Assembly: GCA_927443375.1 (NCBI GenBank)
Contig: CAKMKL010000013.1
Coordinates: 1 to 59,283 of the forward strand
From: an uncultured Paenibacillus sp.
Lineage (GTDB): Bacteria > Bacillota > Bacilli > Paenibacillales > Paenibacillaceae
Length of the DNA: 59,283 nucleotides
Direction of reading: 5' to 3'
Shown here: piece after piece, positions 1-59,283 of the stretch
Numbering within the stretch: the stretch's first letter is position 1
Layout of the letters: every line of letters begins with the position of its first letter
Translations under genes and position numbers: made by a program
Notes under the pieces: model-generated
Seen by the model: only the letters and a program-made list of their open reading frames with translations
Database searches by the model: none
What the model was told of the DNA's origin: nothing

Positions 1-637
1 TTTCCGCAAAACGGGGGTATCTCTTCTCTAACCGCCGCTCATTTCCGAACGGGTCGGGATAGTAATCCACCTCTTGCTCCAGCAGATGGAGTACGGACAG
101 AATCCGGTCTATTGCATATACCTCAATAAACCTCATAGCAGACAGGCGTTCTCCCCTTGCATAGCGGCCCAGCCCCACGTACAGATTGGTTAAGGCTTCG
201 TTTAAAGGAAAGTCCAGGGAATCACTTTTTTGAGAAGGCGGCTGAATTACAGGCTTAGCGATTTCCGTGTTGCCATACAGCGGATCCTTCCATATGACCT
301 GTCCCTCGGTATAGGCGGCCTCGGCCAGCTCCCGTTCCTCGAATACAGCATATTCCCCGTATATTCCGTCCTCGAACAGAATCTTGCATCCTGCCTCTGA
401 ATTCTTAAAGGAATAGGCAAGAGGATGTGCCTCTTCAAGCCAATCCAGCCGGTCAATATATCTGTCCTTCTCCCCCGGCCTCACAATCACAAAGAAATCC
501 AAATCCGAATATTCATCCAGCCGTTCTGTCTCAACCCCAACGGAACCCACCCCTAATAATAAAAGAGCTCCCCCTTTACGTTCGAGCGACTTGCCGATCT
601 CACGAAGCCGCTGTAAAAGCAATTCTGTTCTTAACAT
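1..637 (-). CDS. Nucleotidyltransferase-domain protein (3' end outside window)
   Basis: The frame stays open from an ATG at 635-637 to the window edge, so the C-terminus is missing. The start is fixed by an AGGAGG sequence about 7 bases upstream. The N-terminal part reads GVGSVGVETERLDEYSDLDF, the glycine-serine then spaced D-x-D pattern of the polymerase-beta-like nucleotidyltransferase fold, where the two aspartates bind metal. A helical region follows. The family includes aminoglycoside and lincosamide nucleotidyltransferases and many proteins of unknown role. I cannot assign a substrate, and nothing here proves antibiotic modification. The gene is alone on its strand, about 90 bp downstream of the histidine phosphatase gene. 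Confidence 0.75.
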   Translation of the reverse strand, partial: MLRTELLLQRLREIGKSLERKGGALLLLGVGSVGVETERLDEYSDLDFFVIVRPGEKDRYIDRLDWLEEAHPLAYSFKNSEAGCKILFEDGIYGEYAVFEERELAEAAYTEGQVIWKDPLYGNTEIAKPVIQPPSQKSDSLDFPLNEALTNLYVGLGRYARGERLSAMRFIEVYAIDRILSVLHLLEQEVDYYPDPFGNERRLEKRYPRFAE

Positions 638-726
638 ATCCAATCCTCCTCTATAGGTTGAATGCAAAAAGGGTCCAACCCGCACTTCTCAGCGAGGTTG
701 AACCCTAAGGTTACATTGCCTTTATT

Positions 727-1422
727 CTAGTGATAAATTACCATGTCTAAATTGGGGTTGTCAACCCTATTACCCGCTTCCTGAAGTAAGCCTAACCATT
801 CATCTAAAGTAAACCGGCCTACTACCTCAAAGCCTTTTCCTTGCCCGTTCGGTTTTACGATTACGGTACCCAAATCTGCAATTCCCCCTAATCCAACCCC
901 TTGAGGGAAACTGTGGGCAATGATAATCCGGTTCATCCCGGGGGAAGGCAATACTTCTAATACAGAAGTTAAGTCATTTACAATCCCTTGCTGCCCGGCG
1001 GGAGACAAGGAACCACTTAATTGATATATTCTGACCCAGAACGGATCAGTTTGGACCTTACCCTTACCAAAAGCCAATTCTGCGGTCTCCTTTGCCCGGC
1101 AAAAGGGACTCGCCAGAACCGGAGTCTGGACTGGAATGTGCAGTCTGCGCAGCGCCTCCCCAAATTGAACAGCTTGTCTTCTTCCGGTCTCCGAAAGATT
1201 TCTTTGGGTAGAGCAATCATTGAAATCAATTTCTTCCATGTCCTCTCCTGCTGTAGCCTCTCCGTGCCTGACATAAAGAATATATCCACCCTGACGAAGT
1301 GAATTCAGCAATGAGGGGTCTACCGGCCTTGATTTCAAAATACCTCCTGACGCTTCAACCGGCTGCGTGAGAAACATAAGGATTACGCAAAGGATACCGG
1401 TGATCATATGCCCTTTCATCAT
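727..1422 (-). CDS. Secreted histidine phosphatase family protein
   Basis: The protein has 231 residues. It carries the phosphohistidine RHG motif (YVRHGEA, residues about 50-56) and a second conserved histidine in IIIAHSFPQG, the two histidines of the phosphoglycerate-mutase-like fold. Residues 1-24 are hydrophobic with a basic N-terminus and end in VEA, consistent with a secretion signal. I chose the ATG at 1422 because GGGAG lies about 9 bases upstream. A longer reading to 1500 would overlap the chrA-like gene and put 26 extra residues before the signal peptide. The substrate is unknown. Related exported proteins hydrolyse phosphate monoesters. It lies 46 bp downstream of the ChrA-type gene, possibly in one transcript. 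Confidence 0.8.
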   Translation of the reverse strand: MMKGHMITGILCVILMFLTQPVEASGGILKSRPVDPSLLNSLRQGGYILYVRHGEATAGEDMEEIDFNDCSTQRNLSETGRRQAVQFGEALRRLHIPVQTPVLASPFCRAKETAELAFGKGKVQTDPFWVRIYQLSGSLSPAGQQGIVNDLTSVLEVLPSPGMNRIIIAHSFPQGVGLGGIADLGTVIVKPNGQGKGFEVVGRFTLDEWLGLLQEAGNRVDNPNLDMVIYH

Positions 1423-1468
1423 TTGTATAGCTCCCTTCAGGATCGTAAGCATCAGGACATAGTGTCCC

Positions 1469-2680
1469 TCAAAGGCCCAGCAACATTCCACCTGCTGCAC
1501 CAGCTACCACAACCACCCAAGGGGGCAGCTTCCAGAAGACCAGCATTACAAATAAAATGACAGCCAGCGCAAAATCAAGCGGCCCCAAAATAGCAGTAGT
1601 CCAAAGGGGATCATACCATGCAGCAAGCAGGATACCGACTACAGCGGCGTTGATTCCAATCAAAGCCCCTTGGATCCGCGGGCTGTTTCGTAATCCGTTC
1701 CAAAAAGGAAGCGCACCGATCACAAGAAGAAAAGCTGGCAAGAAAATGCCGAAGGTGGCAACCACTGCCCCAATCATTCCGCTGGCCATGGTCCCAAGGT
1801 AAGCTGCAAAAGTGAACAACGGGCCTGGAACCGCCTGTGTAGCCCCGTAGCCCGCCAAAAATTCCTGTTGGCTAACCCAGCCCGCAGGAACTACTTCGCG
1901 TTCCAAAAGGGGAAGGACGACATGTCCCCCGCCGAACACCAAAGATCCGGAACGGTAAAAGCTGTCAAACATGGCTAACCACCCGGCGTCCCCTGCCCCC
2001 CTGAGAAGAGGCAGTCCTGCCAGCAGCACAAAAAATACAACTAAACAGACGACCCCGAGGGTTCTGCTGATTGGTATTTGCAGATCTGGCGCTGCCTCCG
2101 CAGTTTTTTTTCGATAAAGCCATAAACCTGCTGCTCCGGCAGCAACGATAATGAGGACCTGACTGAATGCCGTTTGCCAAGACAATGTAATAGCTGCTCC
2201 TATGACAGCGATTGTTACCCTATTTCTGTCCGGTGTAAGCTTTTGCCCCATCCCAAGAATAGCCTGGGCAACGATAGCTACCGCTACGATCTTCAGTCCA
2301 TGAATCCACCCCGCACTGCCTATATCATAACCTTGAAGCAGGAAGGCAAACGCAACTAACGCAATGACTGACGGCAAAGTGAAGCCTAGCCACGCCACAA
2401 TCCCCCCAAGCAGACCCGCTCTTACAACACCTATTCCAATTCCAACCTGACTACTCGCTGGACCGGGCAGGAATTGACAAAGAGCTACAAGGTCAGCATA
2501 GCTGCGTTCATCCAACCATTTTCGGCGGCGTATGTATTCATTATGAAAGTACCCCAGATGGGCAACCGGCCCCCCAAAAGAGGTGAAGCCCAATTTGGCT
2601 GAAACCGTCAGCACTTCTAAAAGTGCGCCTAACCTCCCTTTCTGAGTATCTTTCTGCGCTTCCTGCTGACCCGTTTGCAT
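1469..2680 (-). CDS. chrA: ChrA-type chromate/anion transporter, full-length two-domain form
   Basis: A membrane protein of 403 residues with two homologous halves, as in long-chain CHR family transporters. The first half has FTSFGGPVAHLGYF and the second has SLVFGGGHVVLPLLE, the duplicated glycine-rich family signatures. About ten to twelve hydrophobic segments are visible. Members export chromate or related oxyanions across the cytoplasmic membrane, but many have no tested substrate. The start is set at 2680 because AAGGAG lies about 10 bases upstream, while the ATG at 2704 has none. Bacilli often split this protein into two short genes; here it is a single chain. Confidence 0.88.
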   Translation of the reverse strand: MQTGQQEAQKDTQKGRLGALLEVLTVSAKLGFTSFGGPVAHLGYFHNEYIRRRKWLDERSYADLVALCQFLPGPASSQVGIGIGVVRAGLLGGIVAWLGFTLPSVIALVAFAFLLQGYDIGSAGWIHGLKIVAVAIVAQAILGMGQKLTPDRNRVTIAVIGAAITLSWQTAFSQVLIIVAAGAAGLWLYRKKTAEAAPDLQIPISRTLGVVCLVVFFVLLAGLPLLRGAGDAGWLAMFDSFYRSGSLVFGGGHVVLPLLEREVVPAGWVSQQEFLAGYGATQAVPGPLFTFAAYLGTMASGMIGAVVATFGIFLPAFLLVIGALPFWNGLRNSPRIQGALIGINAAVVGILLAAWYDPLWTTAILGPLDFALAVILFVMLVFWKLPPWVVVVAGAAGGMLLGL

Positions 2681-2830
2681 ATCGTCACCGCTCCTTTGCT
2701 GCAATAACCACGTTCTCTATCTATAGGGAACAACATAAGGGGACTTAAATGTTCAAACTATTATGACACTTGTATATGTGGTGTACACCTGATTTTGGTT
2801 AAAATACGGTTAAGTTATTGTACACAATCC

Positions 2831-4432
2831 TCACAATTCCCGAAACAGCCTCTCCCCATCCCGCTTCATAGATCTATATAACCCCAAACTCACACCAATC
2901 ATAATTACGGCGGCTCCAAGCATGATAACCTTGCCGTCCACACTCGTCAGCAGAATCGAAAGTCCTGCCGGAACAAGCAAACTAATAATTCCGATCAGCA
3001 TTGCCACCAGCACCGCCGCACTCTGCTTAACCACCTGAACCTCACTTGTCCACTCCAGCTTAGGCAGTTTCAGGTTAATCATAACGCCTATCAGCGCAGA
3101 ATAGCAGGCGAATATTATTGGGATTACGAGCAGTAAGAGGCTGTCCATCCACCCTGTCCGCAGCGATATTATCAGTAGTACACAGCTTATAACCGTGATA
3201 GGTACGGTAATGGTAAGATTTACAGCAACCTTGGCGAGCAGGATGATGTGCTTAGGTACGGGAGAGCTTTTGAGTATCCAAAGATTATTGCCTTCCAGAG
3301 AAATGGAGCTTGAGGTTGTGCAGCTTAAAGCTATGAACATGGAGACGAAGACAGGCGCCAGTGTATTCAAGTAATGCTGCAGCTCAGGAATTTCGGCCAG
3401 CTCTCCCAGCTGCTCCGGGCTGATGAACAACAGGGAAACCGACGACATCAATAACAGAACCATGCCAATGCTTGTATTCAAAATATAATTGGAGGAACTA
3501 AAATAGCGGCGCAGCTCCTTCTGATACAGAGCGTGAAATAGTGTGGATGCCTTTAAAGGCTTCATTGTATATTTACCGCCTGCATGGCTGGTCATTAGAC
3601 CTGTATGAATCGCTTTATAACGTGACCCTAGTACGGCAGCAAAGATTACAAAGGACAGCACCGGTAACAAAATAAATAAAATAAATGAATCTATCCGGTA
3701 GTTGCAGACAGCATCGACATACATAGCTGTGAGCGGATATAGCTTATAGATCATATCTGCCAGTCCGGTGCCCAGATCAGCAAATTCTTCCTGACCGTTA
3801 CCGTTCAGCGTAAATGAACCTGCCATGAACGCAATCACCGCGGCAAAGGTTAGGACAAGGCTGATCATCCGGCTGGCCCGGAAACGGGAAGAAAACCAGC
3901 TGATGAGCGCACCAATCACGGTTGCTGCAATAATCGGGACGAATGGAATACACAGCATTGCCGGCAGAAAAAGCAAATAATAATACGCCTCCGGATGTGC
4001 TTGAAGCGCATATACCGCACCTGCCGGCAGCATCACCATTAACGTAAAAAACAAATTCAGCACATAGAGCTGGAGAATACGGCTTGCAACCACATGGCTC
4101 GTCTTTACCGGCAGCGACATCACCAAATCGTAGTCCTTATAGCTGAACAAGACTCCGCTTGCCTTATAAACCGTCGTGAAGAACCCTACCATTGAAGTAA
4201 CAGCCATCATAATGGCCAGCAGCAGTTCCAACCGGCCTATCTGTTCAAAAGCCAGTGCCATTGCATAGCTGTATCCAAATGAAAAAACCGCAATCATCAG
4301 CACTCCAATGAATATAGCGATACTTAGCAGCAGCAATTTGCGTCTTTCCCTCACCTCTTGGGTATGCAGGGCTTTATTCAAGCCGAAGGCAGAGAGCAGC
4401 TGGATCTTCGTTAATCTCCAGATATTAATCAT
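2831..4432 (-). CDS. ABC transporter permease (exporter type)
   Basis: A membrane protein of 533 residues with roughly twelve hydrophobic segments in two clusters and no substrate-binding domain. It is translated directly after the ATPase gene: its ATG at 4432 overlaps the ATPase stop by 8 bases, so the two are translationally coupled and form one transporter. The ATPase is of the CcmA/Nat type, which usually drives export or membrane remodelling. The length and segment layout resemble large permeases next to such ATPases in Paenibacillus and Bacillus, but the substrate cannot be read from the sequence. Confidence 0.85.
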   Translation of the reverse strand: MINIWRLTKIQLLSAFGLNKALHTQEVRERRKLLLLSIAIFIGVLMIAVFSFGYSYAMALAFEQIGRLELLLAIMMAVTSMVGFFTTVYKASGVLFSYKDYDLVMSLPVKTSHVVASRILQLYVLNLFFTLMVMLPAGAVYALQAHPEAYYYLLFLPAMLCIPFVPIIAATVIGALISWFSSRFRASRMISLVLTFAAVIAFMAGSFTLNGNGQEEFADLGTGLADMIYKLYPLTAMYVDAVCNYRIDSFILFILLPVLSFVIFAAVLGSRYKAIHTGLMTSHAGGKYTMKPLKASTLFHALYQKELRRYFSSSNYILNTSIGMVLLLMSSVSLLFISPEQLGELAEIPELQHYLNTLAPVFVSMFIALSCTTSSSISLEGNNLWILKSSPVPKHIILLAKVAVNLTITVPITVISCVLLIISLRTGWMDSLLLLVIPIIFACYSALIGVMINLKLPKLEWTSEVQVVKQSAAVLVAMLIGIISLLVPAGLSILLTSVDGKVIMLGAAVIMIGVSLGLYRSMKRDGERLFREL

Positions 4433-5138
4433 TATCGATCAGCTCCATGAATACATCCTCCAGGCTGTTCTTACCCTTAACTTCTTCCGTCTTGCCGTGG
4501 GCGATCAGCTGGCCTCCCTTGATGATGGCGATCTTATTGCAGAGCTTCTCTGCCGTATCCAGCACATGTGTGGAGAAAAAAATCGCACTGCCCTCACTAC
4601 ACAGCTCAGCCATGATTGTTTTTAGCATATGGGCAGCCTTGGGATCAAGTCCCACGAAGGGTTCGTCTAATACCAGCAGCTTCGGTTTATGAATGAGCGC
4701 CGAAATGATCGCCAGCTTCTGCTTCATCCCATGAGAATACGATGAGATCATATCGCCGAGATGCGCAGTCATCTGAAAAGCATCGCTGTATTGTCGAATG
4801 AGCCGCTCACGGTCCGCTTTGGATACACTAAAGAGATCGCCGATAAAATTGAGGTACTGGATCCCGGTAAGATGTTCGTACAGGTCCGGATTGTCAGGAA
4901 TATACGCGATACGGGACTTGCAGGCTAACGGGTCTTTTTTCATCGAAATCCCGTCAATTTCAATCTCTCCCTCTTCAAAATCAAGCACACCCACTACCGC
5001 CCGGATGGTCGTCGTCTTGCCTGCACCGTTATGTCCAATGAAGCCGTAAATGTCTCCCCGCTCGACCACTAAGTTCAGGTCATGTACTGCTTTTTTTCCG
5101 CCTTTATAGCTCTTGGTAAAATGTCTGATGGTAAGCAT
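4425..5138 (-). CDS. ABC transporter ATP-binding protein
   Basis: A cytoplasmic ATPase of 237 residues. It shows Walker A GHNGAGKTT (residues 35-43), the signature SYSHGMKQKL (about 133-142), Walker B LLVLDEP (about 154-160) and a switch histidine in FFSTHVLDTAEKL. It is of the CcmA/drug-exporter class. It is the first gene of a two-gene unit, and the permease begins inside its last codons. A purine-rich GAAGAGGTGAAGGAAC ribosome-binding site lies just before the ATG. Confidence 0.92.
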   Translation of the reverse strand: MLTIRHFTKSYKGGKKAVHDLNLVVERGDIYGFIGHNGAGKTTTIRAVVGVLDFEEGEIEIDGISMKKDPLACKSRIAYIPDNPDLYEHLTGIQYLNFIGDLFSVSKADRERLIRQYSDAFQMTAHLGDMISSYSHGMKQKLAIISALIHKPKLLVLDEPFVGLDPKAAHMLKTIMAELCSEGSAIFFSTHVLDTAEKLCNKIAIIKGGQLIAHGKTEEVKGKNSLEDVFMELIDND

Positions 5139-5298
5139 GTTCCTTCACCTCTTCCTGACTGTTAGCAAATAATCATTATACGTACAGCATAGGGTAAACG
5201 TTCATTGAAGAATAAACAATCATATCTGGAAACCTTTTTGTCCGATTGCACGTCTATGAGCTCAAATAAACCACAAACTACATCACGAGGTGAAGAAA

Positions 5299-6330
5299 TT
5301 GAAAAAAACATTCAAGCTTGTTACACTATCCGCCGCCGCTGCTCTGGCGCTAACTTTTGCCGGACAACAATTCGCTTCCGCTGCAGCCTTTACAGATTTA
5401 AATAACGTCCCCGGTAAAGAGAAGATCATCGCTCTGCAAAATAGCGGCCTGATCAAAGGGATCAGCGCCTCCCAGTTCGGCCCGCATATTCCCATCTCGG
5501 AAGCTGAAGGGGTTCAAATGATCGTTAATAGCCTAGGACTGAATCTAGATCTGATCCGATTCGTTAAGGAGCCCAAGGCTTCGGACTATTTTGCCAATGC
5601 CAATGATTCTGCCTGGTACGCGCAGGCCCTCATTATTGCTGCTGTCCACGGACTGGACCTGCCGGCGGATTTGAAGCCGGGCCAGAAGTTAACACGCGAG
5701 GAATTCACGCATCAGCTGATTGATGCGATCGAAACCAGCGGCCGTCTGCCGATGATCAAGCCAGTCGTTGTGGAATTCAAAGATCAGGACCAAGTGAAGG
5801 CGGATTATTCCGGTTCGATCCAGCGCGCCCTGAACTACGGTGTTGTGCAGCTGGATGCAAACGGGAAATTTAACCCGCAGCAGACAATCACCCGGGCTGA
5901 AGCAGCCGTAGCCATCAGCAATGCGCTGGAATACCTGAAGGCTCACCCGGCACCTGAAGCTGCAAGCGAGATCCTTACGGCTGAACAGGCTGTTCAATTG
6001 ATCAAAGAAGCCGCAGGAGCTGAAGCTGGCCTGCAGATCAAGATTGCTCCCGCTTCCAGCATGAGCCGTGAATCCTTCACTTACCTGCTGGTTCATACGC
6101 TGCAAACAAGCGGTCAGCTGCCGATGATTAAGCTAAACCCGGTGGAGATCAAAGATAATAATGAGATCGACCTCTTGAACTCAGGGGCCATTCAGACGGC
6201 GATTGCCCTCAAGATCGTGAGCCTGGACGCAGACGGCAATTTCCATCCAAAAGACAGGATCACCCGTGCAGACGCTGCCGCCATGGTCAGCCAAGTCCAT
6301 GAGCTCCTGAAAAAATCCTCAACTAAATAG
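5299..6330 (+). CDS. Exported S-layer-homology-like protein with internal duplication
   Basis: The start is best placed at TTG 5299 because GAGGTGA lies 5-7 bases upstream. The in-frame GTG at 5290 has no ribosome-binding site. The protein then has 343 residues and begins with a clear signal peptide (basic start, alanine-leucine core, cleavage near ASAAA). It contains SLH-type segments, which usually bind secondary cell-wall polymers. Residues about 130-220 and about 255-340 are a duplication: each has a TSGxLPMIK stretch, then a D-A/D-x-G-x-F-x-P turn and an ITRA(E/D)AA helix. No catalytic domain is visible. A role at the cell envelope is likely; the exact function is unknown. Confidence 0.78.
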   Translation: MKKTFKLVTLSAAAALALTFAGQQFASAAAFTDLNNVPGKEKIIALQNSGLIKGISASQFGPHIPISEAEGVQMIVNSLGLNLDLIRFVKEPKASDYFANANDSAWYAQALIIAAVHGLDLPADLKPGQKLTREEFTHQLIDAIETSGRLPMIKPVVVEFKDQDQVKADYSGSIQRALNYGVVQLDANGKFNPQQTITRAEAAVAISNALEYLKAHPAPEAASEILTAEQAVQLIKEAAGAEAGLQIKIAPASSMSRESFTYLLVHTLQTSGQLPMIKLNPVEIKDNNEIDLLNSGAIQTAIALKIVSLDADGNFHPKDRITRADAAAMVSQVHELLKKSSTK

Positions 6331-6351
6331 GAAGTCCTCCCTGGTTGTTCA

Positions 6352-6393
6352 AAAGAGGCCAGACCGTTACTTGCTGACGGCCTGGCCTCTTTA
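6352..6393. terminator. Bidirectional intrinsic terminator
   Basis: A 16-bp stem with one mismatch (AAAGAGGCCAGACCGT with ACGGCCTGGCCTCTTT) and a 9-10 base loop, with A-rich and T-rich flanks on the two sides. It separates the convergent SLH-like gene and fabZ and can serve both. Confidence 0.85.
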
Positions 6394-6399
6394 TTGTGA

Positions 6400-6825
6400 T
6401 TATCCACTGAAGGCGAACATAATCTCCGCCTGACATACCAGCTCACCATCTACCGTAGCGGTGCCTGTTCCTTTTACAATCTGCCCCTTCACCCGGGTCA
6501 CTTCAAATTCAAGGCGCAGCTGATCTCCGGGTCTGACCTGGCGCTTGAACCGGCAATTATCGATACCGGTCAGCAGCCCGATCCGTCCGCTGTTCCCTTC
6601 GGAACTGGACATCGCAACGCCGCTGGTCTGTGCCAGTGCTTCTACGATCAGCACTCCTGGCATCACTGGGTATTGCGGAAAGTGCCCGCTGAAGAACGGC
6701 TCGTTGATCGTCACATTTTTAAGACCGACTGCTCTTTTCCCCTCTTCAAGCTCCGTGATTCTATCGATCAGCAGAAAAGGATAGCGGTGCGGAAGTCTGT
6801 CTTGGATCTGATGGATATCTAGCAT
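6400..6825 (-). CDS. fabZ: 3-hydroxyacyl-ACP dehydratase FabZ
   Basis: FabZ removes water from (3R)-hydroxyacyl-ACP in fatty-acid elongation in the cytoplasm. The protein has 141 residues, the usual size. It shows [12 protein letters not shown] at the N-terminus, the catalytic histidine in [14 protein letters not shown] (about residue 48) and the catalytic glutamate in VEALAQ (about residue 62). I use the ATG at 6825, which matches the normal FabZ N-terminus and has GAGAGGGG about 12 bases upstream. The ATG at 6864 would add 13 residues and sits where transcription probably begins. It stands alone, away from other fatty-acid genes. Confidence 0.93.
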
Positions 6826-6869
6826 ACGTGGATGGAACCCCTCTCGGTCAGTTATATTCATCATTCTAG

Positions 6870-6900
6870 ATTATAGCGGGAAAATATCCCTATAATTCAA
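6870..6900 (-). promoter_or_regulatory. Possible fabZ promoter formed partly by a repeat unit
   Basis: On the minus strand, TTGAAT (6895-6900) and a perfect TATAAT (6870-6875) are 19 bases apart, slightly longer than ideal. The spacer is the palindromic core of the first hairpin repeat of the adjacent array. The predicted start falls near 6864, supporting translation of fabZ from 6825. Confidence 0.45.
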
Positions 6901-7057
6901 TAATTTTATACCAAATTTGGATATTAGGGTGAAAAAGTCCCTCTAAATCCTCGAATTAGCTAAAAGTGCGCCATAATAGAGATATTAGCGGGAGAAAATC
7001 CCGCTAGCTACCATCACGATCCTTCCCGGAGGAAATTAGCGGGAGTAAATCCCGCTA
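6872..7057. repeat. Array of four palindromic hairpin repeats, 51-bp spacing
   Basis: Four imperfect palindromes lie in the 342-bp gap between fabZ and the next gene. The last two are perfect 8-bp stems: TAGCGGGA at 6986-6993 with TCCCGCTA at 6999-7006, and TAGCGGGA at 7037-7044 with TCCCGCTA at 7050-7057, each with a 5-base purine-rich loop. The first two are degenerate (6872-6894 and 6924-6946). The TAG at the start of each core lies at 6874, 6925, 6986 and 7037, giving spacings of 51, 61 and 51. The last unit is preceded by GGAGGAAAT, which also appears in the reverse complement of the 51-bp tandem repeat at 47079. There is no coding potential. Confidence 0.8.
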
Positions 7058-7167
7058 CCACGCCTCCATCTAGTTATTTCTCCAATAGTTTCATTTTTCT
7101 AATCACACAAATGTAATTATATAGTAAAATTAGCATAAGTAATTTGTTGAACAGGAAGGTGAAAAAG

Positions 7168-7673
7168 ATGAACTGGATTCAGATCGCGGTAATTACCGCA
7201 TGCATCCTGGCATTTCAGACAATCGGCGGACAAATTCACTGGAACGATAATACAAGCACCACCGCGATATCATCTGTTAGTGCAACCGGGACTGCCGTAA
7301 ATAAAAAAATGAATGAACTTCAATCGAAATTAAATTGGGACTGACTAAAGAGGAGATACAATCATTATTCACAGAAAAATTTGAGATCGCACATAACAGT
7401 GATTCAGAAAATGGAAGTGACTCTTATTGGAAATATGAATATTTCAAAGTACCCGGTTATGACCGTCCGGATGATCTTCCAGATCATGCCGATCATGTTA
7501 TTGATTACGTCGCGCTGGTTAACAAGCAGATTGGGGCTTATTTATATATGGAGTGGAAAAACAACAAATTAAGTTTGTATTCCATAGCGTATGTTAATCC
7601 TAAGGATAATGAAGTTCATCTATATGTTATGAACCATGACGGAACGGTTTCAGATCGTCCCGTTAGCCCATGA
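7168..7673 (+). pseudogene. Small exported or membrane-anchored protein, frameshifted
   Basis: Translation from ATG 7168 (AGGAAGGTGA upstream) gives an N-terminal hydrophobic segment, WIQIAVITACILAFQTIGG, and runs to a stop at 7342-7344. A second frame open from about 7335 continues as GLTKEEIQSLFTEKFEIA to a stop at 7673. The two parts read naturally as one protein of about 168 residues if one base is added in the run AAATTAAATTGGG (7328-7339), and the second part has no ribosome-binding site. The product would be a hydrophilic domain behind one membrane anchor or signal. I do not recognise the family. The 3' end overlaps the convergent GNAT gene by 24 bp. Confidence 0.65.
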
Positions 7674-8197
7674 TAGATTAATCATTCCGTAATACACCAG
7701 ATCCTCATACCGCTCTTCTTTCCGCACATGCTCTCTCAGTACCCCTTCTTGCTCCATACCTATTTTGCGCATCACACTTCCAGAAGCCGGATTAGAGCCA
7801 AAGTAACGCGCGAATACTTTATGGTACTTTTGTTCATCAAAAGCAAATTTCAGTACTGCCTGCGCTGCTTCTGTAGCATAGCCGTTTCCCCAGAATATCT
7901 CACCGATCCAATAAGCCAGTTCACCGTTATGGAAATTCTGGTTATTAGACAGCGCTATCGCACCATACAATTCACCGCTTGCCTTGTCTGTGATTGCAAA
8001 TTCATAAGATGTGCAGGCATTAAAGTTGGCTGAGTGATGCCCAATCCATGATAATGCATCTTTCAGGGCATACGGATAAGGCAGGTACAATGTATTCTTA
8101 TAAATGTTGTAGTTGTTGCAAAGTGCAGTAACTGCTGCCGCATCAGACGGGATGAATAATCTTAGCAGCAGCCGATCCGTAAGAATTGTTCGGTCAA
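7650..8197 (-). pseudogene. GNAT acetyltransferase (RimJ/RimL type) with damaged 5' end
   Basis: The open frame encodes a GNAT domain with YWIGEIFWGNGYATEAA (the acetyl-CoA-binding region, usually R/Q-x-x-G-x-G/A) and NPASGSVMRKIGMEQEG, typical of RimJ/RimL-like N-acetyltransferases. The family N-terminus (ILTDRLLLRLF) is encoded in the same frame from about 8186, but no start codon precedes it before a stop. A TTG at 8197 followed by codons for TE joins that frame only if one base is restored between 8197 and 8186. The gene therefore looks broken by a single-base deletion, or it uses an unusual start such as ATT 8186. It lies directly downstream of the MATE gene. Confidence 0.65.
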
Positions 8198-8202
8198 CGT
8201 TG

Positions 8203-9627
8203 TTATATGCCGTTCAAATCCTCCCTAATAAGAACTTCCCGCGCTGCTCCAGCCACATTCCCGTAAGCCTCGTTCCCGCTCACCTTTTTGAGCTTCCGAT
8301 TAAACATAATAAACAACGTAACACCCATCACACTCGTAATCACTTCCGTTACGGTCATAGACCAGATAACACCATTCAGTCCGAAAAGATAATGAAGCAC
8401 GATAATCACCGGGATATACAGGATGCCTTGGGTAATGGCCATAATCGCTGTGGGTGCGCCTTGTCCGGTGGCCTGAAAAATACTCATGAAAAGTCCTGTG
8501 AATCCATTAAACAAAGCCGAGATCAGCATCGCTGCCAGGATCGTTACGCCGCTGCTGATCACAGACGGGTCGTTGGAGAACCAGTGCAGGACCGTGTCTC
8601 TGAAGATAAATACCAGGCTGACGAAGACAATAGAAATGGTTCCGATGCAGGCAAAGGCATATTTAATACCCGATTTCAAACGCACGATATTGCGGCCGGC
8701 ATAGGTAAAAGCAAACAGCGGGATCAGACCGAGGAATAACCCCATCGACAGAAATTCCGGAACCTGAACGATTCTTAGCGCCACACCAAAGCCGGCTACC
8801 ACATGGTCCCCATATTGAATAGCGTAGTTATTCAGCAGCAGCGTTGTCACAATCAGAAAGGCGGATTGCAGCAGCTCAGAGATTCCGATTTTATAAATTT
8901 CCAGCTTATCCGGAACCGAGATCCTGAAATGCTTCAAGAACCCCTTTAAATGTTCACTCTTTGTCTCCAGGAAATAGATGTAATAAACTACCGAGCCCAC
9001 GTTCGCCAGAATCATCGCCAGCGCCGCGCCCGCCACATGCCAGTTCAGCACCAGAATAAACAGCGGATCAAAAATCAGGCTAAGCGTCGTGCTGATAAAC
9101 ACCCCGTACATCGATTCCTTTGACGCCCCCTCCGAGCGTACCAGCTGCTCCAGCGCAAAATTGAGCACAATCACGAACCCGCCGGCGAACAGGGTCAAGG
9201 CATAGGTTTTGGTAAAATCAAATGTAGCGTCATCCGCACCAAGCAGCCGTGTAATCGGGTTAATCGCCAAAAAAGCAAGCAGTGCAATTACAATACCGGC
9301 GATAATACTCGCATAGAAGGAATAACCCGCGATTCTCCGGCCCTTCTCCGGATTCTTCTCACCGGCCAGCCTGGTCACAAACGTCCCGCCGCCTACTCCC
9401 AGTACATTACCGAAGGCCATTAATACAGTAAAAATAGGCAGGCCCAGCGTAATCGCTGTCAGCATATGCGTATTGTGCAGCAGCCCGATGAAATAGGCGT
9501 TGATAACATTGTAAATGGTCCCGACCGACATGCCAATCATCATGGGTATCGACAGGTGGGCAATCGCCTTCTTCAGCGGAGCTGATTCCAGATAATATTG
9601 ATTAGATGTTTCCTGACTCATATTCAT
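8203..9627 (-). CDS. MATE family multidrug/Na+ antiporter
   Basis: A 474-residue membrane protein with about twelve hydrophobic segments. It shows the duplicated MATE layout: an N-terminal PLKKAIAHLSIPMMIGM entry, GNVLGVGGGTFVTRLAGEKN in the first half, and a matching second half near GLIPLFAFTYAGRN. MATE pumps expel cationic drugs or metabolites using Na+ or H+ gradients. The N-terminal motif is that of the DinF/NorM-like branch common in Firmicutes. TCCAAGC-type purine pairing (GGAGGAATGAAT on the coding strand) supports the start. A strong promoter with palindromic boxes lies upstream. No MarR gene is adjacent. Confidence 0.9.
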   Translation of the reverse strand: MNMSQETSNQYYLESAPLKKAIAHLSIPMMIGMSVGTIYNVINAYFIGLLHNTHMLTAITLGLPIFTVLMAFGNVLGVGGGTFVTRLAGEKNPEKGRRIAGYSFYASIIAGIVIALLAFLAINPITRLLGADDATFDFTKTYALTLFAGGFVIVLNFALEQLVRSEGASKESMYGVFISTTLSLIFDPLFILVLNWHVAGAALAMILANVGSVVYYIYFLETKSEHLKGFLKHFRISVPDKLEIYKIGISELLQSAFLIVTTLLLNNYAIQYGDHVVAGFGVALRIVQVPEFLSMGLFLGLIPLFAFTYAGRNIVRLKSGIKYAFACIGTISIVFVSLVFIFRDTVLHWFSNDPSVISSGVTILAAMLISALFNGFTGLFMSIFQATGQGAPTAIMAITQGILYIPVIIVLHYLFGLNGVIWSMTVTEVITSVMGVTLFIMFNRKLKKVSGNEAYGNVAGAAREVLIREDLNGI

Positions 9628-9654
9628 TCCTCCAAGCGTTTCAATTGATAATGT

Positions 9655-9724
9655 TTAGTTAGAATTCTAAGTAACAAGGATATCATAATAGTTAGAATTC
9701 AAACTGTCAATACTCTAACTAAAT
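9655..9724 (-). promoter_or_regulatory. Promoter of the MATE gene with palindromic operators
   Basis: On the minus strand there is a TTGACA at 9705-9710 and a TATGAT at 9682-9687 with an ideal 17-bp spacer. The perfect palindrome TTAGAATTCTAA (9659-9670, within TTAGTTAGAATTCTAAGTAA) lies just downstream of the -10 box. A related GTTAGAATTCAAAC (9691-9704) covers the spacer, and a CTAACTAAAT half-site (9715-9724) lies beyond the -35 box. The layout is typical of a MarR-type repressor site at an efflux gene. The regulator is not in the window. Confidence 0.75.
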
Positions 9725-9821
9725 CAACATTAAAAAACCTCTATACCGCTGCCAGCGCAAAAGAACTCTGACGGGTAAAGAGGAATTTCATTACATTACA
9801 ATTCAACTTATTCACAATCTA

Positions 9822-10868
9822 TTATTCCTCAACAGGGAAGCTAACCGTAAACCCTGAGCCTTCCCCCGGCGTGCTCTCAACCGAAATTTCTCCTCCGCAC
9901 AGCTCCACAATGCGCCGCACCAGCGGCAGCCCGAGGCCGTTGCCTTCTGCCGACCGTGATTTATCCCCCTGATAGAATTTCACGAAGATATGCTTCATTA
10001 CTTCCTCCGTCATCCCGATACCGGAATCTGTGATTGTCACAGTAACGGCATGGCCTGTTGTGGAGAGATGGACGGCAATTTCCCCTCCGCGGTCCGTAAA
10101 TTTAATGGCATTTCCAAGTAAATTCAGCCAAACCTGCATCAGCAGATCTTCGTTGCCATAGAACACGACAGGTTCAAGGTCGAGGTCCAGATTGATATTT
10201 TTATCATTCCACTGGGCTTCCAGCAGCAGCAGGGCCTGGCGGATTTGCTCATCAAGGCCGAACTGGCTTTTGTCCACGATGTATTCCTGATTCTCCAGCT
10301 TGGACAGCTTCAGGATGTTACTGGACAGTGAAGACAGCTGCCTTGTGCTCTCAATAATCAGCCGGCTGTATTCCTGGCGTTCCTTAGGCGAAAGATCATG
10401 ATCCTGCATTAAGGTGGCATACCCTTCAATCGCCGCGATCGGTGTTTTGAATTCATGGGAGACATTAACGATAAAATCATTCCGTAATGTCTCAATACCA
10501 CCCAGCTCCTGCACCATGCGGTTAAAATTGACGGCCATCTCCCCAAGCACATCGACTCTATGCTTCTCATGCGCAACTCTGATGCTGAAATCGCCTTTGG
10601 CAACCTGCTTGGCGGCTTCACTGAGATCAATGATCGGGGTCAGGATTTTGCGTCCCGAAATCGCAGTGATAACCGTCCCGATCAGAATGCTGGCAATCAT
10701 TACGAAGGAAATCGGCCAAAAGATATTGAACCGGCCCACATCGATAATTCCCGAATGTACGATCAAAAAGCTCATCAGTGCCATTAACAGCGCCGCGCTC
10801 AGCATAATCAAGAACACCATTAGAACCAGCGTCCCCCACAGGTTGCGTATTTTCTTCGGCCTGATCAA
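9822..10868 (-). CDS. Sensor histidine kinase
   Basis: A 348-residue membrane kinase with two transmembrane segments (about 11-36 and 50-71) and only a very short extracytoplasmic loop. A HAMP domain (about 72-124), a HisKA domain with phospho-acceptor histidine 138 in SHEFKTP, and a HATPase domain with N, G1 (DSGIGM) and G2 (GNGLGLPL) boxes follow. The start is a TTG at 10868 overlapping the regulator stop as TTGA, so the two genes are coupled. The nearly absent sensor loop resembles intramembrane-sensing kinases that respond to envelope-active peptides through a partner ABC transporter. A divergent ABC exporter lies next door. Confidence 0.9.
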   Translation of the reverse strand: MIRPKKIRNLWGTLVLMVFLIMLSAALLMALMSFLIVHSGIIDVGRFNIFWPISFVMIASILIGTVITAISGRKILTPIIDLSEAAKQVAKGDFSIRVAHEKHRVDVLGEMAVNFNRMVQELGGIETLRNDFIVNVSHEFKTPIAAIEGYATLMQDHDLSPKERQEYSRLIIESTRQLSSLSSNILKLSKLENQEYIVDKSQFGLDEQIRQALLLLEAQWNDKNINLDLDLEPVVFYGNEDLLMQVWLNLLGNAIKFTDRGGEIAVHLSTTGHAVTVTITDSGIGMTEEVMKHIFVKFYQGDKSRSAEGNGLGLPLVRRIVELCGGEISVESTPGEGSGFTVSFPVEE

Positions 10869-11539
10869 CAGCGCTTCACCGCCTTATACCCTAATCCCCG
10901 GACGGTAACAATCTCGAATTCAGGACAGTCTTTGAAGCGTTCACGCAGCCTGTTGATATGCACATCCACGGTTCGCGCATCCGTCTCCGAGTCCATCCCC
11001 CAGATCTCGTCCATCAGCTGCTGGCGGGTAAAGATTTTGTTCGGGTAGGACAGCAGCTTGTACAGAAGATAGAACTCCTTTTGGGGCAGCAGCAGGCTTT
11101 TATCCCCGCGGTACACCGTAATGGAATCCGAATCCAGTATGACCTCTCCGATAACCAGCCTGCGTTCATTCGCAATCTGTGCCCGGCGCAGCAGCGCCCC
11201 GACCCGCAGAATCATCTCGTTCACATCAATCGGCTTCACCATATAATCATCCGTACCGGCCAGATATCCGCGCTGCTTGTCCTTGAAGCTTTCTTTTGCG
11301 GTAACCATCAGCACCGGAGTATTATAGCCTGCCTCTCTCAGCCTTTGGATCAGTTCATATCCGTCTACATTCGGCATCATAATATCCGAGATAATCAAAT
11401 CGATATAATGTGTATCCAGCAGCTCCAGCGCATGTTGTCCATCCACTGCCATCACCGGGTTATACCCGTGTTTGGTAAGCACAGTCCCGATCAGCTGCCG
11501 CAGCTTGTCGTTGTCCTCTACTACAAGAATGTTGATCAT
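10865..11539 (-). CDS. OmpR-family response regulator
   Basis: A cytoplasmic 224-residue regulator. The receiver domain has the phospho-aspartate at about residue 52 (LIISDIMMPN) and the conserved VTAK and lysine in MVKP. The C-terminal winged helix ends in DVHINRLRERF and VRGLGYKAV, the OmpR/PhoB signature. It is the first gene of a two-gene unit with the kinase. AGGTGGAG precedes the ATG. Candidate binding sites lie just upstream. Confidence 0.93.
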   Translation of the reverse strand: MINILVVEDNDKLRQLIGTVLTKHGYNPVMAVDGQHALELLDTHYIDLIISDIMMPNVDGYELIQRLREAGYNTPVLMVTAKESFKDKQRGYLAGTDDYMVKPIDVNEMILRVGALLRRAQIANERRLVIGEVILDSDSITVYRGDKSLLLPQKEFYLLYKLLSYPNKIFTRQQLMDEIWGMDSETDARTVDVHINRLRERFKDCPEFEIVTVRGLGYKAVKRC

Positions 11540-11596
11540 TTCTCCACCTGCGTTCCCTCAAGGTTCAGTAATCTTTTTTAACATTGTACAACAACT

Positions 11597-11689
11597 TTAT
11601 GAACCCATTATGAACGGAGCGCGTAACACCTACTATACATATGCAGCTCCCCGGCTGTCAGGCTGTACGAGTTGATGTTCAGTTCATAA
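11597..11689. promoter_or_regulatory. Candidate response-regulator boxes in the divergent control region
   Basis: Two perfect direct repeats TTATGAAC (11597-11604 and 11608-11615) are separated by 3 bases, an 11-bp step typical of OmpR-family tandem binding. The inverted copy GTTCATAA (11682-11689) has a weaker partner 11 bases before it (GTTGATGT). Both lie between the response-regulator gene and the ABC exporter gene, so one regulator could control both directions. Confidence 0.6.
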
Positions 11690-11752
11690 TCGTATGTTAC
11701 GCTTTGCACACACAAGAGAGATGGATGGATTAAGAGAGGATGAGATTACAGT

Positions 11753-14143
11753 ATGCTGCAATTGAAAAACATTTCTAAAAGTTATACCACGGGCAGTTTC
11801 ACGCAAATCGCTTTAAATGATGTCAGTCTGGATTTCAGAAAAAACGAGTTTGTGGCGATTCTCGGACCCAGCGGTTCAGGCAAAACAACCTGTCTGAATT
11901 TGATCGGCGGGCTCGACCAATATGACAGCGGGGATCTGATCATTAACGGGACCTCTACTAAACATTTCAAGGATAGTGACTGGGATGCTTACCGCAATAA
12001 CAGTGTGGGTTTTATCTTTCAGAGCTATAATCTGATCTCCCACCTGAGCATTACAGACAATGTGGAAATGGGCATGACCTTAAGCGGCGTGAGTGCCCAG
12101 GCCAAACACCGCAAGGCTGTTGAAGCGCTGGAGAAGGTTGGACTGAAGGAACATATCCACAAAAAGCCCGGCCAGCTATCCGGAGGCCAGATGCAGCGTG
12201 TTGCTATCGCCAGAGCACTGGCTAATGATCCGGACATTATTCTTGCCGATGAGCCGACCGGGGCACTGGATACGGGAACCAGCGAACAGATTATGGAGCT
12301 GATCAAAGAGATTGCCAAGGACAAACTGGTTGTCATGGTTACCCACAATCCGGAGCTGGCCGAGACTTATGCCGACCGGACGGTACAGTTCAGGGATGGA
12401 AAGGTCATTTCCGACAGCAATCCCCCAAGTGAGATTCAGGAGAATACTAATTATCAGCTGAAAAAGACGGCAATGAGCTATTTTACCGCCCTCAAATTAT
12501 CCGGCAAAAATATCTCCACCAAGAAGTGGAGAACAGCGCTGACCGCCTTCGCCTCCAGCATTGGCATTATTGGTATTGCGCTAATCCTGTCGCTCTCGAA
12601 CGGGTTCGATAAACAGATCAGCAGCTATGAATCCGGAGCGTTATCCAATTTCCCGGTGACGATCAATGAATCGGCTGCCAGTATTGATCTGTCCAGCCAG
12701 CCGTCGAAAGATGCCGGGAAGACCAAGAAAGAGTGGACAGAATTCACCAGTGCGGGTGAAATCTACCCTTATGATCCATCTGCCAACACGGTTATGCATA
12801 CAAATGTGCTAAGTGACGAGTATCTGAAGTATCTGGACGGTATCGATCCTGCCCTGCTGGACGGCGTATCTTACAGCCGCAAGGTCAACATGAATATCCT
12901 TAGGTCCGATGGCGAGACCGCCGTCCCCGTCGATACAGCAAGCCTGAACTTCACTTCGTATCCCGATAAGCCCGCCGGTGCTGAAGGCAACTATCTTGCG
13001 GATTATTATGATCTGCTCGCCGGAAGCCTTCCGGAGAAGTCTACGGACCTCGTTATGGTCGTCGATGAATATAACCGGATGAGCCAAAGCATTCTCGAAG
13101 CCCTTGGCCTCGATTATAAAGCAGCTAACATCAGTTTCGATGATATTGTCGGCCGGGAGTTCAAGCTGATCTATAACGATGATTACTATATTGAATCTGA
13201 CGGCATGTTTAAGCTAAACGGCAATGCTGCCAATCTGAGTGCAATGTACAACAGCGGCAATGCCGTCACGGTAAAAATTTCCGGAATCATCCGCAAGCAG
13301 CAGGATTCCCCAATGTCCACCATGTCAGCGGGAATTGCTTACTCTGACAGCCTGGCGGAACAATTCATAACCAATGCGAAGAACTCGTCCATTGTCAAAG
13401 CCCAGGAACAGCAGGATCAGGTCAACGTGCTTACCGGGAAAGTATTCTCACAGGTCAGCGGTATGGGCAGCGGTATGGGTAGGGGCATGAGCTTCAGTAT
13501 GGGCAACTCCGGCGCAAGCTCGGATCCAGGCAGCTCCGTATCCAAGGAAGATACGCTTGCCGCCCTGGGTGCTGTAGCTACTCCATCTTCAATCTCTTTA
13601 TATCCTAAAGATTTTGAAGCTAAAGAGGGCATCGTGAAGTATCTGGATCAATGGAATGAAGGCCGCAGCGACAAAGAAATGATTGTCTACACCGATTTGG
13701 CTGAGATGGTCACCAGTCTCTCCAGCGGCATTATGGACGGAATCACCATGGTGCTGATCGCTTTTGCCTCCATTTCGCTGGTCGTATCCCTGATTATGAT
13801 CGGGATTATCACCTACATCTCCGTGCTTGAACGGACCAAAGAAATCGGTGTACTCCGCGCCTTGGGTGCACGCAAAAAAGATATTACGCGTGTCTTCAAT
13901 GCAGAGACCTGCATTATCGGTTCGCTCTCGGGACTGCTGGGCATCGGGATCGCTTATCTGCTGACCATTCCCGTCAACATCATCCTCAAGTCGATTACCG
14001 ACCTGTCGAATGTGGCCCAGCTGAATCCGCTGCATGCCTTCGGACTCGTCGTACTCAGCGTCGGACTGACCATGCTGGGCGGATTCATCCCTGCCAAATT
14101 CGCAGCAAAAAAAGATCCGGTGGTTGCACTGCGCAGCGAATAA
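11753..14143 (+). CDS. MacB-like ABC exporter, ATPase fused to permease
   Basis: A 796-residue one-piece half-transporter. The N-terminal ATPase (about 1-230) has Walker [10 protein letters not shown] (38-46), signature [10 protein letters not shown] and Walker [14 protein letters not shown] first transmembrane segment follows near residues 265-285. A large extracytoplasmic domain spans about 285-660, and three C-terminal transmembrane segments form an FtsX-type permease. This is the MacB/peptide-detoxification architecture, except that the permease follows the ATPase in one chain and has four transmembrane helices. Low-complexity glycine-methionine-serine sequence lies near residues 570-590. 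The divergent two-component system suggests induction by an envelope stressor. The substrate is unknown. Confidence 0.9.
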
Positions 14144-14180
14144 GTTATCTTGTGAACAGCGCAATAGAGTTAGATATGAA

Positions 14181-14210
14181 GGAGCCGGTCTTGGACCGGC
14201 CCCTTTTTTT
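14181..14210 (+). terminator. Intrinsic terminator after the ABC exporter
   Basis: The stem GCCGGTC-TTG-GACCGGC is followed by CCC and seven T residues. Confidence 0.9.
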
Positions 14211-14249
14211 CATTATAATGAATAAAAAACGATATATTGGAGTGCATAA

Positions 14250-15212
14250 ATGAGAAATTTCCCGGCTGAGACCGCCAAGAAAATATTAGCCAATGAAATC
14301 AGCGTCGAAGTATTATTGCAGCAGTATCCGGAGTATAAAGATGAGGTGCTGCGGGAGCTGGGAACTATTAAGCGCAGTGCCGAATCCAATGTGGTCCAAG
14401 CCATCATTGACCGCTATACCGCCAGCGCCAAGATTGCCAATAGCAAGATCAACAAAAGCGGGTTGAACGAAACCACCGTAAATGCCTTTTTGCCGAATAT
14501 CATCAAAGCCCGGTTTGCCATTCATCTGCTGGAGCAGTTGAACATAGCGGTTTCTTCCAAAACCCCTGAAGCCAATGTACGGTTTAACCTGTGGGACGGG
14601 ACGATCTTACAGAAGCTTTTATTTAAAAAAGCGTTCGAGCGGAAGCCTGTATCCCTCGGTTTATTTAAGTTTTTCTGGAGATTGATCATCAATAAGAAGA
14701 TTCTCATGCCGCTGGTCAATAAGAAGGGGATCTACTGCTTCTACTCCAAAGCATTAATCAAGGAACTAGGGGCGTTAATCGGGGACAAAAAGTGTCTGGA
14801 GATCGCTGCCGGAGACGGCACGTTAACCCGGTTTTTGAACGAAAAGAATATTCTGTGCACCGCTACCGATGATTACAGCTGGAAGCACTATATTCAGTAC
14901 CCTGCCTTCGTGGAGCAGGCGGATGCCAAAACAGCTCTGCAAAAATATAAACCCGAAGTGGTGCTGTGCTCTTGGCCTGTCCCCAACAATCCGTATGAAA
15001 AACATGTGTTCAAAACGGATTCTGTGAATCTGTATATCGTCATCGGAACAAGAAGCTCTGCCTATACCGGAGATTTCGAAGCCTACCATAATGCCGACTT
15101 GTTTACGATGGAGCTTAGCGAGCGGTTGTCCGCGCTTATGGTTCCTCCCTCTAATGAGAATGCCGTTTATCTTTTCAGACGAAAAAACCCGGTGATCCGG
15201 CGAACCTACTAA
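14250..15212 (+). CDS. SAM-methyltransferase-like protein of unknown target
   Basis: A 320-residue cytoplasmic protein. The C-terminal half contains CLEIAAGDGTLTRFL, which matches motif I of class I SAM-dependent methyltransferases, followed by ATDDYSW at the acidic strand-2 position and VVLCSWPVPNNP where the motif IV region would lie. The N-terminal 120 residues are helical and unlike known domains I can name. TTGGAG lies about 7 bases before the ATG. It is a single gene between terminators. The fold assignment is from motifs only. The methyl acceptor is unknown. Confidence 0.7.
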   Translation: MRNFPAETAKKILANEISVEVLLQQYPEYKDEVLRELGTIKRSAESNVVQAIIDRYTASAKIANSKINKSGLNETTVNAFLPNIIKARFAIHLLEQLNIAVSSKTPEANVRFNLWDGTILQKLLFKKAFERKPVSLGLFKFFWRLIINKKILMPLVNKKGIYCFYSKALIKELGALIGDKKCLEIAAGDGTLTRFLNEKNILCTATDDYSWKHYIQYPAFVEQADAKTALQKYKPEVVLCSWPVPNNPYEKHVFKTDSVNLYIVIGTRSSAYTGDFEAYHNADLFTMELSERLSALMVPPSNENAVYLFRRKNPVIRRTY

Positions 15213-15228
15213 ACGCCGGTAACCGGGT
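15187..15228. terminator. Two-stem bidirectional terminator-like hairpin
   Basis: ACCCGGT pairs with ACCGGGT and the inner CCGGCG pairs with CGCCGG across an 11-base loop. It sits between the convergent methyltransferase-like and MazG-like genes, overlapping the last codons of the former. The left flank is a run of A, so it terminates best on the minus strand. Confidence 0.7.
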
Positions 15229-15236
15229 GATTTGTC

Positions 15237-15527
15237 CTAATCCCAATTTCTGAGGTCGTTAATCCCTTTCTTCTCGCTAAACGCTTTCTCCAGATCAATG
15301 TCCAGCTTATTGGCCAGATCAAAAATATTCCACACGACATCATACATCTCGTAACCCAGGTTCGCTTTTCGTTCCGCATCGGGATGAAAGGATACAGACA
15401 GCACTTCCTTGGCCAATTCGCCGACCTCGGTCATCAGGTACAACATCCGCTGCTCTATGGTACTCGTATCAAAGCCCTTCTCTTCACTAAATGCTCTAAC
15501 ATACCGCTGAAATTCTGATGCGTTCAT
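15237..15527 (-). CDS. MazG-like nucleotide pyrophosphohydrolase
   Basis: A small protein of 96 residues in the all-alpha NTP pyrophosphohydrolase superfamily. The metal-binding glutamates lie in TEVGELAKEV, and downstream EMYDVVWNIFDLA supplies the E-x-x-D helix. Such enzymes hydrolyse non-canonical or excess (d)NTPs to monophosphates. AAGGA precedes the ATG. The protein is complete, as single-domain members are about 95-120 residues. Confidence 0.85.
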   Translation of the reverse strand: MNASEFQRYVRAFSEEKGFDTSTIEQRMLYLMTEVGELAKEVLSVSFHPDAERKANLGYEMYDVVWNIFDLANKLDIDLEKAFSEKKGINDLRNWD

Positions 15528-15581
15528 TCCTTCCGCTCCTCATGAGTTCTTTGTTCTTAGAATCTCATTATACATCCTCTA

Positions 15582-16979
15582 CTAGAGAAAAAAACGGTCA
15601 GCATTATGAAAACAGATATCCTGTACGATGCGGCCCAGGAAAGGCAGATCCCTTGGCGCTTCGCCGTTTACGACCCAGCCTCCGATCAGGTTACACAGTA
15701 TACGGCGGAAATACTCGTGGCGCGTATAGGACAGGAACGATCTGGAATCCGTCAGCATGCCTACGAAGCAGCTGAGCAGACCAAGATTCGACAGGGATGT
15801 CAGCTGCTTGATCATCCCGTCCTTCTGGTCGTTGTACCACCAGCCGGAGCCGAACTGGATTTTGCCCTTGATGCCGTCGCCCTGAAAAGAACCGGTCATC
15901 GCTGCCAGCACATCACTCTGTGCTGCATTTAAATTGTAAATAATCGTCTTGGGCAGCTCTCCGGTCCGGTCAAGCCCGTCGAGCAGCTTATATAACCGGT
16001 CGGCATAGCTGTTGTCGCCAATGGTATCGAAGCCTGTATCCGGTCCCAGCTCGCGGAATCTGCGCGTATTCGGATTTCGGATTGCCCCGATATGCAGCTG
16101 CATGGCCCAGCCGTACGCAGCGTATTTCCGGCCCATGGACAGCAGCAGCGCAGTCGCGTATTGGTCACATTCCAGCCTGCTGAGGCTGTCACCGCCCAGA
16201 CGTCTGCTGAAGATGTCTTCAAGGACTGAGGCCGGAGCCTCTTCATACGGCAGATGCGAGAACCCGTGGTCGGAGATCATGCAGCCCTGGCGGTGGAAAT
16301 ATTCAATCCGCTCCAGCAGGGCACGTTCCATCAGCGTGAAGCTGGTAATCGGGTACCCTGCCACCTGCTCCAGACTGGCTACATATCCCTGAAAAGTCTC
16401 TGCTTCAATCAGCAGCGCCTTATCCGGCCGGAAGGTCGGCGTCACTCCGGTTTTGAACGCCTGCTGCCCGGCTAACTGCCCGTGATAACGCAGATCGTCA
16501 ACAGGATCATCTGTGGTGCAGATCCATTTCACATTGGAGCGGGTAATCAGCCCCTGGGCGGAGAACCCGTCCGCTGCAATCCGTGTATTGCAATGCTCAT
16601 AAATTTCCCGCCAGTTCTGGGGATTCAGCTGCTCCTCGACACCAAAATAGCGCTTCAGCTCCAAGGCCGACCAGTGAAACAGCGGATTGCCGACGGTAAA
16701 GGGCAGAACCTCACTCCACTTGGCGAACTTTTCTTCATCCGGAGCACTGCCCGTAATATATTTCTCATCAATGCCAAAGGTTCTCAGCGCACGCCATTTA
16801 TAATGGTCCCCGCCCAGCCACACCTCAGTGATGCTGTTAAACCGTTTATCTTCGGCGATGGCCTGCGGATCAAGATGGCAGTGGTAGTCTATAATCGGCA
16901 AGTCCTTGGCGTACACATGGTAGAGTATCCGGGCTTCCTCAGACCGCAGCAGAAAATCCTCATGAATAAGTGCCTTCAT
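15582..16979 (-). CDS. uxaC: Glucuronate isomerase
   Basis: UxaC converts D-glucuronate to D-fructuronate (and galacturonate to tagaturonate), the first cytoplasmic step of hexuronate breakdown. The protein has 465 residues, as expected. It has the N-terminal metal motif DYHCHLDP (histidines 33 and 35), WICTTDDPVDDL, HIGAIRNPNTR and the conserved tail SYTRHEYFRRILCNLIGGW. It is last in a tight uxuA-uxuB-uxaC operon, 20 bp after uxuB. AAGGGAG precedes the start. Confidence 0.95.
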   Translation of the reverse strand: MKALIHEDFLLRSEEARILYHVYAKDLPIIDYHCHLDPQAIAEDKRFNSITEVWLGGDHYKWRALRTFGIDEKYITGSAPDEEKFAKWSEVLPFTVGNPLFHWSALELKRYFGVEEQLNPQNWREIYEHCNTRIAADGFSAQGLITRSNVKWICTTDDPVDDLRYHGQLAGQQAFKTGVTPTFRPDKALLIEAETFQGYVASLEQVAGYPITSFTLMERALLERIEYFHRQGCMISDHGFSHLPYEEAPASVLEDIFSRRLGGDSLSRLECDQYATALLLSMGRKYAAYGWAMQLHIGAIRNPNTRRFRELGPDTGFDTIGDNSYADRLYKLLDGLDRTGELPKTIIYNLNAAQSDVLAAMTGSFQGDGIKGKIQFGSGWWYNDQKDGMIKQLTSLSNLGLLSCFVGMLTDSRSFLSYTRHEYFRRILCNLIGGWVVNGEAPRDLPFLGRIVQDICFHNADRFFL

Positions 16980-16999
16980 TGCTCATGCTCCCTTACCCC

Positions 17000-18610
17000 T
17001 TATTTCAGATACTTCTCCAGTGTGCGTCTTACCGCTCCCGGTCCGGCCAGCAGCTCGTAGAACATCCCCTCAATCTTATCGCCCAGGCCGATGTCATAGA
17101 GCTTCACGCCAAACAGCTGTTCATCCTGCAGAATTGCCCGCACATGGGTATAGGTGTCTCCCAGAACAACGCCCTGCAGATGCCCCTGCAGTGTTTCGAG
17201 CAGCGGGTCAGGACTGAGGGTGAAGGCCTTTCCTTCATCATCCACGCCAAGCAGATAGCGGCACCAGACGGCAATCGCCAGCGGAATGGCTGTCAGCCTG
17301 GCCGGACCCAGATCCTCTCTGCGGATATACGATTTGATCGTTTCTCCAAAGCGGATGCCGACCTTCTGCGAGGTGTCGGTTGCAATCCGCTGCGGCGTGT
17401 CAGGAATAAACGGATTGGCGAAGCGTTCCTGCAGCACCTCATCCAGGAACTGCTTCGGACTTAGGATGCCCGGATCCACAACAACCGGCAGTCCTTCCGT
17501 GTAGCCGATGATTTCCACAAATTTGCGCAGCGTATCGTCTTTCATCTCATCGGCAATCAGGGTATAGCCGAGCAGACAGCCCGATACGGCGAGTGCGGTA
17601 TGCAGCGGATTAAGGCAGGTGGTCACCTTCATCGTCTCCACCTTATTGACGGTATCCCGGTCGGTGAAAATAACGCCCGCCTGCTCAAGCGGAGGACGGC
17701 CGTTCGTGAACTTGTCTTCAATGACCAGATATTCACTGATCTCAGCGTTTACAAACGGAGCCGTATAGGTATTCTTGGAGGTGACAATCACCTCCATCTC
17801 ACCGATGCCCTGCTCAAGCAGTGATGCCTGCACCGTTGCCGACGGGCGCGGCGTAATTTTGTCGATCATCGACAGCGGGAAGGTGATCAGCTGCTCATTC
17901 TCCAGGTAAGCTACGAAGCCAGCTTCCACCAGCCCTTTGGCAGCCCACTCCCTGGCAATGGTTACTATGCCATTCTTCAGCTTATCGCCATTATGGGAGC
18001 AGTTGTCCATGCTGACGAAGGTCATCGGGTAGGCGCCCTTCTGATACCGCTTGTATGCAAGCGAAGCGACAATACTCATGGCATGCACGGGCTGCCCTGG
18101 CCCGCCTGCAATATCCTTCTCGACGATGCCGAGATATTGGCCGTTCGGGCCGGTCAGGGAATATCCCTTCTCCGTGATCGTGAAGCTGGCCATCTGCAGG
18201 CTCGGGTTCTCGAACACCTCAGTCAGCCTGTTGTAATCCTCTTCGCGGTTCTTATCGGCGGTGATGCCTTCTACGATGCTGCTGATGACTTTCTTCTGGA
18301 AATCGCCGCGCGCATTCATCAGCACCAGCAAGGTCAGATTATCATACGGCTTGTATACCTTATCGATCATCTCGAAATCAAAGGTCTCCGCCGCGATGAT
18401 GCCCGTGTCCGCTGCGCCGCTGTCCAGCAGCTTCTGATGGGCATTCGCCACGAACCCGCGGAAGATATTGCCCGCACCGAAATGAATCCATTCCGGCTTC
18501 GCCAGCGTATTTTTCGCTATTGTGTCATAGTCGAACTTGGGAAGGGTGGCCCCGGCAGCCTCCCAAGATTCTGCTTCATCCCGGATACCGGATCGGCTCA
18601 GGCGCAGCAT
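17000..18610 (-). CDS. uxuB: Fructuronate reductase (mannitol dehydrogenase family)
   Basis: This NAD-dependent enzyme reduces D-fructuronate to D-mannonate. The protein has 536 residues. An N-terminal Rossmann-like domain contains IHFGAGNIFRGF, and a C-terminal helical domain carries KVTTCLNPLHTALAVSG, whose lysine-to-asparagine/histidine region is the family catalytic site. The ATG directly follows the uxuA stop, and a GGGGG run at the end of uxuA serves as its ribosome-binding site, so the genes are coupled. Related tagaturonate or mannitol reductases cannot be excluded by sequence alone, but uxuA and uxaC beside it settle the assignment. Confidence 0.92.
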   Translation of the reverse strand: MLRLSRSGIRDEAESWEAAGATLPKFDYDTIAKNTLAKPEWIHFGAGNIFRGFVANAHQKLLDSGAADTGIIAAETFDFEMIDKVYKPYDNLTLLVLMNARGDFQKKVISSIVEGITADKNREEDYNRLTEVFENPSLQMASFTITEKGYSLTGPNGQYLGIVEKDIAGGPGQPVHAMSIVASLAYKRYQKGAYPMTFVSMDNCSHNGDKLKNGIVTIAREWAAKGLVEAGFVAYLENEQLITFPLSMIDKITPRPSATVQASLLEQGIGEMEVIVTSKNTYTAPFVNAEISEYLVIEDKFTNGRPPLEQAGVIFTDRDTVNKVETMKVTTCLNPLHTALAVSGCLLGYTLIADEMKDDTLRKFVEIIGYTEGLPVVVDPGILSPKQFLDEVLQERFANPFIPDTPQRIATDTSQKVGIRFGETIKSYIRREDLGPARLTAIPLAIAVWCRYLLGVDDEGKAFTLSPDPLLETLQGHLQGVVLGDTYTHVRAILQDEQLFGVKLYDIGLGDKIEGMFYELLAGPGAVRRTLEKYLK

Positions 18611-19687
18611 TTATTTCGCCCCCTTCACATTATCAAGGCTGTCCCATACGCCGAGCAGATACATGATTCCCATCGCCCGGTCATACAAGCCGTACCCTGG
18701 ACGGCAGTTTTTCTCTTCGCCCCATAGATGACGGCCGTGGTCCGGGCGCACATAACCCGTGTATCCGTTCTCGTGGTAAGCCTTAACGACTTCCGCCACA
18801 TCGACACTGCCGTCGCGCCCGCGGTGGGATACCTCGATGAAGTCCCCGTTATCAAACACCTTCACATTGCGGATATGAGCAAAATAAATCCGCTCATGGA
18901 ACTCACGGATCATCGCCGGCAGGTCGTTCTTAGGATTCGTACCAAGCGACCCTGTACAGAAAGTCAGGCCATTATAAGGGCTGTCTACTAAGTCCAGGAA
19001 ACGGCGGATCGAATCGCGGCTGCGGATAATGCGCGGCAGGCCAAAGATCGGCCAGGCCGGATCATCCGGGTGAATCGCCATTTTGATATCCACTTCTTCA
19101 CATACCGGAATAATACGCTCCAGGAAATATTGCAGGTTGCCGAACAGTTTATCTTCCGACACATCAGCATAAGCCGCAAACAGCTCATCCAGCTTCGCCA
19201 GCCGTTCCGGCTCCCAGCCAGGCATGGTGAATTGTCCTGCGCCTTTGAGAATCCGGTCTACCATCTCACGCGGATTATCGGTGATGGCAGCCTTTTCATA
19301 AAAGAGGGCATTCGAACCGTCCGGCAGCTCCTTGTACAGCTCAGTGCGCGTCCAGTCGAATACCGGCATGAAGTTATAGCAGATGACTTTAACGCCGACT
19401 GTAGCCAGCTTACGGATTGTATCGATATAGATGTCGATATATTTGTCACGGGTTGGCAGGCCGATCTTGATATCATCATGAACGTTCACGCTTTCCACCA
19501 CGGCGGTGCTGAAGCCCTTGGCCGTAATCTGATCGGCGACCTCCTGTATCCGCTCCATCTCCCAGACTTCACCGGCTACCTTGTCATGCAGCGACCAGAC
19601 GATCCCCATTACTCCCGGAATTTGCCGTACATGGTCAAGCGTGATGTTATCGTTCCCTTCGCCATACCATCTCCACGTCATATTCAT
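18611..19687 (-). CDS. uxuA: Mannonate dehydratase
   Basis: UxuA dehydrates D-mannonate to 2-keto-3-deoxygluconate, using Mn2+ or Fe2+. The protein has 358 residues in a TIM barrel: MTWRWYGEGND at the start, VVESVNVHDDIKIG, MAIHPDDPAWPIFGLPRI and YVRPDHGRHLWGE near the end. These hold the metal-binding histidines, a cysteine (LTFCTGSLG) and an aspartate of the family. The start is at 19687, with AAGGAGG 8 bases upstream. A longer open frame to 19792 runs through the promoter and is not credible. It is the first gene of the operon, divergent from a GntR regulator. Confidence 0.95.
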   Translation of the reverse strand: MNMTWRWYGEGNDNITLDHVRQIPGVMGIVWSLHDKVAGEVWEMERIQEVADQITAKGFSTAVVESVNVHDDIKIGLPTRDKYIDIYIDTIRKLATVGVKVICYNFMPVFDWTRTELYKELPDGSNALFYEKAAITDNPREMVDRILKGAGQFTMPGWEPERLAKLDELFAAYADVSEDKLFGNLQYFLERIIPVCEEVDIKMAIHPDDPAWPIFGLPRIIRSRDSIRRFLDLVDSPYNGLTFCTGSLGTNPKNDLPAMIREFHERIYFAHIRNVKVFDNGDFIEVSHRGRDGSVDVAEVVKAYHENGYTGYVRPDHGRHLWGEEKNCRPGYGLYDRAMGIMYLLGVWDSLDNVKGAK

Positions 19688-19738
19688 TGATAAACCCTCC
19701 TTAAGATGTAAAAACCCATGATTGCAAATGCCGTAAAT

Positions 19739-19789
19739 CTTGTATACAAGTTTTGAGTAGATCATAAATAAACAACAAAATTTTGTCAA
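19739..19789 (-). promoter_or_regulatory. uxuA promoter with GntR-type operator
   Basis: On the minus strand, TTGACA (19784-19789) and TATGAT (19761-19766) have a 17-bp spacer. A perfect 12-bp palindrome CTTGTATACAAG (19739-19750) lies at about +5 to +16, a position where a bound repressor would block transcription. Its core resembles the GGTATACC-type site known for UxuR/ExuR (GntR family) regulators. The neighbouring GntR protein is the obvious candidate. Confidence 0.8.
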
Positions 19790-19797
19790 CACTTCTT

Positions 19798-19826
19798 TTG
19801 AAAACGTATACCATTACCGGTATAAT
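19798..19826 (+). promoter_or_regulatory. gntR promoter, back-to-back with the uxuA promoter
   Basis: TTGAAA (19798-19803) and a perfect TATAAT (19821-19826) have a 17-bp spacer. Inside the spacer lies GTATACC followed by GGTATAA, a looser version of the operator seen at uxuA, which suggests autoregulation. TGAAAACGTATACC (19799-19812) also fits a CcpA cre site with one mismatch at the last conserved base. Confidence 0.7.
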
Positions 19827-19923
19827 GCGAAAATGCAGACTTTTATCGTGAAAGTTTTCTTTTATCACAGCAGGCATTGATGTATACTAGATCTTAAAAT
19901 ACGGATGATGGAGCCGAAACACA

Positions 19924-20577
19924 ATGTCGATCAAAGAACAAATTATGAAGACGCTCAAGCATGAAATTCTGACCCTGACGCTGAAGCCCGGCACCATTCT
20001 CAGTGAGACTGTTTTATCCGAACGGTTTCAGATTTCACGGACCCCGCTGCGCGATGTACTGAAACAGCTCAGTCTGGAATCCTATATTGATATCTATCCG
20101 AAGAAGGGCAACCTGGTTTCGTTCATTGATCTGGAGTCGGTTGAACAGATTATTTATTTGCGCAGTGTCCTGGAAAAAGAGATCATGAAATATCTCTCGG
20201 CCCATCTGGTGCTGAAGGGTGTGCATGAGCTGAAGGAGATTCTGGACAGGCAGAAAGCGGCGATCCATGCAGAGGATGCCACCGAGCATTTCCTCAACCT
20301 GGACGATGCGTTCCACGCTGCCCTTTTCCGGCTGGCCGGACGGGAATTCCTGTGGAATCTGATTCAGCAGTCCAATGTGCATTATATCAGATACCGGCGG
20401 CTGCACATGCTCCGCCAGGAGAAGCTGGAGGAGATTTGGACAGAGCACCAGCGTATCCTTGAATACATGACGCAGCAGGAAACGGACAAGCTGGATGCGC
20501 TGATCCATCACCATTTGCGTGAAGACATCAACTCGCTCTATCTGCAGGAGAACTTCTCGGACTACATCAAAGCTTAG
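19924..20577 (+). CDS. GntR/FadR-family regulator, probable hexuronate repressor
   Basis: A 217-residue DNA-binding protein. A winged helix-turn-helix occupies residues about 5-70 (LSERFQISRTPLRDVLKQL). A C-terminal FCD ligand domain follows, with metal-ligand histidines in DDAFHAALF and HHHLREDI. It faces the uxuA operon across a shared control region carrying palindromic TATAC sites. By position and family it most likely represses uxuA-uxuB-uxaC and is released by a hexuronate pathway intermediate. The name uxuR would be an inference. Confidence 0.88.
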   Translation: MSIKEQIMKTLKHEILTLTLKPGTILSETVLSERFQISRTPLRDVLKQLSLESYIDIYPKKGNLVSFIDLESVEQIIYLRSVLEKEIMKYLSAHLVLKGVHELKEILDRQKAAIHAEDATEHFLNLDDAFHAALFRLAGREFLWNLIQQSNVHYIRYRRLHMLRQEKLEEIWTEHQRILEYMTQQETDKLDALIHHHLREDINSLYLQENFSDYIKA

Positions 20578-20634
20578 GCATTTGTTAAGCTTTGACGCCT
20601 ACAATTGAACAAGACCACCCTGACGGGTGAATGT

Positions 20635-20923
20635 ACCGCTCCCTTAAGCATGTGCTGCCGGACAGCCCATGCTTGTCTTACTGGGACGAGCGGTGTTTCT
20701 GCGGAATCAGAGGTACTTTTACCTCTGATTTCGTACCTTGGCCGTTCCTCAGCAGGAGCTCCACTCCAACTTCAGTCACCGTCTCATTTCAGTAGACGGG
20801 AATCACTATATATTTAGCTGCAGCACAATCAGCCCGTCTCCGGAATGCCGGAAACGGGCTGTTCTTATAGTTGAACTGTACTGTTATTCTGCTGTACTGT
20901 TATTCTGCTGTACTGCTATTCTT
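20635..20923. other. Gene-free gap with a chain of hairpins and a 16-bp tandem repeat
   Basis: This 338-bp gap separates the convergent gntR and GH2 genes. In order it has: a three-tier hairpin with ACCGCTC (20635-20641) pairing GAGCGGT (20688-20694), inner AAGCATG with CATGCTT, and GCTG with CAGC; a perfect 9-bp hairpin TCAGAGGTA-CTTT-TACCTCTGA (20707-20728); CCGTCT with AGACGG (20779-20799); AGCCCGT with ACGGGCT around CCGG-AATG-CCGG (20831-20860); and three tandem copies of a 16-bp unit CTGTACTGTTATTCTG (20876-20923), the last degenerate and running into the GH2 stop codon. At least one hairpin probably terminates gntR. The rest is unexplained. Confidence 0.6.
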
Positions 20924-23900
20924 GAACTCCTCCAGCTTCACCCTTTACAGGCAGAAACTGAAACCACTGAAAGTCGAACCTGCTGCCCGGCAGGAACAGG
21001 AAGGTTACCGTCTGCTTGCCGCTTACCGGCTCCAGCGTGAATTCCCGCTCCGTGTAAGATTCTGCGCCGGCAAACTCGACAAGCTGTTTGGATTCGCCGC
21101 CTTGGCCGCTGAACAGCAGATGCACCGTGTTGTTACTTAGCACAGAACGCCCGCAGATAACAATCCGTGAGGTGCCCTGCTTCCCGAAATCCATGTCCTC
21201 AAAAATCAGCGACACATTGTTGCCGATGCCCTCAACCGCGGTCTCTGTTAAAGAAAAGGTATCCCCATAAATCCGGCTGTTCGCCAGTGCATCCAGGCGG
21301 GCGTAAGCTTTGCTCTCCCGGATAAACCGGAAGCCCTTCAAGTGAATCTTCTTCCGCAGGACAAATGACAGTGTTATGATGCCGCTCAGCCGCCTAGGCA
21401 GCTTGTAGGTCTCTTCCTGGTATACATTCCATTGGGACGGTTTCTGGTAGAGTACCGTGTCCAGCAGCTCTGCGCCCTCCTGCCCCGGGATACCTTCCCA
21501 GATATCGATCGGATATTCGTCACTGTCCAGCGCAAAGATCGGCAAAGTGAGCTCCTCCGCACCATAGCTGCCAAAGTCAACGCGTTCGAAACAGATCAGG
21601 CTCTCACCCTCCCGCGCCGTAGCCACACCGCGCTCATTGCCGTTGGTCAGATTATAACTGGCGTTGCTGTGATAGGCGGCAGAGACGAACTCATACGGGT
21701 CAAGATACGCCTGCCCGAAGCCGGTCAGCCTGATCTCCATCTGCGAGTAGAGACGGATGCCGTCCGCGCCGTTCCCTGTTCCGCAGCGGATAAACACATC
21801 GCCGTCCCCCAGAGCCGTAATACGCGCCTCATGCCCGTTCACTTCCAAAAGAGCAATATTGGAGTCCACCCCGGCTGCATTGGTAATGCGCCACTCCACC
21901 TCCCGGAAGGTCGCGTTCTCCGGATGCAGCTTCACGCAGATCGGCAGACCCGCCTTGTCCGGTGTCAGCACAACACCCTCAGGGCAGATGATTTCCAGCT
22001 TCCGTACCGGAATCTCCGCCATTGAAGGGCCGCTGATATCCTTAGACTCCCCGCTTGCTTCCAGCGGGTTATCGGCATAGAGAATCGGCCCCTCTTCAGC
22101 ACTGTTACTATTCGCAGGAAGAATAGACTTCAGCACAATCTCAGCATCTGCAATACCCGGTGAGGCTGCATGCAGCGTGATCGGACCGGCTTCCAGTGTA
22201 CCCGCAATGATCGCCAGCAGCTTGCCGCTGAACATCCGGCGGCTTACACCTTTGTAGGCATCGTAATCAGTGCTGTCCCCATTATCAAGACCGACTAGCC
22301 GTCCGGGTCCGTCAATGCTAAGGTACACCCGGTTGTTGGCATTCTCCACTGGCAAACCCTGTGAATCAGCAGCCGCAATGGTCACGAAGATTAGATCCTG
22401 GCCGTCAGCCGTAAGCTCCAGCTTGTCCGCCGTAAGAACCAGTGAAGCGGCATCTCCGAAGGATGAGCGCTGCTCCTCCGCAATCACGTTACCATTCTCA
22501 TCGTAGGCAACCGCCCGCAGGGTACCTTCCGTATACGGCAGCTGCCAGTTCCCGAGCAGCTGCAGGCCGGAGGCATGGTCGATGTCATAGATTCCCTGCG
22601 AAATGCCATTTAGGAACAGTTCAATCCGCGGCGCATTGGAGCACACCCGCACATCAATCAGCTGTCCCTCGGAGAAGTCCCAGTACGGGAAAATATGAAT
22701 CATCGGGCGGGTTCTGCAATCTGTCCATTCTGCCTGGTAGATATAATATGAATCCTTCGGAAACCCTGCAGTGTCCAGTTGCCCGAAGTAAGAGTTCTTC
22801 GTGAAGTAAGGCGTCGGCTCACCGATATAGTCGAAGCCTGTCCACAGGAACTGCCCCAGGGAATATGCGGCATCCCGGTCCCCGGTGATGCAGGCTTCCG
22901 TGCTTTTGGCCCCCCAGCTGGTAGAGCTGTTGCCGAGCGAGGAGCACTGCTGATCATCATCGGCAAGAACCGGCTGGTCCAGCGGGAAATGATAGATTCC
23001 CCGGCTTTGTACAGTGGAACAGGTCTCACTGCCGTAGATAATCCAGTCCGGATGCGCTTCATGGTGCCGGTCATAATATTTCTCACCGTAGTTGTACCCG
23101 GCGAGCTTGACGATATCGGCGCATTTCCGGGCATTCTCCCAAGGCATGTAGTTCGAGCCGATCGTCACAAAGCCGTTGCCGCGCGGATCATGAATCAGCA
23201 CTTCATCCCGCAGCATGCGGGTGACCTCCTGGCCGCGGGCATCGGCATGGGTATCATAAATCTCGTTACCGATGCTCCACATGATCAGACTTGGCCGGTT
23301 CCGGTCCCGCCGCACCCAGCTGGCGATATCCTTCTTATACCATTCCGGAAAGAAACGGGCATAATCGTAAGGCGTCTTGCTGCGTTCCCACATGTCAAAG
23401 GCTTCCGAGACAATCAGCACGCCCAGCTCATCCGCCAGCTCCATCAGCTCGGCTGCGGGCATATTATGCGCGGTGCGGATGGCATTCACACCCATCTCCT
23501 GCAGCAGGACGAACTGCCGCCGCAGAGCGGCTTTGTTGACGGCTGCCCCCAGTGCGCCGAGATCATGATGCTGGCACACCCCGTTAAGCTTAAGATGGCG
23601 CCCGTTCAGGAAAAAGCCTTTTTCGCTGTCCAGTTCCACCGTGCGGAACCCGAAGCGCTGGGTCTCTTCTTGAGTAACTGTGTCTCCACCCAGCAGCTCC
23701 GTCTTAAGCGTATATAATCTGGGATTATCAATATCCCAGCGCTGCGGCTGCTCGGCAGTCAACCGGCTATGGGCATGCACAGTCTCCTCACTGCCCTGCG
23801 CAGGCACTGCAGCTTCTGCTTGGGCAACCACGGCCCCGCCGGGATCCAGGACCGTGTGGCGGAGCTTCAATTCCGCAGCGTTTCCGCCTGCTGCGATCTG

Positions 23901-24428
23901 CAGCTCGGAATCTACATCCACTGTCCAGGTTCCGCCGTCCGCCGGTCTGGCTGCTATATAGATACCACCAGACACAATATGCGTCTTCGGATACATATGG
24001 AGCCATACGGAGCGGTAGATCCCCGCGCCGGAATACCAGCGGGAATTAGGCGATTCATGAATAACCCGCATCACGATCGTGTTGTCTCCGGCTTTCAGTA
24101 AGGGGGTAATCTCGAACTCAAAGGTTGAGTAACCGTACTTCCACTCGCCTGCAATCTGCCCGTTAACATATAGTGTGGAATTCATGTATACGCCTTCAAA
24201 ACGCAAAGATAAACAACTTTCCGCCGGGAGCTCGGCCAGGGTGAGGATTTTACGGTACCAGCCCTCACTGTTCTCATATAGGTCATGCGTGTTGTAGATC
24301 AGCCAGTCGTGAGGCAGCGTCACCGGCATCCACTCTCCCCCAGCAGCTACGTACGCCAGCTCTGATCCAAGAGGCTGCTTGCAGAATTGCCAGTCGCCGT
24401 TCCATATCTTTTTCATGCTCATCGCCAT
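20916..24428 (-). CDS. GH2 family glycosidase (beta-galactosidase/glucuronidase-like), long form
   Basis: A 1170-residue enzyme without a signal peptide. An N-terminal sugar-binding domain (about 1-200), an immunoglobulin-like domain, and a TIM barrel with the acid/base glutamate in IMWSIGNEIYDTH and the nucleophile glutamate in IIYGSETCST define GH2. Several beta-sandwich domains follow, including a DUF4982-like and a Big-type domain and a C-terminal carbohydrate-binding module. I place the start at ATG 24428 because GGGAGG lies 5 bases upstream; the ATG at 24467 has none. It follows the binding lipoprotein gene with a short gap, so the two are probably cotranscribed. The substrate is unproven. 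Context suggests xylan- or hexuronate-derived glycosides. Confidence 0.88.
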   Translation of the reverse strand: MAMSMKKIWNGDWQFCKQPLGSELAYVAAGGEWMPVTLPHDWLIYNTHDLYENSEGWYRKILTLAELPAESCLSLRFEGVYMNSTLYVNGQIAGEWKYGYSTFEFEITPLLKAGDNTIVMRVIHESPNSRWYSGAGIYRSVWLHMYPKTHIVSGGIYIAARPADGGTWTVDVDSELQIAAGGNAAELKLRHTVLDPGGAVVAQAEAAVPAQGSEETVHAHSRLTAEQPQRWDIDNPRLYTLKTELLGGDTVTQEETQRFGFRTVELDSEKGFFLNGRHLKLNGVCQHHDLGALGAAVNKAALRRQFVLLQEMGVNAIRTAHNMPAAELMELADELGVLIVSEAFDMWERSKTPYDYARFFPEWYKKDIASWVRRDRNRPSLIMWSIGNEIYDTHADARGQEVTRMLRDEVLIHDPRGNGFVTIGSNYMPWENARKCADIVKLAGYNYGEKYYDRHHEAHPDWIIYGSETCSTVQSRGIYHFPLDQPVLADDDQQCSSLGNSSTSWGAKSTEACITGDRDAAYSLGQFLWTGFDYIGEPTPYFTKNSYFGQLDTAGFPKDSYYIYQAEWTDCRTRPMIHIFPYWDFSEGQLIDVRVCSNAPRIELFLNGISQGIYDIDHASGLQLLGNWQLPYTEGTLRAVAYDENGNVIAEEQRSSFGDAASLVLTADKLELTADGQDLIFVTIAAADSQGLPVENANNRVYLSIDGPGRLVGLDNGDSTDYDAYKGVSRRMFSGKLLAIIAGTLEAGPITLHAASPGIADAEIVLKSILPANSNSAEEGPILYADNPLEASGESKDISGPSMAEIPVRKLEIICPEGVVLTPDKAGLPICVKLHPENATFREVEWRITNAAGVDSNIALLEVNGHEARITALGDGDVFIRCGTGNGADGIRLYSQMEIRLTGFGQAYLDPYEFVSAAYHSNASYNLTNGNERGVATAREGESLICFERVDFGSYGAEELTLPIFALDSDEYPIDIWEGIPGQEGAELLDTVLYQKPSQWNVYQEETYKLPRRLSGIITLSFVLRKKIHLKGFRFIRESKAYARLDALANSRIYGDTFSLTETAVEGIGNNVSLIFEDMDFGKQGTSRIVICGRSVLSNNTVHLLFSGQGGESKQLVEFAGAESYTEREFTLEPVSGKQTVTFLFLPGSRFDFQWFQFLPVKGEAGGVQE

Positions 24429-24467
24429 AAAGTCCTCCCATAAGTGGTTGCTATGCAATTCATTCAA

Positions 24468-26069
24468 TTAACGGTTCAAATACCGTTCATATGCAGCCTG
24501 TTGAATGTCCAGTGCGCGTTCAATGCCCAGGTCCTTCATTTGCTGCACGTACTTGTCGTAGTTATCAGCGGATTCGATACCCAAAATGATTTTTAGCTCG
24601 GTTTCTTTCACAAAAGTGCTAATGTCGTTCATTATACTGCTCATTTCATCGGCTTCTTCGGCGGTTGGAGTGACTGGAGGCAGCAAATGCTGCTCATGAT
24701 TGGTTTTCTTCCAGATCGCGATGGACTCGGCCGTTGCCGGATATTTGGCCGGCAGCTTGTTATCCTGCTGAATCATTGGAAAGTTGGTACTATGGGCGTA
24801 TTTGGACATGACCTGATCGCTCCCCAGACCTTCCGGGTTGTTGACCACAAGATCGGTGTAAACCGGTTTGCCGTTCTCCAGATTATACGTGACTCCTTCA
24901 ACGCCGTAAGTGTTCAGCAGGCTGCCTTCCTCCGTGTAGGCATAGTCCAGCCAGCGCATGGCTGCTTCCGCATTTTTGGTATGGGCTGAAACCGCTGCCG
25001 AACTTGTACCGGCATAAGCGTTGTCAAGCTGGCCGAATTCGGGGAGCTGGCCCTTCACGGCAGTCGGATAAGGAGTTGCAACAAAAGAAGCCTCCTTACC
25101 GGTCCCCTGTACGGCTGAATTGTATTTCTCGATATAAAACTGCCAGCCGATCGTCGCCCCGCTCTCGCCTGAGGTCATCTTTTTATCTACTGTTGCAGCA
25201 TCTATCGAAGCAAAATCCTTATCGATCAGCCCTTCCTTATACCAACGGGCCATCGTTTTCAGGTAATCCTTATATCCGGGCTCCAGGTAACCGTAGACAA
25301 CCTTTCCATCATTCACATAAAAGTTGCCCATCACTCCGAAAGCCCCGGCGAATCCGCCGGTCCGCTCCCCCAGAAATAGTGTGCGGAAGGTTACAGGTGC
25401 GCCGGCATGTTTCTTTTCTTTAAAAGCGGTCAACACCGTGTGCCATTCATCAATGGTTTCCGGAACACTGAGGTTCAGCTCGCCCAGCCAGTCCTGCCGG
25501 ATTATCGGCCCGCCATATACCCGCCCGATTTCAGAGCGGATGAACGGGAAGGCATAATAGGTACCGTCATCGGTTTTGATCATCTTGTCGATTTCCGGAT
25601 GCTCCTTCAGCGTCTTTTTAAGGTTCGGGGCATACTGGTCAATCAGATCATTGAGCTTCAGAATGTAGCCTTGTTCCACTGCTTTATCAGGACCGCCCGG
25701 ATACTGCAGCCAGGTGTTGAGAAAAATATCCGGCAGTTCACCTGAGGCCAGCAGCAGGCTGAATTTCTGGTCGGTCATCGGCGCTCCGCCCAGCTGCCTG
25801 ATCCGGATGCCGGTCCGCCCCTCGTACTCTTCATCGATCGGCAGTCGTTCCGGCATGCCGCCCAGCGTTTCATTCATATAGGTCAGTTCGATACCGCCCG
25901 GCATCGGGTAGGAGAAGTTTGCTGCATCTGCTGCAATAGCATTTCCCGTTGTATTAGAAGCGCTCTCAATCTTTCCATTATTTGAACCGCTGCATCCGGC
26001 GGACAGCAGGGTAAGGCCCAGCAGAACAGCAGCCACGGGCTGAAACCTTCTCTTTTGCATAGAATTCAT
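24468..26069 (-). CDS. Sugar ABC transporter binding lipoprotein (LplA type)
   Basis: A 533-residue extracellular solute-binding protein. The signal peptide ends in a lipobox LSAGC, so it is anchored by a lipidated cysteine at about residue 26, followed by a serine-asparagine-glycine linker. The C-terminal two-lobed domain belongs to the large family-1 group that feeds LplB/YtcP-type permeases. No permease gene or ATPase of this class is present within the window, so it is an orphan here. The ABC genes at 2.8-5.1 and 11.7 kb are exporters and not partners. The neighbouring xylanolytic genes suggest an oligosaccharide ligand such as aldouronates. Either ATG 26069 or the one at 26060 may be used. 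Confidence 0.88.
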   Translation of the reverse strand: MNSMQKRRFQPVAAVLLGLTLLSAGCSGSNNGKIESASNTTGNAIAADAANFSYPMPGGIELTYMNETLGGMPERLPIDEEYEGRTGIRIRQLGGAPMTDQKFSLLLASGELPDIFLNTWLQYPGGPDKAVEQGYILKLNDLIDQYAPNLKKTLKEHPEIDKMIKTDDGTYYAFPFIRSEIGRVYGGPIIRQDWLGELNLSVPETIDEWHTVLTAFKEKKHAGAPVTFRTLFLGERTGGFAGAFGVMGNFYVNDGKVVYGYLEPGYKDYLKTMARWYKEGLIDKDFASIDAATVDKKMTSGESGATIGWQFYIEKYNSAVQGTGKEASFVATPYPTAVKGQLPEFGQLDNAYAGTSSAAVSAHTKNAEAAMRWLDYAYTEEGSLLNTYGVEGVTYNLENGKPVYTDLVVNNPEGLGSDQVMSKYAHSTNFPMIQQDNKLPAKYPATAESIAIWKKTNHEQHLLPPVTPTAEEADEMSSIMNDISTFVKETELKIILGIESADNYDKYVQQMKDLGIERALDIQQAAYERYLNR

Positions 26070-26285
26070 CCTAGTATCGACCTCCGTTTCTGTTTATCGG
26101 GAAACTTGATGCTCCTTCAATGTTAGCTGTATCGGGGGTATACGGCAATGTTCAATATGCAAAATGTATCGCTAAAAACGTAAGTACACGCTCTATAAAC
26201 TACAAAACCTCCTTACCGGCAGGCGGAACCGTATGGAACCTGAGGGTCCCTTTCGTCCACCTTAAGGCAAAGAGGTATGGATTAA

Positions 26286-27080
26286 CTATAGGATTTGAAA
26301 TACCGGCCTGTCCTGCACAAAGTAGACGGGCAGGCCGGGAAACTGCTGCGACAGCCGCTCGGCCAGCAGCTTCATGCCGGGTGCCTCACTCTCAGCGTGG
26401 CCCAGCATGATCAGCGCCCGGTTGCGACCCTGTGCGGCGGCATCTTTTATATACTCCGGAGTTTCCCATTCCGGCCCTTCTCCGGCAATAATCAGATCGA
26501 GGCCGTCCTGTTCGATGAGGGGAATCGTCATTGGACCTCCGCCTCTATAACCAACCAGAATGCCCACCCGGGTACAGGAAGCAGTTAAATTGCCTGCCAC
26601 ACGCACGTAAGAGATTGCCAGCTGCCGCTTCACCATCTCCGCAGCGTCTTTGACGGACATGGCCGGAATGGTTAATATCGACACTGCGGCCCGGTGCTCA
26701 GTTACATAATCCTGCCAGCCGATTGTACGGATCAGCCCTTCTGTGATTCCGTCCGGCGTGTAACGGTGCACATCATCATGAAACCGGTAAATCCCTATGC
26801 CTGATGATGCAATCAGGGCAGATTTCTGCAAAAATACCGGATCCCTGCCCAGCCATTCCCGCTGATCCTGGTGGCTGTAATAAACCCCTTCATGAGTGAC
26901 GATCAGGTTCGCCCCTAACGCAGCCGCCTGTTCAATTACATATTGCGAGGCTGCAAAGGCCGTAACGATCCCCCGCACCTCTGTATCCAGGCTCCCCGGG
27001 TCCAGCTTGTCCACGGTTGGATCAATCCGGCTGATACCTGCCGTCAAGCTATCAATGATATGTCCGAAGGTAATTGTCAT
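26286..27080 (-). CDS. Nif3-like dinuclear metal centre protein
   Basis: The Nif3/DUF34 family forms a toroidal hexamer with a two-metal site and has no agreed enzymatic role. This 264-residue member has the C-terminal motif LGHAESEAPG, matching the usual GHxxSE metal site, and a central RVGILVGYRGGG. The N-terminal motif is LIVTHEGVYY, where THHP is normal, so one metal ligand may differ. The ATG at 27080 has GAGGTG at a proper distance; the ATG at 27086 is too close to it. The gene lies 13 bp after the GH67 gene and is surely cotranscribed with it, an unusual partner. Confidence 0.82.
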   Translation of the reverse strand: MTITFGHIIDSLTAGISRIDPTVDKLDPGSLDTEVRGIVTAFAASQYVIEQAAALGANLIVTHEGVYYSHQDQREWLGRDPVFLQKSALIASSGIGIYRFHDDVHRYTPDGITEGLIRTIGWQDYVTEHRAAVSILTIPAMSVKDAAEMVKRQLAISYVRVAGNLTASCTRVGILVGYRGGGPMTIPLIEQDGLDLIIAGEGPEWETPEYIKDAAAQGRNRALIMLGHAESEAPGMKLLAERLSQQFPGLPVYFVQDRPVFQIL

Positions 27081-27093
27081 GGCCATTCACCTC

Positions 27094-29184
27094 TTAGTAG
27101 ATGGTCCGCTGGCTTTCATCCATAATGCCGCTCTTTCTGAAGAAATACGTATTGATCTGGTCGCGCCATTCCTTGGCATGAGCAGCCTGCCCTCGTAGGC
27201 GCTCCTCTACCTGCACATACAGATCTTCTCTGAGGTTCCCCTGCAAGCTGTTCCATAAGGTGACCAGCTCTTCAGCACGTTCTGCGCCGGCAAAATGAGT
27301 ATCATAAATATGCTGGATCACCGTTTTGCCGGAATGGAGCACATGGGTATACGGAACATGATGGAAGAACAGCAGCAATTCATCGGGGCATTCCTCGAGC
27401 GATTCATAACGTGCAGCATTGCTGCCGATATACTGGGAACTGTACCCTGTACCACTCTTCACGGTCCGGTCGACTCCAATCCCGCGGTTGTCAGCATAAT
27501 GGTACGTTCCCCACTGGGAATATTCATAGCCGTCCACATTCGGCCCGTAATGATGCTCCGGATTGATCATCCAGCCCACTCCGAGCGGAGCTGTATAGGA
27601 TTCATAAATCTCCCACGAATCCAGCAGAATCCGGCTGATCACGGCCGCCGTTGTTGGATTCTGGCCAAAGGTAAGAGCGATCCATTCCCCGGCAATCTCT
27701 TCCGCACTCAGCTCCGGATCCCAGGCCAAACGGCCGTATCCGTACAGATTAGCCTGGGCCAGCAGATGGCCGGTCCAGTTAAGGTCATTTCCTACATTGG
27801 ACACCGCCGCGATCCCGCTGTACCGGTTGCCCCACAGCGAGCCGTCTACGATATGCTTGACCGGAGAAGCTTCCCCCTTGGCATTCGTATTGAATTCCAG
27901 CACCTCTTTCCACTGGGGGACAAGGTAACAGACATGGCGCTGCTGGCCGGTATATTCCTGGGCAATCTGGAATTCGATCACTTGATTGGTCCGCTCAAGC
28001 GCCCCGAACAGCGGGGATACCGGTTCCCGGACCTGGAAATCCATCGGCCCGTTCTTGATCTGCAGAATGACATTGTCTTTGAATTTGCCGTCTAATGGTT
28101 TGAAGTGATCATACGCCGCTCTCGCCCGGTCTGTCTTGCGGTCGCGCCAGTCCTGCTTACAGTTGTACACAAAGCAGCGCCAGATGACGATTCCGCCATA
28201 GGGCTCAAGGGCTTCCGCCAGCATATTCGCACCATCAGCATGGTCGCGCCCGTAAGTGAACGGTCCCGGACGGTTCTCCGAATCCGCCTTGACCACGAAG
28301 CCGCCGAAATCGGGGATCGCCTGGTAGATATCGGCCGCTTTGCGCTGCCACCAGCTGCGCACACCCGGATCGAGCGGATCAGCTGTGCCTACTTCCCCTT
28401 CATGCATCGGTCCGGCAAAATTAACGCTCAGGAACAACCGGATGCCATACAGCCTGAACATATCAGCAATACTTGCCACCTCGGGTAAATAATCTGAAAT
28501 AAACAGCGTCTCCAGGGCATGGACATTCACATTATTGATTGCGATGGCATTGATGCCGGTCAAGGACATCAGCCGCGCGTAGTCGCGGATCCGCCCCATA
28601 TCCCCTGTAAACCGGTTATTTTCATAGAAGAAGGATCTCCCCGCATACCCCCGCTCCACACTGCCGTCAAAGTTATCCCAATGATTGATCATCCGCAGCC
28701 CGTTTACCGGATTCACGGTTACATCGAGTTCCTCAATCTCCTGCAATGTGCCGAGCAGGCGCAGCAGGTGAAACACTCCATAGAGAACGCCTGCCGGCGA
28801 AGCGGCTCCTACAGCAATGCAGTTATGATCTGCACTCGTGCGGATGGCGAACCCTTCACGTTCCACCTTGTCGATGTCAGCCTCATGAAACACATTGCGG
28901 ATTAGCGTATTTCCGCCCTCAAAGGTGCCGATGGCAACCCTAGAAGCGCCGGGGCTTAACTCATGTTCTGCCTGGACCCGGATAGCAAGCATGCCTTCGA
29001 TGCCCCTGCTCCATTCTGCCAGCGCAGCCTGAACCGTATCATCCGCTTCCGTAACGCTCACTGCTCCGCACCATTTCACATATTGCTCCTGCAGCCTGCC
29101 CTGCGGCAGTGCCGGATAGCCCAGCCAGGCGCTGTAGCCCTGGTCTTCTACCGAAACATGATGCTCATTGGATTCTTTCATCAT
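27094..29184 (-). CDS. aguA: GH67 alpha-glucuronidase
   Basis: This enzyme cleaves alpha-1,2-linked (4-O-methyl)glucuronic acid from xylooligosaccharides. The protein has 696 residues, the family length, and no signal peptide, so it works on imported aldouronates. The barrel contains [14 protein letters not shown] with the probable general-acid glutamate, and [19 protein letters not shown] with the aspartate and glutamate of the GH67 active site. [20 protein letters not shown] is another strongly conserved stretch. AGGAGGAG precedes the ATG. It lies between GH52 and Nif3 in one operon and releases the glucuronate used by UxaC. Confidence 0.95.
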
Positions 29185-29228
29185 CCGGAAGACTCCTCCT
29201 GTGTTTTGCCTGAGTATTGGATATAAGC

Positions 29229-31460
29229 CTAGCTATTGGTCTTTCTGCAGCCCGTCAGCGATCTGCTTCCAGTACCCTCCAGGAGCCAGAGGATTGCTGT
29301 AACTCCGCGGGGGTAGTACTTACTTCCTCCTATCAGGCCGGACAAGATCTGGTCACTCCAGCACCAGTAGGACAGCTCGGGATGCAGCAGCCAGTTCACG
29401 TGCGCAGCATCAGCCGCAAGCCCGCCTTCCTCCCAAGGCAGCTGCAGAATCTCCCGGGCGATGAACTGGGACAGATAAATTTTGCTGAGCCAGGAGTTGT
29501 TGCTTGTAGAGGACAGCTTCCAGCCTCCATCATCGAACAGGCATACGCCCGGAACCAGCACCGTATTGAGGTGTGTATTCAGTGCGCTGAGATACTCCGC
29601 AAATCTGCCGCCGGGATCAAGCGCTTCTCCGCAGCCGGTGAAGAGCGGGAAGACCAGGCCTTCAATCGCCGGAATGATACAGGATTGATTGTCTTCGTGG
29701 ATAATAGCGGGAATATAGCCTTCACAGTTTAATTGGGAAGATAGCGAAGCGGCACATTTCACGGCCTGCTGCCCTGCCTCCGCTGCCAGTTCAGCCAGCC
29801 CTTCCTGTCCGAAGAATTTCTCCAGCGCTACATAAGCCGCCCAGCATTTTCCTGCCATATAAATGTTATTGCGGGACTGCCCAAGCGAGGTATCCAGGCT
29901 GTCATAGGTAGTGATTTCGGCACCGCCTTGCGTCCGGTTGCTGTCCAGACCCATCAGGCCGTTGCGCTGGCTGCTGTCCGGATGATCGCGGTTCAGCATG
30001 CTGTCAAAGCAGGCACGGAGTGTCGGGAGCATTTTATCGGTGAAATCGCGGTCTTGGGTCTGTTCAATGTAGACGAGCGCCGAGACCAGCCAATTGACCA
30101 GCTCCTCATGGCTCATATAAGAGAAGCAGTCATCCAGCCCGGCCAGCTCATAAGCGGAGTACTGCGGCCGCGAGAATACATTGGCTACCCCGACATCATG
30201 AGTGAAGCTGATCCCTCCGGGGTACTCCTCGTTTCCGCCCGGAAAGACAACCTTATCCTCATAGCTGTAGCGGTCCACGAACAATTCGAGCTCATTGCGC
30301 ACTGTCCAAGGGTTCATCACCAGTTCAAAGAACAGCTGATCCGCCGTCAAATCCAGCGTATTCATCATCCGGTATTCGCCTTCATTCACGATCCAGATGT
30401 ACCTATCCCCCCCGTCATGCAGAAGCTGTGTGCTGCCATAATAGCTGTGAATCGCATGCGAGAGCATGAAGGTCTGATCTCCGGTAAGCCCGGCAGAGTT
30501 AATCCATGAATCCGCTGCTGAACAGGAGCCGGTGAGCTCATCAAAATGCTCAAGCGCATAGCCGGCCACGGCATCAATATTGTGAAAGTAACGGGTATAG
30601 GCATAGTTGGTATCGATACCTGTAGTCACCAGTCCGCCCCGGTAAAAACAGATGGCAAAACGGTACGTCCGTTTCTCCCCCGCAGGAACCTCCATCAACA
30701 CCGCGCCCGTGCCGCCCAGACCAAATGCCAGGTTATGCTCAAGCTTAGCCTCCAGAATCTTCTCCATCGTGAACCCGAGCGCAGACTGCACCCCTTCAGC
30801 CTCACAGGCAATTGCCGTTAACCGGCCTTGTCCAATTCCTTGAAAAGCCCCGCCGCTGGTGTCGCTGAGTCTGCGCATGGAGCTGTAGGGATCGCTGCCC
30901 TCATAGCCGAAGAAGCCTTTACGTGTAAAAGTCCCTTTAGTGTTGTCGAGTGTGAGCTCCGCGAAGACTGCCGGCAGCAGGGCTGCCTTGAGCTTAGCTT
31001 CATCAGCAGCGGCCGGATCAGGCACCGGACGGACAGGGGAGTACACTTGAAAAGTCAGGTCACCCGCCTGCCAGGTATCCGTCGCTGCCCCAAGTGTTCT
31101 GCTGATCTCATGATCTTGAAACGCTTTCAAAATTACGCCCGACGGCTTACGCCCACCGTTAGGCTTGGCTTCGTCATTTTCGCCCGGCGGAACAGGGAAT
31201 CCCTGCTGTAATTCCTTCGCGGTTTCATCCGCCTTTTCTATATCATATCTGGCACCGGCATCCTCGACCTGATCGAAAAAAGGCAGCGCCTCGTAGCTTG
31301 CACCGTCTGCGGACTGGAATCCGATATACACATTCTGGTCAGCCGGTTTACCCAGCTCCAGTCCAAGTCCCCCATGTTTGCCTTTAAAACCTAAAGTAAA
31401 ACTTGCAAAAGCACCTATCGGTGAATGCTGAACATTGTAGAACAGATTAGATTTTGTCAT
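29229..31460 (-). CDS. GH52 beta-xylosidase
   Basis: GH52 enzymes are retaining beta-xylosidases found in Geobacillus and Paenibacillus. The protein has 743 residues, slightly longer than the usual 705, through an insertion near residues 90-105 ([13 protein letters not shown]). The N-terminus [19 protein letters not shown] and the stretch [18 protein letters not shown] are diagnostic. The nucleophile glutamate lies in [10 protein letters not shown] and the acid/base aspartate in [11 protein letters not shown]. There is no signal peptide, so it acts on imported xylooligosaccharides. AAGGAG precedes the ATG. It is the first gene of the operon, divergent from an AraC regulator. Confidence 0.96.
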
Positions 31461-31641
31461 AATGACTCCTTCCCGGTTCGTACGTTTAGGATCGATTGCT
31501 CTGATGGTACTTCCTTATCCTACCACGGAGCCGCCCGGCGGGAACATTGTCAAATCAAGCAATAATTTACCCAAATCAAGCTACTGTCAGCTATACTAAT
31601 AGAGATATCAGTGAACTAGATATACCAAGGGGGAACAGCAC

Positions 31642-32550
31642 ATGGCTTCAGCTTTTATGCCGCCTGCACTTGGACAAAGCATCAGTGAAACGATTATACC
31701 GGACGTAAAAACTACGCTGAACCTGTTCGGCATGCATCTGAGGAAAGTAAGCGGTGCCTGGAATTATCCAATTCATGCCCACCCGCAGTACGAATTCAAC
31801 TATGTGCTTGAAGGTGAGCAGCGGATGATCGTTAATAACCGCAGCTATACGCAGCGGGCCGGGGATCTGGTCCTGCTCAGACCCGGAGACTCCCATTCCA
31901 GCCAGAGCGGCAACGGCCAGCCGTTCACCTATTTCTGTATTCATTTTGACATTGATGACAAGCTTCTGATCTCACTGCTGAGCCGGCTGAATCATATGCT
32001 CTTTACCGCGGAAAGCCCCATTGCGCATAAACTCACGCCTCCCCTAAGCAAATTAGTGGACATTTCAACCACAATCCATGGGGATATTACCATGTCCCAG
32101 CGGATGATGCTGCAGTCTGCAGTCTTTGACCTGTTCGGCCAGCTGTGGGAGGCGTTCTCGATTGAGGCGAATCTGCATGCTTCTGCTACTTATGAGAAGG
32201 TAGAGCTTGCCCACCAGATCCGCAGCCGCCTCCAGGGACTTGTCTACCAGCAGTTCAAGCATGATGTACAGGAAGACCGGACGCTTGGCGTCGATGATAT
32301 TGCCGCAGAGCTGGGTATCAGCTCCTCGCACTGCTACCGGGTATTCCGGCAGGTGTTCGGTCTCTCCCCCCGGGAGTTCCTCTCCCAGCAGATGCTTCAT
32401 GAGGCCAAGGTGCTGCTGGATGATCTGCGGCTGCCGGTCAGCCACATCTCTGCCCTGCTCGGCTACCGCGATATTGCCCATTTCAGCCGCCAGTTCAAAC
32501 GCTGGCATGGCAAATCTCCCAGGGAGTACCGGGAATCGGGCGGGGAATAA
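31642..32550 (+). CDS. AraC-family regulator, cupin type, beside the GH52 operon
   Basis: A 302-residue regulator with an N-terminal cupin sensor domain (HAHPQYEFNYVLEGEQR, about residues 45-100, and RPGDSHS) and a C-terminal AraC pair of helix-turn-helix motifs (ELGISSSHCYRVFRQVFGLS and ALLGYRDIAHFSRQFKRWHG). Cupins of this type bind sugars. Its promoter faces the GH52-GH67 operon across 181 bp, so it is the likely activator of xylooligosaccharide use. AAGGGGGA precedes the ATG. Confidence 0.9.
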   Translation: MASAFMPPALGQSISETIIPDVKTTLNLFGMHLRKVSGAWNYPIHAHPQYEFNYVLEGEQRMIVNNRSYTQRAGDLVLLRPGDSHSSQSGNGQPFTYFCIHFDIDDKLLISLLSRLNHMLFTAESPIAHKLTPPLSKLVDISTTIHGDITMSQRMMLQSAVFDLFGQLWEAFSIEANLHASATYEKVELAHQIRSRLQGLVYQQFKHDVQEDRTLGVDDIAAELGISSSHCYRVFRQVFGLSPREFLSQQMLHEAKVLLDDLRLPVSHISALLGYRDIAHFSRQFKRWHGKSPREYRESGGE

Positions 32551-32553
32551 CAC

Positions 32554-32602
32554 AAAAGAACCTTCAGAACACCGCATGATAGCGGCGCTGAAGGTTCTTT
32601 TT
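32554..32602. terminator. Bidirectional terminator
   Basis: A 14-bp perfect stem (AAAAGAACCTTCAG with CTGAAGGTTCTTTT) has A and T runs at its ends. It separates the AraC gene from the convergent broken GH1 gene. Confidence 0.9.
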
Positions 32603-32643
32603 GAATGACTGATGTTGCTGGCCCTCTTGCGGTACTCCCAGAT

Positions 32644-33985
<1,342 letters not shown>

Positions 33986-36569
33986 CTACTGAATTTTTAC
34001 CGGACCAAGCAGCCCTGACGGCTCCTGAATCATGTATTGTGATAAATAATCCTGTTCCTGCTTACCGAGATTGTTCGTCACTTCAATGACGAGATGATTC
34101 TCTCCCGCGCGTAAGGCGCTGCCTGCATCAAAAATATAAGGAGGGCAAATTTTCACCCCCAGATATTGACCGTTGACTGTAACCTCCGCAACCTCGTACA
34201 CCCGGCCCAGATCAAGCACGGCAGCTGCCAGAGCCTCTTCCTCCAAAATGAATGAGAGCTCGTAGCGTATCGTTCCGGAGAAACGTTTCTTTCCTTCCAG
34301 CCTGGATATATCCTCAAGCGAAATTAATGTCTGCCCGGATGAAAAGGCCGGATACGCTGTTGCTGATGCGAACGAAACCGTCCATTCTCCCGCGATTTCG
34401 GTAGCTGTGCCCTTCAAACGCGGAGCTGCTTCACTTTCCTCCCTGCTTTCAAGAATCACAATAGATTCATAAGGATGAAGCGTAAGGGTTACCGCAGTTC
34501 TGCCACTGGACTCCGCTTGTGTGACCGGAAGCATCTGATTGGCAAACCCGTCATAGGCGACAACCGGACGATCGCCACTAAGCGTCACCGTGGTTTCGAT
34601 CACCTTATAGGGATCTTCATTAAAGAACATGTAGACGTCGCCTTCTGCCTGGCGGTAATGATAACTGCGCAGGTAAGGCTGATGCTCCGAAGTCTGGACG
34701 TCGTGATAGCCGCCTTTTTTAAGCTGAATCGAGAAATCCTCAAGGCTGCTTACTGCCATGTGTTCCAGCAGCACTCCATCCACCGGTTCGCCCAGTTCGT
34801 TTCTGACCGGAAGCCCGTCAATGAACTGCACGAGGATGCCCGCATCCGTAAATGCCTTGACCACCTCCAGCAGCGCCTGCGGCAGTGCCTCCGCATAAGG
34901 AATAACCAGTGCGCTGAACGATTGTCCGTTAACCGTATATGTGCTATTTCCCAGCTTGGCCTCTAGGATCAAGTCAACCGGAATAACGTCGAACTCAATC
35001 TGCTGCTGTGCCAGCTCCTTCGCCGGCTTCTGGAACAGCATGTACTCACCTAACCATTCCGCCTCGGCATGATACAGGAGTCCAACGTTCGCGACATGCT
35101 GTCCGCCGTTCAGTAAATGGCTCACCCGGTTCAGGTAATCGAACAGCACGTTCATGAACCGGTACTGCGGGTTATGTCCTCTGGCATCCAGATGCGGCGG
35201 GCAGTCGGGATCGGGAAACTCTTTTGGCGAGAAGGCGTGGGGCACAAAATGGGTGCCCCCCCGGACCAGCATATGGTCGGTAATCCATTTCATCAGCTTA
35301 ATGCCCTCCGCCCAGCCGTAGGCCCCGTATACCTCGCACATGGTGCGGTTCAGCTTCTTAGGATCGAGATGCCCGAGGGAAGCCCCCATCTTGGCCAGTC
35401 CATAATGGAAAAACTCTCCGTCCCAGCCCTTGGCCGTCATCGACTTAAAAGGCCCCTTGTCCATGCCTGGCATGATCTGATTCAGCACGACATCGATCCC
35501 AGCCATATCCTGTTCCCAGATCGCTCTGAAAAAATGACCGGCCCCATAGCCAAGCCGTGCATGCGCATTGTTATCCTCAATCAGATGACCAATGTACTCG
35601 ACGCCCCGCTCACGGCACCAGGCCGCTAATGTTCCGGTAAAGGCTTCGCCGTACATCCGGCTTACAATATCCATGTATTTATTGCTCTACACCTTCTGCA
35701 TCTACTGTAGAGAGAAGCGGGAGCAGCAGCCGTTCCTCCGGTGTGAACCAGTCCTGAAGGCCTTCCTTCCAAGGCAGAACCATTTCCGCTCTGCCGATGG
35801 AGCCTAACGCGCCATGCATATTGCCGAACCGCGGCTCATCCGAGAAGAAACCGGCAAATGTCTTGCCGAAATCGTTCCGATAGCGGGCATAGTGTGATTC
35901 ATAGACCTCATCAAGCAATACCTTCACAGCTTCCGGGTCTAACGGGTTCAAATAACCCTCAGTGCTGGCTTCCCCGCCGTGGATCGTTTGCAGCATGACG
36001 AATATCCGCCAGTCCCCTTCCGGGATGTCCCAGTATAGAACTCCATCCTGCTCAAAGGAGGTAACATCAACGAAGGTCGAAGGGTCGACGCTGTTCTCTC
36101 CTGTTCTGCGGGCAGCGATAATGCCCAGAATCTGATCATTTACCGCCTTGGGACTCGCAGTAAGACTCATCCGGTTGCCGGGACTTCCCCATTTGACGAG
36201 GAAAGAGGCATCCTCCAGCGGACCTACGAAATCCAGCTGATGGATTTTGAGATATTTTTTGACGAGTTCAGGATGATCTGACTTGATCTTCCCGTTCGCA
36301 TAACCTGTCGGGAAATGGGAGTCATCGAGCAGCCATACCTTCATGCTGCGGCGGCGGGCCTCATCCATAATAATATCCATATCCCTCCACCAGCCCTCGC
36401 CGCAGAAATCGGGGTGCGGCCGGGATTCCACGCAAAAGGCGTGAATGCCGGCATCCTGGATTTTAGCAACGGATTCTCTCAGAAGAGCCTCGTCTTCTCC
36501 ATGCAGCCACAGGAAGGGAAGCACGTAATTATCCTGTTTGTTCTCCAAAACCTCAGTAAGTCTTTTCAT
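33986..36569 (-). pseudogene. Large glycoside hydrolase (GH106/rhamnosidase-like), frameshifted
   Basis: Two adjacent frames make one enzyme of about 860 residues. The first (ATG 36569, AGGAG upstream) has WLHGEDEALLRESVAKIQ, FCVESRPHPDF and GFFSDEPRFGN, and ends in VDAEGVEQ at the stop 35679-35681. The second resumes within 5 bases as KYMDIVSRMYGEAF and ends with a galactose-binding beta-sandwich (VNGQYLGVKICPPYIFDAGS). Removing one base in GAGCAATAAATAC restores E-Q-K-Y-M-D, so this is a single-base insertion. The family call rests on overall architecture and is moderate. The neighbourhood fits plant polysaccharide breakdown. Confidence 0.75.
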
Positions 36570-36687
36570 AAACTCCACTCCTGTCTCTATTTTTAATTCT
36601 CTATCTATTTCCAGCCGTTCTAGGCTAAATGATTTGACTTACCAAACTTAACTTCTTATAGTTAATGGCCAAGGGGGAATGAAAGGC

Positions 36688-37731
36688 ATGTACCGGGAAC
36701 AACTAAAACAGCGGCTTTCGGAATTGTCGGAGAGCGAGCAGCGCCATAAGAAAGATCCTGATAAAGGCCTAAGTTTGTTTGAACAGATGAACCAAGCGGC
36801 AGATGACAACGGCAATCCGGTGTACATTCTGGAGTTCGATCCCTATTCACCTGCGGCGTGGAAGGATTCCAAGTTTCCCGAGAACTCCACCAATTCTTTT
36901 CACATCAACCAGATGGCGATCCGCCAGCACTCCCGCTATTCCAAAATCCCGATGCACATTCACAACTATGTGGAAATCAACTACGTCTATTCGGGGCAGT
37001 GCAAGCAGATTATTAACGGCAAGCGCGTCACCCTCCGCGAAGGAGACCTGTGCATGCTCGATACGAACGTGCCGCACACCATTCTGGATACAACCGAGGA
37101 AGATATCATTATCAACCTCATTATGCTGAAGCCGTTCTTTACCACATCTTTTTTGAGCAGACTGGCGACAACCGGAATTATATCCCACTTCATTGTCAAT
37201 GCGATCTCCCAGATCCAGAATCATAACCGCCACATCATCTTTCATACCGGCAATGAAGCTTCCTTCAAGGAGACGATGGAGAACCTGATGTGCGAGACCT
37301 TCGATCCCGGCTTCTGTTCCAAAGAGATTATCGAATCGTACATGGTGATCGTGTTCAGCAAGCTGCTGAGAACGTTCCAGGGCAACCAGAACACGGACTA
37401 CAGTGACGAAGCCGGCAGAGCCACTCTGATTGAAATCCTGAAATATCTCGAAGACCATTACAAGGACGTCACGCTGATTTCCGCGGCGGCACACTTTAAT
37501 TTCCATCCCAATTATTTTAGTAGCTATTTGAGAAAAGCGACCGGCAGAACGTTCAAGGAGCTTGTGCAAATCCAGCGGATGACCAGTGCCGGCCTCCTCT
37601 TGACCAACACCTCGCGGACCGTGGGGGAGGTGGCCGGTGAAGTCGGCTACAACAATCTCGGGTTCTTTTATAAAAAGTTCGTGGCTTACTATGGCCTGAC
37701 CCCAAGCGACTACCGCAAGCAGTACCGTTAA
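36688..37731 (+). CDS. AraC-family regulator with N-terminal cupin domain
   Basis: A 347-residue regulator. Residues about 75-150 form a cupin (MHIHNYVEINYVYSGQCKQI, then REGDLCMLDTNVPHTI). The C-terminal 100 residues form the AraC DNA-binding domain (FNFHPNYFSSYLRKATGRTF and VGYNNLGFFYKKFVAYYGLTPSDYR). The ATG at 36679 is only one base from the AAGGGGG ribosome-binding site, so ATG 36688 is preferred. It is divergent from the broken GH106-like gene, which it probably once controlled. That leaves a regulator whose target is apparently dead. Confidence 0.88.
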   Translation: MYREQLKQRLSELSESEQRHKKDPDKGLSLFEQMNQAADDNGNPVYILEFDPYSPAAWKDSKFPENSTNSFHINQMAIRQHSRYSKIPMHIHNYVEINYVYSGQCKQIINGKRVTLREGDLCMLDTNVPHTILDTTEEDIIINLIMLKPFFTTSFLSRLATTGIISHFIVNAISQIQNHNRHIIFHTGNEASFKETMENLMCETFDPGFCSKEIIESYMVIVFSKLLRTFQGNQNTDYSDEAGRATLIEILKYLEDHYKDVTLISAAAHFNFHPNYFSSYLRKATGRTFKELVQIQRMTSAGLLLTNTSRTVGEVAGEVGYNNLGFFYKKFVAYYGLTPSDYRKQYR

Positions 37732-37781
37732 AATAGTCATGGCCCCGGTAAAGAAAGCTTCCTCCCGCCGGGGATTACATC

Positions 37782-37801
37782 GCGGCAGAGCCGCTTTTTT
37801 T
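37782..37801 (+). terminator. Intrinsic terminator after the AraC gene
   Basis: The stem GCGGC-AGA-GCCGC is followed by seven T residues. Confidence 0.85.
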
Positions 37802-37813
37802 ATACTACAATCC

Positions 37814-37985
37814 TTAAGAGATGCTCAGAATCAGGTCTCCCGCCCCGGCTTCACGGCTGCTCTCCGCCTTAAGCTCGATAGAGACATGGTCGGCAGTATT
37901 CGTGACAATAACCGGTTTGAAAAAAGGATATGAAAGGGAATCTGTAGATAAGTTGAACTTTAGAATTAGCCAACTGGCAACTTAC
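37814..37985 (-). pseudogene. C-terminal fragment of a lost glycosidase-like gene
   Basis: A minus-strand frame without a start codon runs to the stop at 37814-37816. It reads SLSYPFFKPVIVTNTADHV and IELKAESSREAGAGDLILSI, alternating beta-strand sequence like the terminal sandwich domain of a glycosidase. Upstream it is cut by a stop at about 37984. I infer a deletion remnant at the edge of the polysaccharide locus; the parent family is not identified. Confidence 0.45.
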
Positions 37986-38020
37986 GTACTGCGGGGGATG
38001 TTTGGACTTCCAGCCGCTGT

Positions 38021-38301
38021 TAGGTTTGGATTTCTCGTATATAACTGCTCTTCGCAGTTGAAATCCAAACCTAGCCTATGCTTACGTTGCGAGCTTTCCT
38101 ACGGAAAGCTTTCAGGCGGACGCTACCGCTCCTACAGTTCCAAACTTCCCCTCCGTTGCTTCTGCCTTTAGGCAGTTCTTTGGTGCAGCTTATCTAGCAT
38201 CTGAAAAAGCAATAGAAGTAATACAAGATAGTAAGCTGTTCATTCCAACGCACATTGTAAAACGGTTACAACAAGCTATGAGATTGGTATTACCAGGTTA
38301 G
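38021..38301 (+). repeat. Hairpin element followed by an orphan reading frame
   Basis: A 53-bp perfect hairpin has arms TAGGTTTGGATTTC (38021-38034) and GAAATCCAAACCTA (38060-38073) and an inner 6-bp stem AACTGC/GCAGTT. It is followed by AGCTTTCC-TAC-GGAAAGCT (38092-38110) and a TGCC-TTTA-GGCA stem near 38165. One frame is then open from about 38077 to a stop at 38299, containing AFRQFFGAAYLASEKAIEVI and PTHIVKRLQQAMRLVLPG, but it has no start codon. It reads as a repeated, partly coding scar. I do not recognise the parent. Confidence 0.5.
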
Positions 38302-38573
38302 GCCTTTACCCTTGAATACCCTTACAAGGTTATGATAACAAACAGGGTCGGCTTACGATATCATCACTTCTTAATGAGTTTACTTACCAAACTTAAGATT
38401 TGGTGAAGCGGTTACAGGATAGGCTGCAGCAGCGGAAGGTGCCGGTTCAGGAAAAAGAATTCCTGTTATAGGACAAAAAGGGACGATCCCGGCGGCCTGC
38501 TCACGGCGGCGGAATAACCCCTTGTACGTGGTATGGATAAGCAGAATAATGTTTTTCGATGCAGCGCATTGGT

Positions 38574-38758
38574 CTAACGGACTGAAATGCCCCTATTTCC
38601 GGATAAAAGCGTGTTTCCGCAGGCTAACGGACTCCAGCGCGCTTATATCCGGAATTTCAGCCGGAAAATCACTGCCGGGAAGGGAATAAGTGCAGCACGG
38701 TCCGTTAGCCCGCCCGCAACTGCCGGATTGAGTAAATAACGTCATTACGGTCCGTTAA
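38574..38758. repeat. CTAACGGAC short repeats, two direct and two inverted, 50-bp steps
   Basis: CTAACGGACT occurs at 38574-38583 and 38624-38633, exactly 50 bp apart. Their following sequences are partly alike (both contain TATTTCCGGA or TATATCCGGA). The inverted form GTCCGTTA(G/A) occurs at 38700-38708 and 38750-38758, again exactly 50 bp apart. No gene covers them. The rest of the 37.99-39.10 kb gap (38302-38573 and 38759-38940) shows no credible gene. It holds AT-rich sequence with CAATGACA twice (38887-38914), possibly part of the prkA promoter region. Confidence 0.65.
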
Positions 38759-39100
38759 GATTTGTAGTGGCGTGCCTCTTGCTTTTATATGAAGACCATC
38801 AATTGACGTTACTTTAATTAACATAATTGAAGCGATAAATATAATTTTTAATCAATTTCGTTCCAATTCTAGTAATTAACCTCATTCAATGACATTTTTA
38901 TTGTCGAACAATGACAGATAATATGCTAGAATCAAATAGAAACGCTAGTATCATCCTTCAAAGGGTGATATTCAACCACATAGCTTCAAAGAATGTCTCT
39001 GCTGTTCTGTCGGATGCTTCACGGATGCCCTACTACATGTCGCCCGGCCGGTCACCTCGTACCCTTTGCCTTACGGATAATACAATGGGAGGCGGTAAGC

Positions 39101-41002
39101 ATGACGTTCTTAGAGAAACTGTTCACCTATCGGGACAAGGAAAACGACCTCTTCTGGGAGGGTACTTTTCCCGATTATTTAGGGCTTGTCAAAGAACATC
39201 CCCAAATCGCCGGTACCGCCCATGAACTGGTGTTCCGGATGATTGAATCGGCTGGCGTTACTGAGCTTGGCGATGGCCGCAGGGAGTACAAATTTTTTAG
39301 CGGCACCCTGTTCGGCCTTGAGGATTCGATCCAGCTGCTGGTGGAGGAATACTTCCGCCCGGCCGCCCAGCGCCTCGATGTCCGTAAACGGCTGCTGCTG
39401 CTTATGGGTCCGGTCAGCGGCGGGAAGTCTACGCTGGTCACTCTGCTGAAGCACGGGCTCGAAGACTTTACCCGCACCCCTGAAGGTGCGCAATATGCCA
39501 TCAAGGGCTGCCCGATGCAGGAAGAACCACTACATCTCATTCCGCGTGAGCTCCGCGAGGAGTTCCGCCGCGAATACGGCGTTCATATCGAAGGCGATCT
39601 GTGCCCAGTCTGCCGGATGAATCTGGAGCATGAGCATGACGGACGGATCGAGGAGATGCCGGTTGTACGCATACTGTTCTCGGAAAGCGACCGCAAGGGC
39701 ATCGGCACCTTCGCACCCTCCGACCCGAAGTCGCAGGATATTGCCGATCTTACCGGCAGTATCGATTTTTCCACGATCACCCAGTACGGCTCCGAATCGG
39801 ACCCGCGTGCGTACCGGTTCGACGGCGAGCTGAATAAAGCCAACCGCGGCCTGATGGAGTTCCAGGAAATTCTCAAATGTGACGAGAAGTTCCTCTGGAA
39901 TCTGCTGTCGCTGACCCAGGAAGGCAATTTTAAAGCGGGAAGATTCGCCCTAATCTCAGCTGACGAGCTGATCATCGCACACACGAACGAAACCGAATAC
40001 CGCGCCTTTATCTCCAACAAGAAGAACGAAGCCCTCCATTCCCGCATGATCGTCATGCGCATTCCCTATAATCTCAAGGCCTCCCAGGAAGAGCGGATTT
40101 ACCGCAAGCTTGTGGATGCTTCAGGCCTGAACAATCAGGTACACCTAGCCCCCAATGCACTTTGGACGGCGTCCGTCTTCACTGTGCTGTCCCGCCTCAA
40201 AGAACCCAAGAAGACCGGAATTGATCTGCTCAAAAAATTATATCTGTACGACGGCCTGGAAGTGGACGGCATCAAAGGCGGTGACGTGGACGAGCTGTCT
40301 CGGGAGCACTCCGATGAAGGCATGTCCGGGGTTGACCCGCGTTATGTCATTAACCGCATCTCCAGCGCCCTGATTAAGGGCAATAAATCCTGCATCAACG
40401 CATTGGATGTGCTCCGCTCTCTGAAAGAAGGCCTGGATCAGCATGCTTCGATCTCCAAGGAGGAACGCGAGCGGCTGATGAATCTGATTACTTTGGCCCG
40501 CAAGGAATACGACCATAAAGCCAAAACGGAAGTGCAGCGGGCATTCGTCTATTCCTTCGAGGAATCGGCCCGTACGATCCTGAACAACTATCTTGACAAT
40601 GTTGAAGCTTATTGCAGCGGATACAAGATGAGCGATCCGATCACTTCCGAGGAGCATGATCCCGACGAGAAGCTGATGCGCTCCATCGAGGAGCAGATCG
40701 GCATTACCGAGAATCAGAAGCGGGCATTCCGCGAGGAGATTCTGATCAAGATTTCCTCTTATGCCCGCCGGGGGCGGCAGTTCGAATATACTTCGCACGA
40801 GCCGCTGAAGGATGCCATCGAGAAGAAGCTGTTTGCCGATCTTAAGGATGTTATCAAAATCACCACATCGACGATCAACCCGGATGAAGCCCAGGTGAAA
40901 CGGATGAACGAGGTATCCCGCCGGCTGATCGAGCATAACGGCTACTGCGCTACTTGTGCCAACGAACTGATGAAATATGTCGGCAGCTTGCTGAACCGGT
41001 AA
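39101..41002 (+). CDS. prkA: Serine protein kinase PrkA, sporulation-associated
   Basis: A 633-residue protein that is the first gene of the prkA-yhbH-spoVR operon (YeaG-YeaH-YcgB in enteric bacteria). It has an AAA-type P-loop GPVSGGKSTLV near residue 105-115, LTGSIDFSTIT, and a C-terminal kinase-like region. In Bacillus it acts in sporulation, and an ATP-dependent protease-like role has been proposed besides kinase activity. The start at 39101 has GGGAGG 8 bases upstream; the open frame to 38993 has no such site. A 160-bp leader without clear promoter consensus lies before it. Confidence 0.93.
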   Translation: MTFLEKLFTYRDKENDLFWEGTFPDYLGLVKEHPQIAGTAHELVFRMIESAGVTELGDGRREYKFFSGTLFGLEDSIQLLVEEYFRPAAQRLDVRKRLLLLMGPVSGGKSTLVTLLKHGLEDFTRTPEGAQYAIKGCPMQEEPLHLIPRELREEFRREYGVHIEGDLCPVCRMNLEHEHDGRIEEMPVVRILFSESDRKGIGTFAPSDPKSQDIADLTGSIDFSTITQYGSESDPRAYRFDGELNKANRGLMEFQEILKCDEKFLWNLLSLTQEGNFKAGRFALISADELIIAHTNETEYRAFISNKKNEALHSRMIVMRIPYNLKASQEERIYRKLVDASGLNNQVHLAPNALWTASVFTVLSRLKEPKKTGIDLLKKLYLYDGLEVDGIKGGDVDELSREHSDEGMSGVDPRYVINRISSALIKGNKSCINALDVLRSLKEGLDQHASISKEERERLMNLITLARKEYDHKAKTEVQRAFVYSFEESARTILNNYLDNVEAYCSGYKMSDPITSEEHDPDEKLMRSIEEQIGITENQKRAFREEILIKISSYARRGRQFEYTSHEPLKDAIEKKLFADLKDVIKITTSTINPDEAQVKRMNEVSRRLIEHNGYCATCANELMKYVGSLLNR

Positions 41003-41025
41003 ATACCACGCGGGAGGTGACGAAC

Positions 41026-42243
41026 ATGGACAACCGCTTGTTCATGCTCACGCGCGACGACTGGTCGCTGCACCGCAAGGGAGAGCTCGACCAGGAACGT
41101 CATAAGCGCAAGGTAAAAGAAGCAATCCGGCAGAATCTTGCCGATCTGGTCAGTGAAGAATCCATCATTATGCCGCAAGGAGACAAAGTCATCAAGGTTC
41201 CGATCCGAAGTCTAGTTGAGCCTAAGTTCCGCTACAACTATAAGAATGAGCCGCAGGTCGGCCAGGGCCAGGGCGGTACCCAGGTCGGTGATGTTATCGG
41301 CCAGGCCGGTCCGCCAGGGTCCGCAGGTCCGGGCAAAGGCGGCCGCGAAGCCGGAGAGCTGCCAGGCGAGGATGTGTACGAGGCTGAGGTGACGATCGAT
41401 GAGCTGGCGGAGCTGGTCTTTGAGGATTTACAGCTGCCGCGGCTGAAGCCGAAGGCTTCGCCCGACATGACCGTGCCGGACATCCGCTTCGACGATGTGC
41501 GCAAGCAGGGCATGATGTCGAACGTCGACAAGCGGCGTACGCTGTTCGAAGCGATCAAGCGCCAGGCGCTGAGCGGCGGGCTGTCCCCTCAGGTGGCCGC
41601 CGAGTCCTATTCGCTGCCGGAGCTCCCGTCTTCCGCGGGCTCGGTGCTTGGACCGATTACAGGAGATGACCTGCGCTACAAAACCTGGGAGGATATCCGC
41701 CGTCCGCAGTCCTCAGCAGTTGTGCTGGCGATGATGGATACCTCCGGCTCCATGGGTACTTTCGAGAAGTATGTGGCCCGCAGCTTCTTTTTCTGGATGA
41801 CCCGGTTCCTGCGGACCAAATACGACAATGTGCAGATCCGTTTCCTGGCCCACACCACAGATGCCAAAGAGGTCGACGAGGAAGCCTTCTTCCACAAGGC
41901 GGAAAGCGGGGGCACGAAATGTTCCTCGGTCTACGAACTGGCGCTGCGTATTCTGGAGAATGAATATCCGCCAGGCCAGCATAATGCATATGCGTTCCAT
42001 TTCTCTGACGGTGACAATCTGGACAGCGATAATCCGGTTACACTCCGTCTGGCCGGCGAACTGCTGAAGAGGGTTAATATGCTCGGTTACGGCGAAATCC
42101 GCCAGCATGTATACGGAAGCAAACAGCTGTGGGAAGCCCTGTCCGCGTTATCCTCCCCCTCCTTCTCCCGTTCACTGCTGAAGGAAAAAGAGGATGTCTT
42201 CAAAACGCTGCAGGCTTTCTTCGGCGAAGAACTAGCAAGCTGA
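41026..42243 (+). CDS. yhbH: YhbH, DUF444 protein with VWA-like domain
   Basis: A 405-residue protein. An N-terminal basic region precedes a glycine-rich linker near residues 85-125 (GQGQGGTQVGDVIGQAGPPG). A C-terminal von Willebrand A-like fold contains the metal motif DTSGSMGTFEKY, a threonine in AHTTDAKEVDEE and FHFSDGDNLDS. Bacillus yhbH mutants sporulate poorly. The ATG at 41026 has GGGAGGTGA at 6-7 bases and begins 23 bp after prkA; a longer frame from 40954 overlaps prkA and is unlikely. Confidence 0.93.
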   Translation: MDNRLFMLTRDDWSLHRKGELDQERHKRKVKEAIRQNLADLVSEESIIMPQGDKVIKVPIRSLVEPKFRYNYKNEPQVGQGQGGTQVGDVIGQAGPPGSAGPGKGGREAGELPGEDVYEAEVTIDELAELVFEDLQLPRLKPKASPDMTVPDIRFDDVRKQGMMSNVDKRRTLFEAIKRQALSGGLSPQVAAESYSLPELPSSAGSVLGPITGDDLRYKTWEDIRRPQSSAVVLAMMDTSGSMGTFEKYVARSFFFWMTRFLRTKYDNVQIRFLAHTTDAKEVDEEAFFHKAESGGTKCSSVYELALRILENEYPPGQHNAYAFHFSDGDNLDSDNPVTLRLAGELLKRVNMLGYGEIRQHVYGSKQLWEALSALSSPSFSRSLLKEKEDVFKTLQAFFGEELAS

Positions 42244-42276
42244 CATTACCGGTCTATTCAATCTGGAGGTGAGACG

Positions 42277-43527
42277 ATGCTGCTGGACAATGAAATGCTG
42301 CTGCTGGAGCAGTCAGTAGAGCAGCTGACTGCCCTGGCGCTGGAGAACGGGCTGGATTTTTTCCCGATGCGCTACCATTTGTGCCCTCCCGAGGTACTCT
42401 ACTCGATCGGCGCTTACGGGATGCCGACCCGGTTCGCGCACTGGAGCTTCGGCAAAGCCTATCACCGGATGAAATCGGAGTATAATCACGGGCTGAGCAA
42501 AATCTATGAGCTTGTCATTAACTCCAACCCCTGCTACGCCTTCCTGCTGGACAGCAATACGCTGCTGCAGAATAAGCTGATTGTGGCTCATGTACTCGGA
42601 CACAGCGATTTCTTCAAGAACAACGCCATGTTCGGCGGAACCGACCGCAGCATGGTAGAGCGGATGGCGGTCTTCGCCGACCGGATCGACCGGTTCAGCC
42701 AGGAATACGGGGCTCATGAGGTCGAGCGGTTCCTCGACGCGGGCATCGCCATCCAGGAGCATGTAGATCCGTTCCCCGCACGCTCCGGCCATGCCGGCGG
42801 CTTCCGTGAAAGTGACGGCGGGGTGAAGGATGTCATCGGCTTCATCGCCTCGCACAGCCGGTACCTTGAGGAATGGCAGCGCGAGATTCTCCACATGCTG
42901 CGCGCCGAAATGCTCTATTTCTGGCCGCAGATGGAGACGAAGATTATGAACGAGGGCTGGGCCAGCTATTGGCATCTCAAGCTGGTGCGGGAGCTGGAGC
43001 TCACCGGTTCGGAAATTATCGAATTCTCCAAGATGAACTCCGGCGTTATCCAGCCCTCCCCGGGGCGGATCAATCCCTATTATCTCGGGCTGATGATGCT
43101 GCGGCATATCGAGAAGAAGGAGGGCCTGGCGGCGCTGTTCGAAATCCGCGAGATGGAATCGGATGTCTCCTTCATCCGCAACTACCTGACCCGCGGGCTG
43201 GCTGAAGAGATGGACTTATTCCTGTATAAGCAGGAAGGGCAGGCATACAAAGTGACCGCAAACAGCCTGGATGAGATCAAGGATAACCTCATCCGCTCAC
43301 GGACTAACGGCGGCTTCCCCTATTTGACAGTCAAGGATGATGACCTGCACGGCCGCGGTGAGCTGCTGATCGACAACCGCTTCGAGGGGCTGGAGCTGGA
43401 CCGGAAATACGTGGAACGTACACTGCCGATGGTCCAGTTGCTCTGGGGCCGGTCGGTTCACCTGCAGACCATCGTGAACGGCAAGGAAAAGACCTATTCG
43501 TATGACGGCAAACAGCTTGCCGGATAA
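42277..43527 (+). CDS. spoVR: Stage V sporulation protein R
   Basis: A 416-residue protein of the SpoVR family, needed for normal spore cortex formation in Bacillus. Typical stretches are FPMRYHLCPPEVLYSIGAYG, YNHGLSKIYELVINSNPCYA, VLGHSDFFKNNAMF and MNEGWASYWHLKLVRE, with a C-terminal SpoVR-like domain. TGGAGGTGA precedes the ATG, and a strong terminator follows. It closes the three-gene operon, whose order is conserved among spore formers. Confidence 0.95.
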   Translation: MLLDNEMLLLEQSVEQLTALALENGLDFFPMRYHLCPPEVLYSIGAYGMPTRFAHWSFGKAYHRMKSEYNHGLSKIYELVINSNPCYAFLLDSNTLLQNKLIVAHVLGHSDFFKNNAMFGGTDRSMVERMAVFADRIDRFSQEYGAHEVERFLDAGIAIQEHVDPFPARSGHAGGFRESDGGVKDVIGFIASHSRYLEEWQREILHMLRAEMLYFWPQMETKIMNEGWASYWHLKLVRELELTGSEIIEFSKMNSGVIQPSPGRINPYYLGLMMLRHIEKKEGLAALFEIREMESDVSFIRNYLTRGLAEEMDLFLYKQEGQAYKVTANSLDEIKDNLIRSRTNGGFPYLTVKDDDLHGRGELLIDNRFEGLELDRKYVERTLPMVQLLWGRSVHLQTIVNGKEKTYSYDGKQLAG

Positions 43528-43559
43528 CGGCACACCGGAGAAGTGAATGCTGCACAATA

Positions 43560-43593
43560 AGACCCGCCGGAAAAAAACTCCGGCGGGTCTTTT
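43560..43593 (+). terminator. Intrinsic terminator of the prkA-yhbH-spoVR operon
   Basis: A 12-bp perfect stem (AGACCCGCCGGA with TCCGGCGGGTCT) with a 7-base A-rich loop and a T-run. The minus-strand T-run lies in the loop, so it acts mainly on the plus strand. Confidence 0.93.
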
Positions 43594-43621
43594 ACAGCAG
43601 AATCAGCCGTTCTTACATTAG

Positions 43622-43677
43622 GGCCGCAGAGGCTGGGCTCGGCCAAGCTTAACAGCCGATGGTTACCCACCTGCGGC
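43622..43677. other. Compact multi-stem structured element, function unknown
   Basis: A closed three-stem stack lies in the gap between spoVR and the esterase gene. The outer stem is GCCGCAG (43623-43629) with CTGCGGC (43671-43677). The middle stem is GG-c-TGGG (43631-43637) with CCCACC (43666-43671). The inner stem is TCGGC (43639-43643) with GCCGA (43655-43659) closing an 11-base loop CAAGCTTAACA, with a TGGTTA internal bulge on the 3' side. There is no T-tail, so it is not an ordinary terminator. I could not match it to a known RNA class by eye. The strand is undetermined. Confidence 0.5.
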
Positions 43678-43750
43678 TCGAAGGATGATCGTAGAGAAGC
43701 TTTACTTCGGATGGATCATGCCCGGCGGCGTACTCTTCCAGTCTCTATGC

Positions 43751-44716
43751 TTAAAGAAACCATTCCGGAAACCATTGTTTCAGCGATTTAAGCTTGGCCT
43801 CGGTCTGAATCGCTCCCCCGCCCTCATGGGCATTGAACGGATAAATGTTGATTTCTTTCTCCCCGGCAATCCGGTTATAGGTAGCAAAATACATCTCCGG
43901 CGGGCAGGTTTCATCCTTCAGGGCTACGGAGGCAAGCACCTTGCAGGTGATCCGACTGGCCATATTCATGGTATCGAAATAGCTCAGCTCATTCATCACC
44001 AGATCCAGTTCTTCCGGATGATGGCGGAGATAATCGGCTACCGCGGCAAAAGCGCCATGCTCACCCTCTATTCTCCGCACCAGATTACTGTTGCTCGGAA
44101 CATCCGCGAGTGCTGCTGCAGGCCTGTCATCCAGCGCGGCCATTGCCATCGTCAAAGCCCCGCCCTGGCTGCCGCCTTCAACGACAATCCGCTTAGGATC
44201 AACCTCCGGCTGGGCGCAGGCAAAATCGATCGCCTTCATACAGTCCATATATTGATAGCGGTAATAATACTCATATTTACTGCGCACACCTTTACTGGCA
44301 AGGTTCATGGAGTATCCCCAGGACGAAGGGGCCCGGCTGCCGGTGCGTCCGCCTTGCTCCCTGCAGTCAATCGACACCACGGCAAAACCCATCAATACCC
44401 AGTGCATGAACTCAGAAGGTTCACCCCGGCTGCCGTTAAATCCGTGATAATGAATTAAGCACGGGTACTTCTCCTTTTGCATGAAGTCAGGAACAATATA
44501 CCACCCGTGCACCGGCGTTGTATCCATCCCGTCAAAGCTGATCTCATATACGCTTACTTGCTCAATGGGATAGGTTATTTTTTGTCTGCTGCTATTCAAA
44601 GGAACAGCCCTAGCCTCGGAAATGGTTTCCTCCCAAAACTGGTCAAAGTCCTCCTGCCGGGTAAGCTCCGGCTTATAGTTGAATAATTCCTTCGTAACAT
44701 CCTCCAGGTAACCCAT
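43751..44716 (-). CDS. axeA: CE7 acetyl xylan esterase/cephalosporin-C deacetylase
   Basis: A 321-residue alpha/beta hydrolase of carbohydrate esterase family 7. The nucleophile serine lies in VEGGSQGGAL, the aspartate in ALKDETCPP and the histidine in NAHEGGG. The family RGQ motif appears as DCREQGGRTG, a small variation. There is no signal peptide, so it deacetylates imported short xylooligosaccharides or other acetylated compounds. It complements the GH67/GH52 genes 15 kb away. GGGAG precedes the ATG. Confidence 0.92.
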   Translation of the reverse strand: MGYLEDVTKELFNYKPELTRQEDFDQFWEETISEARAVPLNSSRQKITYPIEQVSVYEISFDGMDTTPVHGWYIVPDFMQKEKYPCLIHYHGFNGSRGEPSEFMHWVLMGFAVVSIDCREQGGRTGSRAPSSWGYSMNLASKGVRSKYEYYYRYQYMDCMKAIDFACAQPEVDPKRIVVEGGSQGGALTMAMAALDDRPAAALADVPSNSNLVRRIEGEHGAFAAVADYLRHHPEELDLVMNELSYFDTMNMASRITCKVLASVALKDETCPPEMYFATYNRIAGEKEINIYPFNAHEGGGAIQTEAKLKSLKQWFPEWFL

Positions 44717-44749
44717 GTTCTCTACTCCCTTAATGCTTATTTCTGAACA

Positions 44750-45829
44750 TTATTCTGTAATGCCAAAATCATGCAGCAGCTCCTGAGCATCGAGCGCAGG
44801 CAATCCCAGCGGGGTGCGTAAGCTCTGCAGCTTCTCCACCAGATCCGCTTCGTTCGCATACGCGTATGGACTCTTCCATTCCGATTCCAGCGTGAGCAGT
44901 TCACTGGATGCAGGCTTCATGGAGTTATAATTCAGAATCCAGCTCTTCAGCTGATCTTTACTGATATCGGTACGGATATTATCACCCAGAATGTCGATGA
45001 TCTCGCCCCACTTGGCAATTCCGCTCACGGAATCCAGCTTATCCAGGATGAGGTTCAGCACCTCCTGCTGCCGTTCATTGCGGGAGAAATCGGACGACTC
45101 TGCGGTTCCCCGGTTGGATTTGCGGTAGCGGACGAAATCCAGAGCTTCTTTGCCGCTTAAATGCTGCATCCCTTTTTTCAGGTTAATATTGGTGCCGTCG
45201 GCATTATCCACGTACCGCATATCCATCGGCACATTGATATCGAGTCCGCCAAGCTCATCCACGATGCTGCTGAACGCTGCAAAATTAATCAGAATCATAT
45301 GCTCAATATCCATTTGCAGGATACTGCCGTAGAACTCTTTTGTTTTGCTTAAATCCTCGTCCTTGTTATGTGCGTAATAATAGGCATAGTAGTAATTGGC
45401 CTTATGCGACCCGATCTCACTGCTTGTGATCTTCAGATCACGGGGGATCGACAGGATAGACAGCTTCCTGGTAACAGGCTCATAGACCACCGGCATCAGC
45501 ACATCCGTATTCAGCGTCCCTCCGCTACCGCTTCTGTTATCCACACCGGTGAGTAAAAAGGTAAGCGGCTTATTCTCATCCTTTTCCCCCGCAGCCTCAG
45601 CGTCTGCCGATGCTCCGGGCACTGGTGATGCAGGACCAGCGGTTTCAGCGGGAGCCGTTCCCGATGCTGAAATCCGCTCAAGCGCACGTTCGGCCTTAAA
45701 ATACAGTGTTCCGGCATAAACAGCTCCGGCGATCAGACATGAGCCAAGTACAACTGAGACACTAAGCAGTATCTTGCGGGTACGTTTTTTGCTGCGCTGT
45801 GCCTTCCTTCTCTTGCTTCGTTCCTCCAT
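44750..45829 (-). CDS. LCP (LytR-CpsA-Psr) family cell-wall ligase
   Basis: A 359-residue protein. A lysine/arginine-rich cytoplasmic start (residues 1-20), one transmembrane segment (about 22-44) and a proline-alanine-rich linker (about 55-80) lead into an extracellular LCP domain. That domain contains LLTGVDNRSG, ILSIPRDLKI and FVRYRKSN, whose arginines bind the polyprenyl pyrophosphate. LCP proteins attach teichoic acid or other glycopolymers to peptidoglycan. GGAGGAAGGG precedes the ATG. Confidence 0.92.
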   Translation of the reverse strand: MEERSKRRKAQRSKKRTRKILLSVSVVLGSCLIAGAVYAGTLYFKAERALERISASGTAPAETAGPASPVPGASADAEAAGEKDENKPLTFLLTGVDNRSGSGGTLNTDVLMPVVYEPVTRKLSILSIPRDLKITSSEIGSHKANYYYAYYYAHNKDEDLSKTKEFYGSILQMDIEHMILINFAAFSSIVDELGGLDINVPMDMRYVDNADGTNINLKKGMQHLSGKEALDFVRYRKSNRGTAESSDFSRNERQQEVLNLILDKLDSVSGIAKWGEIIDILGDNIRTDISKDQLKSWILNYNSMKPASSELLTLESEWKSPYAYANEADLVEKLQSLRTPLGLPALDAQELLHDFGITE

Positions 45830-46019
45830 TCCCTTCCTCCTGCTTCCCTCTCATTAACGTTATAAGTTGTAAATGATTATACCACAGGCTAATAAAGCCG
45901 CTTGCTAAAAAGTGGAAGAGGATGCGATTGCGAATGCGTTTTCATTGAATTGTCATCACATGCAGGCCGTTTCAAAAGGTGTATAATAATAGGAACTTAC
46001 CAAAAAAGGATGTCTTGAC

Positions 46020-46988
46020 ATGCTTCTTGCTGTGAACCGTGTGCTTAACCGGATGATGCCGCTGATCACTCCGCTGAGTGTCCTGACCGGGGTGCTCTGC
46101 GGCAGTGCGCTTACTCCTTATACCTTTTTGTCTCCCTGGCTGTTTGCTTTTATGACGTTTGCCGGCAGCATCAGTCTTGGATTTAAAGATTTTGTGAATG
46201 TGCTCAAAAAGCCCCTGCCCCTGTTCGCGTGCTTATTCATCCTTCATCTGGCCATGCCGCTGGTTGCCTACGGACTCGGGAATGTGCTCTACCACTCAGA
46301 TGAATTCACCATCACCGGCCTTGTGCTTGCTGCAGTAATTCCTACGGGGATCAGCAGCTTTATCTGGGTCAGCATTTATAAAGGCAACACCGCCCTCACC
46401 CTCTCGATCATTCTGATCGACACGCTGCTGGCTCCCTTTATCGTACCGGGTGTGCTTTCCGTGCTGATTGGAACCAGTGTAGAGCTGGATACCTGGGCCA
46501 TGATGAGCAGCCTCTTCTGGATGATTGTTGTACCCTCTCTGCTGGGCATGGTGCTTAATGAATGGAGCAAAGGGGCGGTCGCTCCTGTATGGAGCCCGAG
46601 ACTGAACCCGCTGTCCAAACTGTTTATGGCTGCTGTGATTATGATTAACGGGTCTGTTATTTCCCCGTACCTGGCGGACATCAATCTGCATCTGGTCGGC
46701 CTGGCCGCTGTTATTGTGCTGATGGCTTCCACCGGCTATTGTCTTTGCTTCCTCACCGCCAGTCTTCTGCGCTGGAACGAAGCAGATGAAGTCGCCCTGC
46801 TCTTCAATGGCGGCATGCGCAATATCAGCGCCGGCGCGGTACTCGCAGTGTCCTATTTCCCCGCTCCGGTCGCCGTCCCCGTCGTACTAGGTATGGTGTT
46901 CCAGCAGTTGCTCGCTTCGCTGGTAGGCTTCCTGCTCGGCCGCCGCTCCAGGGTCAATCATGCAGCCGACCGGACTTCGGCGGCCTGA
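46020..46988 (+). CDS. Bile acid:sodium symporter family (BASS) transporter
   Basis: A 322-residue membrane protein with about ten hydrophobic segments. It shows the BASS pattern of GSISLGFKDFVNVLKKP near the start, LAAVIPTGISSFIWVSIYKGN in the middle, and FNGGMRNISAGAVLAVSYF near the end, corresponding to the crossover helices. Physiological substrates of bacterial members include organic acids such as pantoate or pyruvate; this one's substrate is unknown. AAAGGA precedes the ATG. Confidence 0.82.
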   Translation: MLLAVNRVLNRMMPLITPLSVLTGVLCGSALTPYTFLSPWLFAFMTFAGSISLGFKDFVNVLKKPLPLFACLFILHLAMPLVAYGLGNVLYHSDEFTITGLVLAAVIPTGISSFIWVSIYKGNTALTLSIILIDTLLAPFIVPGVLSVLIGTSVELDTWAMMSSLFWMIVVPSLLGMVLNEWSKGAVAPVWSPRLNPLSKLFMAAVIMINGSVISPYLADINLHLVGLAAVIVLMASTGYCLCFLTASLLRWNEADEVALLFNGGMRNISAGAVLAVSYFPAPVAVPVVLGMVFQQLLASLVGFLLGRRSRVNHAADRTSAA

Positions 46989-47078
46989 GCGAAGGGCCGG
47001 GGATAAGGTGAGCAAGCCCCCGGCTTCTAACCCTGTCCCTCCCGGCTCGTTTGGAGCCGGGAGGGCTGAAGGACTGAT

Positions 47079-47372
47079 GCCCGCCTGCGGCGAATTCAAA
47101 GGGATTTTTACCTTTAATTCCTCCATATCGCCCGAATGCGCCGAAATCAAAGGGATTTTTACCTTTAATTCCCCCATATCGCCCGAATGCGCCGAAATCA
47201 AAGGGATTTTTACCTTTATTTCCTCCATATTGCCCGAATGCGCCGAAATCAAAGGGATTTTTACCTTTATTTCCTCCATATTGCCCGAATGCGCCGAAAT
47301 CCACGGTACTTTTACCTCTAATCCCCCCATACTGCCCACTTGCGGCGAAATCAAAGTTACTTTACCTGGGCC
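47079..47372. repeat. 51-bp tandem repeat, five and a half copies
   Basis: Units begin at 47079, 47130, 47181, 47232, 47283 and 47334, exactly 51 bp apart; the last is partial. Units 2-4 are nearly identical and the outer ones diverge. Each contains a hairpin core AAAGG-GATTTTTA-CCTTT. In reverse complement a unit reads GGAGGAAATAAAGG, then TAAAAATCCCTTT, sharing GGAGGAAAT and AAATCCC with the array at 6872-7057. Because 51 is divisible by three and the unit lacks stops in several frames, open frames appear on both strands, but none has a proper start or a family. The repeat sits between convergent genes in an otherwise empty 494-bp gap. Confidence 0.92.
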
Positions 47373-47482
47373 TCAGATCCCACCAACATAATCTCAGGTA
47401 CCCCACACTTTCTCACCTTGCATCACACCCTGTAAAACGAGCAAAGGCAGCGAAGTTGCCTCCGCCGCCTTTACAACCAGGT

Positions 47483-48055
47483 CTATTGTGACCGGAGCAT
47501 GGTAATTTGTTTTGCAAGATAAGCGGGGGTATACGGCATGTCCCGGCGTAGCCATTTTACCACTGTCCCAATCAGGGCCGCTGAGCCGTACCAGATAGCG
47601 ATGTCCCTTTGAACCATGGACTCGGGATTGCCGCTGTTGTTCCCATTCCGCTCCAGCCGCGAAATAATCATTTCATCAATCAAAGCCACCAGCCGGTCGG
47701 TAAAGATCGTACTTTGTCTAAAGGTAAGCGTAACTTTATATAGTTTTGCGTTTGCCTGAATATGCTTGAGCAGGTTCTCGAGCAGCGGCCACTCCTCTTT
47801 TCCCGCCTGCTCCGGATTGCTGTTAACGACCTGCCTAATGTTCTCGACCATTTCATCAGCCATTTTTTCCAGCATATCCGGCAGATCCCGGTAGTGCAGA
47901 TAAAAAGTCACACGATTAATGCTGGCCCGCTCGGCAATGCGGTTGACCGTGATTTTCTCGATATCCATTTCCTCCAGCAGCTCAACAACGGCATTCTTCA
48001 GCAATTGGCGGGTGCGGAGTACGCGGGGATCTATACGCGCTTCGTTATTATCCAT
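47483..48055 (-). CDS. TetR-family regulator of the divergent efflux gene
   Basis: A 190-residue repressor-type protein. The N-terminal helix-turn-helix (about residues 10-55) reads ITVNRIAERASINRVTFYLHY, and a C-terminal ligand domain of the TetR_C_7-like group follows. It is divergent from the MFS efflux gene with 235 bp between, a classical regulator-pump pair. It probably represses the pump and itself until a drug binds. Confidence 0.9.
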   Translation of the reverse strand: MDNNEARIDPRVLRTRQLLKNAVVELLEEMDIEKITVNRIAERASINRVTFYLHYRDLPDMLEKMADEMVENIRQVVNSNPEQAGKEEWPLLENLLKHIQANAKLYKVTLTFRQSTIFTDRLVALIDEMIISRLERNGNNSGNPESMVQRDIAIWYGSAALIGTVVKWLRRDMPYTPAYLAKQITMLRSQ

Positions 48056-48186
48056 CCTAATTTCTCTCCATTCTTTCTCTTTCTCTTAGTGAACTACAAT
48101 TTTTATGTAATTGTCGTTTTTACAATAGTTAAACTACATATCACAGTGAATCGTTAATTACTTTACACTTTTTCAGAAACCGTTGC

Positions 48187-48245
48187 TTGCTTACATGAAA
48201 ATTTCATTTATAATTTGTTTTATGCACTGTAAACTATACAACACA
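48187..48245 (+). promoter_or_regulatory. Promoter and operator region of the MFS pump
   Basis: TTGCTT (48187-48192) and a perfect TATAAT (48209-48214) are 16 bases apart. The spacer holds the palindrome ATGAAAATTTCAT (48195-48207), a good candidate operator, and ACTGTAAACTATACAAC lies just downstream. Confidence 0.65.
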
Positions 48246-48290
48246 ATGTAAATTAAGTCCACGATTAACGATTTGAAAGGATGGAGTGAA

Positions 48291-49784
48291 GTGAGTAAAG
48301 AAATAGAGGCAACAGCCAGTTCCATCAAAAAGGGCCCCATCTTGTTCATCATGATTCTGGGCGCATTCCTTGCAACTCTGAATCAGACGGTGATGAGTGT
48401 TGCCGTACCCGGACTTATGAATGACTTCGGCATCACAGCTGCAACGGCCCAGTGGCTGACGACGGGCTATATGCTGGTTAACGGGGTTCTGATTCCGATT
48501 ACAGCCTTTCTGATGCACCGGTTTACTACCCGTGAACTCTTCCAGACGTCCATGTTTGTCTTCCTGGCGGGAACCATCGTCTCCGCACTTGCAACGAGCT
48601 TCCCTGTTCTGCTGACCGGACGGATGATTCAGGCAGCCGGTGCAGGGATTATCATGCCGCTGCTGACCAATGTAATATTAGCCCTCTTCCCCCGGGAAAA
48701 ACGCGGAGCAGCCATGGGGATGGTCGGATTAGCGATTATATTCGCACCAGCGATCGGGCCCACACTGGCCGGATATATCCTGGAACATTACACCTGGGAA
48801 ACGATGTTTTACGGTATGATTCCGTTGACTCTGATTGTCATCATCTGCGGATTTATGTATTTGCGGAATGTGTCGGAGCGTTCTTATCCTAAGATTGACA
48901 TTTTTAGTGTAATTCTTTCTACGGTCGGCTTTGGTGCCCTGCTGTATGGCTTCAGCCGTGCGGCCAGCGCAGGCTGGTCAAGTGTGGAGGTCATACTGTC
49001 ACTCGCTGCAGGTGTTATTGCACTCGGCTTGTTCATCTGGCGGCAGCTGTCTTCCCAAAGTCCGCTGCTTGATCTGCGTGCATTCAAATACAACATGTTC
49101 TCCTTAACTACGCTCATCAGTGTCGCAGTTACAATTGTAATGTACGCTGATATGATGCTGCTGCCGCTCTACCTGCAGAATGCCCGCGGCTATACAGCCT
49201 TGGAATCAGGGCTGCTGCTGCTTCCCGGAGCGCTTATCATGGGCCTCTTGATGCCTGTGACCGGCAAGCTGTTCGACCGGTTCGGCGCGAAATGGCTGGC
49301 AATAGTCGGCCTGCTCATTATGATCGTTACGACGCTGGGCTTCGTTAACCTGACAGACTCGACCAGCTTTACTTATCTGGTGCTGATGTCCACTGGCCGG
49401 CGGATCGGGATGGCGCTGCTGCTGATGCCGATTCAGACACTGGGTCTAAACCAGCTGCCGTCGAAGCTGAATGCTCATGGTACAGCAATTTCAAATACCG
49501 TTAGGCAAGTAGCGGGTGCGGTAGGAACCTCCCTGCTGGTTACTGTAATGACGAGCCGCACGACTACTCACATGAAGGATATGCTAACTTCAGGCGGCAC
49601 TCAGGGGACGAAAGAACATATGATCATGGAAGCCTCCATCCAGGGGATTAATGACGCCTACCTCGTTATCGTGGGAATCGGTGTCCTGGGTCTGCTGCTC
49701 TCCTTCTTCATCAAGAAGGTCGGGCAGGCGACGGAAGCTGAATCCGGTCAGACACTGAAGCAGGCCGTACCCAAAAAAGCCTAA
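48291..49784 (+). CDS. DHA2-family MFS multidrug efflux pump (EmrB/QacA type)
   Basis: A 497-residue membrane protein with about fourteen hydrophobic segments, as in the 14-TM drug:H+ antiporter-2 family. It has the signature LNQTVMSVAVPGLMNDFGIT in helix 1 and QWLTTGYMLVNGVLIPI in the next. Motif C appears as GPTLAGYI. The GTG at 48291 is preferred as the start because AAGGA lies about 9 bases upstream; the TTG at 48273 has no site. It is regulated by the divergent TetR protein. Confidence 0.92.
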   Translation: MSKEIEATASSIKKGPILFIMILGAFLATLNQTVMSVAVPGLMNDFGITAATAQWLTTGYMLVNGVLIPITAFLMHRFTTRELFQTSMFVFLAGTIVSALATSFPVLLTGRMIQAAGAGIIMPLLTNVILALFPREKRGAAMGMVGLAIIFAPAIGPTLAGYILEHYTWETMFYGMIPLTLIVIICGFMYLRNVSERSYPKIDIFSVILSTVGFGALLYGFSRAASAGWSSVEVILSLAAGVIALGLFIWRQLSSQSPLLDLRAFKYNMFSLTTLISVAVTIVMYADMMLLPLYLQNARGYTALESGLLLLPGALIMGLLMPVTGKLFDRFGAKWLAIVGLLIMIVTTLGFVNLTDSTSFTYLVLMSTGRRIGMALLLMPIQTLGLNQLPSKLNAHGTAISNTVRQVAGAVGTSLLVTVMTSRTTTHMKDMLTSGGTQGTKEHMIMEASIQGINDAYLVIVGIGVLGLLLSFFIKKVGQATEAESGQTLKQAVPKKA

Positions 49785-49802
49785 GCTCAGTTTAAAAAAA
49801 GG

Positions 49803-49837
49803 GGTCAACGACAATCCCGGTCGTTGATCTCTTTTTT
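49803..49837 (+). terminator. Intrinsic terminator after the MFS gene
   Basis: GGTCAACGAC pairs with GTCGTTGATC (one G-T pair) across a 7-base loop and is followed by a CTC and six T residues. Confidence 0.88.
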
Positions 49838-49931
49838 GCGGGGATTTTCCATCATCATGTAAGTATACCTAACACAAAAGCCTGTAATCCGCTCTAAAAA
49901 AAGCATAAAAATGAATAAATAAAAATTTATA

Positions 49932-49971
49932 TGTCATTATTATTGACATTTTCACTGTGACTATTTATATT
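49932..49971 (+). promoter_or_regulatory. GlnR/TnrA-type box overlapping the nitrate operon promoter
   Basis: TGTCATTATTATTGACA (49932-49948) matches the GlnR/TnrA consensus TGTNA-N7-TNACA at every fixed base. Its right half is the -35 box TTGACA (49943-49948), followed after 17 bases by TATATT (49966-49971). TnrA and GlnR are the nitrogen-status regulators of Firmicutes. The overlap with the -35 box leaves open whether the effect is activation or repression. Confidence 0.8.
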
Positions 49972-49990
49972 GACAATATAAGATTTCAAC

Positions 49991-50175
49991 GACACAGCAT
50001 TGTGTCAACAAAGGAAACAACGGGTTCTCCCCACAATGTTGTGGCTGGATGGCTTGTTGTACCGGCATTCTTACATTTGTTTATAAAGTCAGCCACGATG
50101 ACGTGGCTGCAATTGGCAACGGGGCCGATTAACACAATCCGCAGGTATGCGGGTTCTGTCAGTCGGCCCTTTTTT
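49991..50175 (+). promoter_or_regulatory. Nitrate operon leader with three hairpins and an intrinsic terminator
   Basis: The predicted transcript starts near 49978 and runs about 240 bases before the transporter gene. H1 is GACAC-AGCATT-GTGTC (49991-50006). H2 is CCAC-AATGTT-GTGG (50031-50044). H3 is CAGCCAC-GATGAC-GTGGCTG (50090-50109). A terminator follows: GGGCCGA (50122-50128) with TCGGCCC (50163-50169), enclosing CCGCA-GGTA-TGCGG, then six T. The H3 left arm can pair equally with GTGGCTG at 50041-50047 or at 50103-50109, so two folds compete. This is the layout of conditional termination. The effector is unknown. Confidence 0.65.
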
Positions 50176-50218
50176 GTCGATTTATTACTTGGGGTTTATT
50201 AAAAGGAGGATGTCAGCA

Positions 50219-51451
50219 ATGGAAGCAAAAAGTTTTCGCAAGGCGGGTCATGCCCCGAGTTTGTTCTCAGCTTTTTTGTACTTTGACGTAAGTTTTATGA
50301 TTTGGGTGCTGTGCGGAGCGCTATCGCTCTACATTACCAAGGATTTCGGGTTGTCAGATACCCAAAAAGCAACGATGGTCGCCATCCCAATCCTCGGCGG
50401 CTCGATCTTCCGGATTCCAATGGGGATCCTGGCAGACCGCATCGGGAGTAAAAAAGCGGGTCTGACCGGGATGTTCCTCACCATTATCCCCCTTCTGTGG
50501 GGCTGGCTTGGCGGAAGCAGCCTGCTGCAAGTGCATATGATCGGATTCCTGCTCGGTTTCGCAGGTGCAAGCTTTGCCGTATCGCTGTCCCTTGCAAGCC
50601 GCTGGTACCCTCCGCAATATCAGGGGCTGGCGATGGGCATTGCCGGTGCAGGAAACAGCGGAACCGCGCTGGCTACCTTCTTCGGACCGCAAATCGCCCA
50701 GGCTTACGGATGGCACAGTGTATTCGGGCTCGCACTGATTCCTCTGGCGATCGTTATGATTATTTTTGCGGTATTAGCTAAAGATGCCCCGAATGCCCCT
50801 GCGCCTAAACCGCTCAAAGATTACCTCAGCGTCTTCAAGCATGCGGATACCTGGTGGTTCTCGATGTTCTATGCCATTACCTTCGGCGGGTTTGTAGGGT
50901 TCGCTAACTATGCAAGTATTTTCTTCTATGATGTGTACGGCGACGCTGCACACCCCGGGGGGCTGACCAAAATCCAGGTAGGATACCTGGTCACTATAAC
51001 AGTCATCGCAGGCAGCTTCTTCCGTCCTTTAGGCGGCTGGATCGCGGACCGGATTGGCGGCATGCGTCTGCTGCTTGTTTTGTACAGCGTAATTTCGGTA
51101 TGTGCGTTTGCCATTGCGTCGATGCCTGGTTCATTCCTGGTGATGCTGATCTATACCAGCGTAATGATGGCCTGCCTCGGGATGGGGAACGGCTCGGTCT
51201 TTCAGATCATCCCTCAGCGTTTCTCCAAGGAGATCGGAGTCATTACCGGCATTGTCGGTGCAGCCGGAGGTCTTGGCGGATATCTGCTGCCGACTTACAT
51301 CCTGGGCCCGTTGAAGCAGTCCACAGGCTCACAGGTCACCGGATTTCTCGTGGTCGGTTCCATTGTGCTCCTCACCACCCTTATCTTCTATGCTGTAACA
51401 AGATCCTGGAGAAAATCCTGGGCGAAAGCAGAGTCCGGTGTAAATTACTAA
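50219..51451 (+). CDS. nasA: Nitrate/nitrite transporter, NarK/NasA type MFS
   Basis: A 410-residue membrane protein with about twelve hydrophobic segments. It carries the two nitrate signature stretches of the NNP family, GIAGAGNSGTALATFFGP and GIVGAAGGLGGYLLP, and the DRIGSKKAG loop after helix 2. It imports nitrate (or exchanges nitrite) for the reductase encoded directly downstream, with a 37-bp gap. ATG 50219 is preferred; AAAGGAGG lies 9 bases before it, while the ATG at 50210 touches that site. Expression depends on readthrough of the leader terminator. Confidence 0.93.
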   Translation: MEAKSFRKAGHAPSLFSAFLYFDVSFMIWVLCGALSLYITKDFGLSDTQKATMVAIPILGGSIFRIPMGILADRIGSKKAGLTGMFLTIIPLLWGWLGGSSLLQVHMIGFLLGFAGASFAVSLSLASRWYPPQYQGLAMGIAGAGNSGTALATFFGPQIAQAYGWHSVFGLALIPLAIVMIIFAVLAKDAPNAPAPKPLKDYLSVFKHADTWWFSMFYAITFGGFVGFANYASIFFYDVYGDAAHPGGLTKIQVGYLVTITVIAGSFFRPLGGWIADRIGGMRLLLVLYSVISVCAFAIASMPGSFLVMLIYTSVMMACLGMGNGSVFQIIPQRFSKEIGVITGIVGAAGGLGGYLLPTYILGPLKQSTGSQVTGFLVVGSIVLLTTLIFYAVTRSWRKSWAKAESGVNY

Positions 51452-51488
51452 TCAGCTCGTATAGAAAACTTCGGGGCGGTGAACTCAC

Positions 51489-54400
51489 ATGACAACTGAC
51501 AAAGTTAAAAGCGTCTGTCCTTACTGCGGGGTTGGCTGCGGGATCATACTCGAAGTATCGGATAACCGCGTAGTCAAAATCACCGGGGATAAGGAGCATC
51601 CGGCCAATTTCGGCCGGTTGTGCACCAAAGGCAGCACCGCTGCAGCTGCGATTACGGAATCCGGCCGAATGGAGTATGCCTATAGCCGCCCTTCCCGGGG
51701 GGCTGAACCTGTAAAAATGGAAATCAGCGCAGCCATCACCGAAACCGCGCAGCGGCTGCGCAGCATTCTGGAGGAACACGGCCCGGATGCCCTCTCCGTT
51801 TATGTATCAGGCCAAATGTCGCTGGAGGCCCAGTATCTGATTAACAAGCTGGCCAAAGGCTTCATCCGGACGCCGAATATTGAGTCCAATTCACGTCTGT
51901 GTATGGCTGGTGCCGGCAACGGCTACAAGCTCTCTCTGGGAGCGGATGGCCCTCCAGGTTCCTATCAGGACATGGATCAGACAGATTTATTCTTCGTGAT
52001 CGGCGCCAATATGGCCGATTGTCATCCGATTCTGTTCCTGCGGATGATGGACCGGGTGAAGAACGGCGCCAAGCTGATTGTCGTTGACCCCCGGCGGACG
52101 GCAACGGCGGAGAAGGCGGACCTGTTCATGCAGATCAGACCCGGAACGGATCTGGCCCTGCTGAGCGGGCTGCTGCACCTGCTGGTAAAGAACGGCCATA
52201 CGGACCCGGAATTCATCGCCCGGTTCACCTTGGGCTTTGAGAGCATGGAGGAATTCCTGGAGGATTATCCGCCGGATAAAGTCTCCGCAATCACCGGCAT
52301 CCCGGAAGCGGATATCCGTCAGGCGGCCGAGTGGATTGGTGAGGCTCCGGAGTGGCTGTCCTGCTGGACCATGGGTCTCAACCAGAGCATTCACGGCACC
52401 TGGCACACGAATGCCATCTGCAATCTGCATCTGGCTACAGGAGCGATCTGCCGTCCGGGGAGCGGCCCCTTCTCCCTCACCGGCCAGCCCAATGCGATGG
52501 GCGGCCGGGAGATGGGCTACATGGGGCCGGGTTTGCCCGGCCAGCGTTCTCTGGTATCTGAGGCTGACCGCAGCTTCATAGAGAAGCTGTGGGAAATTCC
52601 CCAAGGCACTCTCCGTACGGATGTCAGCGGCGGCACCATTTCCATGTTCGAAGACATGATTCTAGGCAAGATTAAGGCCTGCTGGATTATCTGCACTAAT
52701 CCGGTGGCTACCGTCCCGAACCGTAAGAAGGTTATCGCTGCCCTGGAAGCGGCAGAGCTGGTCATTACCCAGGACAGCTTCCTGGATACCGAGACCAACC
52801 GGTATGCGGATATCCTGCTGCCTGGAGCGCTATGGGCTGAAGGTGAAGGGGTGATGATTAATTCGGAGCGTAACCTGACCCTGATGCAGCAAGCCGTGAA
52901 GCCGCCTGGAGAAGCCATGCCGGACTGGCAGCTTATCGCCCGGGTAGCCGCTGAGATGGGTTATGCTGAGGCTTTTTCCTACTCTTCTTCAGCAGAGGTC
53001 TACGCGGAAATCCAGCAGGCCTGGAATCCGAAAACAGGATACGACCTGCGCGGAGCCACCTATGCACGGCTAAGAGAAACGCCTGTGCAGTGGCCAAGTG
53101 CGCCGGACCAGCCGAACGACCGGAATCCCATCCGGTATCTGAACCGTCAAGGCGGCACAGCACAGATCGAGCTTTCAGATGGCAGTTCTCCGGATCTCGT
53201 GTTCCCGACAGAAAGCGGAAAGGCTGTATTCTGGGCACGTCCGTATATGCCGCCTGCAGAGCTGCCGGACAGCGATTACCCCTTTGTGCTGAATTCCGGC
53301 CGCTTGCAGCATCAATGGCATACGCTGACCAAAACAGGTAAAGTCCAGAAGCTCAATAAATTGAATCCGGGCCCCTTTGTAGAAATTCACCCGGAAGATG
53401 CTGAAGTGCTGGGAATTAAAGACCGGGAGCCGGTGGAGCTCCGTTCGCGGCGGGGGCTGGCTGTTCTTCCGGCAGTCCTCTCCGACCGCGTGCGCCCCGG
53501 CAACTGCTTTGCCCCTTTTCACTGGAATGATGTCTTTGGAGCTCAGCTGGCTGTCAATGACGTTACCAATGATGCCGTCGACCCCATGTCCTTGCAGCCC
53601 GAGTTGAAATTCTGCTCGGTCTCTCTGGTCAAGGCTGCTGTTCAGTCTTACGGAGAACTGCATACGCCAGCCATAGACCAGAGTCCGGCGTCACAGCCAG
53701 CCAGCACTGAGACCGTCCACCCTGAGGAGGCCGTAACGATGAAGCAGCTCGATACACTCGCAGGCCTGTTAGGGATTGAAGCCCCCGCAGCCCTGACTCT
53801 GGATAGCCGCGAACAGGCTTATCTCTCCGGCTTCCTCACCAGCCTGCGCACCGAGGCTGGCCGGTCCGCTTCCGGCATTCCGGTTTTGCCGCCTGGCGCA
53901 CCTTTTGAAGCCCCTACCCGCTTCTTTGTAGATGGCTTGCTCGCAGGCATGTTCTCCCGCGTCCCGCTTTCCGGAGCGGAAGCATATGCAAGAACAGAAA
54001 CGCTAACAGAATCAGGCCTATCGGAGACTGCCCCGCTGCCGGAGAGTACCGCTACGGCCAAGCTTCCGGTAACCATCTTATGGGCTTCACAGACGGGAAA
54101 TGCGGAGGGTGCAGCCATTGACTGCGCCAGGAAGTTACAGCACGCCGGTTATAATGTACAGCTTGTAAATATGAACCAATATTCCGTGAGCGATCTGGCC
54201 AAGAACCGGTTTGCCCTGTTCGTCGCCAGCACCTTCGGAGCCGGAGATCCTCCGGACAATGGCGAAAGCTTCTTCCAGTCCCTTAAGTCAGAGAATGCCC
54301 CGCAGCTTCAGGATCTGCATTATGCTGTGCTCGCTTTCGGGGATTCCAATTACGATCTCTTTTGCGGCTTCGGGCGGAATCTGGATACCCGGCTCTCGGA

Positions 54401-55706
54401 GCTTGGCGCGCAGCGGCTGCTGGACTGTGCCCATTGCGATACAGACTTTCAGGAGCAGGTGGATGCATGGACGCATGATATCTCTGAACTGTTGAGCGGA
54501 TTTACAGGCAGTCCGAAGTCCGGCGTACCTGCCGCAGCAAGCGGTAATTCGTCCACCCCGGTTGCCTCAAGTTCAGAACCGCGCGGATATCACCGGAACC
54601 AACCGGTACCGTCCAGGCTGCTGTTCAAGCAGAACCTGAACAAGGCCGGATCTGAAAAAGAAACCCGCCACTATGCCTTCGACCTTTCCTCTGCCGGAAT
54701 CCAGTTCGAAGCCGGCGATGCTCTGGGCGTGTGGCCTGCCAATTGCCCTGATCTGGCCAGCAGTCTGCTGCATACACTGGGCATTGAGCCCTCTACCCCG
54801 GTACTGGTCAAAGGCCAGGGACAACTGCCGGTGGCCGAAGCACTGCTCCGTCATTTCGAGATTGCCCGGGTAACACCCGATATGCTCCGGTTCATCCGTG
54901 ACCGCTCTCAGGATGCCCGGTTAAGCCATCTGCTCGACCATGAGAACCCGGCGGAGCTCAAGCAATGGCTGTGGGGCCGTCAGCTGATCGATGTGCTGCA
55001 GGAAATCCCGGTTTCGCTCAGCGCACAGGAGCTTGTGGAACAGCTCAAGCCTTTGCAGCCCCGTCTCTATTCGATTTCTTCCAGCCCGAAAGCAACTCCG
55101 GACGAGGTTCATATTACTGTCTCCACTGTTCGCTACGAGAACAACGGCAGCGCCCGTAAGGGAGTATGCTCCACATTTCTCGCGGACCGTGCTGCAGAGG
55201 GTGCGGACATCCCTATTTTCATTCAAAAGAATGCCCATTTCCGGCCGCCGGCGAATCCCGATGCCCCGATGATTATGGTCGGTCCGGGCACAGGCATTGC
55301 CCCGTTCCGGGGGTTCCTGCAGGAACGCAAAGCATCCGGGGCCAAGGGAAGAAACTGGCTGATCTTCGGGGAACAGCGGGAGGAGAGTGATTTCTATTTC
55401 CGCGAGGAGCTTGAAAGTCTCCAGAAGGAAGGTTTCCTGCATCGGCTGGATACTGCCTTTTCACGTGATCAGCCTGACAAAGTGTATGTACAGCACCGGA
55501 TCCTTGAGCATGGAGCCGAGCTCTGGGCCTGGCTTCAGAAAGGCGCTCACTTCTACGTATGCGGAGATGCCCAGCAAATGGCCAAAGAAGTAGATGCCGC
55601 ATTGAAGACGGTAATCCAGCAGCACGGCGGTATGACTGCCGATGAAGCGAATCATTATGTCAAAGAAATGTCCCTATCCAAGCGGTATGCGCGGGATGTC
55701 TATTAA
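51489..55706 (+). CDS. Single-chain assimilatory nitrate reductase fused to CysJ-like flavoprotein
   Basis: A 1405-residue cytoplasmic protein. Residues about 1-720 are a molybdopterin nitrate reductase: the 4Fe-4S cysteines are C10, C13, C17 and C45 (CPYCGVGCG and GRLCTKG), with cofactor-contact stretches such as GPFSLTGQPNAMGGREMGYM and a C-terminal MopB domain. After a linker, a CysJ-type module begins near 750. It has flavodoxin with WASQTGNAEG (about 865), an FAD domain with RLYSISSSP (about 1190), an NADPH domain with GPGTGIAPFRGFLQ (about 1265), and a terminal YARDVY. Electrons can thus pass from NADPH through FAD, FMN and Fe-S to molybdenum in one chain. There is no frameshift between the parts. 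Confidence 0.94.
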   Translation: MTTDKVKSVCPYCGVGCGIILEVSDNRVVKITGDKEHPANFGRLCTKGSTAAAAITESGRMEYAYSRPSRGAEPVKMEISAAITETAQRLRSILEEHGPDALSVYVSGQMSLEAQYLINKLAKGFIRTPNIESNSRLCMAGAGNGYKLSLGADGPPGSYQDMDQTDLFFVIGANMADCHPILFLRMMDRVKNGAKLIVVDPRRTATAEKADLFMQIRPGTDLALLSGLLHLLVKNGHTDPEFIARFTLGFESMEEFLEDYPPDKVSAITGIPEADIRQAAEWIGEAPEWLSCWTMGLNQSIHGTWHTNAICNLHLATGAICRPGSGPFSLTGQPNAMGGREMGYMGPGLPGQRSLVSEADRSFIEKLWEIPQGTLRTDVSGGTISMFEDMILGKIKACWIICTNPVATVPNRKKVIAALEAAELVITQDSFLDTETNRYADILLPGALWAEGEGVMINSERNLTLMQQAVKPPGEAMPDWQLIARVAAEMGYAEAFSYSSSAEVYAEIQQAWNPKTGYDLRGATYARLRETPVQWPSAPDQPNDRNPIRYLNRQGGTAQIELSDGSSPDLVFPTESGKAVFWARPYMPPAELPDSDYPFVLNSGRLQHQWHTLTKTGKVQKLNKLNPGPFVEIHPEDAEVLGIKDREPVELRSRRGLAVLPAVLSDRVRPGNCFAPFHWNDVFGAQLAVNDVTNDAVDPMSLQPELKFCSVSLVKAAVQSYGELHTPAIDQSPASQPASTETVHPEEAVTMKQLDTLAGLLGIEAPAALTLDSREQAYLSGFLTSLRTEAGRSASGIPVLPPGAPFEAPTRFFVDGLLAGMFSRVPLSGAEAYARTETLTESGLSETAPLPESTATAKLPVTILWASQTGNAEGAAIDCARKLQHAGYNVQLVNMNQYSVSDLAKNRFALFVASTFGAGDPPDNGESFFQSLKSENAPQLQDLHYAVLAFGDSNYDLFCGFGRNLDTRLSELGAQRLLDCAHCDTDFQEQVDAWTHDISELLSGFTGSPKSGVPAAASGNSSTPVASSSEPRGYHRNQPVPSRLLFKQNLNKAGSEKETRHYAFDLSSAGIQFEAGDALGVWPANCPDLASSLLHTLGIEPSTPVLVKGQGQLPVAEALLRHFEIARVTPDMLRFIRDRSQDARLSHLLDHENPAELKQWLWGRQLIDVLQEIPVSLSAQELVEQLKPLQPRLYSISSSPKATPDEVHITVSTVRYENNGSARKGVCSTFLADRAAEGADIPIFIQKNAHFRPPANPDAPMIMVGPGTGIAPFRGFLQERKASGAKGRNWLIFGEQREESDFYFREELESLQKEGFLHRLDTAFSRDQPDKVYVQHRILEHGAELWAWLQKGAHFYVCGDAQQMAKEVDAALKTVIQQHGGMTADEANHYVKEMSLSKRYARDVY

Positions 55707-55799
55707 GTAAACTAATGATCATGCATAAAATGGTCCGGCAACGATCAACCTACAGGTTAGCGTCCTTATGGCGCGTTAATCACAGGAGGCGATTGTACA

Positions 55800-56024
55800 A
55801 TGGCAAAGCCGGATAACCGTGCAGACAATGTTGAGCATTTACAGCAAAGCATTCAGCACACCATGCAAAACCTGCATGAAGCTGAAGACTATTTAAACGA
55901 ATTTTCTTCTGAAATCAGCAGCAAAGAACGGGAACAAATCGAAGAAAAGAACGAACGCCGCAAAGAAAGCATTAAAGGCTTCCGCGAGGAAGTTAAGGAC
56001 GAAGCTGCGCATTCCGAGGAGTAG
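55800..56024 (+). CDS. tlp: Small acid-soluble spore protein Tlp
   Basis: A 74-residue, highly charged helical protein. NRADNVEHLQQSI at the start, ISSKEREQIEEKNERRKESI in the middle and GFREEVKDEA at the end are the Tlp pattern of Bacillus spore proteins, which are made in the forespore. AGGAGG lies 10 bases before the ATG and a strong terminator follows. The protein is complete. Confidence 0.9.
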   Translation: MAKPDNRADNVEHLQQSIQHTMQNLHEAEDYLNEFSSEISSKEREQIEEKNERRKESIKGFREEVKDEAAHSEE

Positions 56025-56032
56025 ACAGCGTT

Positions 56033-56077
56033 TGGCGATGCCGTCCCATTTTGCCGGGGTGGCATTGCCATTTTTTT
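56033..56077 (+). terminator. Intrinsic terminator after tlp
   Basis: TGGCGATGCC pairs with GGCATTGCCA, extended by CCC/GGG, and is followed by seven T residues. Confidence 0.9.
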
Positions 56078-56114
56078 ACTGTAGTTATACTATTCCAGTA
56101 CTTTATAAATAATC

Positions 56115-56146
56115 AAACAGCCCATGCCTTTAAGGATGGGCTGTTT
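56115..56146 (-). terminator. Terminator of the TetR gene
   Basis: AAACAGCCCAT pairs with ATGGGCTGTTT, with an inner CCTT/AAGG, giving a tight hairpin between convergent genes. The flanking T and A runs allow either direction. Confidence 0.75.
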
Positions 56147-56212
56147 CTCTATATAGCTCTGCTTGCGCGGGCGGTATCCACACCGTCAGTCAATTTGGAC
56201 CTTTAAGCCCTA

Positions 56213-56884
56213 TCACTTGGATACCGCAAACAAGGATTGAGACAGCAAAACCATGGTATGTCTGTAAACGGTATGGGCCGCTTCAACATCGCCCAGGAAC
56301 CCGCTCATATACAGGTGAATTACCCCGTGAAGCGAAGCCCATATGGTGCTGACAATGGTCCCAGTCTCTTCCTCGTCCGAAATTTGTCCTTGCTGCTGGG
56401 CAGTGCTGATTAGAATCAGCAAACGGCTTATGGCTGTCATCGTTCCCTGCATACTTTCGGCATCCGGCTTGAACTCGGCAAAAGCCCCTCCAAACATCAG
56501 CTTGTAGTAGCTGGTATGATCTTGCCCAAACTGCCAGAAGGCTTCGCCCAAATCAAGCAGATGCTGCAAGGGGTCTGAGGATGGCGTCACTTCTTCAAAA
56601 CGCCGGGCCAGCAATTTGCAGCCCTCCAGATATAGCTGCTGGGCCAGACCTTCTTTATTAACGAACAAGCTGTAAATGATTTTGGTGGAGCAGCCCATCT
56701 TTTGCGATACTTTACGCACGGTAACGGCTTCCGGCCCCTCTTCCTGCAAAATGGCTGCGGCCGCATCAACTACAATCTTACGGAGATTTTCCGTATTCTG
56801 CAGACGGACCTCCTGATATGTTTTTAACTCCCGCCCTGCAAATTGCAAGGGCTTGTCTTCGTTATGGATAAGGATCACCTTCAT
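56213..56884 (-). CDS. TetR-family regulator
   Basis: A 223-residue regulator. The helix-turn-helix lies at about residues 35-80 (EGPEAVTVRKVSQKMGCSTKIIYSLF), followed by a WHG-type C-terminal domain (AISRLLILISTAQQQGQIS and WASLHGVIHLYMSGFLGDV). The N-terminal 30 residues are unusual for TetR and the ATG at 56884 has no ribosome-binding site, so the true start may be further in. It is divergent from an SDR oxidoreductase and probably controls it. Confidence 0.82.
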   Translation of the reverse strand: MKVILIHNEDKPLQFAGRELKTYQEVRLQNTENLRKIVVDAAAAILQEEGPEAVTVRKVSQKMGCSTKIIYSLFVNKEGLAQQLYLEGCKLLARRFEEVTPSSDPLQHLLDLGEAFWQFGQDHTSYYKLMFGGAFAEFKPDAESMQGTMTAISRLLILISTAQQQGQISDEEETGTIVSTIWASLHGVIHLYMSGFLGDVEAAHTVYRHTMVLLSQSLFAVSK

Positions 56885-56989
56885 TCGGTTATCATGTTGT
56901 TTACAGGAAACAAGGTTACTGGGTTATAACAGGCATTCTAACCATTTGTAAAAGGGTTGTCAATGGATCCATTACGCTGAAAAAAAGAT

Positions 56990-57109
56990 TTGACACATAC
57001 GTACCCATGAGATACGATGGTTCATATTAGAAACAGTGTTACCAAGATAATTTTTATGCCCATATATATTTGGCATTCTTTTTTTGGAGATTCGGTAACG
57101 CTGTTTCTA
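56990..57109 (+). promoter_or_regulatory. SDR promoter followed by a long inverted repeat
   Basis: TTGACA (56990-56995) and TACGAT (57013-57018) have a 17-bp spacer. Just downstream, TAGAAACAGTGTTACC (57028-57043) is repeated in inverted form as GGTAACGCTGTTTCTA (57094-57109), with one mismatch in 16, flanking 50 bp of T-rich sequence. It would form a hairpin in the leader or a pair of operator arms. Confidence 0.65.
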
Positions 57110-57142
57110 TAATAAAACATTGTATCAAGAGGAGCGGGAATC

Positions 57143-57928
57143 ATGAATATTAAAGGAAAATGGTCACTGATCACCGGAGCCTCTTCAGGTATCGGCGAAC
57201 AGTTTGCAAGACAACTAGCCAAGGAAGGCAGTCATTTGGTGCTTGTAGCCAGATCCGAACGCAGACTTGATACACTTGCAGCCGAATTGAGCCGAAGCTA
57301 TGGAATTCAGTCCCGGGTTATTCCCCTGGATCTGTCCGCTGTAGGTGCTGCCGGAGAATTGTATCAGAAGTGCCAGAAGCTCAACCTGGAAATTGATCTG
57401 CTGGTCAATAATGCGGGGTTTGCCACCCACGGTCTGTTCGAGCAAGTATCCGGAGAGCGCCAGCATGAAGAAGTCATGCTCAATGTCGCTGCTGTAGTGG
57501 ACATGACTCATTTATTCCTTCCGGGGATGCTCCAAAGAGGCGCTGGCGCTGTTATCAATGTATCCTCTACCGCAGGCTTTCAGCCGCTGCCTTATATGGC
57601 CGTTTACGGGGCGACCAAAGCTTTTGTCTTGTCCTTTACCGATGCCCTCTGGTGGGAGAATCGTGACCGTGGCGTTCAATTTTTTGCTCTGTGCCCAGGC
57701 TCGACGGATACGAATTTCTTCAATGTCGTTGGCTCGGAGGATGCCTCTGTCGGTGCGAAAGATACACCGGATCGAGTAGTGGCAGTCACACTCCGCGCTA
57801 TGAAAAAAGGGAAACAGTACGTTGTTCCGGGATTCCGGAATTATCTGGGCGCTCAGATTTCCCGTTTCATGACCCGCAGACAGAGTCTTCGGCTGGTGGG
57901 GGGCATGCTCCGCCCCCGCAAACAATAA
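57143..57928 (+). CDS. Short-chain dehydrogenase/reductase
   Basis: A 261-residue NAD(P)-dependent oxidoreductase of the classical SDR fold. The cofactor loop is TGASSGIGEQFA (about residues 11-22), NNAGFATHG follows, the catalytic serine is in VSSTAGF, and tyrosine and lysine are in YGATKAF. It resembles the YqjQ-like group often annotated as dehydrogenases of unknown substrate. AGAGGAG precedes the ATG. The decayed lactonase-like gene starts 12 bp downstream, so the two were probably one operon under the divergent TetR. Confidence 0.9.
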   Translation: MNIKGKWSLITGASSGIGEQFARQLAKEGSHLVLVARSERRLDTLAAELSRSYGIQSRVIPLDLSAVGAAGELYQKCQKLNLEIDLLVNNAGFATHGLFEQVSGERQHEEVMLNVAAVVDMTHLFLPGMLQRGAGAVINVSSTAGFQPLPYMAVYGATKAFVLSFTDALWWENRDRGVQFFALCPGSTDTNFFNVVGSEDASVGAKDTPDRVVAVTLRAMKKGKQYVVPGFRNYLGAQISRFMTRRQSLRLVGGMLRPRKQ

Positions 57929-57939
57929 GGAGGATAAAT

Positions 57940-58935
57940 ATATCTACAGAACCAATGCAGCGCAGACGTTCAACACGTCAAAAAGTCAGCAGATGGAGCT
58001 TGGCCCTGCTCGGGATAATTGTGCTGGGGATTGTTGTATTTCTGCTAATACCTGCTCCGGTAAATCCGGCGCTATGGTCAGCGCCTGCCGCCCCTTCCTT
58101 TGAAAATGAGGGACCCTGGAAAGAAAACAGCAAACTCAGCCCGGCAGAGCTGGTTACAGTCCGCGTGAAGTACCCGGAATTTATCACCTTTGATGCAGAA
58201 GGACGGCTCTATACGGGAGATTCCGACGGCAAAATTTACAGAGTAGCCTTTGACACAGCGGGGATAGCGCAGCCGGCTGAAGTGTTTGCCGATACCCGCG
58301 GAACACCTAACGGACTGAACTTTGACGCATCGGGGAATCTGATTGTAACGGATATTCAGAAAGGTCTGCTGTCGATTGACCCGGAGGGAAATGTTGAAGT
58401 CCTAACCAATCAAGTGGAGGAAGGTCCAATCTACTTGGCGAACGAGCTTGACATCGCGCAGGACGGTTCAATCTATTTCTCCGATACTTCAAACTATGGC
58501 AAGGTCATGTTCAAAGAAATTGCCGAGAACAAGCCGCATGGACGATTACTGAAATATGATCCGCTGACCAGGGAGACGACCGTTTTACTTCGTTATCTGT
58601 ATTTTGCCAATGGGGTTGCATTGTCTGGAGAAGATTTCGTACTCGTTGCCGAATCCTATCATTATCAACTGACCAGATACTGGCTGAAGGGGGCCAAACA
58701 AGGCACCTCGGATTTATTTGCCGATAATATTGCCGGATTCCCGGATAACATCACACGTGATGCGCAGGGACACTTCTGGGTAGGGGTATTCACAACCCGT
58801 TTGTCTTTTGCCGATTACATGCACAGTCATCCCTGGTTGGCCGCAACGATGTCCAAAGTTCCACAAGCCAAGGCGGATATTTATATCTCGGAACCGCACC
58901 GGGAGGAAGCCAGGGTCTTCACCGGGTGCTTTTGA
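57940..58935 (+). pseudogene. SMP-30/strictosidine-synthase-like beta-propeller, degenerate
   Basis: The frame encodes an N-terminal membrane anchor (LALLGIIVLGIVVFLLI) and a six-bladed propeller (FDAEGRLYTGDSDGKIYRV, LNFDASGNLIVTDIQKGL, ANELDIAQDGSIYFSDTSNYG, FPDNITRDAQGHFWVGVF). The start codon expected 6 bases after AAGGAGG (57927-57933) is ATA at 57940, and the next ATG is at 57955. The tail shifts near 58918: the stop follows EEARVFTGCF, while another frame reads HRVLLNP, a stop, then GEFTRSNS, like the normal C-terminus. Thus the gene shows a lost start, a frameshift and a stop, and runs into an IS-like remnant. Confidence 0.75.
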
Positions 58936-58972
58936 ATCCGTAAGGGGAGTTCACCCGGTCAAATTCCAGCTG

Positions 58973-59058
58973 AAAAAGCAGGCACAAAACTGAACTGTCC
59001 CCCCATTTTTAGACACCATCTAATAATTGGAGGTAAAGTTCGTTCATGCCTGCTTTTT
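58973..59058. mobile_element. Remnant with IS-like left end inside 12-bp inverted repeats
   Basis: TGAACTGTCCCCCCATTTTT with AGACA (58991-59015) resembles the terminal inverted repeat of IS3-family elements, and the GGAGG at 59030-59034 before an ATG at 59046 fits the start of an IS orfA that then stops. The segment is bounded by AAAAAGCAGGCA (58973-58984) and TGCCTGCTTTTT (59047-59058), a perfect 12-bp inverted repeat. It lies exactly where the propeller gene breaks off. No transposase remains. Confidence 0.45.
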
Positions 59059-59071
59059 AGCTTACAATAAA

Positions 59072-59283
59072 TTATTCACCATTATTCCCTTCGCCGTTCC
59101 GCAGCCTATCCCGCATCTCCAGATAAGCTTCAGGTGTACCGACATCCTCAATCGTCCCCTCCGTAAAATAGGCGCGGATCTCCTGGCGGGAGTGCAGCCA
59201 CTCGGGAAAATAACTCGGCGCATCCGGGTTGCCCCCTTCAGCGAGATAACGGGAGAACAGCGGCAGCGTTGAACGCTTATAGA
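59072..59283 (-). CDS. Sugar-phosphate nucleotidyltransferase, C-terminal end only
   Basis: The frame enters from beyond the right edge and stops at 59072-59074, giving 70 residues. It reads LFSRYLAEGGNPDAPSYFPE, then YFTEGTIEDVGTPEAYLEM, the closing motif (DVGTPEAY) of nucleotidyltransferases that make NDP-sugars. The N-terminal signature and active site are outside the window, so the nucleotide and sugar cannot be stated. Confidence 0.78.
   Translation of the reverse strand, partial: YKRSTLPLFSRYLAEGGNPDAPSYFPEWLHSRQEIRAYFTEGTIEDVGTPEAYLEMRDRLRNGEGNNGE

Follow-up and report, generated by a model that had tools for sequence, protein, structure and literature searches.

Promoter, leader, and genes of the narK operon

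In the window, i.e., the whole 59,283-nucleotide stretch of DNA analyzed here, which derives from an uncultured Paenibacillus sp., a gene for a NarK-type nitrate/nitrite transporter is followed by one for an assimilatory-type nitrate reductase, and both are preceded by a predicted promoter and a hairpin-rich leader (Table 1). The nitrate reductase and a CysJ-like flavoprotein reductase are joined in a single chain; its matches to the NCBIfam NasC and CysJ models fall short of the cut-offs. An in-frame ATG at position 50147 was rejected as the narK start because it lies inside the leader terminator; the start was placed at 50219, behind the ribosome binding site.

Table 1. Features of the narK promoter, leader, and operon (positions in the window)
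Feature	Position	Strand	Basis
Upstream GlnR/TnrA-type box, TGTAAGTATACCTAACA	49858-49874	+	Perfect match
GlnR/TnrA-type box overlapping the -35 element, TGTCATTATTATTGACA	49932-49948	+	Perfect match
Predicted sigma-A type promoter, TTGACA-17-TATATT	49943-49971	+	11 of 12 consensus positions
H1, GACAC-AGCATT-GTGTC; loop with A1 but A4	49991-50006	+	Hairpin drawn; 6-base loop
Extended hairpin with H2 at its tip and without a U-run	50013-50063	+	Folding; alignment to relatives
H2, CCAC-AATGTT-GTGG; loop A1/G4	50031-50044	+	Tip of the extended hairpin
P1 (H3 of the earlier note), candidate first antiterminator hexaloop, CAGCCAC-GATGAC-GTGGCTG; loop G1/G4	50090-50109	+	Stem changes on both sides
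P2, candidate second hexaloop, TTGGC-AACGGG-GCCGA; loop A1/G4	50113-50128	+	GGC-AAYGRG-GCC in 30/30 leaders
Intrinsic terminator, mutually exclusive with P2	50121-50175	+	Stem 50121-50170, U-run 50170-50175, -33.4 kcal/mol
narK ribosome binding site, AAGGAGG	50203-50209	+	Sequence reading
narK-type nitrate/nitrite MFS transporter gene	50219-51451	+	TIGR00886, 291.8 bits (below the cut-off of 311.7); PF07690
Assimilatory-type nitrate reductase (molybdopterin) fused to CysJ-like flavodoxin/FAD/NAD reductase, 1405 aa	51489-55706	+	Pfam domains

An earlier note on this DNA had proposed double control of the operon, with a single perfect GlnR/TnrA-type box overlapping the -35 element. That box does cover the -35 hexamer (49943-49948; the -10 hexamer is at 49966-49971), but a second perfect box lies upstream. 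These are the only two perfect boxes in the whole window, where 0.48 would be expected; since at least two occurred in 11 of 100 shuffles, their number is weak evidence, and the case for GlnR rests on conservation. The full fusion protein, or a large part of it, was found in 31 of 100 genomes, the window's own included (a search tally of 99 of 100 includes single-domain matches), and the narK leaders compared were those of the window and of 29 of the 30 other fusion-bearing genomes, G099 being left out. Among these 30 promoters, the -35 box occurs in all with at most one mismatch and in 24 without any; for the upstream box, the corresponding numbers are 27 and 20. The chance expectation above refers to perfect matches. 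The starts of the two boxes are 74 bp apart in the window and 72 to 74 bp apart in 26 of the 27 two-box promoters (84 in L049). A spacing of 74 bp corresponds to about seven helical turns and would suit two GlnR dimers on the same face of the DNA. The promoters of nirB genes that adjoin an ANTAR gene (see below) carry the -35 box in 48 of 49 cases (perfect in 8); their upstream box is perfect in all 49. In Paenibacillus polymyxa WLY78, which has no tnrA, nas expression is lowered by GlnR, which occupies the promoters of nasA, nasD1, and nasD2EF (PMC9948412). This precedent and the conserved boxes suggest that initiation at the narK promoter is probably set by nitrogen status via GlnR, with the two boxes as its candidate sites. 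Double control as such is thus supported by two GlnR-type boxes whose positions are conserved among narK promoters.

The leader folds better than its shuffled versions (z, -6.70; none of 200 as good). H1, H2, and H3 can be drawn as the earlier note described them, with 6-base loops closed by CAC/GTG; the minimum-energy fold includes a further pair and shows 4-base loops. The strong intrinsic terminator is likewise real. By contrast, the statement that only H2 follows the rule for ANTAR targets, A at loop position 1 and G at position 4, is wrong, since it missed P2, whose loop has both bases and which overlaps the terminator. The segment GGGCCGA (50122-50128) is part of the terminator stem and, except for its first two bases, which lie in the P2 loop, also makes up the 3' arm of P2. 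PMC3369931 describes the ANTAR dual-hexaloop layout as two hairpins, P1 and P2, joined by a short linker, with P2 placed at the foot of a terminator. P1 and P2 of the window follow one another in this way, each a hairpin with a 6-base loop and a stem of 3 bp or more. The P1 loop, GATGAC, has G4 but not A1, and the linker is 5 nt long if the P2 stem is counted as 3 bp and 3 nt long if it is counted as 5 bp, compared with about 5 to 12 nt expected. Calculated stabilities are -33.4 kcal/mol for the terminator versus -17.3 kcal/mol for P1 plus P2, so the terminator would be expected to prevail as long as nothing holds P2 while the leader is being transcribed.

Conservation of the dual hexaloop and of upstream hairpins

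The motif GGC-AAYGRG-GCC occurs once per leader in all 30 narK leaders, a P2 loop with A1 and G4 being part of the search pattern itself, and in each of them the 3' arm of P2 pairs, by a simple rule, with a later segment that leads into T-rich sequence. The outer two pairs of P2 are not conserved. In the P1 loop, G4 is present in 29 of the 30 leaders, whereas position 1 is A in 9 and G in 21. Likewise, all 49 nirB leaders that lie beside NasT-like genes carry P1 and P2, both with A1/G4 loops (for example, CGAATAC-AACGAT-GTATTCG and GGC-AATGGC-GCC), and the 3' arm of P2 again pairs with a later segment before T-rich sequence (49/49); these leaders are a subset of the NasT-class loci rather than the full set of 65 to 66 NasT-class genomes. 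The terminators of nirB and narK have different sequences, and the shared P2 is therefore not merely a copied terminator.

The covariation envisaged in the earlier note as a check appeared for P1 in the nirB and pooled sets and was weak within the narK set alone. In the latter, the P1-P2 stems have two cells changed on both sides, a count reached by 28 of 500 shuffles, and a covariation score reached by 6 of 500, and the terminator has six such cells (1 of 500). In contrast, the P1 stem of 34 distinct nirB sequences has 15 cells changed on both sides versus 5.5 in shuffles, and pooling these with 20 narK sequences yields 71 versus 25.3, with 99.1% of cells paired; none of 500 shuffles reached either count, and a large share of the pooled signal reflects how the narK and nirB groups differ from each other. 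P2 contributes no covariation because its three inner pairs are invariant.

We also took a census of hairpins of the form [CT]AC-N6-GT[AG], with free loops, between the promoter and P1 of the 30 narK leaders. It returned 48 hairpins, all with A1 and with either G (29) or A (19) at loop position 4. Nineteen leaders have two of them, the first always A4 and the second always G4, ten have a single one that is always G4, and L056 has none. Exactly one upstream A1/G4 hexaloop is thus present in 29 of 30 leaders (freer closing pairs add one in L041), which, given the relatedness of the leaders, amounts to fewer than 30 independent cases. In the narK leaders of other genera of the family (L173 to L177, L179, and L182), an upstream A1/G4 loop was found in six of seven by a search that demanded A1 and a purine at position 4. 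An eighth narK leader from these genera, L181, whose NarK is 57% identical, consists of a single module. L176 and all three narK leaders from another family (L189, L191, and L192) have tandem modules, each with P1, P2, and a terminator; the second P1 of L176 and L191 contains a G-U pair near the loop. In a short alignment, H1 matches the upstream P1 of L174 to L176 and H2 the tip of their upstream terminator. The simplest reading of this likeness is that H1 would be the remnant of P1, and 50013-50063 the former terminator, of a decayed upstream attenuator. H2 itself would be accessory, with P1 and P2 as the main ANTAR site. More tentatively, the whole leader may have descended from two tandem ANTAR attenuators, of which the first, in the lineage of the window, lost its U-run and P2 while selection kept exactly one of its loops in A1/G4 form, either H1 or H2, newly arisen at the former terminator's tip, as a distant loading site; the result would be a three-loop switch with G1 in P1, a scenario that we consider possible but somewhat doubtful.

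A NasT-like ANTAR protein and its distribution

The earlier note had proposed looking for ANTAR genes in the same genome, and a NasT-like one was found beside nirB. It is the only match (68.7 bits; E, 1.9e-18) in the assembly searched (4.68 Mb, 421 contigs), which is 71.7% complete, so further ANTAR genes may be missing. At this locus (L061 190-4607; G000:C304), nirB is transcribed in one direction, and the ANTAR gene, followed by a gene for a TrpD2-like glycosyltransferase, in the other; the TrpD2 gene is present in 48 of the 49 nirB-bearing loci and absent from L112. The protein has 198 aa, and a C-terminal ANTAR domain is its sole Pfam domain over the cut-off. Its nearest named relative, from Paenibacillus tianjinensis, is 97% identical, and the protein of Paenibacillus riograndensis shares 79% identity. 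In the predicted structure (mean pLDDT, 87.6; pTM, 0.68), the N-terminal part is receiver-like, and the best fold matches in the PDB are EutV and then AmiR, with TM-scores of about 0.5 to 0.6. Of the 11 EutV RNA-contact residues named in PMC8934654, 10 are identical here and K147 is Met, with the numbering aligned by eye. The column of the phospho-acceptor Asp, aligned by eye over 33 orthologues, holds H in 18, C in 6, N in 3, and Y, Q, and D in 2 each; the protein of the window's genome has N and so lacks the phospho-Asp of the EutV class. As this residue is not conserved, the signal must reach the protein through a partner or a directly bound ligand. The Pfam search found no NIT nitrate-sensor domain in the 198-aa protein, and no NasS-like gene is among the annotated neighbors at L061; PF13379, used to search for NasS, has 2 to 8 matches in each of six genomes, which are ambiguous as NasS candidates. 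Across 33 sequences, the pseudo-receiver of the NasT-like proteins (L061 2952-3545) has invariant P77, W80, W81, and C82 and an invariant H114-W115 pair. These residues are a possible ligand or partner site.

The distribution of the RNA motif was followed with R1, a covariance model of P1-P2, matches with E below 1e-5 being taken as strong. The window's genome contains two R1 matches in all, before narK and nirB. On the window itself R1 scores 51.2 bits (next best, 12.3), a high value by construction, since the window is in the model. Strong R1 matches occur in 66 of 100 congeneric genomes, the window's own included, and 65 of these also have a NasT-class gene; one has R1 alone, one NasT alone, and 33 neither. 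The R1-only genome (G022), in which no ANTAR gene was detected, is a fragmented assembly of about 900 contigs, and G003, which has a partial ANTAR match, no nirB match in the locus, and no R1, was counted as NasT class. In 197 genomes of the family, covering 19 genera with Paenibacillus among them, 115 have both, 12 the protein alone, 2 a weak RNA match alone, and 68 neither; this tally used 127 of 128 protein-bearing genomes, leaving out G144 (E, 7.2e-11; in-frame stop) and second, weaker matches. A NasT-like gene lies within 1.5 kb of 115 of the 138 R1 matches in the family. Twelve of the other 23 are the already known narK leaders of the genus, and the remaining eleven comprise eight before narK-like genes, one (L178) before a nirB-like gene, and two (L180 and L183) before neither. 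The weak matches L180, L183, and L186 to L188 (E, 0.0017 to 0.0078), where no NarK, NasC, or NirB match was found, were taken as false positives. Because R1 was trained on many of the scored genomes and relatives are not independent, P values for this co-occurrence overstate its significance.

At L178, L184, and L185, a nirB-like gene (46 to 51% identical to nirB) is divergent from a narK-like gene and has a dual-hexaloop leader, so that some relatives may have a wider regulon. The other ANTAR class of these genomes, named EutV-like from its receiver, was rejected as the regulator: its loci (L062 to L071) have no nirB match in their flanks, and strong R1 matches are absent from all eight genomes in which it is the sole ANTAR class. 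Both classes are present in G070 and G071. Classes were assigned from locus comparison and match length, the second ANTAR gene of G096 being left unclassified.

Proposed regulation, alternatives, and known systems

We conclude that the narK leader is very probably a transcription attenuator under the control of the ANTAR-domain protein, with probable GlnR control of initiation. By default, the nascent leader would fold the terminator, and transcription would stop before narK. The NasT-like protein, once activated, presumably by nitrate or nitrite, would bind the P1 and P2 hexaloops; with P2 held, the 5' arm of the terminator would stay unpaired, and polymerase would continue into narK and on through the nitrate reductase gene. 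The NasT-like protein would also govern nirB, via the second dual hexaloop, so that nitrate uptake and reduction and nitrite reduction would form one regulon. The retained upstream A1/G4 hexaloop may help to recruit the protein. Some observations run counter to this model. The P1 loop begins with G here and in most narK leaders, and mutation of A1 lowered induction in the EutV system; natural eut linkers span 5 to 12 nt, and shortening to 3 nt lowered induction as well, both according to PMC3369931. In addition, the twelve family genomes noted above have the protein without an R1 match.

The earlier note had named two options, an ANTAR variant or a different RNA switch. The former is strongly supported by the ANTAR gene, the motif at the adjacent nirB, the co-occurrence of motif and gene, and the covariation of P1. 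A protein-free riboswitch or H2/H3 switch, in which a ligand would select whether CAGCCAC (50090-50096) pairs with 50041-50047 or with 50103-50109, is not needed and appears extremely unlikely. The two exclusive folds do exist in the window, and in its near relatives, each with 7 of 7 pairs. Over 29 leaders, however, the alternative is complete in just 8 and has 3 to 6 of 7 pairs in the other 21 (in L050 to L054, the arm tested was that of the sole upstream hairpin), versus 28 of 29 for the P1 stem, and this competing fold was therefore rejected. Neither fold uses the terminator arm, an Rfam search of the window returned no family at the gathering score, and the motif tracks the ANTAR gene across genomes, all of which speaks against such a switch.

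ANTAR control could also operate with H2 and P1 as the effective pair, or could require an upstream loop. This is very unlikely, even if H2 obeys the A1/G4 rule that P1 breaks and nearly every leader keeps one such loop upstream: the distance from H2 to P1 is 45 nt here and variable elsewhere, the census found no such loop in L056, and antitermination was lost when the eutP linker was made 20 nt longer (PMC8934654). Barely credible, finally, is an operon governed by GlnR only, or expressed constitutively, with the terminator setting a fixed read-through. The conservation and covariation of P1-P2 and the co-occurrence of the motif with one ANTAR class would then be left over, although the two conserved boxes, and the GlnR-bound nas promoters of P. 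polymyxa described in PMC9948412, would fit. Attenuation by the NasT-like protein at P1 and P2 thus remains our preferred reading.

This reading would give the degenerate-receiver ANTAR class a coherent regulon of nitrate uptake and reduction plus nitrite reduction in Paenibacillus and related genera. The natural variation of these leaders bears on the ANTAR model in two respects, namely the need for A1 in P1 and the ability of a lone, distant hexaloop to act in recruitment. Titles and abstracts among the literature matches listed contained no description of a Paenibacillus regulon under a pseudo-receiver NasT class, of G1 in P1, or of a tandem or decayed-tandem leader. ANTAR motifs before nitrate transporter and nitrite reductase genes in general are reported in PMC3369931, and given that coverage, the Paenibacillus system may already be in its supplementary tables.

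With respect to initiation, P. polymyxa promoters with two GlnR sites (PMC6191146 and PMC9948412) likewise combine two TGTNA-N7-TNACA-type sequences at a nitrogen promoter. In the window, the second site lies on the -35 element, with starts 74 bp apart, whereas in the P. polymyxa nif promoter it is downstream of the transcription start (PMC6191146). The nasA and nasD promoters of P. polymyxa are bound by GlnR (PMC9948412); the boxes of the window are candidates by sequence.

Among ANTAR systems, the closest in layout are the eut leaders of Enterococcus faecalis, targets of EutV, which also have two short hexaloop hairpins with G4 in both and the second overlapping a terminator (PMC3369931 and PMC8934654). 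The RNA-contact residues of EutV are largely kept in the Paenibacillus protein; the window differs in G1 of P1, a receiver without the conserved phospho-Asp, additional upstream hexaloop hairpins, and a nitrate-assimilation target. NasR-nasF of Klebsiella (PMC3369931) and NasS-NasT (PMC3795266) are further cases of ANTAR antitermination at assimilatory nitrate genes. Unlike NasR, the Paenibacillus protein has no NIT domain, and unlike NasS-NasT, it has no NasS-like gene among its annotated neighbors at L061. AmiR, which acts on amiE in Pseudomonas aeruginosa, shares the combination of pseudo-receiver and ANTAR domain and is among the best fold matches, but its partner AmiC (PMC3369931) has no counterpart identified here. 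The mechanism is already known, and the window, strictly taken, departs from it in one defining base, A1 of P1. With what seem to be the leftovers of another switch ahead of it, the arrangement appears to represent a new form of ANTAR attenuator.
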